From NCBI GenBank assembly GCA_029265815.1, contig JAJUGU010000002.1:62001-126000 (forward strand): a stretch of 64,000 nt of DNA. The letters are read 5' to 3'. The position numbers and the translations under genes are program-made. The notes below the pieces were generated by a model. The model searched no databases, was not told where the DNA came from, and worked only from the letters and a program-made list of their open reading frames with translations. Shown one piece after another: positions 1 to 64,000 of this stretch; position 1 is the first letter of the stretch, and each line of letters opens with the position of its first letter. The DNA is from Anaerolineaceae bacterium. Lineage in GTDB: Bacteria; Chloroflexota; Anaerolineae; Anaerolineales; Anaerolineaceae.

Positions 1-1028
1 AGATCTTCGAGCGAATCTTCAAGCGATGTCTTTGGTTTCAAGCCGTTATTAATGCAATCATGAAAATACCTCAGTTCGTTTTCAAATGCATCGCGGTAAT
101 CAGGCCCATAGATAGTCGTTTGCGTGTCATGCGTTGACGATTCCACCACGGTGAATTGATGGGGCTGGTAGCGCAGGTAGGGAGTTTCATATTTCACATG
201 CATATACCGGTCATGTTGATAGATTTCGATCGCCGCATCAAACTGGACGATGTTCTGATCATTCACCAGTTCATAAACGGCAAGAAATCCTTCAAATTGA
301 AACACAATCACCAGGTGCTCACCATTAGCCGCAACAGATTTTATGGAGAGCGGCTTTCCAACCAGTTCGCGCACCGCTGAAAGAGAATGGCATCCCAGAC
401 CCGTAAGCATCTGATAAGAAATCTGCTGCTGCCGGGTGCAATTTTCTCCAAGCGCTAACCTGATTTGAAGCTGCCGGCGTTCAGCGCTTTCAATTTTTTG
501 CTGCCCGGTAATATCAACGGGGATGATTGGGTGCAGGGTTTGATCGATATAGTAATCACCTTCCAGAATAATGTCACGAAAACGCATGTATTCGATTTTT
601 CGGTCATCTGAATCGAGTAATTCTTTGCATTTCAGAAAGCCCTGAGCGTAACGGCGCATATAACCCACCATACAGACTTGCCCGGGATGCTGTTTTTCAA
701 GTTCGATAAGTTCTTGAAGGTCCTGCGGGCATAAGGTTACTGGCTTTTCTATAAAGACGTGCTTGCCTGCCAGGATTGCTGCTTTGGCGTATTCGGCATG
801 ATATTGATCGGGTGATAGCACGAATACCGCATCGATCTTGTTTTCTCTTATAAGATCGAATGGCGAGTCATACCCGATGGCGTTATATCGGGTTGAGATG
901 TGTTTGGTTAAGGATGGTGAGAGATCATATACCGCTGCGACATTAAAGAGGTCAGGGAGGTTACTCAGGGTGGGGATATGCATTAATTGTGCTACGGTTC
1001 CAGCTCCAATTATTCCGACATTGATCAT
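1..1028 (-). CDS. Gfo/Idh/MocA family oxidoreductase (3' end outside window)
   Basis: Reading leftwards from an ATG at 1028, the frame stays open to the window edge, so the C-terminus is missing (about 342 codons seen). The N-terminus is a Rossmann dinucleotide-binding fold with GIIGAGTVA at residues 5-13. The family EKP motif follows at about residue 100 (HVFIEKPVTL), where the Lys is the usual catalytic residue. A good ribosome site (AAGGAG, about 8 nt upstream) supports the start. Family members are NAD(P)-dependent dehydrogenases or reductases of sugars and related compounds. Substrate cannot be told from sequence. The nearest neighbour, a glycosyltransferase in the same direction, suggests nucleotide-sugar or surface-sugar metabolism, but this is inference only. 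Confidence 0.85.
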   Translation of the reverse strand, partial: MINVGIIGAGTVAQLMHIPTLSNLPDLFNVAAVYDLSPSLTKHISTRYNAIGYDSPFDLIRENKIDAVFVLSPDQYHAEYAKAAILAGKHVFIEKPVTLCPQDLQELIELEKQHPGQVCMVGYMRRYAQGFLKCKELLDSDDRKIEYMRFRDIILEGDYYIDQTLHPIIPVDITGQQKIESAERRQLQIRLALGENCTRQQQISYQMLTGLGCHSLSAVRELVGKPLSIKSVAANGEHLVIVFQFEGFLAVYELVNDQNIVQFDAAIEIYQHDRYMHVKYETPYLRYQPHQFTVVESSTHDTQTTIYGPDYRDAFENELRYFHDCINNGLKPKTSLEDSLED

Positions 1029-1171
1029 AAAACTTACTCCTTTGAGATTCTGGCTCTAAAAATAAAGTTTTCTTGCTATTAGAGGTGAGTTACATTTTAA
1101 GGTTATGGGAGGTCATGGTCAATGAATTTGGCTGTTATGGCTTCACATTTTGCTTTATGGCGGCTAAGTGT

Positions 1172-2470
1172 TTATTGAGACGATCGCTTATTGATGTTCC
1201 AGGGATCATTGAATTCATACGGCATGTCGGATTTGAGGCCGATAAAGAATTCTTCCATGCGTTTTACCTGACGAGCGGCGTCAAAGTGTTCAAAGGCGAA
1301 TTTACGCCCACTCTGTGCGTATTCACCAAGTTTGGATTTCTCCCGCTTCATGTCAAGAATTGCCTGCGCCATGGCAGCGGGATCTTCTGGATTAATGATC
1401 TTGCCGCAATTCGATTGACGCACCAGTTCGGCTGCATCGGAATGGATTTCTGCTGATAACAATACCGGTTTACCAGCGGCCATATTCGTCAGCAGTTTAT
1501 GTGGAATAACAGCGTTGAAATAACCATGGGGATTTTGCGTTGCTTCTTTTCTCAACAATACCAGCAATATATCACTGGAACCGAGGATTTTTGGAAGCTC
1601 CTCCCGCGGTTGTGGGGGCAGCAGAAGGATATTGTTAACTTTCAACCGCTCTTTTTCTGCCTGAAATTCATGAATTTTCGACCCTTCACCAATTACAACG
1701 AATTGGATGTCGGTTTCATTCTCTAAAATCTTTGCGGTTTGAGGGATCGTTTTTGCCCCCATAGCAAAGCCTACCGTCCCGGCGTACATGACAATATATT
1801 TTCCCTGCAGGTTGTTCTGAACGATAAAATCATATGGGTCGTGGTTGTCTGCGAGGAATTTGGTATCTACCCATAACGGAATCACGCCTACCTTCTTTTC
1901 GCTGATGCCGCAATCGATCACGTAAGCCTTGTTTTTAGGCGAATGAACCCCGATGAAGGAAACTTTTTTATAAGCTGTCATTTCTAACCGTTTTGCAATG
2001 CGAAACAGCAGGTTGCTGCGGGTAAGGACATTCATCGAGATTAAAAATTCCGGGAAAACATCCTGCATGTACATGACCAATTTTGATTTTCGAAGATTCT
2101 TAATCAGTGCAGCAAAAATGGGGAGGGTAATGGGAGGAGTCAACATGAACAGGATATCCACCGGCCTAATGCTGAGCCCTTTCATCACCAGTAAAAAATC
2201 TGCCACCAATGCGTTGATCTCCCGATTGATCAGCGTCGATTTCTCAAGCCTGGGTGGTCTAATGCGGATCACACGAATTCCATCCAACGATTCTCTTGGC
2301 CCGTTTTTGAATTGTGTTTGATCAATCTCGGAACCGTCAGGAGTCGACGTGATTACCGTCACCGTGTGGCCTGAATCAACCAGGAACCTTGCCAGTTCAT
2401 ATTGCATCGTCGCGGCACCGGTGAATTCTGGTAGAAAATTATGCGTCAGAATAAGGACATGCAGTTTCAT
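1172..2470 (-). CDS. GT4-type glycosyltransferase (WbuB-like)
   Basis: A protein of about 432 aa with the two-domain GT-B layout. The N-terminus reads MKLHVLILTHNFLPEFTGAA, the usual first strand and glycine loop of family 4 glycosyltransferases. The C-terminal half holds the nucleotide-sugar domain, with VMYAGTVGFAMG and an EFQAEKERLK helix, then IPHKLLTNMAAGKPVLLSAE, the typical donor-binding segment. The family moves a sugar from a nucleotide donor to a lipid or glycan acceptor at the inner membrane. The frame opens upstream at 2536, but the family alignment begins at the Met at 2470, so that start was chosen; neither has a strong ribosome site. Acceptor and donor are unknown. Confidence 0.85.
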   Translation of the reverse strand: MKLHVLILTHNFLPEFTGAATMQYELARFLVDSGHTVTVITSTPDGSEIDQTQFKNGPRESLDGIRVIRIRPPRLEKSTLINREINALVADFLLVMKGLSIRPVDILFMLTPPITLPIFAALIKNLRKSKLVMYMQDVFPEFLISMNVLTRSNLLFRIAKRLEMTAYKKVSFIGVHSPKNKAYVIDCGISEKKVGVIPLWVDTKFLADNHDPYDFIVQNNLQGKYIVMYAGTVGFAMGAKTIPQTAKILENETDIQFVVIGEGSKIHEFQAEKERLKVNNILLLPPQPREELPKILGSSDILLVLLRKEATQNPHGYFNAVIPHKLLTNMAAGKPVLLSAEIHSDAAELVRQSNCGKIINPEDPAAMAQAILDMKREKSKLGEYAQSGRKFAFEHFDAARQVKRMEEFFIGLKSDMPYEFNDPWNINKRSSQ

Positions 2471-2799
2471 GGTGTCACTGTAATTACCCTGGTTTTTTAC
2501 GATCATGCAGCAGATTTTCCATTTCCCATACCCCATTATATGTTTTTCTCATTGAAAAACTCATAATGTTCCTGTAAAAGTGGTTGACTTGTGAGGTGAT
2601 TTCACTGGTATCTATTGATTTTAATTAAGCAAGGAGTGTACGAACTTGATTGTGCTATACTGTTTTTAACTAATCCATAAAGTTATTTTTATAGTCCAAC
2701 GAAAACTTTTATTGTCCAATATCTAATCCCTCACTTGCTTTGGGCACTCTTTGGCGTACTCTTTAAACCAATTTTAGATGATACTCTGAGGAGGAAAGC
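2471..2799. other. Intergenic region
   Basis: AT-rich spacer between two divergent genes, so it should hold both promoters. A TATACT hexamer at 2656-2661 could be a -10 box for the rightward gene, but no convincing -35 lies 16-18 bp upstream. A strong ribosome site (GAGGAGGAAA) precedes the gene at 2800. No RNA gene or repeat was seen. Confidence 0.4.
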
Positions 2800-3711
2800 A
2801 TGCTTGAAATGCCACCCGAAAAATTGGTCGAATATTGTGAATCAATAGAAGCCCAGGCTCATATTGATTTTTTCCGAAGCGCTCCTCCTGAATATATTCA
2901 TGCATTTCGGTTGACGTTAAAACAAATTAAGGGTATGTGGATCAGTGCCATTCCTGGGGTGGACAATGTCAGCTATAACCGCGTTCTGGGATTGGGCGTT
3001 CATACACCTGCAGCCGAATCAAATTTAGATGAAGCTGTTGCAGTATTTCGGGATTCAAATTGCGAAAACTTTTCAATGCAAGTCTGTCCGCTTGTACTTC
3101 CTCAGGATTCAGAAAACTGGTTTGCTGAACGTGGGTTCACCCGGGGGCGAAATTGGGCAAAGACCTATCGCGGGAACGATGTGTTGCCTGATGCAACCAC
3201 CGATATGCGCATAGAAGCTATTGGAAAAGAGTACGCTGATGCCTATGCTGATATCGTTAGTGATGTCTTTGGGATCACTTCAATATTGCGGCCTATTTTG
3301 AAGGGCATTGTGGGCAGGCCAGGATGGTTTCATTATCTCGCATTTGATGGCGCGAAGCCTGTTGCATGTGCCTCCATGTACCTTCAGGGTGAACTTGCAT
3401 GGCTGGGCTTCATGGCAACCTACAAATCTCACCGAAAACGAGGCGCACAAACTGCCTTAACGGTGCGCTGTTTTAAGGATGGAATGGAGCGTGGTTGTAA
3501 GTGGTTTGTTGGTGAAACCAAAGAAGACACTCCCGCTACTCCGAATCCTTCTTATCATGTTATGATGCGCACCGGTTTCAAACTGGCATATATGCAGCAG
3601 AGTTACTATCATCAGGTGCCACAAACAGTTTCAAGGAAGATTCAGCGCGCCTATCAAATTTCTATTTCAACTTTGGGATATCGACTGAACACGTTGATAA
3701 AAACAGAATAA
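2800..3711 (+). CDS. GNAT-fold acetyltransferase-like protein
   Basis: 303 aa, with a strong GGAGGAAA ribosome site ahead of the ATG. The C-terminal half (about residues 145-285) has the GNAT pattern: a core strand with ACASMYLQGELAWLGFMAT, then SHRKRGAQTALT, matching the acetyl-CoA pyrophosphate loop (R/Q-x-x-G-x-G/A) and its helix, then NPSYHVMMRTGFKLAY near the end, like the closing N-x-x-A/S-x-x-x-Y-x-x-x-GF motif. The N-terminal half may be a second, degenerate GNAT-like domain, since it also has ENWFAERGFTRGRNWAKTYR. Substrate is unknown. It stands alone between divergent and convergent neighbours. Confidence 0.65.
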   Translation: MLEMPPEKLVEYCESIEAQAHIDFFRSAPPEYIHAFRLTLKQIKGMWISAIPGVDNVSYNRVLGLGVHTPAAESNLDEAVAVFRDSNCENFSMQVCPLVLPQDSENWFAERGFTRGRNWAKTYRGNDVLPDATTDMRIEAIGKEYADAYADIVSDVFGITSILRPILKGIVGRPGWFHYLAFDGAKPVACASMYLQGELAWLGFMATYKSHRKRGAQTALTVRCFKDGMERGCKWFVGETKEDTPATPNPSYHVMMRTGFKLAYMQQSYYHQVPQTVSRKIQRAYQISISTLGYRLNTLIKTE

Positions 3712-4050
3712 TTGATCTTGTTAAGGCAACTCCATCCTGATCACTAAAAAATTTTGAGAACTCATTGTCGGATACCGATATAGACAGATACCTTCTCTTG
3801 ACATCAGATTTTTGAATTTTTTATCTATTTTCATTTATTTTAAACTTGGGAAAACTCTTGATGAACAGGCATGATTTTCAAGTGTTACTTGTTGATATAA
3901 ATCCTTAATGTGAAGATTGGAATGGTGTCATTTACTATTCGAGACTAAATAGACAGGAATTATGTATTGGTAAAAAAGAATAATAAAACAACGGTTGTGC
4001 GTAGGTACCAGGTGAAGGATCGCCTCAAGTCGTGACTTTATTTTATTGAA
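3712..4050. other. Intergenic region
   Basis: AT-rich spacer between two convergent genes. It contains only a 15-codon open frame at 3861-3908 (MNRHDFQVLLVDINP), which looks like the first strand of a larger protein but stops at once. No clear terminator hairpin with a T-run was seen for either gene. Confidence 0.4.
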
Positions 4051-5358
4051 TTATTCGAGTGACTTTTTGTATTTACAAATAACTTCTTTACGCTTACCAG
4101 AAGATAGTGCCGGTACTTCTCTGACATGTTCAATGGTTATCTCTGCATCACTTCCAAGCAAATCTTTGAGCAAGGTCAAAAAAGCTGCGTTTTCATAATG
4201 CCCCTCGGCGCCGTTCAATTTCAGTACATATCGTTTTGCATCTTCCTGTATAAATTGATACTGGAGCAATTTGTCGAAGGGTTCTAACAGAACGCTGATG
4301 ATATGAGGGGATTTCTGATTCCCTTTGGTGTCATAAATAAAGTCAGTTTTTTGCCCATCTATTGAAGACAGTGCCAGAGATTTCCAACCACATTCGACAT
4401 CTTTTTTCCACACGCCGATATCACCGGTATCGTAACGGATCAAGGGCATCGCGTAATTGAACAGATCGGTGACCACAATCCTACCCGGTTCACCATCCCT
4501 GACTGGATAATCCGAATCATGATTTAACAGCTCTATATGGTATGAAGCGTTGTTGACATGAAATTCCTTGTTCTCTACACACTCGATAGCAAGCATGCCA
4601 TTTTCCTGATTTGAGTAGAGTGAAACGTTTTGGCTGCCAAAAACTTTACTAAGTCTCTTATGTGTTTTTGCTGGAAACGACTCTCCAAAACCAATGATCG
4701 TCGAAACATTGAACATCTCTGGAGTATCTCCGTGGGCTAATAAATATACTGCCAGGTTATCCAGTATGCTCGGATAACATAAAATCATTTGAATCTTTTG
4801 ATCAGATTTTAAGAGGCGTCTGATGTTTTCAAAGTTCTCTTCGTCCTGGTTTAAAACACTATGCCAGATCACATTCCGACTCCAGGCGGTGATTCTTGAA
4901 AACGAAGTTCGCATCTTAAGGAAAAGATAGCGCATCCCTACCCGGTAGCCAGCCCTTTCCCACAGGTAAATCATCTCAGCATACGCACGGTTACGCTTGT
5001 TTTTGTCATGCAAGACGGCGAACGGCGTTCCTGTCGACCCGCTGGTATGCATTTTAACAAGATGATCTTCCTGATATTGCGGTGAGCGAAAACTTGAGAA
5101 GTCATCACGGATGATGTTTTTGTTCACAACTGGAAAAGAGGTGAGGGGAGCATCCAGATCAATTTTTGAGTAATATGGTACGCGTTCAACAGCATACTTC
5201 AAGATATTTCGCAGATAAACCTCACGTTTTGCTATAACGTCAGGGTTGTTGTGGTTTTCCAGCATGTATCGAATATCAGTGTAATGCCAGCGGATTTTTC
5301 CGCCCCTCAGCGAGTCAAGCCCCCAGAACCCGGTCCTTCTAACCCATTCACCAAACAT
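4051..5358 (-). CDS. CapK/PaaK-like adenylate-forming enzyme
   Basis: 435 aa, similar in plan to phenylacetate-CoA ligase and capsule protein CapK. The ATP-binding loop MHTSGSTGTPF lies at about residue 105. The second core motif, around LYSNQENG (near 245), takes the place of the usual Y-G-x-T/S-E. The hinge region reads AMPLIRYDTGDIG (about 315-327), where Asp would bind the ribose. A C-terminal small domain follows and ends at SSGKRKEVICKYKK, which fits the flexible Lys loop. The family activates a carboxylic acid as an acyl-adenylate and then thioesterifies it. CapK-type members occur in surface polysaccharide loci, which would suit the glycosyltransferase nearby. A ribosome site (AAGGAAC) precedes the ATG. 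Confidence 0.8.
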   Translation of the reverse strand: MFGEWVRRTGFWGLDSLRGGKIRWHYTDIRYMLENHNNPDVIAKREVYLRNILKYAVERVPYYSKIDLDAPLTSFPVVNKNIIRDDFSSFRSPQYQEDHLVKMHTSGSTGTPFAVLHDKNKRNRAYAEMIYLWERAGYRVGMRYLFLKMRTSFSRITAWSRNVIWHSVLNQDEENFENIRRLLKSDQKIQMILCYPSILDNLAVYLLAHGDTPEMFNVSTIIGFGESFPAKTHKRLSKVFGSQNVSLYSNQENGMLAIECVENKEFHVNNASYHIELLNHDSDYPVRDGEPGRIVVTDLFNYAMPLIRYDTGDIGVWKKDVECGWKSLALSSIDGQKTDFIYDTKGNQKSPHIISVLLEPFDKLLQYQFIQEDAKRYVLKLNGAEGHYENAAFLTLLKDLLGSDAEITIEHVREVPALSSGKRKEVICKYKKSLE

Positions 5359-5877
5359 GTTGATTGTTCCTTCGCGGTGAAGAAATGTATCCCCCCGCTT
5401 CTATTTTTATAACATCCTTTTTCAGTAACTTCAACCGTGAACCATGAATTGAAGAACAGAAGGGGTTGAATTTACACCCTTTTTACAGGAGAGATGTTCA
5501 CTTGCAGAGTGCTTGTGGATTTATCCTGATCCAATGGCTAATCAAAGATATGATTTAGATTTGTGCAATTATCATTCAAAGATTGTTTGTCAGGGTGAGG
5601 TTTTCATCATTTGTTTTATTTTCCCTGTGTGTTATTAAAGCCGGAGGTTGTTTGTGGATATCTGCACGTAGATAGTCTATTATTGCCACGAATATCTGTA
5701 ATGATTCCGTGTCGCAAGTTGGCAAACTTTCAGGGTTGTTACTAAATAATATGAAAAAGCGGCGAGAGTCTAAAAACAGTAATCAAGAAAAAATAAAAAT
5801 CTGCCTTAAATGCTCTGTGGTATGAGGTATTATGTATGGTAAGTAACATTCGTAATAATAATCAAACTGGAGTGACG
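5359..5877. other. Intergenic region, divergent promoters
   Basis: Over 500 bp between divergent genes. It contains a 24-codon basic open frame at 5751-5825 (MKKRRESKNSNQEKIK...), which has no ribosome site and is probably chance. No convincing promoter pair, riboswitch or repeat was recognised. The malic enzyme frame extends upstream to 5836, but the Met at 5878 has the better ribosome site. Confidence 0.35.
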
Positions 5878-7158
5878 ATGACACCTATCACCAAAGAAAA
5901 TGCTCTTCAATATCATAAAATGAATGGTCGACCCGGGAAACTGGAGATCATCCCCACCAAACCTCTGGATACTCAAAACGATCTTGGATTGGCTTATACA
6001 CCCGGTGTCGCGTATCCAGTCCTTGAAATTGCTCGTGAAGAAGAGTTGGCTTATGAGTACACCAATAAGGGCAACCTGGTGGCTGTTATTTCCAATGGCA
6101 CCGCAATCCTTGGGTTGGGTGACCGTGGAGCGATGGCGAGCAAACCAGTGATGGAAGGAAAATCGGTACTGTTTAAGAAATTCGCAGATGTAGACAGTAT
6201 TGATATTGAACTGGATTCCCGTGACCCTGAACGCGTCATCGAAGCGGTAGCCATCATGGGCAAGTCATTTGGCGGGATCAACCTGGAAGACATCAAGTCA
6301 CCTGAGTGTTTTTACATCGAGCAGAAACTTCAGAAGATGCTGGATATCCCTGTGTTCCACGATGACCAACACGGAACAGCGATCATCCTTGGGGCTGCGC
6401 TGCTGAATGGTCTTGAAATTGCGCGAAAAAATATTCATGAGGTGAAGATTGTCTTTTCAGGGGCTGGTGCGGCCGCGATCGCTTCAGCCAATCATATGGT
6501 AAAAATTGGCGTTCCCAGAGATCATATCTGGATGTGTGATATTAACGGACTCGTTTATCACGGACGCAAAGAAGAGATGTTCCCTGAAAAGGAGGTCTTT
6601 GCCCAGGGTGATCAACCTGGAACCCTGGCCGAAGCATTGGAGGGGGCTGACGTTTTCATAGGGCTTTCGGCTGCCAATATTGTGACCGAAGAGATGCTTG
6701 CCCGCATGCGCCAGGCACCGGTGATTTTCCCTATGGCCAATCCTGACCCTGAGATCAAATTTGACCTGGCAAAGCAGGCCAGACCGGATGCGGTCATCGG
6801 AACCGGAAGATCCGATTATCCGAACCAGATCAACAATTTGCTGGGATTCCCGTATATTTTTCGCGGTGCGTTGGATGTAAGAGCTAAAGCGATTAATGAT
6901 GAGATGAAAATCGCAGCCAGCAACGCACTCTCGCAGCTGGCAAAGGAACCAATTCCAGCTGAGGTACTTAAAGCCTATAACCTGGATCATCTGGAATATG
7001 GTAATGAGTACGTTGTTCCGAAACCACTGGATAAAAGGGTCTGTCTATGGGTGGCTCCAGCGGTGGCCGAGGCCGCAATGAAGAGCGGGGTGTCGAGGAT
7101 CGAACTTAACCTTGATCAGTACACCGCTCGGCTTGAAGAGAGATTGAAAAATCGATAA
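5878..7158 (+). CDS. Malic enzyme (malate dehydrogenase, oxaloacetate-decarboxylating)
   Basis: About 426 aa. It oxidatively decarboxylates malate to pyruvate and CO2 with NAD or NADP. The N-terminal malic domain shows [12 protein letters not shown] (about 36-47), [12 protein letters not shown] (70-80) and the metal-site segment [20 protein letters not shown] and [21 protein letters not shown] follow, the family signature. The C-terminal Rossmann domain has [16 protein letters not shown]. It is the short form without the phosphotransacetylase tail of E. coli MaeB. The start at 5878 has GGAG about 6 nt upstream; a longer start at 5836 has none. It is followed 11 bp later by the two fumarase genes, which suggests a fumarate-malate-pyruvate route in central metabolism. 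Confidence 0.93.
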
Positions 7159-7169
7159 GCGGAGAGACT

Positions 7170-8045
7170 GTGAATAAAGATCTTACCCGCGAAATCTGCG
7201 AATTGATTCGTATCACTTCAACTGACCTTCCTGAACCAGTCGAAAAAAGATTGCGATCCGCGCTGGCGAGGGAAGTCCCGGGTTCCGCTGCGCATGAAGC
7301 ATTGCGCACCATACTTGAGAATGTTGACCTGGCACGCAGGAACTCAATTCCTGTTTGTCAGGATACTGGGGTTCCTGTTTTTTACGTGCGTTTTCCATTT
7401 ACGATGAACATGGTTGATATCGAGAGACAGATCCGGGATGCGGTTGCACTGGCAACCCGCGAGTCGTATTTGCGTCCGAACGCGGTTGATCCACTGACAG
7501 GGACGAACTCAGGCAACAATCTTGGAGATGATCATTTTCCTTCGATCCATTATAAACAGGTTGAATCAGATGAACTAACGATCGATCTAATCCTTAAAGG
7601 AGGCGGCTGTGAGAATGTGGGTGTTCAATACACGCTGCCAGATGAGCGGCTCAAGGCTGGCCGCGATCTTGAGGGGGTGCGTAAAGCGGCTCTGGATGCG
7701 GTTTTTCAGGCGCAGGGACAGGGTTGCGCTCCTGGATTTTTAGGAGTCACCATAGGCGGCGACCGCGAAACATCTTATGCGGTTTCTAAAGAAGTGTTCC
7801 TGCGCGATCTTAATGACCAGAGCCCCGATATTAACCTGAGCATACTTGAAGAACAGATCACCAGCGAGGCAAACATGCTGGGGATTGGTCCGATGGGATT
7901 TGGCGGAAAATCTACTATCCTTGAGACAAAAATTAAAGCCATCCACAGGCTGCCTGCTTGCTATTTTGTGACCATTTCGTACATGTGCTGGGCGTACCGC
8001 AGGCGGAGAATGACAGTAGTGGGTGATATAGTTCATTACGAATAA
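7170..8045 (+). CDS. Class I fumarate hydratase, alpha subunit
   Basis: 291 aa, the N-terminal half of the oxygen-sensitive [4Fe-4S] fumarase/tartrate dehydratase family in its two-subunit form. The three expected cluster cysteines are visible in PVCQDTGVP (about residue 55), KGGGCENVG (about 145) and GQGCAPGFLGV (about 185). Start is GTG with GGAGAG 5 nt upstream. It follows the malic enzyme and precedes the beta subunit by 8 bp, so the three form one operon. Together the subunits hydrate fumarate to malate. The family also includes tartrate dehydratases, but the malic enzyme neighbour favours fumarate. Confidence 0.92.
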   Translation: MNKDLTREICELIRITSTDLPEPVEKRLRSALAREVPGSAAHEALRTILENVDLARRNSIPVCQDTGVPVFYVRFPFTMNMVDIERQIRDAVALATRESYLRPNAVDPLTGTNSGNNLGDDHFPSIHYKQVESDELTIDLILKGGGCENVGVQYTLPDERLKAGRDLEGVRKAALDAVFQAQGQGCAPGFLGVTIGGDRETSYAVSKEVFLRDLNDQSPDINLSILEEQITSEANMLGIGPMGFGGKSTILETKIKAIHRLPACYFVTISYMCWAYRRRRMTVVGDIVHYE

Positions 8046-8053
8046 AGGGTAAG

Positions 8054-8683
8054 ATGCAGATAGAACTTCACACACCGATTGCAGATGAAGATGTCTTAAG
8101 GCTTCATGTAGGCGATACGGTCATCCTGACCGGGATCATTGTGACTGGAAGAGACGCGGCACATCAATGGCTTTATAAAAAATTTTGCGATCCGGCAGGT
8201 GATCCATCGTCTGAAGAAAAAGTGATTTCCGAAGAATTGAAATCTTACTTGCATCGAGGGGTAATCTACCACTGTGGACCAGTTGTTTCAGGAGTAGATA
8301 CCAGGCAATATCGTATTCTTGCTGCTGGACCCACGACGAGTATTCGCGAGGAACTATACCAGGCCGACATCATGCGCCTCTTCAACATCAAGGGAGTGAT
8401 CGGAAAAGGTGGAATGGGGCAAAACACGCTGGAATATTGCCAAAAATCACCTGCGGTATATTTCCACGCGGTTGGAGGTGCAGCAGTGCTAATTGCCAGG
8501 TCTGTCAAAGAGGTGCTGGGGGTTTATAAATTAGAATGGGGTGTTCCTGAAGCGATGTGGGTGTTCAGGGTTGAGCAACTGCCTGTGATTGTGACCATGG
8601 ATGCGTTTGGAACCAGCCTGCATGAACAGATACGCGCGGCATCCAAAAAAGCGCTTGATCACCTGATCGGTACAAATGTGTAA
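8054..8683 (+). CDS. Class I fumarate hydratase, beta subunit
   Basis: 209 aa, the C-terminal half of the class I fumarase. Motifs in order: VTGRDAAH at about residue 32, AAGPTTSIR (about 95), GKGGMGQNT (about 118) and HAVGGAAVLIA (about 138). These are conserved substrate and fold elements of the beta subunit. It has no cluster cysteines of its own, as expected, and needs the alpha subunit just upstream. The operon ends here with a strong hairpin terminator 30 bp downstream. Confidence 0.92.
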   Translation: MQIELHTPIADEDVLRLHVGDTVILTGIIVTGRDAAHQWLYKKFCDPAGDPSSEEKVISEELKSYLHRGVIYHCGPVVSGVDTRQYRILAAGPTTSIREELYQADIMRLFNIKGVIGKGGMGQNTLEYCQKSPAVYFHAVGGAAVLIARSVKEVLGVYKLEWGVPEAMWVFRVEQLPVIVTMDAFGTSLHEQIRAASKKALDHLIGTNV

Positions 8684-8710
8684 ATAGCCTGATGCGTGAA
8701 GGTAATATTG

Positions 8711-8746
8711 AAAAAATGTCTATGCAGAATGACATAGACATTTTTT
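8711..8746. terminator. Bidirectional rho-independent terminator
   Basis: Perfect 14-bp inverted repeat, AAAAAATGTCTATG and CATAGACATTTTTT, with an 8-nt loop. The arms have A and T ends, so it can stop the fumarase operon and also any transcript from the convergent methyltransferase gene. Confidence 0.85.
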
Positions 8747-8846
8747 CGAATCGTATGAATGAGTAGGAGCCGGAGGAAGAATTAGGCTTTGAAAGCCAGG
8801 GAAATATAGGTTAGTACCGGGGGGGGTAATAAACCAACCATCGTGA

Positions 8847-9566
8847 CTATGAACTCTTCTTTTTTGCAAGCAAGAGTAACGCAGATGCGTTGTGAAATCC
8901 AACAGTATGCAGGCGATCGCGTAATTGTTCACCCTGCTTCTGTAAGGCGATATTTCCTTCTGCGCGTTCGATGTAGCGCTGAATGATTGGATCTATTTCA
9001 TTAATAATTTCTGCATCAAGAGGATCATCGGATAGATCAATGATGTCTTCTGTTTCTACCTGATCGAGAGTAAGCTCCTGTGCAAACTGAATCAGATTAC
9101 TGCGGGTAAAAGTCTTATGGTGGGTGATATTCTGAACTGTGTCAATTTCAGCCCACCAGTGGTGCAACAGAATGTGCGTTTGCTGAGCCGGGGTCTGATT
9201 GCCATCGCAATACATTTCACTGATGATGAAATTTCCACCCGGTTTCAATACACGCAGCATTTCTTGCAGTACCGGTTCAGGTTGCTCGAGGTGGTGCAAG
9301 GAATTGGAGATACAAACGGTATCGAATGACCTATCAGGGTAGTCCATTTTTTCAGCCCGCATGACTTGAAAATGGAAGCGTGGATCATCCTTAAAAGTTT
9401 CGTTAAATGGAGTGGCAGCAGCATCTTTAAAGTCAATACCGGTCGCGTCTGAAAAACTATTAACAGTGTCGGTTATAAATTTCAAAAAATTACCAGAGCC
9501 GGTGGCGACATCGAGGATCCTTCCGGCGGTTAATTGCTTAAGAGTTGTGGTCATGTTGGTTGTCAT
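8847..9566 (-). CDS. Class I SAM-dependent methyltransferase
   Basis: 239 aa. Motif I is ILDVATGSGNFLKF at residues 17-30 (SAM-binding glycine loop). Motif II region is FHFQVMRAEKMDYPD, and the Methyltransf_11 segment is FDTVCISNSLHHLEQPEPVLQEMLRVLKPGG (split here: it begins at about 80 and ends near 110). The small size and Met_11 pattern resemble UbiE-like enzymes, but the substrate is not identifiable. Ribosome site AGGAA lies 8 nt before the ATG. It converges on the fumarase operon and stands alone. Confidence 0.85.
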   Translation of the reverse strand: MTTNMTTTLKQLTAGRILDVATGSGNFLKFITDTVNSFSDATGIDFKDAAATPFNETFKDDPRFHFQVMRAEKMDYPDRSFDTVCISNSLHHLEQPEPVLQEMLRVLKPGGNFIISEMYCDGNQTPAQQTHILLHHWWAEIDTVQNITHHKTFTRSNLIQFAQELTLDQVETEDIIDLSDDPLDAEIINEIDPIIQRYIERAEGNIALQKQGEQLRDRLHTVGFHNASALLLLAKKKSS

Positions 9567-10279
9567 TGAAAATTCCTCATGAGAAAAGATGTGTTTTTAT
9601 TATTATCGAATGAAATTTCAAAATGATGAAGGAAATTTAGGGTGGTCTATGAAAAACCTTACCAGATTGGAAGTCGTTTAATAAAACCATCAACTTTATT
9701 CAGTGAAGATTTACTCGCTCGACGCGAGTATCATCTGTCCTTAATCCTGGCTTCATACACGGTAATCACCAGGGATGAGCCCGTTTTTTAAAAATGATTG
9801 ACCGGTGAGCCCTGATTGTTCCAATTCATTATTAAACATCCAACCCATGACTGGCTATTTAATCTTGTAGAACAAAGGCTGCTTCCTCGTTGGATTTAGA
9901 CCTTGTCGGCATCAAGAGTGAATCCTTTTAATTTAAGAATTACCATGCCCTGGTACCACAAAAGATCTTGTGGGAGGAGAGTTGTGATTTTGTCCATTGG
10001 TGAACCTGATGGCTCAGAGGCGGGTACAGCGTCAGTGTTCTCCGATTTGCTTTTATGTCTGATTGTGAAACAATGTACGGCAACCCGCAGTATGTCATCG
10101 GTTTACAATGGTTGAAAAATTATAGCATGAGTGATTTTTCAACAATAACTTATGGATGGGCAAGGAATGGAAAGTAATTGTCGTACCTGACCTACAGCTA
10201 AAATTACCAGGAGTAAGAATGTGCAGGAGGCATTAATTGGAGAATTGAGGTTTTGATAGCTACCCGGAAAAATTGGTAG
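9567..10279. other. Long intergenic region
   Basis: About 700 bp with no intact gene. It holds a 7-bp inverted repeat around 9712-9730 (TACTCGC, 5-nt spacer, GCGAGTA), and a possible decayed reading frame at 9896-10099, listed separately. The right end carries the promoter of the LacI-type regulator. Confidence 0.4.
9896..10099 (-). pseudogene. Possible decayed YigZ/IMPACT-family fragment
   Basis: A minus-strand frame with no start codon of its own reads VHCFTIRHKS, then ASEPSGSPMDKITTLL, then GMVILKLKGFTL before a stop. This resembles the order of motifs in YigZ proteins (H-x-C-AYR, then DGEPSGTAGxPIL, then VVVTRYFGG), but key residues are altered and both ends are closed by stops. It may be a gene remnant or chance. 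Confidence 0.25.
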
Positions 10280-10321
10280 TTGCAAAATTTTGAGTGACAT
10301 GCTATCATTTAAGCGCTTAAA
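10280..10321 (+). promoter_or_regulatory. Promoter with LacI-type operator
   Basis: A -35 box TTGCAA at 10280-10285 and a -10 box TATCAT at 10303-10308 are spaced by 17 bp. The -10 box runs directly into a perfect 14-bp palindrome TTTAAGCGCTTAAA at 10308-10321, the AAGCGCTT core typical of LacI-family operators. A repressor bound here would cover the start point, so self-repression is likely. Confidence 0.75.
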
Positions 10322-10355
10322 CGAATTTTTCTTCCGTTTTATTTTTAAGTAATGA

Positions 10356-10369
10356 GTTAAGCGCTTCAC
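10356..10369 (+). promoter_or_regulatory. Second LacI-type operator
   Basis: GTTAAGCGCTTCAC repeats the TTAAGCGCTT core of the first operator, 48 bp further on, centre to centre, and 14 bp before the regulator's start codon. Two half-similar sites within one leader suggest cooperative or looping repression. Confidence 0.65.
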
Positions 10370-10382
10370 TAGAAGGAATTTC

Positions 10383-11390
10383 ATGACATCTATATATGAT
10401 ATTGCCAGGGCAGCCGGAACTTCGATTGCCACCGTTTCATACGTACTCAATAAAAGCGACCGCATTAGTCCGGCTACAAGAGAACGTGTATTGAAAGCTA
10501 TCAAAGATTTAAATTATCAGCCAAAGGCATCTGCCAGGGCTTTGGCTAGCGGAAGAACGTTGACCATAACCCTGGTGGCGCCGATGTCAATTTACTCACA
10601 CCAGGTTTCACTCTATATGTTGATCAATGGTATTGGTAGGGCGTTAGAGCCTACTGATTACCGTCTTTACATTCATCCAACGCTGAATCGGCCGGATTCC
10701 TTATTTGAGATTGAAGAAGCTATTCGCAGCCGGCAGATGGATGGGGTGATTCTGATGCACATCACCGCCAATGATCCCCGTATACCCCTGCTGCGTCAGA
10801 ACAACATACCTTTTGTGTTAATCGGGCGTAGTAATGAGTGTGATGATATCTCGTGGGTCGACGCTGATATTGATGCTGCGGTGGATACCGCGATTAAGCA
10901 TTTTATTAGCAAGGGACACAAAAAAATCGGCATGTTGGGTGAACGCGGAGAAGCGAACATTACCAACCAGTTGATCTGGGGGTTCAAAAAATCCATTATT
11001 CAAAATGGCCTGACCTACGATCCAAAATACTGCCTGGAGTTCTCTGAAGCTTCCGAAGAGATCGACCGGGTGATCGGGGGATGCCTTTCTCTTTCGAATC
11101 GTCCGACAGCCTTTTTCGCGGTTTCTGACCTGGCCGTCTTGGGAATCTATAAATCTGCAGCACGGCTTGGACTTCGAATTCCACAGGACGTGTCGGTCAT
11201 TGGATACGCAGACAGCTCAATTTACCCATATATGTCTCCTCCATGCAGCGCCGTATTTAGCAGCGCAACTGAACTGGGCAGGCTTTCAGCCGAATTACTA
11301 CTGGCACAACTTGGAGGGGAAAAGCCTGAGAACAATCACATTCTATTCCCGCCCAGATTAATCGAGCGGGAGTCAATATTGTCGATATGA
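10383..11390 (+). CDS. LacI-family transcriptional regulator
   Basis: 335 aa. The N-terminal helix-turn-helix TSIYDIARAAGTSIATVSYVLN (residues 2-23, 22 aa, given as its parts YDIARAAGTS and ATVSYVLN) and hinge helix ASARALASGRT are typical. The rest is a periplasmic-binding-protein-like sugar domain with VILMHITANDPRIPLL and FFAVSDLAVLGIYKSA. The family binds operators as a dimer and lets go on binding a sugar ligand. It sits first in a run of co-directional genes for sugar import, glucan hydrolysis and methyl transfer, and two matching operators lie in its own leader. It is therefore the likely switch for the whole 11.5-21.3 kb cluster. Ribosome site AAGGAA. Confidence 0.92.
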   Translation: MTSIYDIARAAGTSIATVSYVLNKSDRISPATRERVLKAIKDLNYQPKASARALASGRTLTITLVAPMSIYSHQVSLYMLINGIGRALEPTDYRLYIHPTLNRPDSLFEIEEAIRSRQMDGVILMHITANDPRIPLLRQNNIPFVLIGRSNECDDISWVDADIDAAVDTAIKHFISKGHKKIGMLGERGEANITNQLIWGFKKSIIQNGLTYDPKYCLEFSEASEEIDRVIGGCLSLSNRPTAFFAVSDLAVLGIYKSAARLGLRIPQDVSVIGYADSSIYPYMSPPCSAVFSSATELGRLSAELLLAQLGGEKPENNHILFPPRLIERESILSI

Positions 11391-11500
11391 GACCTCATAA
11401 TCTATCAAACCACTGAAGGAGGGAAGCGGAACTGATCATTGAATCAACAGCACGAATCAAGCTTGAAAGGCACACACCACTTTTCACTGGAGAGGAAAAC

Positions 11501-12805
11501 ATGTCAAAAAAATTTGTAAAGTTCAGTTTTGTTGTGATCGCGGTAGCGGTCATCACCAGTCTGATTGCTGGCTGTACGCCCGTTCCTGCTGCGACCCCTG
11601 AACCAGCGACAGAGGTTCCGGTTGTTGCCACGGAAGCACCCACGGAAACTGTTGAGCCTGTCACCCTGAATGTCTGGATCATGGACCGCGTAGGTGCAGA
11701 TGCTATGGAAACGGTCAAGCAGGTTGTGGAGCAATGGGCTGCTGAAACGGGCAATACTGTAATTGTCACCGAAGGCAATCAGTTCGAAATGCTGGGAAAA
11801 CTTGTCGAAGCCATGCCGGCTGGAGAAGGCCCAGATATTTTTATGAATCTGAACAACTATATTGGTGGTCATTATGCTGGTCAATTGATTGTTCCTCTTG
11901 AGAGCTATATGCCTGAGGAAGAACTGGCAAAATACTCTCAGACGGCACTGGATTCCTTCACTCTGGATGGTCATTTGTTAGGTGTTCCATTTGCAGCTGA
12001 TACTTATGCACTTGTGTACAATAAGGATCTCGTCCCAACTCCTCCAGCAACCATGGATGAATTAATTGAAATGTCAAAGACACTGACAGCTGGAGATCAG
12101 TATGGATTCCTTTACCCGATTGACAATTTCTACTACAGCTATGCATTCACATCTGCTTATGGTGCTTACATCTTCAAATGGACTGGATCCGGATATGATG
12201 TGAACGATATCGGCCTTGCCAGTGCAGGAGCGATCGAAGGGTTGACCTATGTCAAAGATCTGGTCGCAAAAGAAAATCTCATGCCAGTGGATACCACCTA
12301 TGATGTGATGAACAGTCTCTTCACTGAAGGCAAGGTCGGCATGATCATTGCCAGTCCAGGAATGGTCCCAGCCTTTAAGGCTGCCGGTATCAATATCGGT
12401 GTGGCAAAAATCCCGACAACACCAAATGGTGCCGATCCAAAGCCGTTTGCCACTTACACAGGGTTCTCGGTTAGTGCTTACTCACAGCATCAAGATGCAG
12501 CCGCAGACCTGGCTGTTTATCTTGGATCGAATTTACCGCTGCCTCTCTATCAGGCCAACCCCGGTAATATTCCCGTTTATCTGCCGGTTGCCAGTGATCC
12601 CTCTCTGCAGAGTGACGAAGAGCTGGCGGGATGGGTAAGCCAGCTGGCAATTTGTGATGTGCTTCCGAGCATTAATGAAATGAATTTTGTCTGGGGTCCT
12701 GCATCGACTGCGTTCCAGGCAGCAGTTCATGGGAATGAGACTGTTGAGAAATCCTTAACCGATGCACAGGCGTTAATCGTTCAATCGATCGCTGAAAACC
12801 AGTAG
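11501..12805 (+). CDS. Sugar ABC transporter substrate-binding lipoprotein
   Basis: 434 aa. Signal peptide and lipobox SLIAGC with the lipidated Cys at residue 25, then a Pro/Thr/Glu-rich linker (about 26-55), which is common in Chloroflexota lipoproteins. The mature part has the family 1 maltose-type fold: VTLNVWIMD start, EGPDIFMNLNNYIGGHYAGQL, and VPFAADTYALVYNKDLV, which matches the segment of MalE-type proteins contacting the sugar. It should capture an oligosaccharide outside the cell for the two permeases downstream. It lies third-to-last before a stem-loop that separates it from the permease genes. Good ribosome site GGAGAGGAAA. Confidence 0.92.
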   Translation: MSKKFVKFSFVVIAVAVITSLIAGCTPVPAATPEPATEVPVVATEAPTETVEPVTLNVWIMDRVGADAMETVKQVVEQWAAETGNTVIVTEGNQFEMLGKLVEAMPAGEGPDIFMNLNNYIGGHYAGQLIVPLESYMPEEELAKYSQTALDSFTLDGHLLGVPFAADTYALVYNKDLVPTPPATMDELIEMSKTLTAGDQYGFLYPIDNFYYSYAFTSAYGAYIFKWTGSGYDVNDIGLASAGAIEGLTYVKDLVAKENLMPVDTTYDVMNSLFTEGKVGMIIASPGMVPAFKAAGINIGVAKIPTTPNGADPKPFATYTGFSVSAYSQHQDAAADLAVYLGSNLPLPLYQANPGNIPVYLPVASDPSLQSDEELAGWVSQLAICDVLPSINEMNFVWGPASTAFQAAVHGNETVEKSLTDAQALIVQSIAENQ

Positions 12806-12824
12806 TTTCTTTCTGCTGTAACAA

Positions 12825-12851
12825 GGAGGGACAATGGTTTTTTGTCCCTCC
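12825..12851 (+). promoter_or_regulatory. Intercistronic stem-loop after binding-protein gene
   Basis: 10-bp perfect stem, GGAGGGACAA and TTGTCCCTCC, 7-nt loop, between the binding-protein stop and the first permease. There is no T-run after it, so it may act as a partial terminator or as a block to 3' exonucleases rather than as a full terminator. Confidence 0.7.
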
Positions 12852-12876
12852 AAATCGATCTTCTCAGGAGAATGGC

Positions 12877-13815
12877 ATGTTTACCAGAACAACTGCACCG
12901 TTGCATCGGCGCAAATTGACTCCATATTTCTATATTTTGCCCGGCATGATCGCCATCTTCCTGGCAACTGTTCTCCCTGCTTTACTTACAATCTATTACT
13001 CATTCACCAATTATTCATTGACTCATTTAAGGGATTGGAAATTCGTTGGATTCCAAAACTTTCAACGCATCCTTGTGGGAAGTGCGCGGGGCGAATTAGT
13101 TGATGTTCTTTCATGGACCACATCCTGGGCGGTTCTTTCCACAGTTATTTCATTTGCTATTGGCATCTTTTTGGCTTTACTTTTGTCAAATAAGAATATT
13201 CGCGAACGCAACATCTACCGGTTAATCCTGATCCTTCCATGGGCGCTTCCTTCGACCATCACAGTTTTGGTGTGGAGAGGTTTGTTGAATTCGTCTTTTG
13301 GGCCGATCAATCGAATGTTAAGTATGCTTAATATCGCAGCGATCCCCTGGCTTACAGATCCGAATACTGCCAGACTAACCTGTTTGTTGGTCAATATTTG
13401 GATAGCCTTTCCTTTCATGATGGTTGCCTGCCTGGGAGCTTTACAAAGCATTCCAGATGAACTTTATGATGCTGCTAAGGTTGATGGTGCATGTGGCTGG
13501 CAGGCATTCTGGCATATAACATTCCCTATGTTAAATTCAGCAACTCTTCCGCTATTAATCTCTGGTTTTGCCATGCAGTTTAGTAACTTTGGTGTGATCT
13601 TTCTTCTTACTGAGGGAGGTCCTTTCGTCAATACTTCATCTCTCGCAGGTTCAACCGACTTGTTATCCACGTACATGTATAAAATGGCATTCAGCAGCGC
13701 AACATATGATTTTGGCATGGCTGCGGCTAATGGTTTATTGTTATTCTTTATTGTTGGCGGATTTACACTCCTCAATTCTGCTGTCACAGGAGCATTCAAG
13801 GAGGTCGAATCGTGA
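12877..13815 (+). CDS. Sugar ABC transporter permease, MalF-like
   Basis: 312 aa with six or so membrane segments, beginning at YFYILPGMIAIFLATVLPAL (about 20-40). The cytoplasmic EAA loop, which docks the ATPase, reads LYDAAKVDGACGWQAFWHITFP at about 198-219 (22 residues; core DAAKVDGA...WHITFP). It forms the import channel together with the next gene, which overlaps by 4 bp at GTGA. Start supported by AGGAG 10 nt upstream. Confidence 0.92.
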   Translation: MFTRTTAPLHRRKLTPYFYILPGMIAIFLATVLPALLTIYYSFTNYSLTHLRDWKFVGFQNFQRILVGSARGELVDVLSWTTSWAVLSTVISFAIGIFLALLLSNKNIRERNIYRLILILPWALPSTITVLVWRGLLNSSFGPINRMLSMLNIAAIPWLTDPNTARLTCLLVNIWIAFPFMMVACLGALQSIPDELYDAAKVDGACGWQAFWHITFPMLNSATLPLLISGFAMQFSNFGVIFLLTEGGPFVNTSSLAGSTDLLSTYMYKMAFSSATYDFGMAAANGLLLFFIVGGFTLLNSAVTGAFKEVES

Positions 13816-14654
13816 GTAAAAGGTCTCAACGAATGATCACTTTCATAACGACTAACATTAGCCGGCTGATTCTCATCGTCGCCTGCCTGGCGGTTTTGTT
13901 TCCGATTGCATGGATTATTTCTGCCTCCATCAGCAAAGGTGGATCATTGTTTTCTTCGACCATCATTCCCAGAATAGTCAGCTTTGATAGTTACAGGAAC
14001 CTTTTCATAAAGACCGATTTCTTAATTTGGGTCAAAAACAGTGCTATTGCCTGTCTGGGGGGGAGTTTTCTTGCCCTGTTCTTTACCCTGACCACTGCAT
14101 ATGCGTTTTCAAGATTTAAGTTTAGGGGTAGACGATATGGATTGCTTGCTCTGATCCTGATCCAGTTGCTGCCATCAACGGCCACAATCGTAGCCATCTA
14201 TCAAATTATCCGCGCTTTGGGATTGATCAATAATCTAATCGGCGTGATGTTAATCTATGGAGGAATAACCATTCCATTCAACGCCTGGTTGATGCGTGGT
14301 TATTTTGATTCGATCCCAAAGGAATTGGATGAGTCGGCTTACATTGATGGTGCTACGACCTGGCAGGCATTTACAAGGATCTCTTTACCCCTCGCAGTTC
14401 CGATGGTTGCAGTCATTTTTATTCTTAACATGATTTCCTTCTACAACGAATATCTGCTGGTCAGTATCATCATGAGCGGTAAAGAGAACTACACGGTTGC
14501 TCTAGGAATGCGCTTTTTTAACCAACCTTATGCGGCTAACTGGGGGATGTTCGCATCGGCTTCGATTTTGGCGTGTATTCCGATTTTGATCATCTTTTAT
14601 AGTCTGCAGCGCTTCCTTGTGCAGGGGCTGGTAAAGGGAGCAATTAAAGGTTAA
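13812..14654 (+). CDS. Sugar ABC transporter permease, MalG-like
   Basis: 280 aa, GTG start overlapping the previous stop codon, so the two permeases are probably translationally coupled. The EAA loop is DESAYIDGATTWQAFTRISLP at about 175-195 (core ESAYIDGAT, FTRISLP). Six membrane segments are visible, ending with FYSLQRFLVQGLVKGAIKG, the usual MalG-type C-terminus. No ATP-binding gene follows, so an ATPase encoded elsewhere (an MsmK/MsiK-like shared ATPase) must energise it. Confidence 0.92.
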   Translation: MSKRSQRMITFITTNISRLILIVACLAVLFPIAWIISASISKGGSLFSSTIIPRIVSFDSYRNLFIKTDFLIWVKNSAIACLGGSFLALFFTLTTAYAFSRFKFRGRRYGLLALILIQLLPSTATIVAIYQIIRALGLINNLIGVMLIYGGITIPFNAWLMRGYFDSIPKELDESAYIDGATTWQAFTRISLPLAVPMVAVIFILNMISFYNEYLLVSIIMSGKENYTVALGMRFFNQPYAANWGMFASASILACIPILIIFYSLQRFLVQGLVKGAIKG

Positions 14655-14658
14655 TCTC

Positions 14659-15765
14659 ATGTCTTCTGTTTTTCGTCATATCCAAAATTTCACTCCTAAA
14701 CCGAGGATTGACCAGTTTATCGGTGCAATGATAGGGAATAATCATCTTAATTATCCTCCGATAGTGGAATTCATTATTGATGAACCTGTTATCAAAACGA
14801 TCCTGACTGAAATGTTTCAGCGGGAATGGGTAACGCCTGCTGGAGACCGAGAATCTCAAAAGAGATATTTGGATAATCTGATCTTTTTCTGGTACCGAAT
14901 GGGATATGACATGCTGCGCTTCGAAAGTGCACCGTTGTATCCCGGATCTTCAAGAGTCACAGTCAATACAGCTGATACTTCTGGTTCGACCCGTTCTTGG
15001 GCTGAAGAAAGCCTTGGTTCCATTACCTCATGGGAAGATTTTGAAAAGTATAAGTTCCCCAATGTGTCGGAATTTGATTTCTTCGCGTTTGAGTATCTCA
15101 ATAGCCATCTCCCCGAAGGGATGGGATTGGCTGTGGCACATGGTGGAGGATTGTTTGAACGGGTTTCATGGATCTTTTCTATTGAAAAACTATGTTATCT
15201 GCTTTTCGATCAGCCTGATCTTGTTGAAGCAGTCTCTGAAATTGTGAGTGAAATTCAAACTAACTTCTACCGTCAAATTCTCGATCTGGATCGAGTTTCT
15301 GCAGTCTTCCCTGGTGATGACATGGGGTTTCGCAGCGCGACCATCATTTCACCCAATGATTTGCGCAAGTATTTTTTACCTTTCCATACACGGATTGCCG
15401 GAATGGCGCATGATCGTGGAGTTCCATATTTCCTGCATTCCTGTGGAAATTTGCGACAGATCATGCCCGATCTGATCGATACCGTTGGGATTGATGGCAA
15501 ACATTCGTACGAAGACGCCATCATTCCGGTCGAAAAATTTCAAGAAGAATATGGTAATCGAATCGCTATTCTGGGGGGCATGGATATCAACTTTTTAGCC
15601 ACTGCCAGTCAAGATCAAGTGCGTGACCGTGTTCGAATGTTGAGTGAAATCTGTGGTTCACGAGGCCGATTTGCTATTGGTTCTGGCAACTCGATACCAG
15701 ATTATGTGCCCGTAGAGAATTACCTGGCTATGATCGATGAAGCCATATCTTTGAAAAAGGAATAA
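14659..15765 (+). CDS. UroD-fold methyltransferase 1 (corrinoid O-demethylase-like)
   Basis: 368 aa, uroporphyrinogen-decarboxylase superfamily in its methyltransferase branch (relatives include MtaA, MtbA and the UroD-type O-demethylases). The C-terminal half holds VPYFLHSCGN with His260 and Cys262, the H-x-C pair that binds zinc in MtaA-type enzymes. ILGGMDINFLA then matches the GxxD/N element. The third zinc ligand expected near the end is absent: the position reads AIGSGNSIPDYVP. That fits a methyl-donor-specific first methyltransferase better than a classical second one, but this is inference. It begins 4 bp after the permease gene, so it belongs to the sugar operon. A heme biosynthesis role is unlikely from context. 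Confidence 0.8.
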   Translation: MSSVFRHIQNFTPKPRIDQFIGAMIGNNHLNYPPIVEFIIDEPVIKTILTEMFQREWVTPAGDRESQKRYLDNLIFFWYRMGYDMLRFESAPLYPGSSRVTVNTADTSGSTRSWAEESLGSITSWEDFEKYKFPNVSEFDFFAFEYLNSHLPEGMGLAVAHGGGLFERVSWIFSIEKLCYLLFDQPDLVEAVSEIVSEIQTNFYRQILDLDRVSAVFPGDDMGFRSATIISPNDLRKYFLPFHTRIAGMAHDRGVPYFLHSCGNLRQIMPDLIDTVGIDGKHSYEDAIIPVEKFQEEYGNRIAILGGMDINFLATASQDQVRDRVRMLSEICGSRGRFAIGSGNSIPDYVPVENYLAMIDEAISLKKE

Positions 15766-15767
15766 TT

Positions 15768-16835
15768 ATGTTTAAAGAGATTCACTATTACAAACCAAAT
15801 CTGGAAGATGTCATCAGACGTTACCGTGCGCTATATGATGCAAAAGAGCCAGGGCACGCGATGATCTACGCCATACCGCCTGCGCCGGTTGCTGAGCCAG
15901 TTCCTGCTTTAAATAATATTGATCTGAATACCCAGATGGAGGCGTATCTTGATATCTGTCTGCGCAATTATGCGCTGGCACTTGAAAACACAGTGGATAT
16001 CTGCGATGACTTGATTCCGACTTTTGGGCCAAATTTTGGTATTGGCGATTACAGCGCTTTTATTGCCGGAGAAGTGGTTTTTACAGAAGATACCTCCTGG
16101 GCAGCACCGGTGATGAAGTCATTGGATGACTATAAAGGATTCACTTTACGCGAAGATGCCTACTGGGTAAGGATGCTGGAAAGAGCGTTGATGCACCTGG
16201 TCAGGCAGACCGCTTCAGGACCAATTCCGATCATTCGCGGGTTTTATTCACCGCTTGACCTGGCGCATTCTCTACGTGGTGAAGCGTTGTTCACTGATTT
16301 TACTGATGAGCCGCAGAAGGTTCACCAGTTTATGGAATTCTGCGCTGATGCGATCATCTGGATTGCGTCACGGCTGCGCAGGATCACCGGGGAGAATTTT
16401 GGAGGGAATATTGCAGGTGCCTGGCTTAAACCCGGCACGATTTGTATGTCTGAGGATATTGCCTGCTTGATTTCTCCAAAAACGTATGGTGAATTTGCCC
16501 GTCCTTACACACAAAAAGTGATCAATGCGTTTGGCTACGGTCAAATTCACACTCACTCGCTGGGGGTGAGATGTATTCCTGAGATTACGAAGCTGGAGCG
16601 GTTACTGGGGGTGCAAATTTCAGATGATCCAAACGTTCCACGTGGTTTCGATAAGCTTGAGTGGCTGTTGCCGCGGGTAAATGGGATTCCGTTAACGATA
16701 GGATGTACACCGGCTGAGTTAGTTACGAATTATGATCTGATCACTGCTCAATGCAATATTCAGTTTGCGAGTGTTGTTGCTGACGCAAAAGAAGGTAAAG
16801 AATTAGTGGAATGGTTTAGAGGGAAGGCCGGGTAA
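15768..16835 (+). CDS. UroD-fold methyltransferase 2 (divergent)
   Basis: 355 aa, same superfamily as the gene before, which ends 2 bp upstream; the two share little clear identity. A possible metal site is IHTHSLGVRC, with His261, His263 and Cys269, in place of H-x-C-G. GIPLTIGCTPAEL follows at about residue 304. There is no GNLDP-like element. It probably binds a different methylated substrate, or pairs with methyltransferase 1. Ribosome site AAGGAAT; the next gene overlaps its stop by one base. Confidence 0.7.
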   Translation: MFKEIHYYKPNLEDVIRRYRALYDAKEPGHAMIYAIPPAPVAEPVPALNNIDLNTQMEAYLDICLRNYALALENTVDICDDLIPTFGPNFGIGDYSAFIAGEVVFTEDTSWAAPVMKSLDDYKGFTLREDAYWVRMLERALMHLVRQTASGPIPIIRGFYSPLDLAHSLRGEALFTDFTDEPQKVHQFMEFCADAIIWIASRLRRITGENFGGNIAGAWLKPGTICMSEDIACLISPKTYGEFARPYTQKVINAFGYGQIHTHSLGVRCIPEITKLERLLGVQISDDPNVPRGFDKLEWLLPRVNGIPLTIGCTPAELVTNYDLITAQCNIQFASVVADAKEGKELVEWFRGKAG

Positions 16836-18610
16836 TGGACGATTTTATCTTTGGCACGATGGATACTGATGAATTACGCTTGAAGCAATACAAGCAAAGG
16901 CGTTTTGGTGTTTCGCATTTATCTAACCGTTTTCCGCGAGATCCACAGCCTGAAGAACCTGTGACGCTGACTCTCACCGTGGGGCAAAACCAGCATGCTG
17001 TGGCTGCCTGGGTTTATTACTCGATTGACGGAGCAGATCCAGAGGGTGAAGAAAACCGCGCTTTACATGGTTTTGTTCAACCCATGCAATGGATTAAAGC
17101 CGAATGGGATGATCTAACCTGGGGGTATGTTCACACTTATTCATGCACACTCCCGGGGTTTCCTGACCTGACTGCTGTGAGGTATCGAATCTGTATCAAA
17201 ACTGCTGATGGATCGATCATCTACGCGGATAACGGAAATTATTACGCATATCTGGTCGACCGCTTTAGCGAACCAGCCTGGGCGAAAGATGCCATTATTT
17301 ACCATATCATGATCGATCGTTTTGCCGTAGAACCTGGAAAAAACTGGAACCAGGTGCAGACGATTCAGGATATCTATGGTGGAAACTTAAAAGGCGTTCA
17401 AAGCCGGCTGGATTACCTGCAAGATCTTGGTGTGAATACTCTTTACTTGAGCCCGATTTTCACCTGCAATAATCACCACCGCTACAATGCGACGAATTAT
17501 TACGAGATTGACCCTGTGGTGGGTACAAAGGAAGATTTCAAGAATTTATTGGATGATCTTCACCACCGTGGAATGCGTTTGATTTTGGATTTTGTTCCCA
17601 ATCACTGGTCTGATCAGCACGAGACATTTCAAGAGGCGATCTCCCATCCGAACAGCCCATATCGAGACTGGTACATCTTCACACATTATCCAGATACTTA
17701 TGATTGCTTTTTCAATGTGTCAACGATGCCGCGGATTAACCTGCGCCATCCCGATGCGCGCAGGTATATGATCGATTCCGCGTGTTACTGGTTGGAGTTT
17801 GGTATCGATGGTTTACGCTTGGATTATGCTATTGGTCCGACTCCTGATTTTTGGGCAGATTTCCGTCTGGCAACTCGCAAGGTAAAACCAGATTGTTGGA
17901 CGATAGGTGAAGTGGTAGATTCAGTAAATGCTCAAACAGCTTTCGAGGGATTGTTGGATGGCTGCCTTGATTTCGTTCTGCTTGAAGCACTCAGACAAAC
18001 ATTCGCCACCCGTATATGGACGGCGGAAAAATTTTGCCACTTTCTACAGGGGCACCAATCCGCTTTCCCTGGGCATTTCTCGAGGCCCTGTTTTTTAGAT
18101 AATCACGATATGGATCGATTTTTGTGGGCAGCTGGTAATCGCAAACAGGCTTTAAAACTTGCCGCTTTGTGCCAGTTTACCCTCTCAGGCAGCCCGATGA
18201 TATATTACGGAACTGAGGTCGGATTGTCACAAAACCGGGGAACGCGAGACCGCCGGGGTGGTTTTGGTGTGCTGGAAGAAGCGCGGCTGCCTATGCCCTG
18301 GGGCGATCAGCAAGACCAAGAATTAATTGAATACTACAAGGCATTGATCGCGCTCAGGAAAGAGCAAGAAGTTCTGCGAACAGGTGAGTGGAAACTGGTC
18401 ACTGCCGCTCGAGATAGTTTCTGTTACTCAAGAGAAACGATACATTCCAGACTGTTGTGTGTATTTAATCTATCTGAGAATACACAACAGATTGAAATTC
18501 CACAGATCTGGTCTACAGTTCTTTTTTCAACGCAATTGGAACGCATTGGTGAACGCCGGACACATAAATGGGTTGATCTCGCTCCAATGTCTGGATTGAT
18601 TTTGTGCTGA
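16835..18610 (+). CDS. GH13 alpha-glucan hydrolase (neopullulanase/cyclomaltodextrinase-like)
   Basis: 591 aa. An N-terminal beta-sandwich (about 1-135) precedes the (beta/alpha)8 barrel, as in cyclomaltodextrinases. All four GH13 regions are visible: DFVPNH (252-257), GLRLDYAIG with nucleophile Asp330, GEVVD with acid/base Glu359, and DNHDMDRF with stabiliser Asp425. A C-terminal beta domain follows. No signal peptide is present, so it acts in the cytoplasm on imported oligosaccharides. That fits the transporter upstream. The substrate is probably an alpha-1,4-linked glucan or cyclodextrin-like sugar; possible substituents on it are suggested by the methyltransferase and esterase neighbours. 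Overlaps the previous stop by one base. Confidence 0.9.
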   Translation: MDDFIFGTMDTDELRLKQYKQRRFGVSHLSNRFPRDPQPEEPVTLTLTVGQNQHAVAAWVYYSIDGADPEGEENRALHGFVQPMQWIKAEWDDLTWGYVHTYSCTLPGFPDLTAVRYRICIKTADGSIIYADNGNYYAYLVDRFSEPAWAKDAIIYHIMIDRFAVEPGKNWNQVQTIQDIYGGNLKGVQSRLDYLQDLGVNTLYLSPIFTCNNHHRYNATNYYEIDPVVGTKEDFKNLLDDLHHRGMRLILDFVPNHWSDQHETFQEAISHPNSPYRDWYIFTHYPDTYDCFFNVSTMPRINLRHPDARRYMIDSACYWLEFGIDGLRLDYAIGPTPDFWADFRLATRKVKPDCWTIGEVVDSVNAQTAFEGLLDGCLDFVLLEALRQTFATRIWTAEKFCHFLQGHQSAFPGHFSRPCFLDNHDMDRFLWAAGNRKQALKLAALCQFTLSGSPMIYYGTEVGLSQNRGTRDRRGGFGVLEEARLPMPWGDQQDQELIEYYKALIALRKEQEVLRTGEWKLVTAARDSFCYSRETIHSRLLCVFNLSENTQQIEIPQIWSTVLFSTQLERIGERRTHKWVDLAPMSGLILC

Positions 18611-18623
18611 ATCGGAGATCTAT

Positions 18624-19682
18624 ATGACCTGTGGTAAAAAGAAACCTTTACTCAACCTAAACCCGGTGATCATCGGTCAGAACGCGGTATTCTCTATGAA
18701 AAGTGACGAACAGCCCGTTCTGGCTGGAGATTTTAACCTCTGGGATTTCGAGAACGGTATCAGGCTGGAAAAAATTTCTCAGGATACCTGGAAAACTGAG
18801 CTGGAATTACCATTGGATACGTATATGGAGTATTCCTTTGCAGTTAATGGACAACGCAAGCTCGATCCGCTCAACCCGCGTAAAGTTAACAATGGGACGG
18901 GGGATATTAACAATTACTTCTATATGCCCGGTTTCACCCCATCGCGTTATGCAGTGAGAAAACCCATTCATGGGACAATTACTGAACACGAGATCATCGA
19001 TGATGTGCGATTGCTTGATTCGCATCGCAAGATTTATCTCTATCAACCCAATCATGATGAGCCTTGTGACCTGTTGGTGGTTTACGATGGCTATGACTAC
19101 CTAAAGCGCGGTCACATCGTGTCGATGGTTGATCAGATGATTACTGTTGGAATTATCCGGCCGGTGGCTTTGGCTCTTGTTCCGAGCACGAAAGCGCGGT
19201 TCGTTGAATATGCCGGGAATGACAGCACGGTCTCGTTCGTGCTCAATAAGGTAATCCCGCTTGCCTGTGAGAAACTTAATCTAATCGATATCGAGAAAAA
19301 TCCCGGGTCGTTTTGCATGCTCGGGGCTTCGATGGGTGGGATGATGGCGTTATATACCTCTCTCAGAGCCCCGCAAGTATTTGGCAGAGTGATTTGCCAG
19401 GCGGGAGCGTTTCGGATGTATGGAGAAGACTTCTCAATATTCGACCTGGTGGATCGTGAACAAATATTACCAATCAAGATCTGGATGGATATCGGCAGGT
19501 ATGATTTTCTGTATTCCATTAACCATAGGATGTATAACCTATTGTCTGAGAAGGGATACGATGTAAAATATCATGAAGTCAACGGTGGGCATAACTATAC
19601 CACCTGGCGTAACAGCCTGCCCCACTCGCTCGAATTTTTCTTTTCAAAACAGGAAAGCTCAGATTTTTCAGGAGAAAATTAA
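18624..19682 (+). CDS. Esterase with N-terminal CBM48-like domain (enterochelin/feruloyl esterase-like)
   Basis: 352 aa. Residues about 20-100 form an Ig/CBM48-like domain (PVLAGDFNLWDFENG, YMEYSFAVNGQRKLDP). An alpha/beta-hydrolase domain follows, with LLVVYDGYDYL, the nucleophile elbow MLGASMGGMMAL (Ser in GASMGG at about residue 237) and a final GGHNYTTWRNSLP that supplies His. This combination is typical of enterochelin-esterase/feruloyl-esterase-like enzymes. No signal peptide, so it is cytoplasmic. It could remove an acyl or aroyl group from the imported sugar. Ribosome site CGGAGA before the ATG. Confidence 0.82.
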   Translation: MTCGKKKPLLNLNPVIIGQNAVFSMKSDEQPVLAGDFNLWDFENGIRLEKISQDTWKTELELPLDTYMEYSFAVNGQRKLDPLNPRKVNNGTGDINNYFYMPGFTPSRYAVRKPIHGTITEHEIIDDVRLLDSHRKIYLYQPNHDEPCDLLVVYDGYDYLKRGHIVSMVDQMITVGIIRPVALALVPSTKARFVEYAGNDSTVSFVLNKVIPLACEKLNLIDIEKNPGSFCMLGASMGGMMALYTSLRAPQVFGRVICQAGAFRMYGEDFSIFDLVDREQILPIKIWMDIGRYDFLYSINHRMYNLLSEKGYDVKYHEVNGGHNYTTWRNSLPHSLEFFFSKQESSDFSGEN

Positions 19683-20323
19683 TGGATACAAAAATTAGTG
19701 AAATCTTCAATGCTATCGTTGACGGAGACGCTTCAGCGGCGAAGCAAACGGTTCAATCAGCCCTGGAAGCCGGGATTGATGCGGAAATTATCCTTAATGA
19801 GGGGTTGGTCGCTTCAATGAAAGAAGTGGGGCGGTTATTTGAGGAGGGTGAGTACTTTGTTCCGGAGATGTTAATTTCAGCCAGAGCCATGCAGGCAGGG
19901 ATGAATATCCTGCGCCCGGTTCTGATCGAACAGGATATCAAGCCCAGCGGCAAGGTGGTGATCGGAACGGTTAGAGGGGATCTGCATGATATTGGCAAAA
20001 ATCTGGTCAGCATGATGCTGGAAGGTGCCGGGTTCCAGATCGTCGATCTCGGCACAGACGTTGCCCCAGAAAAATTCCTTGAAGCGGTCACCGAGCACAA
20101 ACCGGATATTTTGGGTATGTCTGCCCTGCTGACAACAACGATGAGCAATATCAAGACTACGATCCAATACTTCGAAGAAAAAGGAGTCAGGAAGGATGTA
20201 AAGATCATCATTGGAGGAGCTCCGATTACACAATCCTACGCTGATGAAATCGGCGCCGACGGTTTCGCTCCCGACGCCAGCCAGGCGGCGGCACTCGCCA
20301 AGCGTTTGATGGGAAAGGCATAG
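19682..20323 (+). CDS. Corrinoid (B12-binding) methyltransferase protein, MtaC/MttC-like
   Basis: 213 aa, the size of the methyl-carrier corrinoid proteins. Residues about 1-85 are the helical cap domain (EGLVASMKEVGRLFEEGEYFVPEML). The Rossmann-like B12 domain follows, with GDLHDIGKNLV at about 100-110, the D-x-H-x-x-G motif whose His binds cobalt. LGMSALLTTTM and IIGGAPIT then contact the nucleotide tail. It accepts a methyl group from a substrate-specific methyltransferase and passes it to a second one. It overlaps the esterase stop by a base and sits beside UroD-fold enzymes on both sides of the cluster. No corrinoid reactivation protein (RACo/RamA) is encoded in the window. Confidence 0.92.
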   Translation: MDTKISEIFNAIVDGDASAAKQTVQSALEAGIDAEIILNEGLVASMKEVGRLFEEGEYFVPEMLISARAMQAGMNILRPVLIEQDIKPSGKVVIGTVRGDLHDIGKNLVSMMLEGAGFQIVDLGTDVAPEKFLEAVTEHKPDILGMSALLTTTMSNIKTTIQYFEEKGVRKDVKIIIGGAPITQSYADEIGADGFAPDASQAAALAKRLMGKA

Positions 20324-20330
20324 GTTCCCG

Positions 20331-21317
20331 ATGCGCACCCGATTCGGCAATTTCATCTTGAATTCTCCCAATCCGGTACCCATGCCCATTGGAATTTATG
20401 CCGGGCTGGAAATCACAGGCGCTTCCGTGCGGCAGTCTGTGACGGATGCGCATGCACAGTCTGAAGCCATCCTGGCTTTGCATGAGCGGTTCAACACTCC
20501 CGTAATGTTGACAGCCATGGACCTGAGCGTTGAAGCCGAAGAGTTTGGCTGTGAGATCAGGTTGACAGATGATGAAATTCCGTCTGTGATCGGCAGAAAG
20601 GTGACCGATCTTTCAGAAATTGACCGCTTACCTGTCCCGATGATCGGCAGCGGCCGCACTGCCGTGTCATTGCAGACAGCGCAGAAACTGCTGTCAATTG
20701 ACAAGGGTATACCAGTCCTGGGTGGGGTGATCGGACCTTTCTCGTTGGCCGGGCGCATCTTCGGGGTGAGTGAATCACTCGAGATCTCGTTAACTGAACC
20801 TGATACACTGAAAAAGTTGCTTGAAAAGGTTACCGAATACTTGATCAGTTATTTGACAGCCTTTCGCGAAGCGGGTGTGCAGGGGGTGATTATGGCTGAG
20901 CCGACTGCTGGTTTGCTTTCTCCAAGGGGATTAAGCCAATTCTCATCCGCTTATGTAAAGCAGATCATCGAATCAACGGTCACCCCCGATTTTACGGTGG
21001 TGCTGCACAACTGCGGAGCGAAGCTGGTGCATCTGCCCAAAGTGATCGAAGCCGGTGCGGAGATTTTTCATTTCGGCGCGCCGATGGATATTGGCCAGGC
21101 ACTGACGCAGGTTGGAGAGGATATCATCCTGTCGGGCAACCTGGACCCCACGGGAGTCTTTCACAACGGGAATCCGCAGGAAGTGACTGCCAGGGCCCGG
21201 GAACTGCTGCAGGCAGCCGCCGGGCACAGGAATTTCATTCCTTCTTCTGGCTGCGACATTCCACCCCATTCACCGCTGGATAACCTGGCTGCTTTTTACG
21301 ACACGATCAGGGGGTAA
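20331..21317 (+). CDS. UroD-fold methyltransferase 3 (MtaA/MtbA-like methylcobamide methyltransferase)
   Basis: 328 aa and the most canonical of the three. It has VVLHNCGAK with His226 and Cys228, ILSGNLDPTGVF (the GNxDP element), and a C-terminal SSGCDIPPHSPLDNL with Cys308. This completes the His-Cys-Cys zinc site of MtaA-type enzymes. It should take the methyl group from the corrinoid protein encoded 7 bp upstream and give it to a thiol or pterin acceptor. The acceptor is not known: in methanogens it is coenzyme M, but this organism is more likely to use tetrahydrofolate or another cofactor. It is the last gene of the operon. Confidence 0.85.
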   Translation: MRTRFGNFILNSPNPVPMPIGIYAGLEITGASVRQSVTDAHAQSEAILALHERFNTPVMLTAMDLSVEAEEFGCEIRLTDDEIPSVIGRKVTDLSEIDRLPVPMIGSGRTAVSLQTAQKLLSIDKGIPVLGGVIGPFSLAGRIFGVSESLEISLTEPDTLKKLLEKVTEYLISYLTAFREAGVQGVIMAEPTAGLLSPRGLSQFSSAYVKQIIESTVTPDFTVVLHNCGAKLVHLPKVIEAGAEIFHFGAPMDIGQALTQVGEDIILSGNLDPTGVFHNGNPQEVTARARELLQAAAGHRNFIPSSGCDIPPHSPLDNLAAFYDTIRG

Positions 21318-21352
21318 AGAAGGCGGGTTGAAAAACAACTTTGTCAGAATTA

Positions 21353-21438
21353 TAAAATAATCCCATGCAGGGTTATCGCCGATCAGTGGGGATTCATGAA
21401 TGGCTATTTGCCCGAGATCGTCCGATGCGCGAGGAGGG
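21353..21438. repeat. Dispersed structured repeat, copy A
   Basis: About 86 bp similar to copy B at 22152-22233, in the same orientation. Shared core: TTATCGCCGATCAG, preceded by TCCCATGC. The ends of the core pair as a 6-bp stem, AATCCC (21359-21364) with GGGATT (21389-21394). Copy B has ACTCCC with GGGAGT: one base pair is changed on both sides, which supports a real hairpin. Confidence 0.7.
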
Positions 21439-21480
21439 TAATGCGTCACGAGAGAAGAGCGGGGAAGTTACTTGAGTATT

Positions 21481-21500
21481 GGTGCGTCCAGGGACGCGCC
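21481..21500. repeat. Short GC-rich inverted repeat
   Basis: GGTGCGTCC and GGACGCGCC with a 2-nt loop, followed by CTACGAG. It resembles small GC-rich intergenic palindromes scattered in some genomes; only one copy was noticed here. Confidence 0.4.
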
Positions 21501-21537
21501 CTACGAGCTACCCACCAAATAATTCCATAGGATTATT

Positions 21538-22028
21538 ATGCGACACAAATCAATAACAACAATATTCTTAATTATTTTTCTTCTTTCTACATTGAGTGGA
21601 TGTACTTCATCAATCAAATCAATTCCGAACGTGGGCATACCTCTTGATGAATTTAATACAGATTTGGAAATTTCTTTCAATCCTCAGTGGAATAAATTTA
21701 GGGTTGGCCAGGATTTAGTAGCTACAATAAAATTAGTTTCGCAAACTGAAATGATAGCTCCCTTAGATTTCAATCTTCAATTATACGTGTATGATGAAAA
21801 GGGCGATGAATGGATAAAGGTTGAGAATAGTGGGCGATATCTTGGAACAAGTCACACATTAGACGCCATCAATAATTCTCTTTTTTTAGCTTTTGTCCAG
21901 TAATTGATCAGGATCAAAAAAAACCAGTATCAGTCTTAGTTCTTCTCTTTGGTTATGAAAAAAAGAATGGCCAAATCACAGATGTGATACTTGGTGCTTA
22001 CACGATCATTAAACTGTATCCAAAATAG
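21538..22028 (+). pseudogene. Lipoprotein gene with frameshift at a T7 run
   Basis: The first frame (21538-21903, 121 aa) has a lipoprotein signal with lipobox TLSGC (Cys22) and then a beta-rich secreted domain (FRVGQDLVATIKLVS, FNLQLYVYDEKGDEW). It stops just after a run of seven T at 21881-21887. In the -1 frame the sequence stays open to 22028 and reads PVIDQDQKKPVSVLVLLFG and so on to KLYPK, a plausible end of the same domain. The joined protein would have about 163 aa. The cause could be a real mutation, a homopolymer sequencing error, or programmed -1 slippage, because the run forms T-TTT-TTA in frame. It resembles no family I recognise. It is AT-richer than its neighbours and is flanked by two copies of a repeat. 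Confidence 0.7.
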
Positions 22029-22151
22029 AGATTCTTGTTATTAATGTTATTATGCTCTCGTACCTATCAACCGTATACACACTCCACTTCAGTGGTAAAT
22101 CCTATCCGAAAGCTAGTAAGGATGATTGGAAATCCCACCGCAAAACCGTTT

Positions 22152-22233
22152 TAAAATACTCCCATGCCGGATTATCGCCGATCAGGGGAGTACGAAGGGC
22201 TATTCGCACGGGGTTGTCCCAGGCGGGGGAGGG
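22152..22233. repeat. Dispersed structured repeat, copy B
   Basis: About 82 bp, homologous to copy A 800 bp upstream and in direct orientation. Stem ACTCCC (22158-22163) with GGGAGT (22186-22191), extended by one more T-A pair. The two copies bracket the frameshifted lipoprotein gene. Confidence 0.7.
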
Positions 22234-22435
22234 ATTCAACCGGATCATCCTTGATGTGACCCCAATGTGCCTGTGATCGGCACAAATTCCTCTTTTCTCC
22301 CTCGTTTTCACAAATACATAATTTTTTTCAAGTCATCCTTCCATTAGTGTGATTCCAGCGACTGGTCACGCCTTCAACTTGTCACGTAAAATGTCATCCC
22401 CTCAATATGACATTTGTCATTGCAAACTCTGTCTG

Positions 22436-22499
22436 ATAACGTTATTGTCTTGGTGTAATGTTATAACGTTATAAAGTTGCTATAATTAAGACGTTATAA
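22436..22499 (+). promoter_or_regulatory. Triple operator and promoter of the GntR regulator
   Basis: Three related palindromes: ATAACGTTAT at 22436-22445, a perfect TTATAACGTTATAA at 22461-22474, and TTAAGACGTTATAA at 22486-22499 (12 of 14 matching). A TATAAT -10 box at 22481-22486 lies between the second and third, so a bound protein would block RNA polymerase. No clear -35 was found. The likely ligand-controlled binder is the GntR protein encoded next. Confidence 0.7.
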
Positions 22500-22528
22500 T
22501 ATTTCCTGGTTCGATGGAGAATGCACAG

Positions 22529-23290
22529 ATGATGCAGTCGGACTTTTTTGATCGCGAAAGCGGAATCCCGGTTTACCGTCAGTTAGCTGACTATATTAAA
22601 AAGCAAATTTCCAGCGGGGTGTACCAACCGGGGGACGTGTTGCCCAGTGAAGCGGATTACATCCGTGATTTCAACGTCAGCCGCACCACCGTGCGCCTTG
22701 CTTTTGGCCTGATTACGAACGCGGGCATGGTGCGCCGTGAGCAGGGTCGGGGAACCATTGTGGTTCCACAGGTACGCACTCAATTGCCATTTCTCGCGTC
22801 CTTTACGGAAGAGTCGAGTCGGTATGGTCGAACTCCCAGTGTTGTTCTACTGCGGCAATATATGGATAAGGTATCTATCGAGGCCGCAAAGGCGTTATCG
22901 CTACCGATGGATGCCCATGTTTTGCGGGTTGAACGCTTACGCCTGGTTGATGGCGAGCCGATCGGGCTTGCTCTTTCATGGATGAATACGGTTAGGTTTC
23001 CAGGGTTGGCCACCCTGAATTTCTCTGCCTTATCCATTTATTCACTTCTCGAAAGTGAAATGGGGCTGTCAATTCGCAGCGCGAAAGAAAACATTCGGGC
23101 AGACCTCGCGACAGAAAATGAAGCCCACAAGTTGAAAATTCAGACGGGAGCACCGGTGTTGCGAATGCTGCGTACTACTTTCATCCAGGACGAACAGAAT
23201 ACGGCAGTACCCATCGAGTATGTCGAGGTTGTGTTTAATGGCTCGATCTACAGTGTGGATGTTGAGCTTTATCGGCAGAGCGGTAAGTAG
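22529..23290 (+). CDS. GntR-family regulator (HutC/UTRA type)
   Basis: About 253 aa. N-terminal winged helix (about 10-75): PVYRQLADYIKKQISSG, PGDVLPSEADYIRDFNVSRT (end of the recognition region), then REQGRGTIV as the wing. The C-terminal UTRA domain has VLRVERLRLVDGEPIGLALSWM and a final PIEYVEVVFNGSIYSVDVEL. This type binds a small metabolite, often a phosphosugar, in the UTRA domain. An earlier ATG at 22514 lies in frame, but GGAG at 22516-22519 is correctly spaced for 22529, so the latter is preferred. It heads the operon that runs to 31846. Confidence 0.9.
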   Translation: MMQSDFFDRESGIPVYRQLADYIKKQISSGVYQPGDVLPSEADYIRDFNVSRTTVRLAFGLITNAGMVRREQGRGTIVVPQVRTQLPFLASFTEESSRYGRTPSVVLLRQYMDKVSIEAAKALSLPMDAHVLRVERLRLVDGEPIGLALSWMNTVRFPGLATLNFSALSIYSLLESEMGLSIRSAKENIRADLATENEAHKLKIQTGAPVLRMLRTTFIQDEQNTAVPIEYVEVVFNGSIYSVDVELYRQSGK

Positions 23291-23349
23291 ACCCTTACGA
23301 CTGGTTGTTTTAACGAAAAGAACTTATTTGATTCGAAAGGAAAGCAGGT

Positions 23350-24180
23350 ATGCAAATGATCGACAAATTTGGTGAGTTGGAAAGGATTTTTGGGACCAGA
23401 AAACCGATTATTGGTATGGTTCATCTGGCACCACTGCCGGGTTCACCCCGCTATGACGGCATGTCGATGCAGGAGATCACCGATCTGGCCCTGATGGATG
23501 CGCGTATGTTGAAGGAAGCGGGTGTGGATGGGGCGATTGTAGAAAACTTTGGAGACGTTATGTTTTATAAACGTGTTCCGGCTGAAACTATTGCAGCCAT
23601 GACGTATGTGGCCGCAAATATTGCCCGCGAAGTTCCCGGTTTGACTTTGGGGATGTGTGTACTGCAATCGGATGCTATCGCAGGTATGGCGATCGCTAAC
23701 ACGGTTGGCGCAAAATTCATCCGAGTGCCATATTACACCGAAACATACGTGGTAGATGCGGGTCTGATGGACAGTATTGCCGCTGAGACACTGCGTTATC
23801 GAAAATTCCTCAATGCTGATGTGAAGATCTTTGCTGATGTTCATATCAAACACGGCTACCCCTTATCACAGCGGCCAATCGGTGAAGCCGCAGCCGATGC
23901 AGAGCACCGCGGTCTGGCTGATGCCATCCTTGTTACGGGAATTGCAACCGGCGCGCAGACCAAGGCTGATGACGTAAAAGAAGTAAAAGAATCTGTAAAA
24001 GCCACACCGGTTTTCGTTGCCAGCGGAGTGGATGAGAAGAATCTTCCTCTTTACAAGAAGTATGCCGACGGTGCAATTTTAGGCACGCATATTAAAGTGA
24101 ACGAAGACACTGAAGCCCCAATCGATCCGAAAAAATTGAGCGCTTTCATGAAAGTTGCTCGTACCATTTGGCCAAAATAG
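23350..24180 (+). CDS. BtpA/SgcQ family protein, copy 1
   Basis: 276 aa, TIM-barrel family of unknown reaction, named after cyanobacterial BtpA and E. coli SgcQ. Family motifs: PIIGMVHLAPLPGSPRY at about 18-34, VDGAIVENFGDVMF (about 57-70), FADVHIKHGYPL (about 158-169) and ADAILVTGIATGAQT (about 185-199). The last segment resembles a phosphate-binding loop, so a phosphorylated sugar or nucleotide is a fair guess. It has a tandem paralogue right after it. Ribosome site AAAGGAAAG. Confidence 0.88.
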   Translation: MQMIDKFGELERIFGTRKPIIGMVHLAPLPGSPRYDGMSMQEITDLALMDARMLKEAGVDGAIVENFGDVMFYKRVPAETIAAMTYVAANIAREVPGLTLGMCVLQSDAIAGMAIANTVGAKFIRVPYYTETYVVDAGLMDSIAAETLRYRKFLNADVKIFADVHIKHGYPLSQRPIGEAAADAEHRGLADAILVTGIATGAQTKADDVKEVKESVKATPVFVASGVDEKNLPLYKKYADGAILGTHIKVNEDTEAPIDPKKLSAFMKVARTIWPK

Positions 24181-24193
24181 GAGAAATCATCCC

Positions 24194-25030
24194 ATGAGTA
24201 TGTACCCTGACGACACTCGTTTCCAAAGTTTTCATGATCTTTTCAGCGTGAAGAAGCCAATCATTGGTATGCTGCATCTTCCTCCGCTGCCAGGTTCGCC
24301 AATTTATAACGGAAAAGGTCTAAAAGAAGTCATTGACCGCGCTCTTTATGATGCTAACGAACTGCAGGAAGGCGGAGTGGATGCATTAGAAGTAGAAAAT
24401 TTCTCAGATCCTACGTATTATCCGCAGGAGGTTGGACCCGAATTGACCGCTGCTATGGCAGTGATCAGTGACCATGTCATCCGTGCCGCATCCAAGCCGG
24501 TGGGCATCTGCATCCTGGCTGATCCAAAAGCTTCTTTGAGCGTTGCTCATGCGGTTGGGGCCAAATTCGTGCGTGCCACTTTCTTCACCGAAGCCTCTGT
24601 GGATGTTTCTGGCCTGGTGTGCCCAAAGCCTCATGAGCTCCTACGCTTCCGCAAGTTTCTGGATCCCTCCATCAAGATCTTTACCGATGTGCATATCAAG
24701 CACTCTGCTCCGTTGGTCAACCGTCCTCTGGGTGACTCAGCTCTAGATGCCAAGTATTTCCTGTCGGACGCGGTCATTATCAGCGGCACCCACACCGGTA
24801 AAGAGACCAAACTGGAAGATCTTAAAGAGGCCAAGGATGCCGTAGAGGATTTCCCCGTGTTGGTGGGCAGTGGTTTCCGCAAAGAACATGCAGCAAAAAT
24901 TTTAGCTATTGCCGATGGCGCCATTGTTGGTACATCGCTGAAGAAAGACGGCGTCAGCTCTAATGTGGTCGATCGGAATCGTGTAAGGGACCTGATGGAA
25001 GTCGTTAAAGAAATCCGAAGCCGCTGTTAG
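24194..25030 (+). CDS. BtpA/SgcQ family protein, copy 2
   Basis: About 278 aa and clearly a paralogue of the gene before: PIIGMLHLPPLPGSPIYNG, VDALEVENFSDPTYYP, FTDVHIKHSAPLVNRP and DAVIISGTHTGKET align with the same motifs. The frame is open from 24155, but the Met at 24194 has AGGAGA about 9 nt upstream. A tandem pair may work as a heteromer or take successive steps in one pathway; sequence alone cannot tell. Confidence 0.88.
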   Translation: MSMYPDDTRFQSFHDLFSVKKPIIGMLHLPPLPGSPIYNGKGLKEVIDRALYDANELQEGGVDALEVENFSDPTYYPQEVGPELTAAMAVISDHVIRAASKPVGICILADPKASLSVAHAVGAKFVRATFFTEASVDVSGLVCPKPHELLRFRKFLDPSIKIFTDVHIKHSAPLVNRPLGDSALDAKYFLSDAVIISGTHTGKETKLEDLKEAKDAVEDFPVLVGSGFRKEHAAKILAIADGAIVGTSLKKDGVSSNVVDRNRVRDLMEVVKEIRSRC

Positions 25031-25139
25031 AGCAAATTCTCAAATCGACCTATTGCGAGAGGAGGTGTCAGGGAATTCTAGTTGCCGGTTTTCTTTACAG
25101 CTTTACTTATCCTACACATATATCGAAAGAGGTAGCCCG

Positions 25140-26231
25140 ATGATTAAGAAAAAGTTGATGGTTGTTGTTAGTCTTTTGGTTCTTGTTTCCATGCTTGTGG
25201 CATGCGCTCCAGCAGCAACTGAACCTGCTGTACCAACTGAAGCACCTGTTGCTGCCACTGAAGCGCCAGTAACCGCTCCAACTGAAGCTCCTGCTGCCAT
25301 CACGGTTGCGGTTGTTGCCGGTGGCGAAGTTGGTGATATGGGGTTCATCGATTCAGCCAACGCTGGTCTTCAACGACTCTCATCTGAATTGGGGCTCAAT
25401 ACGGTTATCGTTTCCAATAAAAACGATAACAATAACAACCTGGATGTTTTGCTCTCCGCAGCAGAACAGGCTGACCTGATCTTTGTGGTTCCCGGTTACT
25501 TTTTTGATGAACAGCTGAAACAGGTTGTTCCGCAATACCCTGATAAAACCTTTGTGTATGTTGATGGCGCATCCTCCATTGAAGGAATGACCTCCGTGGT
25601 CTTCAAACAGAATGAAGGCGCTTTCCTGATGGGAACCCTCGCTGCTCTGTTGACCACTGAAAACACCGCTCTGCCGCAGACAGATGAAGCCAAGGTGATT
25701 GGTTTCATGGGCGGCGCCGATATGCCGGTCATTCATGATTACCAGGTTGGATTCAATCAGGGTGCCAAGTATGCCGTGGAGGATATTGAAGTCATCAACC
25801 AGTACGCCGGTACGCACTTCGATCCTGCCAAGGGGAAAGAAACCGCTTTGGCTATCTATGGTGCTGGTGCTGATATCATCTTCCAGGCTGCGGGTCCCAC
25901 TGGACTTGGTTTGTTCGAAGCAGCAAAAGAAGCCCAAAAATATGCGATCGGTGTCGATACCAACCAGAAGAATCTGGCTCCCGATTGGGTTGTTGCCAGC
26001 ATGCTTAAAAATGTAGGTGATTCAATTTTCCTGTTCACCCAGTCTTTCCTCGCGGGTGAGATTCAGACCGGCGCAGTGATGTCTTATGGTCTGAAAGAGG
26101 GTGGTGTCGGAATCTCTTATGGCGATATGGATCCCGACCTGGTTCCGCAAGAAGTTAAGGATAAGGTTGCGGGTTTTGCCCAGGATATTATCGATGGCAA
26201 GGTTGTTGTAGAGACCTACACCGCTCAGTAA
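25140..26231 (+). CDS. BMP-family ABC substrate-binding lipoprotein
   Basis: About 363 aa after the start at 25140 (GAGG ribosome site). Lipobox SMLVAC with Cys22, then a Pro/Ala/Thr/Glu-rich linker. The mature domain is the basic membrane protein/PnrA-like type: VAGGEVGDMGFIDSANAGL, FVVPGYFFDEQ, GFMGGADMPVIHDYQVGF, IYGAGADIIFQAAGPTGLG and AIGVDTNQK. Known members bind purine nucleosides or similar ribosyl compounds. It is followed by a stem-loop and then the ATPase and two permeases. Confidence 0.92.
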   Translation: MIKKKLMVVVSLLVLVSMLVACAPAATEPAVPTEAPVAATEAPVTAPTEAPAAITVAVVAGGEVGDMGFIDSANAGLQRLSSELGLNTVIVSNKNDNNNNLDVLLSAAEQADLIFVVPGYFFDEQLKQVVPQYPDKTFVYVDGASSIEGMTSVVFKQNEGAFLMGTLAALLTTENTALPQTDEAKVIGFMGGADMPVIHDYQVGFNQGAKYAVEDIEVINQYAGTHFDPAKGKETALAIYGAGADIIFQAAGPTGLGLFEAAKEAQKYAIGVDTNQKNLAPDWVVASMLKNVGDSIFLFTQSFLAGEIQTGAVMSYGLKEGGVGISYGDMDPDLVPQEVKDKVAGFAQDIIDGKVVVETYTAQ

Positions 26232-26242
26232 TACTTTTGTGA

Positions 26243-26273
26243 GAGCAGGGTGGATCGTTTATCCACCCTGCTC
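26243..26273 (+). promoter_or_regulatory. Intercistronic stem-loop after BMP gene
   Basis: Perfect 13-bp stem GAGCAGGGTGGAT and ATCCACCCTGCTC, loop CGTTT, no T-run afterwards. It lies between the BMP lipoprotein and its ATPase, and may protect the upstream message or lower read-through. Confidence 0.75.
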
Positions 26274-26313
26274 AAGCGTTAGTGACTCAATTATTTATAA
26301 GAAGAGATTACCA

Positions 26314-27831
26314 GTGACTTACGCCATCGAAACACATCAGATAACCAAAGTGTTTGGTGATACTGTTGCCAATGACCGGATCGATTTACAGGTGATCGAA
26401 GGGCACATCCACGCTGTACTGGGTGAAAACGGTGCAGGGAAAACAACCTTAATGAAAATTCTCTTTGGAGAGGAACAACCAACTTCGGGTAAAATTCAGA
26501 TACGGGGGAAAACGGTAATGATCAGCAGCCCGGCAGAAGCCCTGCGCCTTTCCATCGGGTTTATCCATCAAAATTTTACGCTGGTTAATGAGTTCACCAT
26601 CGGACAAAACTTTGCGCTTGGGATTGAACCGCGCAAAAATCTCTTTTTCGCAGATTATGACAAGGTCAATCAAAAAGTACAAAAAATATTAGACCTGCTC
26701 GACATGCCATTGAAACTTGATGTACCGGTAGGTTCTTTTTCAGTGGAAGAACGCCAGATTGTCGAAATTGGCAAGGCGCTTTACCGCGGAGCTGAAATCT
26801 TAATTCTTGACGAGCCAACCTCCGTGTTAACCCCTCAAAAGATTGAAAAGTTGCTCGATATTTTGCGTAAATTACGCGATGAGGGCAAGACGATCATTAT
26901 GATTACCCACAAGCTTGAGGAAGCTTTTTCAATTGCTGATGAGATCAGCGTGCTGCGTAAAGGCAATCTGGTGGCCACTCTTCCACGAGCTTCGGTAACC
27001 AAAGACCAATTGATCCGTTTGATGGTTGGTGATGAACCGCTCAGTGTTGTTGAAAAAGCCCCGCATCAGTTCGGTGCTGCTTTGTTAGAAGTGAAAAATT
27101 TATGCGTCCGTTCCGGTGGCAGAGATTTGGTTAAGAACGTGAGTTTTGAAGTGCATCGTGGCGAGATCTTCGGTCTCACCGGAGTGGGTGGAAATGGACA
27201 GGGCGAGTTGATCGAGGCCCTGGTAGGAATGCGTCCGGCAACAGAGGGTGATATCCTCTTTGATGGGACGAGTGTGGTGAAGTGGGATATTCGGAAAAGA
27301 CGGCTGAATGGAATGGCGTACGTACCGGAAAACCGGGTTACTCGTGGAACAGCTGTTTCTCTCTCTGTTTTAGACAACCTTGTGATGGGTCACCATTATC
27401 TGCCTGATTTTCACCAGGGATTGGTCTTAAAACAGAAAAAAATGGAATCATTTGCCCTTGATATTATCAAACAGTATGAAGTTGTTGCCAGTTCGCTTGA
27501 GATCAATGCGGGTAGCCTATCGGGCGGTAATCTTCAAAAACTGGTTATCGGTCGTGAATTTTCAATGAATACACCTTTCCTTATTGTGGCTTATCCCAGC
27601 CAGGGGATTGATATTCGTACAACAAAATACGTCCAATCTGAATTGATTCGCAGGCGTGATTCAGGATGTGCAATTTTACTGGTGTCTGGTGACCTGGATG
27701 AAATATTCAGTCTGAGTGATCGGATTGGAGTCATGTATTCTGGAGAGTTGGTAGCCATTACCACGCCTGAAAGTACAAACAGGTTTGAACTGGGCCAGTA
27801 CATGGTTGGATCGCGGAGAAATGGCCAATGA
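26314..27831 (+). CDS. Nucleoside-type ABC importer ATPase (two ABC domains)
   Basis: About 505 aa with two fused nucleotide-binding domains, as in the NupO/RbsA type. First domain: Walker A GENGAGKTT (about 37-45), signature VGSFSVEERQIVEI (degenerate), Walker B ILILDEPTSVL. Second domain: GVGGNGQGEL in place of Walker A, SLSGGNLQKL as signature. The Walker B of domain 2 reads FLIVAYPSQGID, where D-E is replaced, so the second site is probably inactive, as is usual in this family. GTG start at 26314 was chosen because the family homology begins there; an upstream frame from 26239 overlaps the stem-loop. Confidence 0.9.
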   Translation: MTYAIETHQITKVFGDTVANDRIDLQVIEGHIHAVLGENGAGKTTLMKILFGEEQPTSGKIQIRGKTVMISSPAEALRLSIGFIHQNFTLVNEFTIGQNFALGIEPRKNLFFADYDKVNQKVQKILDLLDMPLKLDVPVGSFSVEERQIVEIGKALYRGAEILILDEPTSVLTPQKIEKLLDILRKLRDEGKTIIMITHKLEEAFSIADEISVLRKGNLVATLPRASVTKDQLIRLMVGDEPLSVVEKAPHQFGAALLEVKNLCVRSGGRDLVKNVSFEVHRGEIFGLTGVGGNGQGELIEALVGMRPATEGDILFDGTSVVKWDIRKRRLNGMAYVPENRVTRGTAVSLSVLDNLVMGHHYLPDFHQGLVLKQKKMESFALDIIKQYEVVASSLEINAGSLSGGNLQKLVIGREFSMNTPFLIVAYPSQGIDIRTTKYVQSELIRRRDSGCAILLVSGDLDEIFSLSDRIGVMYSGELVAITTPESTNRFELGQYMVGSRRNGQ

Positions 27832-28883
27832 AAGCGACTAACAAGATACGTCGAACCATCTTCCAACAGGGATTAAGTTTTATCAGCACCATCGCTCTGG
27901 CGCTGCTCTTGGGTTTTGTTATGCTGTGGCTAAATGGATCAGCTCCAAAAGATGTGCTGGCAGCAGCCGGGTCAAGCACTTTCGCATCTCCTTTCCGTTT
28001 TGCCAACATGATCAGCCGTATGTTGACGATCGTGCTGGTCTCGTTAGCTGCAGCGATCCCGTTCAAAGCAGGCGTGTGGAATATTGGCGGTGATGGGCAG
28101 CTGGCCATGGGCGGATTCTTTTCGGCCATGGTGGGTGTCTACGTTACCAGTTTGCCGCCCGTGCTGCATATTGGTCTGGCTGTGCTGGCGGGAATGGCTG
28201 GCGGAGCGTTGTGGGCTGCGATACCGGCCTATGTGCGATTGAAATTCAAAGCCAACGAGATCGTTACCACGATCATGATGAATTATCTGGCTGCGCTGGT
28301 GACGGGTTATCTGGTGAATTACCCGTTCCGTGCTCCTGGGTCTGCTAATGCTGAAACATCCCTCGTGCAGGAATCAGCGATTCTGTCACAGATGGTTCCT
28401 CTTTCCAATCTAAGTACTGGTTTGTATATTGTTATTGCCACTTTTATCCTGATCTGCTTTCTTGATTGGAAGACCAGCTGGGGTTATGAATGGCGGGTAC
28501 TTGGTTCTAACGACGAGTTTGCCCGTTATGGCGGCGTAAAAGACAATCGGATGCGTTTCCTTTCAATGTTAATCGGCGGTGCCCTGGCAGGATTAGCAGG
28601 CACGATTCTGGTGCTGGGTTCTTATCATAAATTTATTCTTAACCTGGGTGGCGGGATCGGCTTCACAGGTGTTCTGATTGCCATTATCGCTGCAAACAGC
28701 CCAATTTTGATCTTGATCGTGTCGGCCATTTTCGCGATTTTATCCAATAGCACAGTTGGGCTGGAGGCGCGACTTGGGATTGCTACCGAATTTAGCAGTA
28801 TCTTACAAAGTGTCATTATTTTACTGGTCATCACCCGGTCGAACATCTGGGCAGGAATTACTAAATTAGTGAAACGCAGGTAA
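27828..28883 (+). CDS. Nucleoside-type ABC permease 1
   Basis: 351 aa of the branched-chain/ribose permease fold used by BMP importers. The EAA-like segment is typical: IPFKAGVWNIGGDGQLAMGGFF (about 80-100), LKFKANEIVTTIMMNYLA and LGGGIGFTGVLIAIIAANSP. About eight membrane segments. It overlaps the ATPase stop by 4 bp (ATGA), so translation is coupled. Confidence 0.92.
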   Translation: MKATNKIRRTIFQQGLSFISTIALALLLGFVMLWLNGSAPKDVLAAAGSSTFASPFRFANMISRMLTIVLVSLAAAIPFKAGVWNIGGDGQLAMGGFFSAMVGVYVTSLPPVLHIGLAVLAGMAGGALWAAIPAYVRLKFKANEIVTTIMMNYLAALVTGYLVNYPFRAPGSANAETSLVQESAILSQMVPLSNLSTGLYIVIATFILICFLDWKTSWGYEWRVLGSNDEFARYGGVKDNRMRFLSMLIGGALAGLAGTILVLGSYHKFILNLGGGIGFTGVLIAIIAANSPILILIVSAIFAILSNSTVGLEARLGIATEFSSILQSVIILLVITRSNIWAGITKLVKRR

Positions 28884-28887
28884 AAGC

Positions 28888-29793
28888 ATGGAAAATTTAG
28901 CTGAATTCTTACGTGCTTCCATCCGTCTTACCACTCCGTTGCTTCTGGCAGCGCTTGGTGGCGCTTTTATGCAGGTTGCCGGTGTCCCGAATATCGGTAT
29001 GGAAGGGATGATGTTAATCGCCGCGCTGGTTGGCTACATCGTCAGCTTTACAACTGGATCCTGGCTGATGGGATTATTATTCGGTGTCTTAGCCGCAGTT
29101 TTCGTGGGTCTCATTTATGCCTTCTTTGTGTTGCGATTGAAAGCAGATATCTTTGCTATTGGTATTACATTAAACATTTTTATGGGTGGTGTGGCTGCAT
29201 ATATCATCCGCCAGTACTATGACCAGATCTCAATGCTTCATTCACCTAATGCGAAGCTGCTTCCAACGGTCTCGCTGCCCTTCCTGGCGGAAAACAAGAT
29301 TCTGAATGTGTTATTTAACAACTATACCATTCTGGTGCCTGTTTCCTTTTTGCTTGTACTGGTGACTTTTGTGGTCTTCTACAAGACACCTTTTGGGTTC
29401 TGGCTAAGGGCTGCGGGGTCTAATCCTCTCGCGGTGAGCGCATCAGGAAAGAGCATTACGGGTATCCGCTTTGCCGCATTTATCATCAGCGCAGCTCTGT
29501 GTGGCCTGGCAGGGGTGCACCTTTCTCTTGGTTATCTGGGGATGTTTGCATTGTCTTTGGTCGCGGGGCGTGGTTTCGTAGCGCTGGCCATCGTTCTATT
29601 TGGCAGCGGCAACCCGGTTACCGTGTTGATCGCCAGCTTGATTTTTGGCATCGCCGATGCTGCCAGTCTGCGTATTCCTACAGAGATTATTCCGCCGCAA
29701 TTCCCGCTGATGCTGCCTTACATCATCACTATCCTGGCAATTACTCTGATGAGCCGTTTCGCCAGGTCGTTTACCAGCACCGAACAGAAATGA
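28888..29793 (+). CDS. Nucleoside-type ABC permease 2
   Basis: 301 aa, partner permease. Conserved GVPNIGMEGMMLIAALVGY near the N-terminus and VAGRGFVALAIVLFGSGNP, then a C-terminal LPYIITILAITLM. It is slightly shorter than the first permease, as in the NupP/NupQ pairs. Starts 4 bp after its partner and precedes the hydrolase by 13 bp. Confidence 0.92.
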   Translation: MENLAEFLRASIRLTTPLLLAALGGAFMQVAGVPNIGMEGMMLIAALVGYIVSFTTGSWLMGLLFGVLAAVFVGLIYAFFVLRLKADIFAIGITLNIFMGGVAAYIIRQYYDQISMLHSPNAKLLPTVSLPFLAENKILNVLFNNYTILVPVSFLLVLVTFVVFYKTPFGFWLRAAGSNPLAVSASGKSITGIRFAAFIISAALCGLAGVHLSLGYLGMFALSLVAGRGFVALAIVLFGSGNPVTVLIASLIFGIADAASLRIPTEIIPPQFPLMLPYIITILAITLMSRFARSFTSTEQK

Positions 29794-29806
29794 TCGCAGG
29801 TCAAAA

Positions 29807-30832
29807 ATGTCGTCGGTAATGAGTGTAACAGGCCCATTGGCCAAGGATGAACTGGGATTAACCCTGCCGCACGAGCATCTTTTTGTTGATTTGCGTTGTT
29901 ACTGTCCGGTTGAGCCGCGGGATGAAAACCAGAGGAATAATTACCGCCAACCAGTAACCCTGCAAAACCGTTCAAAGGTGGTGAACCAACCCTGGGAATA
30001 TCGAGACAATCCATTTCTTGATGATCTTGAAAGTTCCCTAAATGAAGTGCTTGCTTTTAAAACACTGGGTGGAACAACAATTGCTGACCTCTCGTGTTCT
30101 CTCGCTATGGGGCGCGACCCACAGAAGCTGCGCCTGGTGGCAGAACGCACAGGGGTGAACATTATCATGTCTTCCGGACGTTATACTCTGCCATCCCTTA
30201 CTGAAACAGAGCGGAATCTTAGCGAGGCATTCATTGAAGCCCGCATTCTCGATGAATTCTACAATGGCGTCGATGGCGGTATTTACCCTGGAATTCTCAA
30301 AGCCGGGTTTGTCGGTGAAACTGATAAAGAGCCTGAAATTCGAACTCTGCGAGCTGTGGGAAGAGCTCAGGCTAAGATCGGTTGTGCCCTGGCCGTGCAC
30401 CCCCATATCTGGCAGCCAGATAGTCACCGCATCTTAGATATTCTCGAGGACGTGGGCTGTGATTTGCGACGGGTCATCCTCTGCCACCAGGATTTCCTGG
30501 GGCTCCAAACTGCCTATTTGGATTCACTTTGTAAACGCGGTGTATATATTGAGTTCGATACTTTTGGAAGCGGCTGGATCAATGATCGAATGTGGCAGCT
30601 TACCGATGAGCAAAAAATTGGTTTTCTCAAGCAGCAGGTGGATCTGGGCAATCAAGAACAACTGTTGATTTCAGGAGATATGTGCCTTAAGCTCATGTTA
30701 AAAAAGTGGGGTGGGGTTGGTTATGTCAATATTCCAAAATTCGTGATCCCGGCGATGAAGGCCGCGGGATTTTCGAGTGAAGTCATCCATCTGATCACAG
30801 TTGAAAACCCGGCTCGAGTCTTTTGCCATTAA
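29807..30832 (+). CDS. Phosphotriesterase-family metal-dependent hydrolase
   Basis: 341 aa of the amidohydrolase superfamily. Ligand positions of the binuclear site are visible: LPHEHLFVD (H-x-H, about 20-28), PGILKAG (Lys that may be carbamylated), ALAVHPHIW, VILCHQDFLG and LISGDMCLK (final Asp). Natural substrates of this family are often sugar lactones, phosphosugars or esters rather than organophosphates. With a kinase and a nucleoside-like importer next to it, a role in opening or hydrolysing a ribosyl derivative is plausible but not shown. Confidence 0.85.
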   Translation: MSSVMSVTGPLAKDELGLTLPHEHLFVDLRCYCPVEPRDENQRNNYRQPVTLQNRSKVVNQPWEYRDNPFLDDLESSLNEVLAFKTLGGTTIADLSCSLAMGRDPQKLRLVAERTGVNIIMSSGRYTLPSLTETERNLSEAFIEARILDEFYNGVDGGIYPGILKAGFVGETDKEPEIRTLRAVGRAQAKIGCALAVHPHIWQPDSHRILDILEDVGCDLRRVILCHQDFLGLQTAYLDSLCKRGVYIEFDTFGSGWINDRMWQLTDEQKIGFLKQQVDLGNQEQLLISGDMCLKLMLKKWGGVGYVNIPKFVIPAMKAAGFSSEVIHLITVENPARVFCH

Positions 30833-30853
30833 AATGATTGATAGGATTCCATT

Positions 30854-31846
30854 ATGGTTAACGAAAAAAAGATCACACAGGTAGAAATCTTGGGTATTGG
30901 TGACGCGATGGTGGATCTTACCACACGTGCGTCGCAGCTTCCACCGCGGGGAGGCAATATCTGGAGCACCGCAGTAACCTTGAGCCCGGGGGGAACTACA
31001 GCCAACGTCGCTGCAGGTATCGCAAGGCTGGGTTTAAGATCATCGTTCATCGGTTGTGTAGGAGACGACCCTTACGGACGGTACACGATTGAGCAATTTC
31101 AACGAGTTGGAGTGGACACCAGCCGGATAAGGCTCCGCCCCGGAGCGTTTACCGGGATCGTTCTGGCCATCGTTGACGACACAGGTGAACGTACATTTAT
31201 CGCGTGCGCCAAGGGGGCTTCATATACTTTGCTGGATGAGCAAGATTTCGCAGGCATAAATTTAAAAGAAATCCCGATCATACATTCCACTGGGGTGTGT
31301 CTGGTGGAAGAACCTTCGCGCTCGGTGCTGCTGAAGGTGCTGGAGCAGGCGCACCAGGCCGGATGTAACGTATTTTTTGATCCAAACCTGCGTCTGGAAG
31401 GGAATGTGTTCAGGGATGAATTGCGCATAGCCCAATGGAAAGCGTTTTCCTTTTCAGATGTGGTCTTAATTGGCGACAATGAGGTGGAATTGATGTTCCC
31501 GGGAAAAACGCTAAGGGAAGCTGCCGGGATGATCTGCGGGCAGGGGGCGAAAATTGTGGTTGTCAAGCAGGGAGAGAAGGGAGCATCGGTGTTCAGCGCT
31601 GATGGTGAGGAATCGTGCCCGGCGTTTCAGGTTAACGTCAATAGCACCACAGGAGCGGGTGACTCATTCAACGCCGGGTTCATTGCAGCACGGGTGAGAG
31701 GTGCAAGCCTTCACGACGCGCTGGTGTATGCCTGCGCTGTGGCCGGGCTTAAGGTCACCGGGATGGACGCGCGTTCAGTGCCAACACATCAAGAAGTGAT
31801 GGCTTTCCTGGCGCAGCGGGGTTTCAAGCTTTGTTTGATGGATTAA
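30854..31846 (+). CDS. PfkB-family sugar or nucleoside kinase
   Basis: 330 aa. N-terminal LGIGDAMVDLTTRASQLPP and SPGGTTANVAAGIARLG, which shape the substrate pocket, and the C-terminal PfkB signature NSTTGAGDSFNAGFIAA with catalytic Asp in GAGDSF. It would phosphorylate a sugar or nucleoside brought in by the BMP importer and thus trap it in the cell. It is the last gene of the GntR operon and is followed by a terminator. Confidence 0.9.
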   Translation: MVNEKKITQVEILGIGDAMVDLTTRASQLPPRGGNIWSTAVTLSPGGTTANVAAGIARLGLRSSFIGCVGDDPYGRYTIEQFQRVGVDTSRIRLRPGAFTGIVLAIVDDTGERTFIACAKGASYTLLDEQDFAGINLKEIPIIHSTGVCLVEEPSRSVLLKVLEQAHQAGCNVFFDPNLRLEGNVFRDELRIAQWKAFSFSDVVLIGDNEVELMFPGKTLREAAGMICGQGAKIVVVKQGEKGASVFSADGEESCPAFQVNVNSTTGAGDSFNAGFIAARVRGASLHDALVYACAVAGLKVTGMDARSVPTHQEVMAFLAQRGFKLCLMD

Positions 31847-31916
31847 AGGGTATCCTATAGAGGCGGCGGTTTATACACCAGGATTTTCTCTTTGATTAAT
31901 TTAAATAAATAATAAG

Positions 31917-31952
31917 AAAAGGTGATATGGCTTAAGCTGTATCACCTTTTTT
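31917..31952. terminator. Rho-independent terminator
   Basis: 11-bp perfect stem AAAAGGTGATA and TATCACCTTTT around a 12-nt loop that itself contains GCTTAAGC, then a T-run. It ends the GntR operon and can also serve the convergent liv operon. Confidence 0.9.
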
Positions 31953-32058
31953 ATTACTTGCAGAATTTTGTTTTTTCTTTTGCTGCGATTCACATCACAT
32001 CTTATGTAATGAATCATTGAGGTGAAAAGAGAATATTGACACTCAAGAGAATTTTTCT

Positions 32059-32463
32059 CTATGTTATCTCATAGAACTCAAGCAGCACTCCATCCGCCGA
32101 GGAAGGGTGGACAAAGGCAATCTTTCTTCCAGGCAGCACCTTTGGAGTCTCGTCGATGAGGTCGATTCCATTTTGCTTCAGCTCGTGGATGGTCTCTTCC
32201 AGATTATCCACTTCGAGGCAGAGATGATCAAGCCCTCCGCCTTTCAGTGTGATAAAGTTTCTCATTGGGAAGTTGCCCTCGAGAGGTGTTAAGAGTTCAA
32301 TATTCGATTCACCTGATGTTAAAAATGCCACTTCAACTTGATGAGACAGAACTCGTTCCGTCATGGTAAGGGGCAACCCAATTACATCTCTCCAGAAATG
32401 CAAAGATTCTTGCAAATCTTTTACAGCTATTCCGATGTGGTGAATGCTCTTAACTCTAATCAT
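32059..32463 (-). CDS. mce: Methylmalonyl-CoA epimerase (VOC family)
   Basis: 134 aa, glyoxalase/VOC fold with two beta-alpha-beta units. HHIGIAVKDLQESLHFWRDV begins at about residue 8; the metal ligands should be His in HHIGIAV, Glu in NIELLTP, His in LDHLCLEV and Glu in LLEFYEI, all present. The enzyme interconverts the R and S forms of methylmalonyl-CoA. Its start lies 2 bp after the livF stop, so it is coupled to the liv importer. Val and Ile yield propionyl- and methylmalonyl-CoA on breakdown, so this pairing makes sense. Other VOC enzymes are possible but less likely. Confidence 0.85.
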   Translation of the reverse strand: MIRVKSIHHIGIAVKDLQESLHFWRDVIGLPLTMTERVLSHQVEVAFLTSGESNIELLTPLEGNFPMRNFITLKGGGLDHLCLEVDNLEETIHELKQNGIDLIDETPKVLPGRKIAFVHPSSADGVLLEFYEIT

Positions 32464-32465
32464 CT

Positions 32466-33176
32466 TTAATCCATGGCAAAGTATGCTTTATGAACCTTTT
32501 CGTCTGCAATGAGTTGTTCCCTGGTTCCCGAAAGAACGACATTTCCCTTTTGCAGGATATATCCACGAGTGCAAATCGCCAGAGCTTTTACTGCATTCTG
32601 TTCAATCAACAGAATGGATGTTCCTGCCTGATTGAGTTCCTGTATGATTCCAAAGGTCTGCTGAACCAGTTTGGGTGACAGTCCAAGTGATGGTTCATCC
32701 ATTAATAGTAATTTTGGTTTACGCATCATCGCCCGAGAAACAGCTAACATAGTCTGCTCTCCACCTGATAAGGTGCCTGCCAGTTGGTTTCGCCGCTGTC
32801 CAAGAATGGGGAACCGATCATATGCTTCTTGAATTCTCTCATTCATGACATTCTTATCTTTTTCAATGAACATAAACCCGGTTTTCAAATTCTCTTCGAT
32901 GGACATCTTCGGAAATATGCCGCGACCTTCAGGAACAACCACGATTCCTTTCGCGACAATTTGGTGAGGTTTTAATTTTTGAATACTTTCATTAAAAAAT
33001 TTTATCTCACCAGATACAACCGGAGTCAATCCGACAATGCTGCGAACCAAAGTGGTCTTGCCTGATCCATTTGGCCCCAGAATGCTGACGATTTCACCCT
33101 GCTGGATAGATAATGAAACATCGTGGATGACAACTGACTTCCCGTATTTGACCCTGATTTCAGTAAGTTCAAGCAT
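32466..33176 (-). CDS. livF: Branched-chain amino acid ABC transporter ATPase LivF
   Basis: 236 aa. Walker A LGPNGSGKTTLVRS (about 33-46), Q-loop region with VVVPEGRGIFPKMSIEENL (19 aa, LivF-specific), signature TLSGGEQTMLAVSRA and Walker B LLLMDEPSLGLSP. Overlaps livG by 8 bp. The VPEGR...F motif separates LivF from LivG. Confidence 0.93.
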   Translation of the reverse strand: MLELTEIRVKYGKSVVIHDVSLSIQQGEIVSILGPNGSGKTTLVRSIVGLTPVVSGEIKFFNESIQKLKPHQIVAKGIVVVPEGRGIFPKMSIEENLKTGFMFIEKDKNVMNERIQEAYDRFPILGQRRNQLAGTLSGGEQTMLAVSRAMMRKPKLLLMDEPSLGLSPKLVQQTFGIIQELNQAGTSILLIEQNAVKALAICTRGYILQKGNVVLSGTREQLIADEKVHKAYFAMD

Positions 33177-33957
33177 TTTCGTTCTCGCTTCCCAAATAGG
33201 CTTCTTGGACTAACGGATTCGAAGAAACTTCGGCAAAAGAACCTCTGGCGATTTCTTTTCCGTATGAAATGACGACAATATAATCAGCAGTTTTTTGAAC
33301 TACTGCCATATCATGCTCGATCAGAATGATGCCTATCCCTTTTCGAATATCGCGAATTTTTAAGATATCCTCCATCAATTCTGCAGACTCGTTAGGATCC
33401 ATTCCAGCAGCAGGTTCATCAAGCAACAAGACATCAGGATCAGATGCCAGGGCGCGGCAAATCTCAAGTTTTCTTCGTTCCCCGGGCACAAGATCACCTG
33501 CCTTTCTGTAAGGGTTTTCTGCAAGAAAAGGACTGAAATGATTGAGGATGCCAAGGCTTTTTTGAATGTTCTCATCAAGTTCTTTAGCCATTCGTTTTCG
33601 GCGGAATAGCGAATTCACGAGTGTTCCTTTGGAAAGAGTTGCCATTCCAACGAGAACGTTATCTAACACACTGATGTTGTCAAACAAACGGCTCTGTTGA
33701 AACGTTCGCTTAATTCCCATTTTAGCTATCTTATAAGGCGGTAACCCGTTGATGATGTTACTTTTGAAAACGATTTCACCAGATGTAGGAGTATAGAGGC
33801 CTGAGACAACATTAAAGATGGTCGTTTTTCCTGCTCCATTTGGACCGATGATGCCAAGGATTTCATTTTGATGAAGAGCCCATGACACATTATCTATGGC
33901 AACCAACCCACCAAATTTCATTGTTAGATTATTTGCGGATAAACAGATTTCAGCCAT
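33169..33957 (-). CDS. livG: Branched-chain amino acid ABC transporter ATPase LivG
   Basis: About 262 aa. Walker A IGPNGAGKTTIFNVVSGLY, the GIKRTFQQSRLFDNISVLDN segment (about 85-104) typical of LivG, signature LVPGERRKLEICRAL (degenerate LSxG), Walker B VLLLDEPAAGMDPNES. The start at 33957 overlaps the livM stop; an earlier in-frame Met at 33984 lies deeper in livM and is less likely. Confidence 0.93.
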   Translation of the reverse strand: MAEICLSANNLTMKFGGLVAIDNVSWALHQNEILGIIGPNGAGKTTIFNVVSGLYTPTSGEIVFKSNIINGLPPYKIAKMGIKRTFQQSRLFDNISVLDNVLVGMATLSKGTLVNSLFRRKRMAKELDENIQKSLGILNHFSPFLAENPYRKAGDLVPGERRKLEICRALASDPDVLLLDEPAAGMDPNESAELMEDILKIRDIRKGIGIILIEHDMAVVQKTADYIVVISYGKEIARGSFAEVSSNPLVQEAYLGSENENA

Positions 33958-35167
33958 GGTGTTCACCCTGTGTTGAATTTTCACTCATGAGATACTTGCT
34001 GGAATATTTTCGAATTTGCTGTTTGATAATACCTGAAGGACGGAACATGAGCATGAGCAGAATGATCAAGCCTGTAGCAAGCATTCGGAAATCTGCAAGA
34101 GAACGGAATTTTTCTGGTGCTACAGATAAGATGAAAGCTCCAATGCCTACGCCTGCGATATTATCCATCCCACCCATGATGACCATGCCCAAAATCTGAA
34201 GGGAAGTGTTCATGTTGAAGTTTTCAGGTGAGATATACCCGATGTAATGGGCGTAAAGAGAACCGGCAATACCGGCGAAAAAAGCACCTATCGAAAAAGC
34301 GAGCAGTTTCATCGTTGATGTGTTAATGCCACTGCATTTGGCAGCAATCTCATCTTCACGAACGGCATTGAAGTAGAGACCAACCTTTGAATTGAAAATA
34401 AATCTTGAAACCACAAAAGCTAATAAAACGAAAACTAAAACGAAGTAATAAAAGTTAAACTGGACGGGAAAGGTATGCCCAAAGATCCTTAGTGAAGAAA
34501 AAAGTGATTTTCCAAAAAGTTCGGGCGGAGGAACGTTTTTGATTCCATTTGGCCCGCCTGTGAACGCAATATTGTTCAGCAAAATATAAGTGACTAAACC
34601 AAAGGCGATGCTTACCAAAGCCATATGATAGGATCGTGTTTTTAACGTTGGCAGTCCAACCAGCCATCCGAAAAGGGCCGATATGCAACCTGCAAGCAGA
34701 ATAGAGATCCAGAAAGAGACTCCTAATTTTGTTGAAAGCAGGGCGGAGGTGTAAGCGCCAACACCGTAGAATGCGGCGTATCCCAGGTTCGGAATGCCTG
34801 TACTGCCTACCTGAAAATTGAGGCCAAGAGCAAGGATTATGGAGATCTGGGCGATGATAAGTATGTGAATGATGTAAGGTTGAGTGCGAAGAGTAAGCGG
34901 AACCGCAATGATTGCCAAAACCCCTACGATCAACAGAAGAATTCTATCTTTTCTCATTGATTCTGTAATAAGCGTTTTTAGAGCTGGTAGTTTGGCATAA
35001 GCGACGAAAAGTCCCGTCCCAATGGCCAGGCTGATCAGAGTGATCAACCAGTTATCGAAAACCACGATCGAATAGAGCAAGGCAACGACGATAATTAATA
35101 AGAAGGGCGTTATCAGCTTTCTTAACGCGAATTGTGTCTTTCGTTTTTTTACATTTATGGTTTCCAT
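33950..35167 (-). CDS. livM: Branched-chain amino acid ABC permease LivM
   Basis: 405 aa. Three extra hydrophobic segments at the N-terminus, then the LivM core: GLNFQVGSTGIPNLGYAAFYGVGAYTSA, which begins at about residue 140 (core GIPNLGYAAFYGVGAYT), ALVSIAFGLV, and NFNMNTSLQILGMVIMGGMDN near the end. It forms the channel with LivH. Begins 11 bp after livH and overlaps livG. Confidence 0.92.
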   Translation of the reverse strand: METINVKKRKTQFALRKLITPFLLIIVVALLYSIVVFDNWLITLISLAIGTGLFVAYAKLPALKTLITESMRKDRILLLIVGVLAIIAVPLTLRTQPYIIHILIIAQISIILALGLNFQVGSTGIPNLGYAAFYGVGAYTSALLSTKLGVSFWISILLAGCISALFGWLVGLPTLKTRSYHMALVSIAFGLVTYILLNNIAFTGGPNGIKNVPPPELFGKSLFSSLRIFGHTFPVQFNFYYFVLVFVLLAFVVSRFIFNSKVGLYFNAVREDEIAAKCSGINTSTMKLLAFSIGAFFAGIAGSLYAHYIGYISPENFNMNTSLQILGMVIMGGMDNIAGVGIGAFILSVAPEKFRSLADFRMLATGLIILLMLMFRPSGIIKQQIRKYSSKYLMSENSTQGEHHG

Positions 35168-35178
35168 AACACAGACAC

Positions 35179-36099
35179 CTATACTTTCTCGAAAATTTTC
35201 TCACCCAGGATGCCGCTAGGACGGAAAATTAGAAATGCGATCACCGCCAGGAACGAGAAAACGTCCTGATATTGGGAACCGTTTGGAATGTATGCTGCTG
35301 CAAAAACTTCAATAAATCCCAACAATACGCCACCAACAATAGCACCCTTGAAGTCACCCAGTCCTCCAATCACTGCGGCTGAAAACCCTTTGATTCCGAG
35401 ATTACTGCCAAGATTGAATTTGGTAATTCCGTAATAAGAACCATTAAGGATTCCAGCCATGCCAGCCAGAGCTGACCCAATGACGAAAACTGAGATGATC
35501 GTTTGTTCAATATTTATGCCCATCATTTGGGCGACATCGGCATTTTGAGAGACTGCGCGCATGGCGACTCCCATTTTTGTCTTTTGAATGATGAAATTGA
35601 GACTTAAAATGCAAATAATGGTGAGAAAAATAATTGTCAGGCTGTCATAACCGAGAGTAATCCCTGAAAGATTGAGACTTCCAGAGGGCAATAACTTTGG
35701 AAAAACCTGAGGATTGCTGCCATTTGGATAAATAACGCGGATTGCTTCACGTATGACTTGCCCCGCTGCAACGGTAGCCAGCAATAGAATTAAGCGCGGT
35801 GCAGCGAGTAGTGGTTTCACCAGAATTGTGTATATCGCTGCTCCCCACAAGCCAGTCAAGAAAATGAGAAGGATGATCAGGATCAGAATTACCAGACCGG
35901 TGGATGCTGATATCCAACCCAATTTGGTGGCGTAAAGGAAAAGCGGCATCATCAAGAATGTTCCTAAAACGCAGGTGTCGCCATGCGAGAAATTTGCCAG
36001 GTTAATCACCCCTACATACATGGTGAAACCCACAGCCACAAGCGAATATAGGCTGCTGACCAGCAAAGCGGATATGAGAAGCTGTAAAAAAGTATTCAC
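35179..36099 (-). CDS. livH: Branched-chain amino acid ABC permease LivH
   Basis: About 306 aa. LYSLVAVGFTMYVGVINLAN is the LivH N-terminal signature; GIKGFSAAVIGGLGDFKGAI is the conserved coupling region. The frame opens upstream at 36159, but that part overlaps a strong stem-loop. The GTG at 36099 has AGGAAGA about 6 nt upstream and gives the normal family N-terminus, so it was chosen. Confidence 0.92.
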   Translation of the reverse strand: MNTFLQLLISALLVSSLYSLVAVGFTMYVGVINLANFSHGDTCVLGTFLMMPLFLYATKLGWISASTGLVILILIILLIFLTGLWGAAIYTILVKPLLAAPRLILLLATVAAGQVIREAIRVIYPNGSNPQVFPKLLPSGSLNLSGITLGYDSLTIIFLTIICILSLNFIIQKTKMGVAMRAVSQNADVAQMMGINIEQTIISVFVIGSALAGMAGILNGSYYGITKFNLGSNLGIKGFSAAVIGGLGDFKGAIVGGVLLGFIEVFAAAYIPNGSQYQDVFSFLAVIAFLIFRPSGILGEKIFEKV

Positions 36100-36126
36100 G
36101 ATATTCTTCCTACAATGAAAAATGTT

Positions 36127-36160
36127 AGTGAAAGCGCGCAAGTTCATGCGCGCTTTCACT
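36127..36160 (-). promoter_or_regulatory. Intercistronic stem-loop after liv binding-protein gene
   Basis: Perfect 14-bp stem AGTGAAAGCGCGCA and TGCGCGCTTTCACT with a 6-nt loop, between the binding-protein stop and livH. No T-run follows on the transcribed strand, so partial attenuation or mRNA protection is more likely than full termination. Confidence 0.75.
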
Positions 36161-36173
36161 TTCGAATTAGAAC

Positions 36174-37343
36174 TTATTTAGCCCAGGGAAGAGTTCTCTT
36201 GCCACTTGCGTATTCAGAATCTTCGTATTTCACCCATTTCTGATCCTGGTTGACATACATTGTCAAACCACCAACATAGTTCTGGCCATATTCATCCCAT
36301 TCGATTTTACCGATGACACCCTGGTATGAGTGTGAAAGGATGTAATCCACGATCTTTGCGCGATCAGGACCAACTGCTTTCAAGGCTTCGAGAATGATGG
36401 CAGCTGAATCGTAGGCGTATGGGCCGTTCTGTTCAAATGGTTCAGTGTATTTCGCGTTGTAGGCTTCGACGAATGCTTTACCTGCTTCTGAGCTGTTGAC
36501 GTCAAATGTACCCGAGCAGAATGTACCTTCTGCATCTGCGCCAGTAATTTCGCCGAAGGTGTCTGATTGAATTCCTGGAGGACCCATAAAGAGGACGTTA
36601 GTCAAGCCCATTTTCACAGCTTGAATCCTGACCCCTGCTGCTTCGGTTGTAACGCCAGCATAGAAGATACCTTCTGGCTGAAGTTCAGCTACACGGCTCA
36701 ATGCTGCTGAGAAGTCCTGTTGCCCAACGGTGACGCCAATTGCTTCAAGAACTTCACCACCACGTTTCTCAATGGCAGCAGTGAATTCATCGCGAATTTT
36801 TGTGCCATAATCAGTAGTATCGTTGATGATCACCCATTTCAAAATTCCAAATTGCTTGGCATAATCGCCAGCCAGTTCCATGCTCTGTTCAGAGGTTGGG
36901 ATAACACGAACGGGTTCTTTATAATCATTACCGTAGATGATATCGCGGTGGATGGTTCCCCAAAATACCTGAGCCATACCGTATTTGTGGAAAACGTCGA
37001 CGGTTGCCAACCCCACCGGGCTGTTCCAGTGTGTGGCAGCGGCAACCACATCAGGATCGGATGCGATCTTGGTTGCAGCGGCAACACCGGTGGCTGGATC
37101 AGATGCATCATCCTCATAAACCACTACGACGTTATAAGGGTAATCGCCTGCAGCAAGCACTTCATCCACTTTCAATTGGAATGAATTTTTCGCCCCAATA
37201 CCAACTGCCGCTCCGCCGCCTGAAAGCGGGCCAATGAAACCGATCTTGACTGTCTGTTTTTCTGCTGGCTTTGCAGGACCGCAGCCAAACAAACCTACAG
37301 TCATCAGGATTGCCAGTAAAGCATATACTAGCTTCTTGCTCAT
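36174..37343 (-). CDS. Branched-chain amino acid ABC substrate-binding lipoprotein (LivJ/LivK-like)
   Basis: 389 aa. Lipobox GLFGC with Cys21. The mature domain has VKIGFIGPLSGGGAAVGIG, VAAATHWNSPVGLATVDV and GPYAYDSAAIILEAL, the Peripla_BP_6 pattern of Leu/Ile/Val binding proteins. First gene of the liv operon, preceded by a strong AGGAGGAG ribosome site. The true ligand could also be another amino acid or an amide. Confidence 0.9.
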   Translation of the reverse strand: MSKKLVYALLAILMTVGLFGCGPAKPAEKQTVKIGFIGPLSGGGAAVGIGAKNSFQLKVDEVLAAGDYPYNVVVVYEDDASDPATGVAAATKIASDPDVVAAATHWNSPVGLATVDVFHKYGMAQVFWGTIHRDIIYGNDYKEPVRVIPTSEQSMELAGDYAKQFGILKWVIINDTTDYGTKIRDEFTAAIEKRGGEVLEAIGVTVGQQDFSAALSRVAELQPEGIFYAGVTTEAAGVRIQAVKMGLTNVLFMGPPGIQSDTFGEITGADAEGTFCSGTFDVNSSEAGKAFVEAYNAKYTEPFEQNGPYAYDSAAIILEALKAVGPDRAKIVDYILSHSYQGVIGKIEWDEYGQNYVGGLTMYVNQDQKWVKYEDSEYASGKRTLPWAK

Positions 37344-37513
37344 TTCTCCTCCTCATATATTTTTTGGTACAAAAATGGTGAATAACAAAGATCGATCTAC
37401 AGCTAAGATGACTATAGACAATAGCTGAAATAATAAAAATCAGATTATCGCGTAACCGTTTGTAGGGGGAATCTTCTTATAGATGTCAGGAAAATCTTAC
37501 AAAAAAGGTCGAA

Positions 37514-38152
37514 TTATTTTTGTTTGAGACCGTTCTCGATCACATAGCACACTAATTCGGCTGTGCTAGAAATCTTAAGTTTTTCGAAAATTCGCGAACG
37601 ATAGGTGCTGACAGTCTTTGGGCTAATGAACATTGCAACAGCAATATCTGAAATTTTCTTTCCACTGGCAAGTTCAAGCATCACCTGAAATTCTCGATCT
37701 GAAAGGGTTTCGTGAAGCTTTTTTTCATGAGGAGTAGTCAGGTCTTCGACCAGAATCTGAGCAAGAGTAGATGTTACGAATTTTTGACCAGAAATGAGTT
37801 TTTCAATGGCGAGTACCAGTTCGGTGGGGGCACTGTCTTTGGTGAGATAACCGTATGCTCCATTTTTCATAGCACGCCGGGCATATTGTTCTTCAGGGTA
37901 CATGCTTAAAAAAAGCACCTTGGAGGCTGGTTTTATGGCTTTAATCTGGTTAAGAATTTCCAGACCATTTCCATCGGGAAAGGATATGTCGAGGATTAAT
38001 ATGTCGAAGTTTTTGCTAGCGATTTCGCGCAGCGCGTTTGTAGCAGAATCTGCTTCAGAAACTTCGATGGGGTATGGCAACTCTGAGAGGATGTCTCTCA
38101 CTCCGCGCCTAACTATTGCATGATCATCTGCGATTAATAGTTTTATCATCAC
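37514..38152 (-). CDS. NarL/LuxR-type response regulator
   Basis: 212 aa. Receiver domain (2-120): acidic pair ADDH at 8-11, phospho-acceptor Asp55 in LILDISFPDG, Lys in YLTKDSAP. C-terminal LuxR helix-turn-helix: LSDREFQVMLELASGKKISD and ISPKTVSTYRSRIFEKL. It overlaps the sensor kinase gene by 4 bp and lies 170 bp upstream of the liv operon on the same strand. The liv genes are therefore its likely target. Confidence 0.92.
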   Translation of the reverse strand: MMIKLLIADDHAIVRRGVRDILSELPYPIEVSEADSATNALREIASKNFDILILDISFPDGNGLEILNQIKAIKPASKVLFLSMYPEEQYARRAMKNGAYGYLTKDSAPTELVLAIEKLISGQKFVTSTLAQILVEDLTTPHEKKLHETLSDREFQVMLELASGKKISDIAVAMFISPKTVSTYRSRIFEKLKISSTAELVCYVIENGLKQK

Positions 38153-40176
38153 AACCCTTCAGACCCAGCTGATACGAGTAATGGAAATTTTGAAACAATT
38201 GTGGTTCCCTTATTCTTATTTCCAGTAATATCGATACTACCCCCAGTTTGCCTAGCTCGTTCTTGCATTCCAAGTAAACCTAATGAGCGGCTGTCATTAA
38301 TTTCTTTGGAAGTGATTCCTCTACCGTTATCTCTAACTTCCATGGTCAATAAATTACCTTCGATCTTCATAGAGATATCGACCTTGGTTGCCTGCGAATG
38401 GCGGGCGATATTGGTCAGACATTCCTGAAAGATACGAAAGATCGTTGTTTTTAGAGAAGTTTCTAGAATTGGTTCATCTTTAGGAAAAAGCGACTGACAC
38501 TCAATGCCTGACCGGTGCATAAATTCACCCATATACCATTCCATTGCAGGTATTAACCCCAGGTCATCAAGCAAACCAGGTCTCAATTCAGAAGAAAGCC
38601 GGCGACTGATCTTTATTGCCTCATCCACATAAGAATTCATTGTTTTAAATCGATCTTGAAGTTTTGTCTCTTCCTGGCAATTCTTGTTACACCATGCGAG
38701 ATCCATCTTCAAGCCAGTAAGTAATTGACCAAACTCATCATGAATTTCACGTGCCAGGTGGGCGCGATCATTTTCAATAGCCGTTTGAAGGTGATTTGTG
38801 AGAGCGCGTAATTTCTCTTCGTTTTCAATTAGAGCTGCCTGAGCTTTAAGCATGAGCGAGACATCGCGCCAAAGACAATAAGCCTGATCCAATGTCCCTG
38901 ATTCTGTTTTGCCTATTCTGCCGTCAAAAGCGATGTCAAAAACCTCTCCATTTTTACGTTTCATTCGATAATGCAACTCGTGAATTTCCCCCGCCTTAAG
39001 AAAGAGTTCGTAATCTTCAACGAAGCGTTTCTTGTCTTCTTCACAAAGATAATCCCCAAACCACGTTCCGATGACTTGATCTTTCGAATACCCTAAAGTT
39101 TCCAGCCACGCATCATTAACATCATTGAGATAACCTTTTTCATTGAGTGATTGATAAGGAAGGGGGGATTGCTGGAAAAGGATTCGGTAATACTCTGTAT
39201 GCTTGCGTAACTCTTCATGTAGCCTGACACGTTCTGTTATGTCTGTATAAAGCGCAATTGCGCCAAGATAATTGTTTTTATCGTCAAAAATAGGATTTGC
39301 TGCGACATTAACCCAGATTTCGGAACCATACTTGGTGATCAGTTTTAGTTCATAGTTCTCAATGATGCCTTTTCTTCGGTTGGCAATCTTTTCCGCGATG
39401 ATCTGTTTTCCTTTTTCATTCAACATATCGCCGTAAGGACGTTCGATCAATTCCTGGAGGGAATAACCGGTCATTTCAGAAAATTTTCGGTTTACAAAAA
39501 AGAAATCTCCTTTTTCATCGAAGGTACAAATTCCCTCTTCAGCAGTCTCTACGATACTGCGGTATTTTGCTTCACTTTTTTCAAGCTCGGCGCGTAGCTT
39601 TTTTCGGATCAATTGACTGGAGAACAATAAACCCAATGCCACGGTAACAATTGGGTAAATGATCATCACAGAAGGGATGACATGTTTGAACACCAGGCGG
39701 AAAACGTCTGGTGGAAGCGCCATCGAATCAAGGAACATCACGACATGGACAATAATTCCAAAAATGTACAACTCGAGCCAATTGCTTTCTTGATCCTGTT
39801 TCTTTCGGAGGTATCGCCATCCAACACCGATCGCAGTTGAAGTAAAGATGACCAGAACGCCCATGGTAGCACCGGCACCTCCCTGCCAGATGCGGAATGC
39901 GCCTGTGATTATGGCTGCAATGGACGCTGGAATAAGCCCAAAAAATAATCCTGAAATACTTAATAAAATTGAGCGAGTATCAAAAACGACACCTGGTGAA
40001 AAAGGAATGGTTGAGAGCATTACAGCAATTCCTAATCCGCTGATTGCCAATCCTGATATGATCTTTTCCCAAATCGATTTCAGGCTAGAATTTAATGTTA
40101 CCAACCCATATACTGCCCAGAGAGCTAAAAGCAAGGCAGCGTTATTGATCAGTCCTACGAAAATGCTCTCTTGCAT
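38149..40176 (-). CDS. Membrane sensor histidine kinase (NarX/DegS type) with two PAS domains
   Basis: 675 aa. Residues about 5-190 hold five or six hydrophobic segments, similar to the LytS-type 5TM receptor domain (GLFFGLIPASIAAIITGAFR). Two PAS/PAC units follow: PAS1 about 200-315 (GICTFDEKGDFFFVNRKFSE) and PAS2 about 330-445. HisKA_3 contains phospho-His479 in LAREIHDEFGQLL. HATPase_c has VRDNGRGI and LGLLGMQERARQTGG. It senses an unknown signal, perhaps through the membrane domain, and phosphorylates the regulator encoded next. Confidence 0.92.
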   Translation of the reverse strand: MQESIFVGLINNAALLLALWAVYGLVTLNSSLKSIWEKIISGLAISGLGIAVMLSTIPFSPGVVFDTRSILLSISGLFFGLIPASIAAIITGAFRIWQGGAGATMGVLVIFTSTAIGVGWRYLRKKQDQESNWLELYIFGIIVHVVMFLDSMALPPDVFRLVFKHVIPSVMIIYPIVTVALGLLFSSQLIRKKLRAELEKSEAKYRSIVETAEEGICTFDEKGDFFFVNRKFSEMTGYSLQELIERPYGDMLNEKGKQIIAEKIANRRKGIIENYELKLITKYGSEIWVNVAANPIFDDKNNYLGAIALYTDITERVRLHEELRKHTEYYRILFQQSPLPYQSLNEKGYLNDVNDAWLETLGYSKDQVIGTWFGDYLCEEDKKRFVEDYELFLKAGEIHELHYRMKRKNGEVFDIAFDGRIGKTESGTLDQAYCLWRDVSLMLKAQAALIENEEKLRALTNHLQTAIENDRAHLAREIHDEFGQLLTGLKMDLAWCNKNCQEETKLQDRFKTMNSYVDEAIKISRRLSSELRPGLLDDLGLIPAMEWYMGEFMHRSGIECQSLFPKDEPILETSLKTTIFRIFQECLTNIARHSQATKVDISMKIEGNLLTMEVRDNGRGITSKEINDSRSLGLLGMQERARQTGGSIDITGNKNKGTTIVSKFPLLVSAGSEGL

Positions 40177-40508
40177 GGTTATAACCCCGGATCAAGGAAA
40201 ATGGATAGAAAAGTAATTGTTGAGAAAAAATTTTTTTTATTCACCTGCAGTAATTATAAACTGTAGTGGAATAAAAAAAATCCCCTAAGGTTTATGAACC
40301 TTTTATAAAAGTGTTCAAGATCGCATCCATTTCCTATTAAAGATTCAAAAAAATGTTAGATGAGATATGTCATATGATCATTGGCCGGGCTGTTTTTAAA
40401 ACCATACGACTACAAAAAAATGCTTTGTGAATTTTCTAGTACTTCAGTGGATGCGAAATAATTCACGCCCACATTTGTTATCTTTAGAAATGTGAATGTT
40501 TTCAAATT
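40177..40508. other. Intergenic region
   Basis: AT-rich spacer upstream of the sensor kinase. On the minus strand a TATAAT hexamer sits near 40250, which may be a -10 box. A small inverted repeat AAGGTT-TATG-AACCTT spans 40287-40302. No gene seen. Confidence 0.35.
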
Positions 40509-40538
40509 AGAAGCATGATCATCATTGATCATGCTTCT
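40509..40538 (-). terminator. Probable terminator of the sulfotransferase gene
   Basis: Perfect 13-bp stem AGAAGCATGATCA and TGATCATGCTTCT with a 4-nt loop, 16 bp beyond the sulfotransferase stop. The T-run on the minus strand is weak, so termination may be partial. Confidence 0.6.
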
Positions 40539-40554
40539 CAATTTAATTTATTTA

Positions 40555-41553
40555 TTAGTCGATATTAGAGGTTTTCTTTGGAAAATATGATAACAGTTTG
40601 CGTTTTATTCTGAATGCAAGCGATCGGATACTTTTATACCTGGTTGCTGGCATTACATGCCATCGGGCCTGTTCTCGGGCTTTAATTAGCATTCTACTGC
40701 GCAAATAATACAATCCTTCGATATCACCCTCATTGATTGCCTTTTGTATCTCTTCATTTTTTAACCAATCGGTTTCTTCAGTGAATCGAATTACCCAATT
40801 ATTTGATTGCTTGTTTGCCTGACGTTGTGATTTTGGAGAAGGAACTTGCTCTTGCTTTATTCCAATGAAATTAAAAATTTCTTTAATTCTTTCTTCATAA
40901 TTTGAAACGATATCTTCATAAAATAGTGATAGGTGAGGAATATTGTATTTAGTTAAAAATTGACTCCAAAACACATCCCCGCTTAACGAAAGGTCGAAAC
41001 AGCATTCGATATGTTCTCGATCATACAACGCAGGCAATAAATATTTCTTATACTCCTGGTCTTCATCTTCTTTTTCGATCCAGATTCCATTTTGCAGTGC
41101 TTTTGCCAATGAAACCGCCTGTTTTACTTTATCTTTGCGTTGAATATGAATGTACCTGGCGTTTGGAAAAAATACTTCTGTTGTTTCAAAATCATTTAAA
41201 CCCTTGAAATCTTCTCCTAATAGTTGACGGGCGACCTTCAAGAATTCTTGGAATAGCGATATCGATAATTTCATTCCTAGAATCCCGTTCACTGTTTGGT
41301 ATTCAATAACTTTCGCCATGAATTGATAGGGATCGGAATAATCAATATTCCAATTCATTCTTTTACGATAATTTGCGTGAGGTGAAAATGCTTCAATAGG
41401 CTTTCCGATACCAGCTTTTTCTAAAATACCACATAGCATGTTACTGCCGCTGCGAGGAGTAAAAAGAATGAAGTAATTTTGATCAGTGATGCCAATTTTT
41501 GGATATCTATTTAGAATAAATTCACGAGCGAGGTTTATTGCTTCTGTGTTCAT
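40555..41553 (-). CDS. Stf0-like sulfotransferase
   Basis: 332 aa. N-terminal YFILFTPRSGSNMLCGILEK (about 26-45) is the PAPS 5'-phosphosulfate loop in the Stf0 family form. Further on, ARYIHIQRKDKVKQAVSLAKA (21 aa; core RKDKVKQAVSLAKA) corresponds to the 3'-phosphate-binding segment. The closest described relatives make trehalose 2-sulfate in mycobacteria. It would transfer sulfate from PAPS to a glycan or lipid-linked acceptor. It is divergent from cysC-cysD-cysN, which make PAPS, so the two units are probably one sulfation system. Ribosome site AAGGAGA. Confidence 0.82.
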   Translation of the reverse strand: MNTEAINLAREFILNRYPKIGITDQNYFILFTPRSGSNMLCGILEKAGIGKPIEAFSPHANYRKRMNWNIDYSDPYQFMAKVIEYQTVNGILGMKLSISLFQEFLKVARQLLGEDFKGLNDFETTEVFFPNARYIHIQRKDKVKQAVSLAKALQNGIWIEKEDEDQEYKKYLLPALYDREHIECCFDLSLSGDVFWSQFLTKYNIPHLSLFYEDIVSNYEERIKEIFNFIGIKQEQVPSPKSQRQANKQSNNWVIRFTEETDWLKNEEIQKAINEGDIEGLYYLRSRMLIKAREQARWHVMPATRYKSIRSLAFRIKRKLLSYFPKKTSNID

Positions 41554-41772
41554 CCTCGATATTCTCCTTAATGATGATTTTAATTAAATTTCAATGATTC
41601 CAGATCCATGCATTTTAAGTTTATATCAATTTTTGATAAAACCTTATAAATTGATTAAGATCTCCATAAATCATCCATAAAATATCGATATAATTCCATG
41701 TGCTGTCAAGGAATTGCTTCTTGATATAATGTATTATTTATAGCGTGATACTTGTAAAAAATCGAAGGGCAT

Positions 41773-42375
41773 ATGCCATCATCTGAGATTTACCCTCATC
41801 TGTCTAAAGTTGATCGGTCTATGAGAAGTGGAGTTAAGAATCATCTGCCTGTAGTTCTCTGGCTCACAGGATTATCAGGCAGTGGAAAGAGCACCATAGC
41901 CAATCAGTTAGAGTATGAGTTAGTGACGAAATACAATGCGCATACATACTTGCTGGATGGCGATAATATACGAACCGGTTTGAATTCTGACTTGGGATTT
42001 TCAGATGAGGATCGACAGGAAAATATCAGACGGATTGGCGAAGTAGCTAAATTAATGTTTGATGCCGGTCTAATTGTTATTACAGCCTTTATCAGTCCAT
42101 TCAGTACTGATAGATTGTTTGTTCGTAAACTTCTCCCCCCTGGATGTTTTTGGGAAGTATTTATTTCTTGCCCGATTGAGATCTGTCAACAGCGAGATCC
42201 AAAGGGACTTTATAAAAAAGCTCTAACTGGAAATTTGATGCAATTTACCGGTATCAGTTCTCCTTATGAAGCACCTCAATATCCCGAATTGACCATCCAG
42301 AGTAATATTCTCTCCTTGGATGAGAGCGTCTCTACAATTATCGCGGAATTAAAATCAAAAAAAATAATACATTGA
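41773..42375 (+). CDS. cysC: Adenylylsulfate (APS) kinase
   Basis: 200 aa. Complete set of motifs: P-loop GLSGSGKST (about 34-42), LDGDNIRTGLNSDLGF (about 60-75), EDRQENIRRIGEVAKL and FISPFSTDR, then KGLYKKALTGNL. It phosphorylates APS to PAPS, the sulfate donor. First of three co-directional genes. No PAPS reductase or sulfite reductase is seen, which points to sulfation rather than cysteine synthesis. Confidence 0.93.
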   Translation: MPSSEIYPHLSKVDRSMRSGVKNHLPVVLWLTGLSGSGKSTIANQLEYELVTKYNAHTYLLDGDNIRTGLNSDLGFSDEDRQENIRRIGEVAKLMFDAGLIVITAFISPFSTDRLFVRKLLPPGCFWEVFISCPIEICQQRDPKGLYKKALTGNLMQFTGISSPYEAPQYPELTIQSNILSLDESVSTIIAELKSKKIIH

Positions 42376-42390
42376 AATTTAAGGATTTAT

Positions 42391-43272
42391 ATGACACATT
42401 TAGAAGAATTGGAAAACCGAAGCGTTTATATCTTGAGAGAGGCTTATGCAAATTTCAAGAATCTTGGAATGCTTTGGTCAATGGGTAAAGATAGCACGGT
42501 TCTTCTATGGTTAGCAAGAAAAGCTTTCTTTGGCCATGTCCCTTTCCCTTTGATCCACATTGACACACACTATAAAATCCCTGAAATGATAACCTACAGG
42601 GATAAATTGGTTAAAGAAATGAAATTGACCATGGTAATTGGCGAAAACGGAGACGCTATTGCTGAAAAGAGGACTTTCCCGGATGGCGAAGTAGACCGAT
42701 TAACTTGCTGCAAGTTGCTAAAGACAGACGCTCTCACCCGAACACTCAATGGAGAAGGCAAACGTTATCGTTACAATCATGAAACAGAGAAATACGAACT
42801 TGAGATAAATCCAGAACCATTTACTGGTGTGATTGTCGGTGCTAGGGCTGACGAGGAAGGGTCACGATCAAAGGAAAGGTATTTTTCACCCCGCGATAAG
42901 CAAAACGAATGGGATATTGCTGACCAGCCTCCTGAATTTTGGAACCAGTTTAAAACTGAATTTGCACCCGGCACGAATATCCGTATTCACCCACTTCTCG
43001 ATTGGACTGAATTGAATATTTGGGAATATATTCTCGCAGAGCATATTCCAACAGTCTCACTTTACTATAATCAAGGTGATGGAAAAAGATATCGATCATT
43101 GGGATGTTACCCATGTACTTTCCCTGTTGAATCGAACGCAAGCTCAGTAGAGGAAATCATTGAAGAGCTCAGGGTTGGAAAATTTGCAAATATTGCAGAA
43201 CGATCAGGACGGGCTCAGGATAAGGATGATGGCGGTGGGCTTGAAACATTAAGACGAGAAGGGTATATGTAA
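42391..43272 (+). CDS. cysD: Sulfate adenylyltransferase small subunit
   Basis: 293 aa, PP-loop ATP pyrophosphatase family. [19 protein letters not shown] carries the PP-loop (SxGKDS), and [30 protein letters not shown] and [12 protein letters not shown] are the CysD signatures. With CysN it makes APS from ATP and sulfate. It lies between cysC and cysN, one base from the latter. Confidence 0.93.
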
Positions 43273-43273
43273 A

Positions 43274-45091
43274 ATGCAGACGAATATTGACGAATTGAAC
43301 AAAGATCAAATGAATGTAGTATTCGTCGGGCACGTAGATCACGGCAAAAGTACAATCGTCGGTCGATTGCTTGCTGATACAAATTCACTGCCAAAAGGAA
43401 AACTGGAGCAGATTCGGGAAAAATGTAAAAGAAACGGCAAACCTTTTGAGTACGCTTTCCTTATTGACGCATTAAAGGATGAACAAGCCCAGGCGATCAC
43501 CATTGATGCGGCCAGGGTATTTTTTCAATCTCAACTTCGCAATTACATCATTATTGATGCGCCTGGTCATATTGAATTCATCAAGAATATGGTCACCGGT
43601 GCTTCACATGCAGAAGCTGCAATATTGGTGATTGATGCAAAAGAGGGCATTCAAGAAAATTCCCGCAGGCATGGATACTTGCTCTGGATGCTTGGTATAA
43701 AAAAGATTATCGTTGCCATCAACAAAATGGATTTAGTCAATTATCGCGAGGATATATTCCGTGCAACTGTTCAGGAATATCAAGAATATCTTTCAGGGAT
43801 TGGTGTTGAGGTTAAAGAATATATTCCTGTTAGTGGCCACACAGGTGATAACATCACTTCTCCAAGTAAAAATATGCTCTGGTATAAAGGTCCGACCGTT
43901 TTAGAAGGTTTAGATTCATTTGAAAAAGAAAAACCGATGTCTGACCTACCATTGCGTTTTCCCGTACAGGATGTGTACAAATTTTCAGATTATGGAGATG
44001 ATCGGCGGATTATCGCTGGAACAATCACAAGTGGGAAATTAAAGATTGGAGATGAACTCGTTTTCTTTCCCTCCGGTAAAAGGACAAAGATCAAGTCTAT
44101 TGAATCATTCAATACTCCAAAGATAACATCCCGCGAGTCTGATCAAGCAACCGGCATTACGATGGTTGAACAAATTTATGTAAAGCGGGGTCAAATCGCT
44201 ACTCGTTCAGGTGAAAAAGCTCCTTTCATTAGTTCACGGTTGAAAGCAAGTATTATCTGGCTTGGAAAAGACCCATTGAAAACTGAGAAAGAATACTGGT
44301 TCAAACTAGGAACAAGCCGTGAGAAAGCAACTGTCGAAACGATTCACAATATCATCGATGCTTCTTCTTATGCCAGCCAGACAACCAAAACTGAGGTCAT
44401 GCATCATGACGTCGCAGAGGTGACATTCAAACTGGCTCATCCGATAGCTTTCGATACCTCAGATAAATTTCCTATAACCAGCAGATTTGTGCTTGTTGAT
44501 GAATATGAGATCAAAGGCGGCGGAATTGTGCTGCAATCTCTACCAGATGAAGACGCTCAAATTCGGGAAGACGTTTTTGTACGGGAAGAAAAATGGATTC
44601 AGAGTCAGGTAACGATGACGGATCGCGCAGAGAGATACAATCAACGCTCTTCACTCATCATCATAACTGGTTCAAAAGGAGCCGGAAGGAAGACTCTGGC
44701 AAGAAAATTAGAAAGCCAGTTATTTAATTCTGGAAAATTGGTCTATTATTTAGGGATTGGATCATTATTGTATGGTGTGAATGCTGATCTTAAAAGGCAT
44801 TCTGCTCCTGGTGGTTGGCGTGAACATATACGTCGTTTTGCTGAAGTCTCTCACTTATTTATTGACGCTGGCATTATTTTGATCGTTACTGCCATTGAAT
44901 TAACGCAGGAGGATGTGGATATTCTCAAAACAATCATCGACGAAGATAAAATTCATATCGTCTGGGTAGGCGAAAAGGTAACTACTGATATTAACTTTGA
45001 TATTCACCTTGAAGACCGCGGAAAGATCAATGAAGGTGTTGTCATGATGAAACGTTTGCTTGAGGAACGTGGAGTCATTTTTAAGCCATAA
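43274..45091 (+). CDS. cysN: Sulfate adenylyltransferase large subunit with degenerate APS kinase domain
   Basis: 605 aa. Residues 1-450 form the GTPase part: GHVDHGKST (G1), DAPGHIEF (G3), NKMD (G4), then the beta-barrel domains. GTP hydrolysis drives APS synthesis with CysD. Residues about 455-605 match the CysC domain of CysNC fusions in outline, with [20 protein letters not shown]. However, the P-loop reads GSKGAGRKT at 466-474 (Lys to Arg shift), the DGDN motif reads GIGSL, and the FISP segment is lost. This part is therefore probably inactive as a kinase; a complete CysC is made by the first gene of the operon. It may be kept as a structural or regulatory domain. Confidence 0.9.
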
Positions 45092-45104
45092 ACCATGTTT
45101 TTGT

Positions 45105-45145
45105 AAAAAGGAGAGGTCGGAAAATTTCAACCTCTCCTTTTTTTT
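45105..45145 (+). terminator. Rho-independent terminator after cysN
   Basis: 13-bp stem AAAAAGGAGAGGT and ACCTCTCCTTTTT with a 12-nt loop, followed by further T. Ends the cysC-cysD-cysN operon 14 bp after its stop. Confidence 0.9.
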
Positions 45146-45163
45146 AGTAACCTTTCTATGTTT

Positions 45164-45192
45164 TTGACAAAACCAATACTTTGTTGTATAGT
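45164..45192 (+). promoter_or_regulatory. Sigma-70-type promoter of the Rrf2 gene
   Basis: TTGACA at 45164-45169 and TATAGT at 45187-45192 with exactly 17 bp between, an almost perfect consensus. A start near 45200 would give a leader of about 37 nt. A loose inverted ATAG...CTAT pair lies over and after the -10 box and could be a self-regulatory site. Confidence 0.85.
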
Positions 45193-45236
45193 ATTCCCAT
45201 AAAGTCTATTGATTTAGCATGGTATGAAATAAAAAT

Positions 45237-45683
45237 ATGAGATTATCAAAACGAGGGGAATACGGGTTAAGAGCCATGATCCTTCTGGCAAAGACAACGC
45301 CTGAAGGGGCTTTGCCAATTTTGCAAATTAACGATATTGCTAACCTGGAAAACATACCAGTTAAATTTCTTGAGACGATTCTTTTGACGCTTAAAAATAA
45401 CGGGTTCCTCCAAAGCAAGCGTGGGGCAAATGGAGGGTATTATCTGGCGAAATCTCCAGAAGAGATCATGTTGAGTGCGATCATCCGCTGCCTTGATGGC
45501 CCTTTAGCGCCCGTTCGCTGCGTCAGTCAAATGGCTTATGAACCATGCGGGTGTCCTGATGAGCATAGTTGTGGACTACGATTGGTTATGGGAGATGTAC
45601 GCAATGCGATCGCTAATATATTGGATCATACATCTCTTGCAGATGTAAACAGGCGATCACAAGAGATAAAAAGGACTGGTTAA
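45237..45683 (+). CDS. Rrf2-family transcriptional regulator
   Basis: 148 aa. N-terminal winged helix: MRLSKRGEYGLRAMILLA, IPVKFLETILLTLKNNGFLQSKRGANGGYYLAKSP (the recognition helix and wing, about 40-75). In the C-terminal half Cys residues occur as VRC, PCGC and HSCG, a set which could bind an Fe-S cluster as in IscR. CymR-type members instead control sulfur metabolism. It lies between the sulfate-activation operon and a Pst-like importer, so either may be its target. Confidence 0.88.
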   Translation: MRLSKRGEYGLRAMILLAKTTPEGALPILQINDIANLENIPVKFLETILLTLKNNGFLQSKRGANGGYYLAKSPEEIMLSAIIRCLDGPLAPVRCVSQMAYEPCGCPDEHSCGLRLVMGDVRNAIANILDHTSLADVNRRSQEIKRTG

Positions 45684-45695
45684 TTTTTTTTATTG

Positions 45696-45720
45696 AATGT
45701 CTACAATATCTATAGACATT
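45696..45720 (+). promoter_or_regulatory. Inverted repeat upstream of the pstS-like gene
   Basis: AATGTCTA and TAGACATT, perfect 8-bp arms with a 9-bp AT-rich centre, ending 26 bp before the likely start codon. No T-run follows, so an operator is more likely than a terminator. The nearby Rrf2 protein is the obvious candidate binder. Confidence 0.55.
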
Positions 45721-45745
45721 ATTAATTAAAATGGAGAGTTCTATT

Positions 45746-46735
45746 ATGAAAAACGCAATCAAGGTATTTGTCATTTGCTTTTCCATTATGATATTTGGTT
45801 TGTCTGCCTGTGCTCCAAAGGCTCAGACCACTTCACCAGACTCATCAGATAATGCTCCGGCCTCATCAGAACAGGAGGGTACAATTTCCATCTCCGGGGC
45901 TTTCGCCCTCTACCCCATGATGACCCGTTGGGCAGAAGAATATCAAAAAGTCAATCCTAATGTTCAATTTGATATTTCCGCTGGCGGGGCTGGCAAAGGC
46001 TTGACCGATGCGTTGTCAAACGCAGTTGATATCGGGATGGTTTCAAGAACTGTTACCCAGGATGAAATGAATAACGGAGCGTACCCGATAGCAGTAACCA
46101 AGGATGCTGTCTTTCCAGTGATCAGCTCCCAAAATCCTGTTTATACAGAGATCATGTCAAAAGGCATCACCCAGGAAATGTTCGTAAAGATATTTATTAC
46201 CAATGAAATCACCACCTGGGGAGAAGTTGTCGGCAACCCTAATGTTACAGATGAAATCCACGTTTACACTCGTTCTGATTCATGCGGGGCTGCTGAGATG
46301 TGGGCAAAGTTCCTCGGAGGTGCACAGGATGACCTGGTGGGCATTGGTGTAAATGGAGACCCCGGGTTATTGCAGGCTGTAGTCTCTGATCCTCTTGGGA
46401 TTGGTTTCAACAACCTTGGCTATGTCTTTGATTTGACGACTGGGAAGGTGACGGCAGGTATATCCCCAATTCCGATCGATGTGAACAATGATGGTGTAGC
46501 GGACGCCGATGAGGTTGTTAGTGATCTCTCAGTCGCAGTGGACTTGATCAGTTCTGAGAAATATCCCTTCCCTCCAGCGAGACTTGAATACCTGGTTACC
46601 AACGGTAAACCAAGCGGCATAGTAAACAGTTTTATCACCTGGATCCTGACAGATGGTCAGCAATTCGTTGGTGAAGCCGGGTATGTTCAATTGACAGAAG
46701 CCCAGCTTATTGAATCATTGGAAAAATTGAAGTGA
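45746..46735 (+). CDS. pstS: PstS-like anion-binding lipoprotein
   Basis: About 329 aa. Lipobox FGLSAC with Cys22, short Ser-rich linker, then the PBP-like fold: GAFALYPMMTRWAEEY and SAGGAGKGLTDAL (about 75-90). The ligand segment reads RSDSCGAAEMW at 176-186, where classical PstS has a Ser-Gly-Thr element, so the ligand site is altered. DVNNDGVADADE at 245-256 has the spacing of an EF-hand calcium loop, an unusual insert. GGAGAG at 45733-45738 favours the start at 45746 over an in-frame ATG at 45731. Phosphate is the default ligand; another oxyanion is possible. Confidence 0.82.
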   Translation: MKNAIKVFVICFSIMIFGLSACAPKAQTTSPDSSDNAPASSEQEGTISISGAFALYPMMTRWAEEYQKVNPNVQFDISAGGAGKGLTDALSNAVDIGMVSRTVTQDEMNNGAYPIAVTKDAVFPVISSQNPVYTEIMSKGITQEMFVKIFITNEITTWGEVVGNPNVTDEIHVYTRSDSCGAAEMWAKFLGGAQDDLVGIGVNGDPGLLQAVVSDPLGIGFNNLGYVFDLTTGKVTAGISPIPIDVNNDGVADADEVVSDLSVAVDLISSEKYPFPPARLEYLVTNGKPSGIVNSFITWILTDGQQFVGEAGYVQLTEAQLIESLEKLK

Positions 46736-47736
46736 TCATGTACCACAATTCGACCAACAATCAACAACACACAGAGTCTCAATCGGAAGGCCGTTTTTCC
46801 AGGCCTTCCATTCCATCTCGAATCAACCATGAAAGACGTGCCAGGAAAGTGTTCTTTTTTATCACATTGACTCCGATCATTTTACTGGTTGGAATTATTA
46901 TTGCTTTGGTTATCCGAACATGGCCAATTCTTGAAAAATACCCGTTAAAAGAATTGCTGTTAGGCACCGTATGGAAACCTCAAAAAGGACTTTTCGGTTT
47001 CTTCCCATTTATTTCGGGGACTCTCTGGGTCACACTGGTTGGGATCATTATCGCTGTTCCCCCCTGCATCTTCACCGCTATTTACCTCTCGGAATATGCC
47101 CGGCAGATAACCCGAACCATTGCCAAGCCATTGCTGGATCTTCTGGCCGCCATCCCCTCAGTCGTTTATGGCGTCTGGGGGCTCGTGGCAATTGTTCCTT
47201 TGATCGGAAACCACATTTCTCCTTTTTTGGGGAAATATCTGGGTTTCATTCCACTTTTCTCAAGTGAAAACCCAACGGGATATAGTATTCTAGCCGGCGG
47301 AATCGTTTTGGCGGTCATGATCGCACCCTTCATCATCTCAATCATCTTTGAAGTGCTATCTACGGTTCCAAAGGGTGTGCGTGAAGCAAATCTGGCTCTT
47401 GGAGCCACTCGCTGGCAAACTGTTCATGCGGTTGTTCTCCCTAAGGTCATTCCCGGAATTGGCGCAGGGATCGTCCTTGGTGCAACGCGCGCACTTGGTG
47501 AGACAATGGCGGTGTTGATGGTCGCTGGCAACGTGGTGCAGGTTCCCGTTTCCATATTTGACGCGGCTTATCCCTTACCTGCTTTGATTGCCAACAATTA
47601 TGGTGAAATGATGTCGATTCCCCTGTACGATGCCGCCCTTATGGGAGCAGCTCTCCTACTCTTAATCGTTATCCTTCTCTTCAATATCATTTCAAACCTG
47701 ATACTGAAAGGAATCCTTAAAAGATCATGGGGCTAA
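46732..47736 (+). CDS. pstC: Pst-type ABC permease PstC
   Basis: 334 aa from a GTG overlapping the pstS stop (an ATG two codons later, at 46738, is equally possible). An N-terminal polar stretch, then six membrane segments. Family pattern: LLDLLAAIPSVVYGVWGL, then VPKGVREANLALGATRWQTVHAVVLP as the EAA loop (core GVREANLALGATRWQT), and ATRALGETMAVLMVAGN. Forms the channel with PstA. Confidence 0.92.
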   Translation: MIMYHNSTNNQQHTESQSEGRFSRPSIPSRINHERRARKVFFFITLTPIILLVGIIIALVIRTWPILEKYPLKELLLGTVWKPQKGLFGFFPFISGTLWVTLVGIIIAVPPCIFTAIYLSEYARQITRTIAKPLLDLLAAIPSVVYGVWGLVAIVPLIGNHISPFLGKYLGFIPLFSSENPTGYSILAGGIVLAVMIAPFIISIIFEVLSTVPKGVREANLALGATRWQTVHAVVLPKVIPGIGAGIVLGATRALGETMAVLMVAGNVVQVPVSIFDAAYPLPALIANNYGEMMSIPLYDAALMGAALLLLIVILLFNIISNLILKGILKRSWG

Positions 47737-48593
47737 AAAAGCACTGGCAGCGTCGACACGTTGTTGAAGCAATATTCAAATATGTCATGCTGATCTCATT
47801 TGTTTTGGTTCTAGCCTGTCTTGGCTATATCCTCTGGACTGTTTTTTCCAAGGGGTTACCATCTCTGACGTGGGCAATGATCAGTCAAACCCCAAAAGGT
47901 GGATACTACCTTGGTAAGGAGGGCGGGATCTTGAATGCCATCCTCGGCTCTTTATACCTGGCGATGGGAGGTACCTTGCTTGCGGTATTAATAGGATTGC
48001 CTATCGCGCTTTATTTGCAAACGTACCTGAGAAAATCACACTGGGGAAAATTCATCAGGATATCGCTGGACATTTTATGGGGAATCCCCTCCATCGTTTA
48101 CGGCGCCTTTGGTTTTTCCGTTATGCTGGCCGTGGGCATGCGTTCCTCATTATTAGGTGGGATTATCGTTCTGGCGCTGCTTGAATTACCTATCATGGTG
48201 CGTGCCATGGATGAAGTGCTACAGCAGATGCCGAAAGATCTGGAGCACGCTGCACTGGCGATTGGGGCAACCAAGCTTGAGGTTGCCTTGAAGATCGTCG
48301 TAAGACAAATGATGTCAGGAATCATTTCAGCAATTCTGCTCGCATTTGGTCGCGGTATCGGAGATGCTGCATCCGTATTGTTCACAGCTGGATACACTGA
48401 CCGCGTTCCCACTTCCCTCACCAACCCGGCTGCTTCGCTTCCACTGGCGATTTTCTTCCAGTTAAGTACCCCTTTCCCCGAAGTTCAACAGCGCGCCTAC
48501 GCATCAGCGCTTGTATTAACGATCATTGTTCTTGCGGTCAGCCTTGGCTCACGCTGGCTTTCCGTCAGGCTCTCAAAGTATTCGATAAAATAA
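47727..48593 (+). CDS. pstA: Pst-type ABC permease PstA
   Basis: 288 aa, overlapping pstC by 10 bp. LDILWGIPSIVYGAFGFSVM, LPIMVRAMDEVLQQMPKDLE, AALAIGATKLEVALKIVV (EAA loop) and FGRGIGDAASVLFTAGYTD are the PstA pattern. Six membrane segments are visible. Confidence 0.92.
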   Translation: MGLKKHWQRRHVVEAIFKYVMLISFVLVLACLGYILWTVFSKGLPSLTWAMISQTPKGGYYLGKEGGILNAILGSLYLAMGGTLLAVLIGLPIALYLQTYLRKSHWGKFIRISLDILWGIPSIVYGAFGFSVMLAVGMRSSLLGGIIVLALLELPIMVRAMDEVLQQMPKDLEHAALAIGATKLEVALKIVVRQMMSGIISAILLAFGRGIGDAASVLFTAGYTDRVPTSLTNPAASLPLAIFFQLSTPFPEVQQRAYASALVLTIIVLAVSLGSRWLSVRLSKYSIK

Positions 48594-48615
48594 TCGAAAA
48601 TCTATCAGGAATAAA

Positions 48616-49371
48616 ATGAATTCTCATATCCAAGTGAAAAATTTGAATGTTTTTTATGGAAAAAGCCAGGCACTAAAAAACATCAACCTGGAAATTCCAC
48701 GCAACCAGATCACCGTGATCATGGGGCCTTCAGGCTGCGGCAAAACGACTCTATTAAAAAGCTTCAACCGTTTCATTGAACTGGATGAGATGACAAGGAT
48801 CAGCGGACAGGTCAAGGTGGACGAGCAGGATATTTATGCCAGGGATATCGATGTAACCGAAGTGAGAAAGACGATCGGACTGCTTTCTCAGCGACCTTAC
48901 CCGCTGCCCATGTCCATCTATGAAAATGTGGCTCACGGCCTGAGAATGCACCGCATGAAAAAAGGTAAAAACGAATTTGACCAGGCTGTGCAGCATTACC
49001 TGCAAGTCGCTGGCTTATGGGATGAGGTGAAAGACCGCCTGCACGAACCGGCCACAAGTCTTTCTATCGGACAGCAGCAAAGGTTATGCCTGGCGCGCGG
49101 TCTGGCTATCGAACCGGAAATCATTTTAGGAGATGAGCCCACCTCAGCTCTCGACCCCATTTCTTCTCAGCACATTGAGAAGATCTTAATGTCACTGAAG
49201 AAGGATTACACGATCGTTGTGGTGACACACATCCTGCGACAGGCAAAGCGTCTGGCAGATTATGTGATTTTCATGTACCTGGGCGAGGTCGTCGAAGCTG
49301 GCACCGCTCAGCAGATTTTCGAAGATCCGCAAATGGAACGCACCAAGGGCTACCTTTCCGGTCAGTTCTAA
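48616..49371 (+). CDS. pstB: Pst-type ABC ATPase PstB
   Basis: 251 aa. Walker A MGPSGCGKTTLLKSFNRFIE (about 36-55), Q-loop LLSQRPYPLPMSIYENVAHG (typical of PstB), Walker B EIILGDEPTSALDPIS, H-loop VVVTHIL. The signature reads SLSIGQQQRLCLARGL, with LSIGQ instead of LSGGQ. C-terminal ERTKGYLSGQF matches the PstB tail. No phoU gene follows. Confidence 0.92.
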   Translation: MNSHIQVKNLNVFYGKSQALKNINLEIPRNQITVIMGPSGCGKTTLLKSFNRFIELDEMTRISGQVKVDEQDIYARDIDVTEVRKTIGLLSQRPYPLPMSIYENVAHGLRMHRMKKGKNEFDQAVQHYLQVAGLWDEVKDRLHEPATSLSIGQQQRLCLARGLAIEPEIILGDEPTSALDPISSQHIEKILMSLKKDYTIVVVTHILRQAKRLADYVIFMYLGEVVEAGTAQQIFEDPQMERTKGYLSGQF

Positions 49372-49488
49372 CCGCAACGATACGGTTGTAAAACACTCGT
49401 TTTGATGTGACCTGGCTTCACCTATCACTTATATTAAAAAAGCCCTGGTAGAGCACGCCTTGTGTCCACGTAGGTGTATATTATTTGG

Positions 49489-49760
49489 TCAGTTTTGATA
49501 TACATACTGGTCGTACGCCTTGTAACTTCCCAGCTCTGGCACAATCGTATCTGCGCTGATGAATCTTCCAAGTTCAGGGTCATTAAACCGCGCAATGTAA
49601 TAGTACAGTCCAATCTCTGTTTCATTGCGCTGCCTTGTATACTGGTAGTCAGTTTATGAGGAACCCGTTCGTATTTCCCCGAAAGCCGTGTACTTGAGCG
49701 AGGTCATCAGTGTCCCTGAACCATCTGCGGTGATGCTGGTGCTACCTCGCGAAGCGCCCC
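49489..49760 (-). pseudogene. Remnant of an RHS-repeat protein (core domain end)
   Basis: One minus-strand frame reads KYTAFGEIRTGSS, then an in-frame TAA at 49654-49656, then TDYQYTRQRNETEIGLYYY and IARFNDPELGRFISADTIVP before a stop at 49489. This is the RHS-repeat-associated core (AFGExRTGS...YQYTGQR...GLYYYxARxYDPxLGRFISADTIVP). No start or N-terminal part is present. The rest of the gap from 49372 to 49835 holds only a small CCCCCGAAGGGGG hairpin. Confidence 0.85.
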
Positions 49761-49835
49761 CGAAGGGGGAAGGTGATCTGAAAGCAGCCGGGTGAGGGCT
49801 CAGTTTTTGCGATGGTTGTTAAGGGACTTGTGATA

Positions 49836-51626
49836 TTAATAATATGTGGTTCGCATGACTGGCTGAAATAGAGACTTTCTATGTGCACAAACCTCATTCG
49901 CGGCGCATTGGCCGCAAACCGGTTCTGTCATTTCGGGGCAATGCTGTCGAGAATAATAAAAGAAAAACCAATCCACTGCCCTAAGACTTTTACCAGAAAT
50001 TCTGACGACATCTTCCACTGCCAGGTAACAGGCATAACGGATGGCCCATTCTTCATCTTCGGTGACGGTTTTTCGTGCTTCGATTTTTTCTTTAAGCTTC
50101 TCATCCAGTATCTCCACCAATCCCATGCGCAGGCAGCTGCGCATCGTGTGGTAATCAATGACCGGAGGTACAGACTCGTCTTCTCCGAAATTTAAAAACG
50201 CTTCAGGCCGTTGGTTAAGTACCAGGGCCAGCAGGTTGGATTTTTTCCGTAAGGGATCTTCTTTATAACCGCCAATCTGGTCTAACTCGTGTAAAAAGGT
50301 CTTCAGCGGAGTGGAAGAGGCTTTTGCCAGTGCTAAAATTCCTTGCGGAGTCTTCCCGGTAGCCAGCATGTCTCGACCGTAATCTACCGCCATTTTATGA
50401 TGAAGTTTCAGAGCTGGCATTGGGTCACTGCCATCATCTGCTTTGAATAACTGCTGCAAATCCTCCAGTGTAAGTGAGGCCTGGCGCTCAGGAGAATAAA
50501 AATCCGGATCGGAATCTAGCAGCCTGACGCAAGCCCTGAACAAATACGCAGACCCTTTTAAGTTATCACCATCAATGGTTGCGATTAATGGATGATCGTA
50601 ATGATCGTCTTTTTCCTCCCAAAAACTGAATTGCTGCAATATGGTGGCGAAGAAATAATCGAGGGTTTTTGGGTGGAAAGCGGGGGGGAAATCTTTACCG
50701 GTGAAGTCTGAGGGGCTGGCCGCGCTCGACTTGCTAACCAATCGGGATATTTTTTCAATTTGCTTGTGATTCAACCTCACAGAAGTATGGATAGTGGCTG
50801 CCGGAGCATGTTCTTTTTTTAATAAGGCCTTTGGGCCAACCTCTCGAATTTCTTCCGTAGCCAGGGCCATTCCTTTTTGAGCAGCCATTACCGGATGCTC
50901 ACCCTGTAATAACGCCGCTAGAGTAGCGCCGCAAAAACTATCGCCTGCTCCAGTTGGATCAAACACCTGAGAAGGAATGGATTTCAGGAACGTACGATGA
51001 CTTCCCTGAACGACCAGACAGCCTTTCTCACCCATGGTGACAAACAATAATTTTCCAGGTTTTGTGGTTATCTTTTCAGAGGAACCAAAAATCAGGCAGG
51101 CTTCCTCCTCGTTCATAAAAAACACGTCTGCAATTTCTAGCGACTGTAAGATGGATAGTCTTTTCTCTTTGATCATGCAGAGGTAGGTTCCCGCTGAGAT
51201 CAATCTGGTCCCTTTTTGCCGGCATGCGTGTATAAATTGGAATTGCAGATCGGAATCACCCAGGGGGGTGAAATGGATGCAATCAAATTTTCCGAGGTCT
51301 GCGGGCAGCTGGTAGATTCTCAACAGACTTTCGGCACCAATAGAAGTGTGAAGGTAATGAGCTTTTTCACCACAATGTTCGATCTCGAAATGTGGAAGGT
51401 CTGCAGGTTTTACGGCAGGTCCAAACCAACGGTCAAGCCGCTTTTCTATTTCTTTGAGTTCATCGGGCATTGGTTCTGGTTTTGGGGCAAACATACTGGT
51501 GGAAACTCCACAACGGATAGCCGCCATCGAGGTATACATTCCCGCACCGCCTGCTGAATGATAGGTGCGATTCTGAAGATGAAGTGTGTCGAGTGATGCG
51601 CCGCCAACCACCAGTAGTTTCACCAT
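49836..51626 (-). CDS. PfkB kinase fused to a Cys4-cluster (HhH/Qng1-like) domain
   Basis: 596 aa, about twice the size of a PfkB kinase. Residues 1-255 are the kinase: YHSAGGAGMYTSMAAIRCG and the signature DPTGAGDSF at 223-231 with catalytic Asp229. Residues about 310-596 are mostly helical and end in Cys563-x7-Cys571-x2-Cys574-x5-Cys580, a spacing close to the [4Fe-4S] loop of endonuclease III-type glycosylases. The segment from NLKGSAYLF to GRDMLA recalls the DUF2419 (Qng1) queuosine-nucleotide glycosylase family, but this is from memory of the pattern only. A kinase joined to a nucleotide N-glycosylase would suit nucleoside (perhaps queuosine) salvage. A simple sugar kinase plus an unrelated Fe-S domain is the alternative. 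Confidence 0.75.
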   Translation of the reverse strand: MVKLLVVGGASLDTLHLQNRTYHSAGGAGMYTSMAAIRCGVSTSMFAPKPEPMPDELKEIEKRLDRWFGPAVKPADLPHFEIEHCGEKAHYLHTSIGAESLLRIYQLPADLGKFDCIHFTPLGDSDLQFQFIHACRQKGTRLISAGTYLCMIKEKRLSILQSLEIADVFFMNEEEACLIFGSSEKITTKPGKLLFVTMGEKGCLVVQGSHRTFLKSIPSQVFDPTGAGDSFCGATLAALLQGEHPVMAAQKGMALATEEIREVGPKALLKKEHAPAATIHTSVRLNHKQIEKISRLVSKSSAASPSDFTGKDFPPAFHPKTLDYFFATILQQFSFWEEKDDHYDHPLIATIDGDNLKGSAYLFRACVRLLDSDPDFYSPERQASLTLEDLQQLFKADDGSDPMPALKLHHKMAVDYGRDMLATGKTPQGILALAKASSTPLKTFLHELDQIGGYKEDPLRKKSNLLALVLNQRPEAFLNFGEDESVPPVIDYHTMRSCLRMGLVEILDEKLKEKIEARKTVTEDEEWAIRYACYLAVEDVVRISGKSLRAVDWFFFYYSRQHCPEMTEPVCGQCAANEVCAHRKSLFQPVMRTTYY

Positions 51627-51805
51627 GAGGAATTATTCCTTTGCAATTGAAGTGTATGGGATGATTTTACTCTACCTGGCATATTGCAAATAAAACCAGC
51701 TTCTAGTGTAAGGATTTGCTACAATCGAATCTCTCTGAAATTTTATGCTTGATTTCGTTATATGATATATAAACAAATGAAAAAAAATAATAGATTTGAG
51801 GTAGC

Positions 51806-52927
51806 ATGGCAAATAAACATTCATTCTTTCTGGTTATGTTATTGGTATTGATTCTTTTTTGTTCATGTCAACCATTATCTCAAACCACGAAACCTACGCC
51901 AAAAATCCAAGAAACCCCCGAAAATTCCTCAACCCCTACGTTTGTTGCGGCCACGCCATTATTTGCTTCTATTCCAACTCCAGAGATCTTTTCGAATAAA
52001 AACTCCGAAGAATTATATGAAAAGATTCTTTCTTTTCCAGCTGGCAAGACTGGTTTTCCATACCAGGGGGGTGATGTCGCTGATATGGAAATTACGGGAC
52101 CAAACGCTTTTGCTATTTTTTCTGATGGGCGTTATGTGATCGCCGATCTACTCGATAATCGTTTGTGGATTTTCAATTCTGACGGCGAGCAGATAAAGAT
52201 AATCGACTTATCTGAATTAGATATTTTGAACGTCTCTGATTTGCATGTTTATAAAGATGAGATTTATGTACTGGAAATCTATCTCGATCCACCGATTCAA
52301 TATCGAATCAACCGTCTGTCTCCAGATGGAAAACGAATGATGTATTACGACATTCCAGAGGGGTATCGTCTGGAAAATGGTCTGACAGGGTTTATGATTG
52401 ATTGTGACGGGAAATTGCTACTTGAATTAATGGGTCATTTACAGGCTCTCCCGATGGCGAATGAAAATCAGACAGTATCTTTTGATAGCAATCATTATCA
52501 ATGCAATCATTTGAGCTACTATGTTCAAGATATCAAACCTGGCGAGAACCCTAAATTGATCGCAGGACCCTTCACCATGAGCACGACATTAACATTTGGG
52601 TTGGGAGGCATTTCTTTATTGAAAGTGTTACCCGATGGGAGTTTTTTCGTGGTTCGTTCAGATGTGGTCAACGATAAAGTTATCCAGGTCGACGATACTG
52701 TTCATTACATATCCGCGCAAGGAATTCAGCTTGGGGTTGCCAGAGTTCCGGTGGGTGAGAGATATTACTATGTGAAGCGCAATTTGGCTGTTGGCCCAGA
52801 TGGAAACGTTTACTGCCTCTTGCCTGAGCCAGATTCCATTAATATTTTGCGTTTGAAATTTTTCTCTTTGCTAGACCCTCTCGTGCCTGGAGCAGAGCCT
52901 CCAACTGTAACACAGATACACCCATAA
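51806..52927 (+). CDS. Putative lipoprotein with beta-propeller-like repeats
   Basis: 373 aa. Hydrophobic signal ending LFCSC (probable lipid Cys21), then a Thr/Pro-rich linker (about 22-60). The mature part has several strand-turn-strand units of the NHL/propeller type: FSDGRYVIADLLDNRLWIFN, DGEQIKIIDLSE, LHVYKDEIYVLEI and AVGPDGNVYCLLPEPD. Function unknown; such proteins often bind other proteins or glycans at the cell surface. Ribosome site GAGGTAG. No operon partner. Confidence 0.7.
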   Translation: MANKHSFFLVMLLVLILFCSCQPLSQTTKPTPKIQETPENSSTPTFVAATPLFASIPTPEIFSNKNSEELYEKILSFPAGKTGFPYQGGDVADMEITGPNAFAIFSDGRYVIADLLDNRLWIFNSDGEQIKIIDLSELDILNVSDLHVYKDEIYVLEIYLDPPIQYRINRLSPDGKRMMYYDIPEGYRLENGLTGFMIDCDGKLLLELMGHLQALPMANENQTVSFDSNHYQCNHLSYYVQDIKPGENPKLIAGPFTMSTTLTFGLGGISLLKVLPDGSFFVVRSDVVNDKVIQVDDTVHYISAQGIQLGVARVPVGERYYYVKRNLAVGPDGNVYCLLPEPDSINILRLKFFSLLDPLVPGAEPPTVTQIHP

Positions 52928-53134
52928 AAGGCGAAAGGAAAAATGTTTTATCGGAACAATCTGTTTGGGTAACAACTGGAAATGGTTATTGTTCAGACAG
53001 GTAATAGAATGGTAATGTGATATCAGTAATCAATTAAAAAAGAAGTTTGCCAAGATTCAAAATGATTCATTCCAACCGTCAAGATCTGGCGTAGTGGGCA
53101 TGAAAGCAGCTGTTAGATTTTATGGAAAAATAGG
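52928..53134. other. Short intergenic region
   Basis: About 200 bp between the lipoprotein gene and the 3' end of the tRNA gene. No terminator or reading frame was recognised. Confidence 0.35.
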
Positions 53135-53208
53135 CGCCCCCGGCGCGGCTCGAACGCGCAACCTACTGATTCGAAGTCAGGCACTCTGTCCAATTGAGCT
53201 ACGGGGGC
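53135..53208 (-). tRNA. tRNA-Arg (anticodon UCG)
   Basis: On the minus strand the 7-bp acceptor stem GCCCCCG and CGGGGGC, the T arm GCGCG-TTCGAGC-CGCGC and the anticodon loop CTTCGAA are all present; anticodon UCG reads CGA. The 3' CCA is not encoded (CCT follows the discriminator G). 74 nt long. Confidence 0.95.
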
Positions 53209-53247
53209 GGATGATCAAATTATACCGCATCCCTCTCTAAATGTGGA

Positions 53248-55524
53248 TTATTTCCACTCAATCAGGTTTTTCACAAACACCGGGTTGATCAATCCCTGGT
53301 CATCTTCACCGAGAATGCTCAAATCTCCCAGGATGACCACTTCACCACTTCCAACTTCAACCTGTGCAACATAGGTATCAGCCTGAGTTCCCGCGAGGGC
53401 TTTTCCAGACTCGATCGAGAAGGATACCGCGTTCATTGGAGTAATATTGATCGTTGATACACCTTCTAAAAGACCGCGGTCCTCTACGTTAAGGGGGTTG
53501 TTTTCAGAGCCGCGGTTGATAAAGTTCACGCCCCATTGGTTCGTGAGTGCGTTCAACGCAGACCAATCTTCATTCTCTTCAAGCACTCGATTGTAAAATT
53601 TTAGACGATAACCGCTATTAATGATTAAGATTTTACCGCCGGTTTGCGCATACGCATCCAAAATTTCAGCTTCCTCACTGCTCCAGCCAGTATTGTATGC
53701 GCCGTTTTCAGGAGAGTAATCGTAGACCGGGAGTACGATGGCCATATCAGCGTTTACGAGGTGGTCTGCGGTTAGCTGCTGGCCAAAAGGCACGATGGAT
53801 ATCTGGTATCCGGCATTCATCAGAGCCTGGGTAAATTTTGGGAAGCCAGCCGGGGTCATGTGTGGAGATTCTGTGTGGTTTGCTAGAAAGACCACCTTTT
53901 TTTCTTCAGAATGGTTAACGAAATCCATTTGCTCAGGTGAAATGAGCGCTGCTGTCATCGCCAGCTTTGCCATATTTATAAATGCTTCTTCCTCCTCGCG
54001 CGCCAGTTCAACCGTATCATACGGGTCATGAAAATGACCCGAGACCCATACCCCACCATTGACTTCATTCATTTCTCTACTTTCGTAAATGATGTTGACA
54101 TTAGGGATATCGAAAGCGGTCAGGCTGCCATTATCAGAGGCAAAAGGCTCAAATGTGGTGCCGGGTTGAAACCCGAGATTTTTACCACGTTGCATGAGAT
54201 AGCTGACGAAGTTGTCTGTTGCAAGGCTATTACCCGTAATGTGACTAAACATCAGGGTAATCTGAGCTGGCAATCCGTCCATTGGGTGGCTCAGACAATC
54301 GATCTGAACATTTGCCTGCAATCGGTTCATCAAGTCAGTGTGGGTAGTGGTAAAGTAGGTGGAGCCATAAAGGCCAAGTTCTTCACTTCCGTACCAGGCG
54401 AGGTAGAGATCGACTTCTGGTTGGATTTCTAACTCGTTTATAACAGTCGCAATTTCCATTAAAATCGTCGATCCGCTGCCGTCATCCAATGCTCCTGGTG
54501 AATTGGGGCTGTCGATATGCGCTGAGACCAGTATGGCTTTATCCTTGCTCTTCCCAGGTATGTGCACGATCAAGTTACCCGATTTTCCCGGATTCATAAC
54601 ATCTACATCCCAAACCACCTGGGCTTCTGTCAATAAACTCATCCCGTCCCAGTCTGTGATATTCAAAGTTGCAAGGTTTTCCATCTCGATAAACAGCAGC
54701 GGGAATGAATTATTCCAGGGGATTCTTTGGAATACACCTCCGCCGTCACCGATGAAAGATCCATGATTTATTCCTACTGTATTTGAGTTTTGCGTGACCA
54801 TGATGACCGCTCTCGGATTCATTCCGATGATCGTTCTGGCATTGATGACACCCGAAGGATTAATGGTATCCACAAGGCTGTAGTTCACCAGCAATATTTT
54901 CTCAGTTTGATCACTGGTTTTTTGTGAGGATAATTCAGCTTCATCAGGGATCACGATGATTTTTCCCTCAACTTCGACCGGATTTGGGTTTTGATCGTTG
55001 AGGATGCCGTCCGAATCCATTTTCGTGATGATCGAGATGTCATCACGCGGTCCGCGGATCGAGTCAGCAGGGATTTCAAATGCTTGATCACCAATAAAAA
55101 AGATTACAGTGGAGGTATGATCTTCAGTGGAAAGAAAGACGTTGAAGGACTCTCTTTCAATTTCCATTCCAATGTCAGTCAGCCATGTCATTTCAGATAG
55201 TCGCTGCTGGATAAAATCGAAGGCTTCTTTTTCACCTTCAGTTCCACCTCCACGCCAACCGGAATGCTGCTGAATAGATGTTAACGCTTCGAGTGTCGAA
55301 AACATGCGTTCACTTGAAATTGCGTCCAGTGCGTTGGTGAGCGGATTGCTCATTACGAGGGGAGGTGTCGTTGCAGTCGGTTGAGACGTGGCACGTTGGG
55401 GTGTAGCCTGCTCCAACGCGCCACGTTGACGGGCGTCTTTTATGTTCAGGTAAACAATCAATCCAATGACGGTGAAAAAAATAAAAAGGCCGCTGTACGT
55501 GATGATTGTTTTTACTTTATCCAT
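53248..55524 (-). CDS. Membrane-anchored M28-family zinc peptidase
   Basis: 758 aa. N-terminal membrane anchor (about 8-27), then a Thr/Pro linker. A PA-like insertion region precedes the peptidase core. Zinc ligands and catalytic acid are visible: VSAHIDSPNSPGALDDGSGS (His and Asp), WYGSEELGLYGS (Glu-Glu), QIDCLSHP (Asp) and VSGHFHDPYDT (His). It should be an outward-facing aminopeptidase or glutamyl-cyclase-like enzyme. Residues about 560-758 form an extra domain resembling the GATase-like/DUF4350 fold (VVFLANHTESPHMTP, ADMAIVLPVYDY, GGKILIINSGYR). Strong GGGAGGT ribosome site. It stands 49 bp upstream of no partner; the next gene has its own promoter region. Confidence 0.85.
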   Translation of the reverse strand: MDKVKTIITYSGLFIFFTVIGLIVYLNIKDARQRGALEQATPQRATSQPTATTPPLVMSNPLTNALDAISSERMFSTLEALTSIQQHSGWRGGGTEGEKEAFDFIQQRLSEMTWLTDIGMEIERESFNVFLSTEDHTSTVIFFIGDQAFEIPADSIRGPRDDISIITKMDSDGILNDQNPNPVEVEGKIIVIPDEAELSSQKTSDQTEKILLVNYSLVDTINPSGVINARTIIGMNPRAVIMVTQNSNTVGINHGSFIGDGGGVFQRIPWNNSFPLLFIEMENLATLNITDWDGMSLLTEAQVVWDVDVMNPGKSGNLIVHIPGKSKDKAILVSAHIDSPNSPGALDDGSGSTILMEIATVINELEIQPEVDLYLAWYGSEELGLYGSTYFTTTHTDLMNRLQANVQIDCLSHPMDGLPAQITLMFSHITGNSLATDNFVSYLMQRGKNLGFQPGTTFEPFASDNGSLTAFDIPNVNIIYESREMNEVNGGVWVSGHFHDPYDTVELAREEEEAFINMAKLAMTAALISPEQMDFVNHSEEKKVVFLANHTESPHMTPAGFPKFTQALMNAGYQISIVPFGQQLTADHLVNADMAIVLPVYDYSPENGAYNTGWSSEEAEILDAYAQTGGKILIINSGYRLKFYNRVLEENEDWSALNALTNQWGVNFINRGSENNPLNVEDRGLLEGVSTINITPMNAVSFSIESGKALAGTQADTYVAQVEVGSGEVVILGDLSILGEDDQGLINPVFVKNLIEWK

Positions 55525-55572
55525 CGGTATGACCTCCCTTTATCTTTGGTGAGGCAGCGATGTGATCATTAG

Positions 55573-56808
55573 CTATTTTCCGACCAGTGCTTTAATAAAG
55601 TTTTTTGTTGAAACCGAACTACCCGAAAGCAAGTTTTGCGCCCTGAACAATCCAGCGCTGGCACGAACGAGTAATACCACTGATACAGCCAGTAATAAGA
55701 CGGCAATCCCGATCTGCCAGAGTGGAACGGTTGCACCAGATAGGCGGGTCATCATACTTACCGGAGAAGTGAGCGGGAAGAGACTCAAGAAAACAGACAG
55801 CGGACTATTGGGTGTCGTCGTGAGTGAACTGATGAATATCAATGGAACGATCATCGGCATGATCACAATCGTGGTTAGCTGTGAGGCTTCACGCATGTTA
55901 GGCACCAGGGCACCGATGCCCGCCATGAGGCTTGCATAAAGGGCGTAGCCCAGAACAAAAAAGACAACTCCCCACAAAAGGGTGGATGCCGGGAGGAGAA
56001 AAGCCGAGCTGAGGGCAAAAGCACTGCCTGAATATCTGAGCATTAACAAACCTGATCCCAGCCAAACAACCGTCTGCAACAACCCAGCCAGTCCGAGGGC
56101 AATGATTTTTCCGGTCAACATTTGGCGCGGTGTGACCGAAGTCATCAAGATTTCCATCACACGGTTTTGTTTCTCGCTGGTGATACTATTCAAGAGCAGT
56201 GTGGATGATGTGAGAATGACGATATAGAAAAGATATGTAATGGCATATGGCAATACATATGTCAACCAGTTCTCGCTTTCACGGACCATTGCATTTGAGA
56301 TATCCACTTCAGTCAGGTTGAGCGGATCTTGTACGCGGTAGGTTAATTCAAGATTTTCTCCGGTCAGGTTATAAGCCACCAATGCATTGATTACCCCTGA
56401 TTCTTCAGAACCACCCAGAGGATTGTAATCGGGTCTCACATAAATGATATCCCCTGAATCCATGAAATCCTCGGGAATGACATAATAAGCGGAAATCGTA
56501 CCATCACGAACAGCATCGGCTGCTTCTTTTTCGCTATTCATTTTCACAAGCATTTCTTCATTTCCGGGTGGGATGGACTTCATCAAACCGCTGAAATCGA
56601 TATAACCTTCCGCTGCCTGTTTTTCTTCAGGAGTGAAAAGCTCGTTGAGAAACTCTCCTGCTGCGACCCCTGAAGATTTCTGTAAAGCCGAGACAACCAG
56701 TAAAACAACAAAACCTGTCAAAGGAAGTAATACCAGGGTCAGGATGAATGATTTTCGCATGACCACAGTTTGGAATTCGTTTTTTAAGACGGTAAAGATC
56801 TTATTCAC
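55573..56808 (-). CDS. ABC-2 type permease (NatB-like), second copy
   Basis: About 411 aa. Membrane segment near the N-terminus (SFILTLVLLPLTGFVVLLVV), a large extracytoplasmic domain, then five more segments with SITSEKQNRVMEILMTSVTP and GKIIALGLAGLLQTVVW, the NatB/ABC2_membrane_3 signature. The GTG at 56808 has GAGG 5 nt upstream and lies 7 bp after the preceding gene, so it is preferred to a Met at 56841 that would overlap. Confidence 0.88.
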   Translation of the reverse strand: MNKIFTVLKNEFQTVVMRKSFILTLVLLPLTGFVVLLVVSALQKSSGVAAGEFLNELFTPEEKQAAEGYIDFSGLMKSIPPGNEEMLVKMNSEKEAADAVRDGTISAYYVIPEDFMDSGDIIYVRPDYNPLGGSEESGVINALVAYNLTGENLELTYRVQDPLNLTEVDISNAMVRESENWLTYVLPYAITYLFYIVILTSSTLLLNSITSEKQNRVMEILMTSVTPRQMLTGKIIALGLAGLLQTVVWLGSGLLMLRYSGSAFALSSAFLLPASTLLWGVVFFVLGYALYASLMAGIGALVPNMREASQLTTIVIMPMIVPLIFISSLTTTPNSPLSVFLSLFPLTSPVSMMTRLSGATVPLWQIGIAVLLLAVSVVLLVRASAGLFRAQNLLSGSSVSTKNFIKALVGK

Positions 56809-56815
56809 ATCAACC

Positions 56816-58018
56816 TCACTTTGCCCGACGGAAAGCTTCACTCAGGCGTACTCGTTTACCATATCGCAGCATGCCAAGGCGGAAGACCCTGCCAGAAAGC
56901 CATACGGAAAATACTGCAAGCACACTTAACAATCCTAGTGTCATGATGATCTGCCAGGCAGGTATATCTGTAAAAACCGCTCGCAAAGGCAGCGCAATCG
57001 GAGCGGTAAGGGGAAACAGGCTCATGCCAACAGACAAGGCACCATTTGGTTTTAACATGATTGCCGAAATAAACCATAGAGGAACCATGATAGGAATTGT
57101 GAACCATCCTGCGATTTGCTGGGCTTCACGGCTTTCGGTTGCTGTCGCGCCAATAGCTCCCATAGCTGCAGCGACCATCACAAATGATGGAACTAGCGTT
57201 GCCACCATTAAGAGCAGGTATGAGGTTTCGATAGGCGGAATTTGCAAATCGGGGATGAATGAAGGCGCTACCTTAATTGCAATTACTGCAAACACAACCC
57301 ATACGACTAATTGTGTTAATCCCACCAGCATATTTCCAACTACCTTACCTGCCATTAATTGCGTTGGTGAGACAGAAGTGACGAGGATTTCCATCGTGCG
57401 GTTTTCTTTTTCTTCTACCACAGCTTGCAAGAGGTAATTTCCGCTAATATTAACTGCGATCATAAAGAGCACCCCTGCAAGGACAGGAAGGATAATGGCC
57501 ATCCAATTATCTGCTCCAGTTTCACGGGTGCCTTCGAGTGAACGAACGATCAAGTTATTGCCTTCAGAAAGACGAAGCGCCGTCTGATCAGGTAAATCAG
57601 AAACCAGGTTATAAACGAGAAAATCACCAAAGTCACTGCTGGCATTCGTGCCCGTTTTGCTGTTCTTGACCATGGTAACTTTACCGGTGGAGAGGTAATC
57701 ATCTGCAAGGATGAAGTAAGTCTGAATGGAACCATTCTCCAGAGCTGTTTTTGCGCTGGCTTCATCCTCAAACGGTACAGCCTGAGCAACTGCGAATAGT
57801 TTGCTCTTTTTTTCGGGCACCTGTACAGCATCAGTTAGCAAATGGTTGTTATCAACGTAACCCATAGGGGCATCATTGAACTGCAGCCAGACTGATAACA
57901 TACTGACGCCAATGATGAGAACCAGGAACAAAGGCATGCTTAACAAGCCAAAAATGAAGCTCTTTTTGAGCACATGGCGTTTGTATTCATTGGCGAAGAT
58001 CAGCCAAAACTTTTTCAT
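56816..58018 (-). CDS. ABC-2 type permease (NatB-like), first copy
   Basis: 400 aa and a clear paralogue of the next gene: FANEYKRHVLKKSFIFGLLS start, VVEEKENRTMEILVTSVSP and GKVVGNMLVGLTQLVVWVV, then EAQQIAGWFTIPIMVPLWF. Two different permeases with one ATPase suggest a heterodimeric exporter. Overlaps the ATPase stop by 4 bp (ATGA). Confidence 0.88.
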   Translation of the reverse strand: MKKFWLIFANEYKRHVLKKSFIFGLLSMPLFLVLIIGVSMLSVWLQFNDAPMGYVDNNHLLTDAVQVPEKKSKLFAVAQAVPFEDEASAKTALENGSIQTYFILADDYLSTGKVTMVKNSKTGTNASSDFGDFLVYNLVSDLPDQTALRLSEGNNLIVRSLEGTRETGADNWMAIILPVLAGVLFMIAVNISGNYLLQAVVEEKENRTMEILVTSVSPTQLMAGKVVGNMLVGLTQLVVWVVFAVIAIKVAPSFIPDLQIPPIETSYLLLMVATLVPSFVMVAAAMGAIGATATESREAQQIAGWFTIPIMVPLWFISAIMLKPNGALSVGMSLFPLTAPIALPLRAVFTDIPAWQIIMTLGLLSVLAVFSVWLSGRVFRLGMLRYGKRVRLSEAFRRAK

Positions 58019-58920
58019 CTGCCGTCTCCTTTGCCCTGAACAACCTGAATAAAGATCTCGTCGAGTGTGGGGAGGGCAATTTCAAATTGCTCGATGGAAA
58101 TATTCTTTTGCACCAACATTTGTAGAACATCTTGGGCTGTTTTCCCGGGTTCAAATTTTAACATTGCATGGTTATTTTGCTTGATAATTTCACGAACCCC
58201 GGGCAGCGAAGCGGGCAAATCCTGCAGCGCGCGAACAATTACCGCATCAGCAACGTATCTGCGTCTGATTTCATCCAGTGAGCCATAAAGAACGGTCTGA
58301 CCTTTATTAATCAAAGCAATACGATCCGCCAGTTCTTCCACCTGGTGCATTTGATGGGTACACATGATGATCGTGGTACCGCGGTCACGTTCTTCGCAGA
58401 GCAGGTCTTTCACCATTTGCGTATTAACAGGATCAAGAGCGCTGAAAGGCTCGTCGATGATTACGATTTCAGGCCGGTGCACCAGGGTTGTAATCAGCTG
58501 AGCTTTCTGCTGCATGCCTTTGCTGAGTTCTTTTACTTTCTTTTTTCGCCATTGATCCAGTTCAAAACGTTCAAGATATTCACCCACGCGTTGACGCGCA
58601 TCGGTTTCTTCCAGCCCTTTTAAAGTAGCAAGGTAAACCAGGCAGCGTTCAAGGGGAATCTCTTGATATAATCCGCGTTCCTCTGGCAGATAACCGATCT
58701 TATTCTTTTTCTCTTCCGTCATAGGCCCGCCAAGGACGCTAACCGTACCTGAATCTGGCTTAAAAATATCTAGAATAATACGGATGGAAGTTGTTTTCCC
58801 TGCGCCATTAGGGCCTAGAAGGCCGAAGATTTCACCGGGACTTACCTCAAAGGAGACTTTGTCCACAGCATGAATCTCGCCGAATTTTTTTGTGATGGAA
58901 TCCACTGAAATGGTGTTCAT
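58015..58920 (-). CDS. ABC exporter ATPase (NatA-like)
   Basis: 301 aa. Walker A LLGPNGAGKTTSIRI (about 33-47), Q-loop GYLPEERGLYQEIPL, signature ELSKGMQQKAQL, Walker B IVIIDEPFSALDPVN, H-loop MCTHQM. The C-terminal 80 aa are a small regulatory domain (ALPTLDEIFIQVV). YLPEERGLY is typical of the NatA group. Substrate (sodium ion, drug or other) cannot be told. Ribosome site AAAGGAT. Confidence 0.9.
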   Translation of the reverse strand: MNTISVDSITKKFGEIHAVDKVSFEVSPGEIFGLLGPNGAGKTTSIRIILDIFKPDSGTVSVLGGPMTEEKKNKIGYLPEERGLYQEIPLERCLVYLATLKGLEETDARQRVGEYLERFELDQWRKKKVKELSKGMQQKAQLITTLVHRPEIVIIDEPFSALDPVNTQMVKDLLCEERDRGTTIIMCTHQMHQVEELADRIALINKGQTVLYGSLDEIRRRYVADAVIVRALQDLPASLPGVREIIKQNNHAMLKFEPGKTAQDVLQMLVQKNISIEQFEIALPTLDEIFIQVVQGKGDGR

Positions 58921-58961
58921 ATATTATCCTTTCAACAATCAATATGCATATTATAACAATT

Positions 58962-58995
58962 GACCCTATTCTTATTATTTACGGAGAATAGGGTC
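58962..58995 (-). terminator. Probable terminator of the second BMP importer operon
   Basis: Perfect 11-bp stem GACCCTATTCT and AGAATAGGGTC with a 12-nt loop, 24 bp after the permease stop on the minus strand. The T-tract after it is weak (AATTGTTAT). A TATAAT hexamer at 58950-58955 (minus strand) may be the -10 box of the ATPase gene that follows. Confidence 0.65.
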
Positions 58996-59019
58996 GAAAG
59001 GATTCACCACTCAGGTAAA

Positions 59020-60297
59020 TTACTCTTTTTCGTATGGAACGCCGTCTGCAGCTGGAACATGACCTTTACCAACAAATCCAGCTAAGACGATCATGGTGAT
59101 CAGGTAAGGTGCGGTTGACATTAATTCAGAAGGAATGGAACTGCCCAGCAGAGAGAGCTTTGTACCAAGTGAATCTGCAAATCCAAAGAGTATACCTGCT
59201 CCGAGTGCTCCGACAGGATTATAGTTACCAAAGATCATAGCAGCCAATCCGATAAATCCTTTGCCACCAGTCATTCCTTCATCAAACCTTCCGACGGAAC
59301 CAATAGTATAAAAGGCTCCTGCCAGTCCGGCAACGATACCACCCAGAAGAACAGCCATGTAACGGGTTTTAATAACATTAATACCCAAAGTATCTGCTGC
59401 TTTGGGATGCTCACCAACACTTCGCATTCTTAACCCCCACCGAGTAGAAAAAAGCGCTACCTGAAGGATGATAAGCAAGGCTATCATTATATACACAAAA
59501 AGGTTTGTGTTGAAAAAGATTGGCCCTGCAAGTGGAATCTTTGAGAGTAGTGGAATTTCGAACCGTGATAACATTGGTGGGTTGTTCAATTCCTGATATA
59601 CCTGCAGGAATTTTTGTGAAATGAAGGCGGTCATGCCTGTAGAAAAAATGTTGATTACAGTACCGGAGATAATTTGATCAATCTTATATTTGATTGATAG
59701 GACTGCATGAAGCGCTGCTAGCAGTACTGCTCCTGTAACACCAAAAAGCAAACCAAGCCATGCACTATTAAAAATACTCCCCATCAATGAACCGAGCATA
59801 GCAGACATCAACATCATGCCTTCAATGGCGATATTCACCACACCTGCACGTTCACATAAAATTCCAGAAAAAGCACCAAGGGTGATTGGAACAGCGAATT
59901 GCACAGCGCTGGAAAGCATCCCTGCAAGGTTCAACGATTTACCAGATGCCTGCCAGGTAAGAAAGCTGAAGATAAAGAATAGAAACACCAAACCGATCAC
60001 ACCATTGGTGGCTTTTCCAAAGCCTTTGATGATTTGGAATATTCCAATCAACAATGAAAGGATTGCTAAGATGATTAACGCAAGTTGTGATGGGACGATC
60101 CAGTTGGCCATCTTACCAACAGTAATCCCTCCCGGAGTCATAACAAAGGTTGTTATGGCATCAGAAGCAACCTTGGAGGCAAAAACGACATAAATAAAAA
60201 TCGCTACGATAATTTCAACAATTCCTGTAATGATTTTACGATTTTGCGAAATTTCACTAATCTTAACACGTTGTATGGTAGTGGTTGATGCGGTCAT
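59020..60297 (-). CDS. Nucleoside-type ABC permease 2 (second BMP system)
   Basis: 425 aa; longer than the equivalent at 28888 because of an N-terminal extension of about 120 aa with four hydrophobic segments. The core has AGVVNIAIEGMMLMSAMLG, SIKYKIDQIISGTVINIF, TRWGLRMRSVGEHPKAADTL and TGGKGFIGLAAMIFGNYNP. It overlaps its partner's stop by a base (TAATG). Confidence 0.92.
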   Translation of the reverse strand: MTASTTTIQRVKISEISQNRKIITGIVEIIVAIFIYVVFASKVASDAITTFVMTPGGITVGKMANWIVPSQLALIILAILSLLIGIFQIIKGFGKATNGVIGLVFLFFIFSFLTWQASGKSLNLAGMLSSAVQFAVPITLGAFSGILCERAGVVNIAIEGMMLMSAMLGSLMGSIFNSAWLGLLFGVTGAVLLAALHAVLSIKYKIDQIISGTVINIFSTGMTAFISQKFLQVYQELNNPPMLSRFEIPLLSKIPLAGPIFFNTNLFVYIMIALLIILQVALFSTRWGLRMRSVGEHPKAADTLGINVIKTRYMAVLLGGIVAGLAGAFYTIGSVGRFDEGMTGGKGFIGLAAMIFGNYNPVGALGAGILFGFADSLGTKLSLLGSSIPSELMSTAPYLITMIVLAGFVGKGHVPAADGVPYEKE

Positions 60298-61583
60298 TAT
60301 TTATTCCTTCCCCAGCCACTTAAGGTTACTGCTGTCGCTACCTCTTTCTTTGGCGCTTTCAGACGATAGATAGCTCGTATGATAGGCGGAGCTGCAACAA
60401 AGATGAGGATTAGTGCTTGAATAATTGTGACGATATCAATGGGGATTTTTGATACAACCATCATTCTGGTTGCACCATTCTTCAAAACACCAAAAAGCAT
60501 TGCAGCTAAGATTACACCTACTGGATGGCTGTTACCAAGCAAGGCTAATGCGATGCTGTCGAAACCATATCCTGATGAAAGGCTGGTAGCCATACTATGA
60601 TTGACTGCTAGAACTTCATTTGCTCCAGCCATTCCAGCTAAAGCACCGGACATGGCCATACCAATGATTGTGGTTTTTGTAATATTCAATCCTGCGTATT
60701 TTGCTGCCCGTGTATTTGCTCCGACCACGCGTAAATTTAATCCCCATGTGGTCTTGAATAAAATCCACCAAACTAGGAAAGCAAATCCTAGTGCGATGAA
60801 GAAACCGAGATGGAATCGTATTGGTGATGGGAAGAATTGTGGAATTTCTGCCGATTTCTCTATGATAGGACTAAGAGGCATACCAGCCACGCTGGGGCGA
60901 GTCATAGGACCTGTCAGTAAAAATGCTGTAAGACGGTAAGCAATATAATTCATCATAATACAGTTGATGACTTCATGTCCTCCTGTTGTGGCTTTTAGCA
61001 ATCCGGGAATCATACCCCAAACAGCTCCACCGAGTGCACCGGCAAGAAACGCCAGAGGAGCGTGTATGTAAGGTGGCAATCCGGTGATCGAGTATCCAAC
61101 GTAAGTGGCAAATATTCCCCCCATAAACAATTGACCTTCCACACCGATATTGAATAACCCAGCGCGAAAACCAAGAGCACAGGCTAATCCTGCGAAAATA
61201 TATGGAGTACTTTGAACAAGGCTTTCAAGGAAAGGGTTGAAAGCAGCACGAATTGCTGCATCATCACCTGAAGAAACGGCCTTGATTTGAGTAACAATAT
61301 TACCCAGAGAACCTTCAGCCAATGCCCAATATGCTGTTCCTAACTCTTTCCCTGCAGTGGAAAAACCTTTCCAGATGCTTTCAGCAAAGGCAGTCCATAC
61401 CGTTTGACTAGTGGCAACTATCAAGATTGCGCCAATGATGAGACCTGTCAGAATGGCAAGAAAAGGAATTTGAATAACTTGCCATACGCTGCGTTTTTGA
61501 ATTTTTGCTTTTGGGGATTCTCCAGTAACTTCTTGGAGAACTAACTTTCCAAAGTCTTGTTTTTCGTTCTCATTTTTGTCCAA
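60297..61583 (-). CDS. Nucleoside-type ABC permease 1 (second BMP system)
   Basis: 428 aa. TTG start with a GAGGTG ribosome site. GFRAGLFNIGVEGQLFMGGIF, TTGGHEVINCIMMNYIAYRL, TTWGLNLRVVGANTRAAKYA and SGYGFDSIALALLGNSHP are the diagnostic segments. It has an N-terminal extension of about 50 aa ahead of the first membrane segment, with a further large loop, unlike the shorter copy at 27828. Confidence 0.92.
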   Translation of the reverse strand: MDKNENEKQDFGKLVLQEVTGESPKAKIQKRSVWQVIQIPFLAILTGLIIGAILIVATSQTVWTAFAESIWKGFSTAGKELGTAYWALAEGSLGNIVTQIKAVSSGDDAAIRAAFNPFLESLVQSTPYIFAGLACALGFRAGLFNIGVEGQLFMGGIFATYVGYSITGLPPYIHAPLAFLAGALGGAVWGMIPGLLKATTGGHEVINCIMMNYIAYRLTAFLLTGPMTRPSVAGMPLSPIIEKSAEIPQFFPSPIRFHLGFFIALGFAFLVWWILFKTTWGLNLRVVGANTRAAKYAGLNITKTTIIGMAMSGALAGMAGANEVLAVNHSMATSLSSGYGFDSIALALLGNSHPVGVILAAMLFGVLKNGATRMMVVSKIPIDIVTIIQALILIFVAAPPIIRAIYRLKAPKKEVATAVTLSGWGRNK

Positions 61584-61595
61584 AGTAGCACCTCA

Positions 61596-63158
61596 TTAAA
61601 AAGTGGTTTCCACTACTTTTTTACCCCCGGCTTTCATTTCAATCTTTTCTGGCACTATACCCGCCATCAAGAGCCCCAGGGATTCTTTTGTTACATCGTC
61701 AGCGTTAACAACTGCGATGATCTTACCGCGATACATCACAGCAATGCGATCTGAGAGCTCGATAACCTCATCGAGTTCTGGAGAAACGAGTAAAACTGCG
61801 CATCCTTCATCGCGTTTTTGTACAATGCGTTTATGAATATATTCGATTGACCCGACATCCAAACCTCGAGTAGGCTGCGATGCTACTAATAGTTTAATTG
61901 GACGAGATAATTCGCGTGCTATGATCACCTTTTGTTGATTTCCACCAGAGAGACTCCCCACCGATGTCAACGAACTGGGGGTTCGGATATCAAAATCCTT
62001 TACCAGTTTTTCTGAATTTTCTAGGATCTTGTCGTATTGAAGAATTACTCCTTTGGCAAATGGCTGATTGTAATATGTACACAAGACAAGGTTTTCAGCA
62101 ACAGGGAAGGGTAATACCAATCCATCTGCTTGGCGATCTTCTGGAACATGGGCAGCTCCCAGTTCTGTGATTGCTCTGGGAGATTTGTTGGTAATATCAT
62201 TTCCCATGAAAGTAACATGACCAGAGACAGATTTCCGCAGACCAGTAATAGCTTCTACAAGCTCTGTTTGTCCATTTCCCTGAACGCCAGCAATTCCCAA
62301 AATTTGTCCTGCATGTACATCAAAGGATACGTGGTCAACCACAACCTGTTTAAACTGGTCGGCAACGACTAGATCATTAACCGACAGCACAATATCGCCA
62401 GGTTTTTTTACTTCCTTTTCAACAACAAGATTGACTTCGCGCCCAACCATCATTTCAGCAAGTTTGTTACGGTCTGCATCCTTGGGATTTGCCTCACCCA
62501 CTACGGCACCTCTGCGGATAACCATGATGCGGTCAGCAACCTCAAGAACTTCACGCAGTTTATGTGTAATGAAAATTATAGATTTGCCCTGCTTTGTTAA
62601 GGAACGCATAATAACGAATAATTCATCTGACTCTTGTGGAGTTAAGACGGCAGTGGGCTCATCAAAAATCAAGATTTCTGCTTGCCGGTAGAGTAATTTT
62701 ATTATTTCAACACGCTGTTGAACACCTACCGAAAGATCTTTTATGTATTCATCAGGATTGACCTCAAGTTTATATTGTTTTGAGATCTCCATAATTTTTG
62801 CAGCGGTTTTTTGGCGATCGAGAAAACATCCCGCTTTTACTGGTTCTGCACCGAGCATTACATTTTCTGTGACTGTAAAGACTGGAATAAGCATAAAATG
62901 CTGGTGAACCATTCCAATACCCGCATTAATCGCATCGGTGGGAGATAACACAGTGATTCTCTGATCGTTTACAAGAATCTCACCCTCGTCAGGCTGATAT
63001 AAGCCATAAAGGATGTTCATTAACGTTGTCTTCCCGGCTCCATTTTCACCTAACAAGGCGAGAATTTCTCCCTTGTTGAGAGTCAGATTAATATGGTCAT
63101 TAGCTAGTACTCCAGGAAATTGCTTGGTGATACCCTTTAGTTGCAATATGGGAGACAT
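61596..63158 (-). CDS. Nucleoside-type ABC importer ATPase (second BMP system)
   Basis: 520 aa, two ABC domains. Domain 1: GENGAGKTTLMNILYG, LSVGVQQRVEIIKLL, ILIFDEPTAVLTP. Domain 2: GVQGNGQTELVEAI, SLSGGNQQKVIIARE, and a Walker B of KLLVASQPTRGLDVG, where the usual D-E is S-Q. That site is likely non-hydrolytic, as in the paralogue at 26314. Ribosome site GGAG. Confidence 0.92.
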   Translation of the reverse strand: MSPILQLKGITKQFPGVLANDHINLTLNKGEILALLGENGAGKTTLMNILYGLYQPDEGEILVNDQRITVLSPTDAINAGIGMVHQHFMLIPVFTVTENVMLGAEPVKAGCFLDRQKTAAKIMEISKQYKLEVNPDEYIKDLSVGVQQRVEIIKLLYRQAEILIFDEPTAVLTPQESDELFVIMRSLTKQGKSIIFITHKLREVLEVADRIMVIRRGAVVGEANPKDADRNKLAEMMVGREVNLVVEKEVKKPGDIVLSVNDLVVADQFKQVVVDHVSFDVHAGQILGIAGVQGNGQTELVEAITGLRKSVSGHVTFMGNDITNKSPRAITELGAAHVPEDRQADGLVLPFPVAENLVLCTYYNQPFAKGVILQYDKILENSEKLVKDFDIRTPSSLTSVGSLSGGNQQKVIIARELSRPIKLLVASQPTRGLDVGSIEYIHKRIVQKRDEGCAVLLVSPELDEVIELSDRIAVMYRGKIIAVVNADDVTKESLGLLMAGIVPEKIEMKAGGKKVVETTF

Positions 63159-63222
63159 AATTACTCCATTGAAACTATTAGTTTGATGCTAATTATTTTA
63201 TCATATAGAAGATCGTATTATT

Positions 63223-63269
63223 AAGTACAAAAACAGGCTGGAGTTTTTTTCCAACCTGTTTTTGTACTT
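63223..63269 (-). promoter_or_regulatory. Intercistronic stem-loop after second BMP gene
   Basis: Arms of 19 bp (63223-63241 and 63251-63269; outer part AAGTACAAAAACAGG with CCTGTTTTTGTACTT) and a 9-nt loop rich in T. The single non-Watson-Crick pair is G-U when read on the minus strand, as expected for a minus-strand transcript. It lies between the BMP stop and the ATPase. Confidence 0.75.
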
Positions 63270-63285
63270 TTAATGATGCAAAATA

Positions 63286-64000
63286 CTACTGCTGATATAC
63301 AGGGTTCAATTCAATTTCACCTGCGATGATCGCAGCCTTAACTGTTTCAAGTTCGGCTTTGAGTTCATCGGGAACGATGCTGGAAAGATCATGGAAATCA
63401 GCAAGGGCAACGCCGCCATTCTCAAGGGTACCGATGATTTTACCACCGGTATAAGTGCCATCAAGGGCTGACTTAATTACTGAGAAGGTTGTGCCGTCCA
63501 TCAATTTCATGACGGAGGTCAATTCGATAGCAGCATATTCAGGAGCGGTCAGATACCAGTCTGAGTCAACGCCAATGATATAGGCATTACCACGTTCCTG
63601 GATGGCAGCAGCAGCACCCAGTCCAACAGGTCCAGCGACGGGGAGAATGATGTCAGCGCCCTCATCCATCAGGGTGACGGCCATCTCACGACCCTTCTGT
63701 TGATCGCTGAAGTCATTGGTGAATAAGCCTTCTGCGGTCTCAGTATTCCAACCAAGAGTCTCGACTGCGGTACCGTGAACTTCATTATAGTAGGCAACGC
63801 CACGAGCGAAACCATCCATAAAGATGGAAACGGTCGGGATGTTCATTCCACCAAAAGTACCAACTTTGCCGGTCTTGGTTACGCCTGCGGACAAATAACC
63901 AGCAAGGAAGGCGGCTTCATCGGTTTGGAAAACCTGGCTGACAATGTTGGGATATACAGTGTCGTAGCCCTGGTCAACAATGGAGAATTTGACATCAGGA
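63286..64000 (-). CDS. BMP-family ABC substrate-binding protein (5' end outside window)
   Basis: The frame is open to the window edge; about 237 codons are seen and the signal peptide is missing. Motifs: FQTDEAAFLAGYLSAGVTKT, VGTFGGMNIPTVSIFMDGF, ADIILPVAGPVGLGAAAAI and IIGVDSDWYLTAP, the PnrA/BMP pattern. First gene seen of the second BMP importer operon; its promoter lies beyond 64000. Ligand probably a nucleoside or related compound. Confidence 0.92.
   Translation of the reverse strand, partial: PDVKFSIVDQGYDTVYPNIVSQVFQTDEAAFLAGYLSAGVTKTGKVGTFGGMNIPTVSIFMDGFARGVAYYNEVHGTAVETLGWNTETAEGLFTNDFSDQQKGREMAVTLMDEGADIILPVAGPVGLGAAAAIQERGNAYIIGVDSDWYLTAPEYAAIELTSVMKLMDGTTFSVIKSALDGTYTGGKIIGTLENGGVALADFHDLSSIVPDELKAELETVKAAIIAGEIELNPVYQQ

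What the first reader, a model, noticed from the sequence alone, without database searches (positions are those of the whole stretch)
49836..51626. PfkB kinase fused to a domain ending in a Cys4 cluster: a nucleoside salvage enzyme?
The kinase signature DPTGAGDSF is intact, and the second half ends in Cys-x7-Cys-x2-Cys-x5-Cys, near the endonuclease III type Fe-S loop. The middle recalls the DUF2419 (Qng1) family that splits queuosine 5'-phosphate, which is described as having a DNA-glycosylase-like fold. A nucleoside kinase plus a nucleotide glycosylase in one chain would carry out two steps of queuine salvage. The fusion is seen; the salvage role is inference.
Basis: partly seen in the sequence, partly recalled or inferred. 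Interest (0 to 1): 0.7.

Follow-up and report, generated by a model that had tools for sequence, protein, structure and literature searches.

The report
Kinase fused to queuosine-salvage hydrolase
One bacterial protein joins a nucleoside kinase to an iron-sulfur-type relative of the enzyme that frees the vitamin-like base queuine from queuosine phosphate, so it probably does two consecutive salvage steps and offers a candidate gene for the missing queuosine kinase.

Summary
Confirmed: window 49836-51626 is one 596-aa gene, on the MINUS strand, joining a PfkB-type nucleoside kinase (aa 1-275) to a divergent Qng1/DUF2419 domain (aa 283-596). The second half passes the Pfam Q_salvage cut-off, and its profile finds a Qng1 crystal structure at E=1e-12. 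Its AlphaFold model superposes on Qng1 at Z 28 (2.3 A, 280 residues), far above AGOG and endonuclease III (Z about 14). The residues equivalent to Qng1 K199 and D231 are invariant in 52 of 52 relatives, and so are the four cysteines. Canonical Qng1 lacks those cysteines; their spacing is that of the endonuclease III 4Fe-4S loop plus one residue. The same fusion occurs in about six phyla, so it is neither chance nor an assembly artefact. Most likely mechanism: phosphorylate the nucleoside at O5', then hydrolyse the N-glycosidic bond, as PsuK-PsuG do for pseudouridine. Queuosine is the likeliest substrate but is unproven. The genome lacks QueC, yet has a preQ1-type TGT, QueA and QueG, so the fate of freed queuine is open. 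I found no description of this fusion in the held literature; the two primary Qng1 papers were not readable.

The parts
49836..51626 (-). Whole fusion gene, 596 aa, ATG start to stop
   Evidence: ORF list and translation; 80 fetched relatives, mostly the same fusion
50802..51626 (-). PfkB nucleoside-kinase domain, aa 1-275
   Evidence: Pfam PF00294 77.2 bits; profile best hit nucleoside kinase 3kd6 E 2.7e-18; Foldseek best hit 3kd6
50934..50960 (-). Kinase signature DPTGAGDSF, aa 223-231, with catalytic base D229
   Evidence: D223, T225, G226, A227, G228 invariant, D229 Asp in 49 and Glu in 3 of 52
49839..50780 (-). Divergent Qng1/DUF2419 domain, aa 283-596
   Evidence: Pfam PF10343 above cut-off; profile hit 7ugk E 1.1e-12; HHalign to canonical Qng1 E 2e-10; model Z 28.1 to Qng1
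50244..50246 (-). K461, equivalent of Qng1 K199
   Evidence: alignments; invariant 52/52; K199C mutant named in PDB title
50154..50156 (-). D491, equivalent of Qng1 D231 and of the EndoIII catalytic Asp
   Evidence: alignments; invariant 52/52; D231N mutant named in PDB title
49971..49973 (-). D552, equivalent of Qng1 D298 (F556 four residues on replaces W302)
49887..49940 (-). Cys4 loop C563-x7-C571-x2-C574-x5-C580, putative 4Fe-4S site
   Evidence: invariant 52/52; aligned with the EndoIII Fe-S loop

Best explanation
A two-step nucleoside salvage enzyme in one chain. The N-terminal PfkB domain phosphorylates a modified ribonucleoside, most likely queuosine (Q) from tRNA turnover or the environment, at the 5'-hydroxyl with ATP. 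The C-terminal Qng1-type domain then hydrolyses the resulting 5'-monophosphate at the N-glycosidic bond, with D491 and K461 in the places of Qng1 D231 and K199, releasing the 7-deazaguanine base (queuine) and ribose 5-phosphate. The Cys4 loop binds a structural 4Fe-4S cluster as in endonuclease III. Shown by computation: the fusion, both folds, conservation of both active sites and of the Cys4, and wide occurrence. Inferred: both activities, the order of steps, the Fe-S cluster, and queuosine as substrate. My estimate is about 0.8 for the generic mechanism (nucleoside kinase plus 5'-nucleotide N-glycosylase) and about 0.55 with queuosine as the specific substrate; the score given is for the latter.
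For: Q_salvage above cut-off; Qng1 structure by profile at 1.1e-12; model Z 28.1, 2.3 A over 280 residues, to Qng1 structures solved with queuosine and queuosine 5'-monophosphate; K199, D231 and D298 equivalents conserved in 51-52 of 52. Kinase half closest to nucleoside kinases by profile and fold, catalytic motif intact. The two activities are ordered like PsuK then PsuG, fused in several eukaryotes (PMC9247573). Qng1's main substrate is the 5'-monophosphate (PMC11592518), and a queuosine kinase activity was claimed in animal cell extracts (PMC4425180), so a kinase partner is expected. Most fusion genomes have TGT, QueA and QueG, hence a working Q pathway, and most lack QueC, hence depend on salvage.
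Against: The TGTs of the fusion genomes read have the ordinary preQ1-type loop GGLSVGE, with QueA and QueG present, so freed queuine has no obvious direct use unless their TGT accepts it, a second TGT does, or a QueL-type lyase exists (not searched). QueC is missing from order relatives without the fusion too, so there is no demonstrated association. Qng1 W302 is replaced by Phe. Sequence identity to Qng1 is only about 17%, so substrate may have shifted. No gene-neighbourhood link to que genes and no preQ1 riboswitch.
Confidence: 0.55

Rival explanations
1. Same two-step chemistry, but on another 7-deazaguanine nucleoside: the enzyme recycles preQ1 (or preQ0) from its nucleoside or nucleotide, feeding the preQ1-type TGT, QueA and QueG that these genomes carry.
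For: TGT loop GGLSVGE in all fusion genomes read, QueA in 45 of 47, QueG in 34 of 35, QueC in 7 of 47. TGTs lying beside canonical Qng1 have a different loop, GG-SLG, which suggests that canonical Qng1 and this family serve different TGTs. The very long branch to canonical Qng1 allows a substrate shift.
Against: A natural pool of preQ1 nucleoside is not established; queuosine is the abundant end product in tRNA. No pocket residue evidence was available.
Confidence: 0.2
2. Same two-step chemistry, but on an unrelated modified or damaged purine nucleoside (for example an oxidised guanosine), as catabolism or nucleotide-pool cleaning rather than queuosine salvage.
For: Fold neighbours after Qng1 are 8-oxoguanine glycosylase AGOG, EndoIII and MutY; a distant relative (L035:2689-3705) also matches AGOG at E 1.5e-4, under its cut-off. 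No genomic link to que genes.
Against: Qng1 stands far above all DNA glycosylases in fold (Z 28 against 14) and profile.
Confidence: 0.15
3. The two halves do not act in sequence: the kinase half serves another metabolite, or the C-domain acts on nucleic acid, and the fusion only co-expresses them.
For: The kinase alone occurs in some relatives (G006, G041, G045, G052, G054) and the C-domain alone in Brevefilum-like genomes (L096, L098).
Against: The fusion holds across about six phyla, and the C-only Brevefilum proteins nest inside the fused clade, so that split is secondary. No HhH-GPD Pfam match up to E=10. PsuKG shows the sequential logic.
Confidence: 0.1

Closest known systems
Qng1 / DUF2419 / PF10343 (queuosine 5'-phosphate N-glycosylase; PDB 7u91, 7ulc, 7ugk)
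   Same: Whole-domain fold (Z 28.1), K199, D231 and D298 equivalents, shared C-terminal RT-x-x-Y motif, phosphorylated nucleoside expected as substrate
   Different: About 17% identity, W302 to Phe, extra invariant Cys4 loop, N-terminal kinase fusion
Nucleoside kinases of the PfkB family (Chlorobium tepidum 3kd6, M. jannaschii 2c49)
   Same: Fold, GG motif, N-x-x-E and DxTGAGD motifs; best hits by profile and by fold
   Different: Fused to a glycosylase; substrate unknown
PsuK-PsuG and fused PsuKG (pseudouridine kinase and pseudouridine 5'-phosphate glycosidase)
   Same: Logic: PfkB kinase makes the 5'-phosphate, a second enzyme cleaves base from ribose 5-phosphate; both halves may be one chain
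   Different: PsuG is an unrelated C-glycosidase fold and, in the fusion, comes first in the chain; base differs
Endonuclease III / MutY / AGOG DNA glycosylases
   Same: Shared fold core (Z about 12-14), D-x-H-type catalytic Asp segment; EndoIII has a Cys4 loop of near-identical spacing
   Different: No HhH-GPD Pfam match; probably acts on a mononucleotide, not DNA

Membership tests
PfkB carbohydrate/nucleoside kinase (PF00294) | Profile match over the curated cut-off | tested here: met
   77.2 bits against 25.8; 52 of 52 relatives match
PfkB carbohydrate/nucleoside kinase (PF00294) | N-terminal GG motif and DxTGAGD anion hole with catalytic Asp | tested here: met
   G26 G27 invariant; D223-G228 invariant; D229 Asp 49/52, Glu 3/52
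PfkB carbohydrate/nucleoside kinase (PF00294) | Phosphorylates a nucleoside with ATP | not testable with these tools
   Nearest structures are nucleoside kinases, which is suggestive only
Qng1 / DUF2419 (PF10343) | Profile match over the curated cut-off | tested here: met
   34.9 bits against 25, but covering only profile positions 8-108 of 285; 37 of 52 relatives match at E 0.001
Qng1 / DUF2419 (PF10343) | Whole-domain fold of Qng1 | tested here: met
   VIA Z 28.1, rmsd 2.3, 280 aligned; Foldseek E 4.2e-12
Qng1 / DUF2419 (PF10343) | Active-site K199, D231, D298 | tested here: met
   K461 52/52, D491 52/52, D552 51/52
Qng1 / DUF2419 (PF10343) | Active-site W302 | tested here: not met
   Phe556 in 52/52; aromatic, so conservative; hence filed as a divergent subfamily, not as an ordinary Qng1
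Qng1 / DUF2419 (PF10343) | Hydrolyses queuosine 5'-monophosphate to queuine | not testable with these tools
   Needs an assay
EndoIII/MutY-type 4Fe-4S HhH-GPD glycosylase | HhH-GPD Pfam family match | tested here: not met
   No HhH-GPD row with max E 10
EndoIII/MutY-type 4Fe-4S HhH-GPD glycosylase | Cys4 loop C-x6-C-x2-C-x5-C at the C-terminal side of the glycosylase core | tested here: inconclusive
   Same place and spacing but for one extra residue in the first gap, invariant in 52/52; profile aligns it with EndoIII at non-significant E about 0.6; metal content not testable

The most novel reading that the evidence does not exclude
A previously undescribed Fe-S subfamily of Qng1, an evolutionary link between endonuclease III-type DNA glycosylases and the eukaryotic queuine-salvage enzyme, is fused to the first genetically identified queuosine (or 7-deazaguanosine) kinase and lets bacteria of several phyla recycle the base from the free nucleoside.
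Probability: 0.5. Interest if true: 0.75.

Novelty: new variant of a known kind. Interest (0 to 1): 0.62.

Why it matters
A queuosine kinase activity was claimed in animal cell extracts because the salvage substrate is the 5'-monophosphate (PMC4425180), but I found no gene named for it in the papers I could search. A natural fusion of a nucleoside kinase to a Qng1 domain makes that question directly testable with one protein. The Cys4 loop also bears on how a DNA-repair fold became a vitamin-salvage enzyme: canonical Qng1 may descend from an Fe-S glycosylase and have lost the cluster, or this branch may have gained one.

Tried and rejected
Chance or artefact ORF: rejected by 80 fetched relatives. 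Operon or neighbourhood clue: neighbours of 80 relatives show only lineage-local synteny and no que genes that I could recognise. preQ1 riboswitch: none found in the window or 11 loci at gathering threshold. Viral copies: none confirmed. QueC absence as support for salvage: true for most fusion genomes, but no order relative of 61 passes the QueC cut-off, with or without the fusion (one weaker match), so it is not evidence of association. QueD, QueE, QueF and QueL were not searched for the same reason. The primary Qng1 papers (Zallot 2014; Hung 2023) are not held, so pocket residues could not be checked against the text; K199 and D231 come from PDB titles, D298 and W302 from PMC11592518. G050/L116 and L103 show the two halves in different frames; not pursued, may be sequencing errors or real splits.

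Full report
OBSERVATION. The finding's coordinates hold one uninterrupted ORF of 596 aa on the minus strand; the plus strand of the same frame is closed by many stops. The kinase signature DPTGAGDSF (aa 223-231) and the terminal C-x7-C-x2-C-x5-C cluster (aa 563-580) are present as described. The genes around it (an ABC transporter set at 45.7-49.4 kb that by its sequences looks like phosphate uptake; an M28 peptidase at 53.2-55.5 kb) bear no visible relation to it.

DOMAINS. Pfam gives PfkB (aa 130-267, 77.2 bits, cut-off 25.8) and Q_salvage, the DUF2419/Qng1 family (aa 319-422, 34.9 bits, cut-off 25). The single-sequence search already finds the Qng1 structure 7ugk at 5e-4. A profile of 46 relatives of the second half finds 7ugk at 1.1e-12 over profile positions 8-251 of 313. 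The next hit, not significant (E 0.58), is endonuclease III, aligned just at the catalytic-Asp segment (VDTHVERVSKRLGF against DYHxMRxxLRxGL) and at the Fe-S cysteines. Profile-profile comparison with 17 canonical Chloroflexota Qng1 sequences gives probability 96.9%, E 2e-10, over 244 columns.

STRUCTURE. The C-domain model (pLDDT 93.6, pTM 0.90) matches Qng1 crystal structures first (Foldseek E 4e-12; VIA Z 28.1, 2.3 A over 280 residues), then AGOG and endonuclease III at Z about 13.8, then MutY. The full-length model (pLDDT 92.6, pTM 0.93) matches nucleoside kinase 3kd6 first; by sequence profile too, the nucleoside kinases 3kd6 and 2c49 come ahead of ribokinases (titles). PDB titles name D231N and K199C mutants of Qng1 and show queuosine and queuosine 5'-monophosphate as ligands; PMC11592518 names D298 and W302 as active-site residues. 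The canonical alignment keeps the same spacings (K152, D184, D251, W255), which fixes the mapping: K199=K461, D231=D491, D298=D552, W302=F556. In 52 fusions these are K in 52, D in 52, D in 51, F in 52.

CYS4. The four cysteines are invariant in 52 of 52 fusions, with the same spacing in 97 of the 98 aligned rows of A3 and A4, and no such cluster is seen at the C-terminal ends of the 17 canonical Qng1 sequences. They lie between the helix that carries D552 and the shared C-terminal RT-x-x-Y motif, where canonical Qng1 has a short loop. Endonuclease III has C-x6-C-x2-C-x5-C in the equivalent place. A 4Fe-4S cluster is the natural inference; zinc is not excluded.

DISTRIBUTION. A scan of 84,980 species genomes confirmed 126 relatives. 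In the 80 fetched, the two halves are fused in most; exceptions are two Brevefilum-like genomes and L107 with the C-domain alone, two loci with the halves in different frames, and several cut by contig ends. Record titles name Chloroflexota, Neomarinimicrobiota, SAR324, Myxococcales, Gemmatimonadota and Acidobacteriota; some MAG titles (for example Klebsiella, Coprothermobacterota) look misnamed. The C-only Brevefilum proteins sit inside the fused clade, so they probably lost the kinase. Q_salvage matches are common elsewhere in Chloroflexota (99 of 400 genomes, mostly canonical Qng1), and canonical Qng1 is separated by a very long branch. No viral copy was confirmed, and no gene neighbourhood is conserved beyond close relatives.

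QUEUOSINE PATHWAY CONTEXT. In 47 genomes (46 with the C-domain, nearly all as the fusion, plus the kinase-only G006), TGT is found in 42, QueA in 45 and QueC above cut-off in only 7; in a subset of 35, QueG matches in 34 (30 over the cut-off) and QueH in 1. The QPTR transporter is found in 23 of 47. The window's own genome has TGT, QueA, QueG and QPTR but no QueC. No order relative reaches the QueC cut-off, with or without the fusion, so this says that the whole lineage depends on outside precursors, not that the fusion fills the gap. The main TGT of G000 and of the other fusion genomes read has the loop GGLSVGE, in contrast to GG-SLG in TGTs lying beside canonical Qng1. That GGLSVGE marks preQ1 use rests on my knowledge of TGT specificity residues. 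The pathway in these genomes therefore looks preQ1-fed, and what happens to queuine is the main open point.

MECHANISM. Best reading: ATP-dependent 5'-phosphorylation of a modified nucleoside, then hydrolysis of the nucleotide to base and ribose 5-phosphate. Precedents: Qng1's primary substrate is queuosine 5'-monophosphate (PMC11592518), a queuosine kinase activity was claimed in animal cell extracts (PMC4425180), and pseudouridine is handled by a PfkB kinase plus a 5'-phosphate glycosidase, fused in several eukaryotes (PMC9247573). Shown: anatomy, homology, conservation, spread. Inferred: both activities, their order, the metal, the substrate.

KNOWN OR NEW. It works like Qng1 preceded by a nucleoside kinase. 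As to membership, it passes the Qng1 family cut-off, the fold and three of four named active-site residues, and fails one (W302 to Phe); I file it as a divergent subfamily. Full-text searches of the held open-access library found no report of a kinase-Qng1 fusion, but the two primary Qng1 papers are not held, so prior mention there is possible.

Noticed in passing
L163:3287-6102 (-) (window's own genome, contig C21); also L165, L166, L168; TGT2 alone in L169: A second TGT paralogue keeps the catalytic Asp residues and zinc ligands but has the loop GGWPLD instead of GGLSVGE. It sits in an operon-like row with two homologues of the 16S rRNA G1405 N7-methyltransferase family (FmrO/Rmt) and an RsmB/F-type m5C methyltransferase, and in G000 a QPTR transporter lies within 6 kb. 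A TGT acting with rRNA methyltransferases hints at a 7-deazaguanine in rRNA or a new TGT specificity.
   Followed up: partly
L175, L176, L177, L178, L187, L195, L197 (Chloroflexota genomes with canonical Qng1): TGTs with the loop GG-SLG instead of GGLSVGE; in L176, L178 and L197 they lie directly beside the canonical qng1 gene: a likely queuine-type bacterial TGT.
   Followed up: partly
L035:2689-3705 (+): A distant stand-alone relative (338 aa) with more cysteines matches both Q_salvage (E 1.4e-6) and, under its cut-off, the DNA glycosylase AGOG (E 1.5e-4): a possible intermediate between the two families.
   Followed up: partly
window 24155-31846 (+): BtpA-family protein, BMP-type ABC transporter (substrate-binding protein, ATPase, two permeases), phosphotriesterase-family protein and a second PfkB kinase in a row: looks like a nucleoside or related sugar uptake cluster in the same window.
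   Followed up: no
window 53133-53208 (-): tRNA-Arg (TCG) just upstream of the intergenic stretch next to the M28 peptidase; the only tRNA or Rfam match in the window.
   Followed up: no
L037:5677-6492 (+), L040:4592-5458 (+), L041:307-1134 (-): Kinase-only relatives (about 35-53% identical to the kinase half) without the Qng1 part in other Anaerolineales genomes; their partner hydrolase, if any, is unknown.
   Followed up: no
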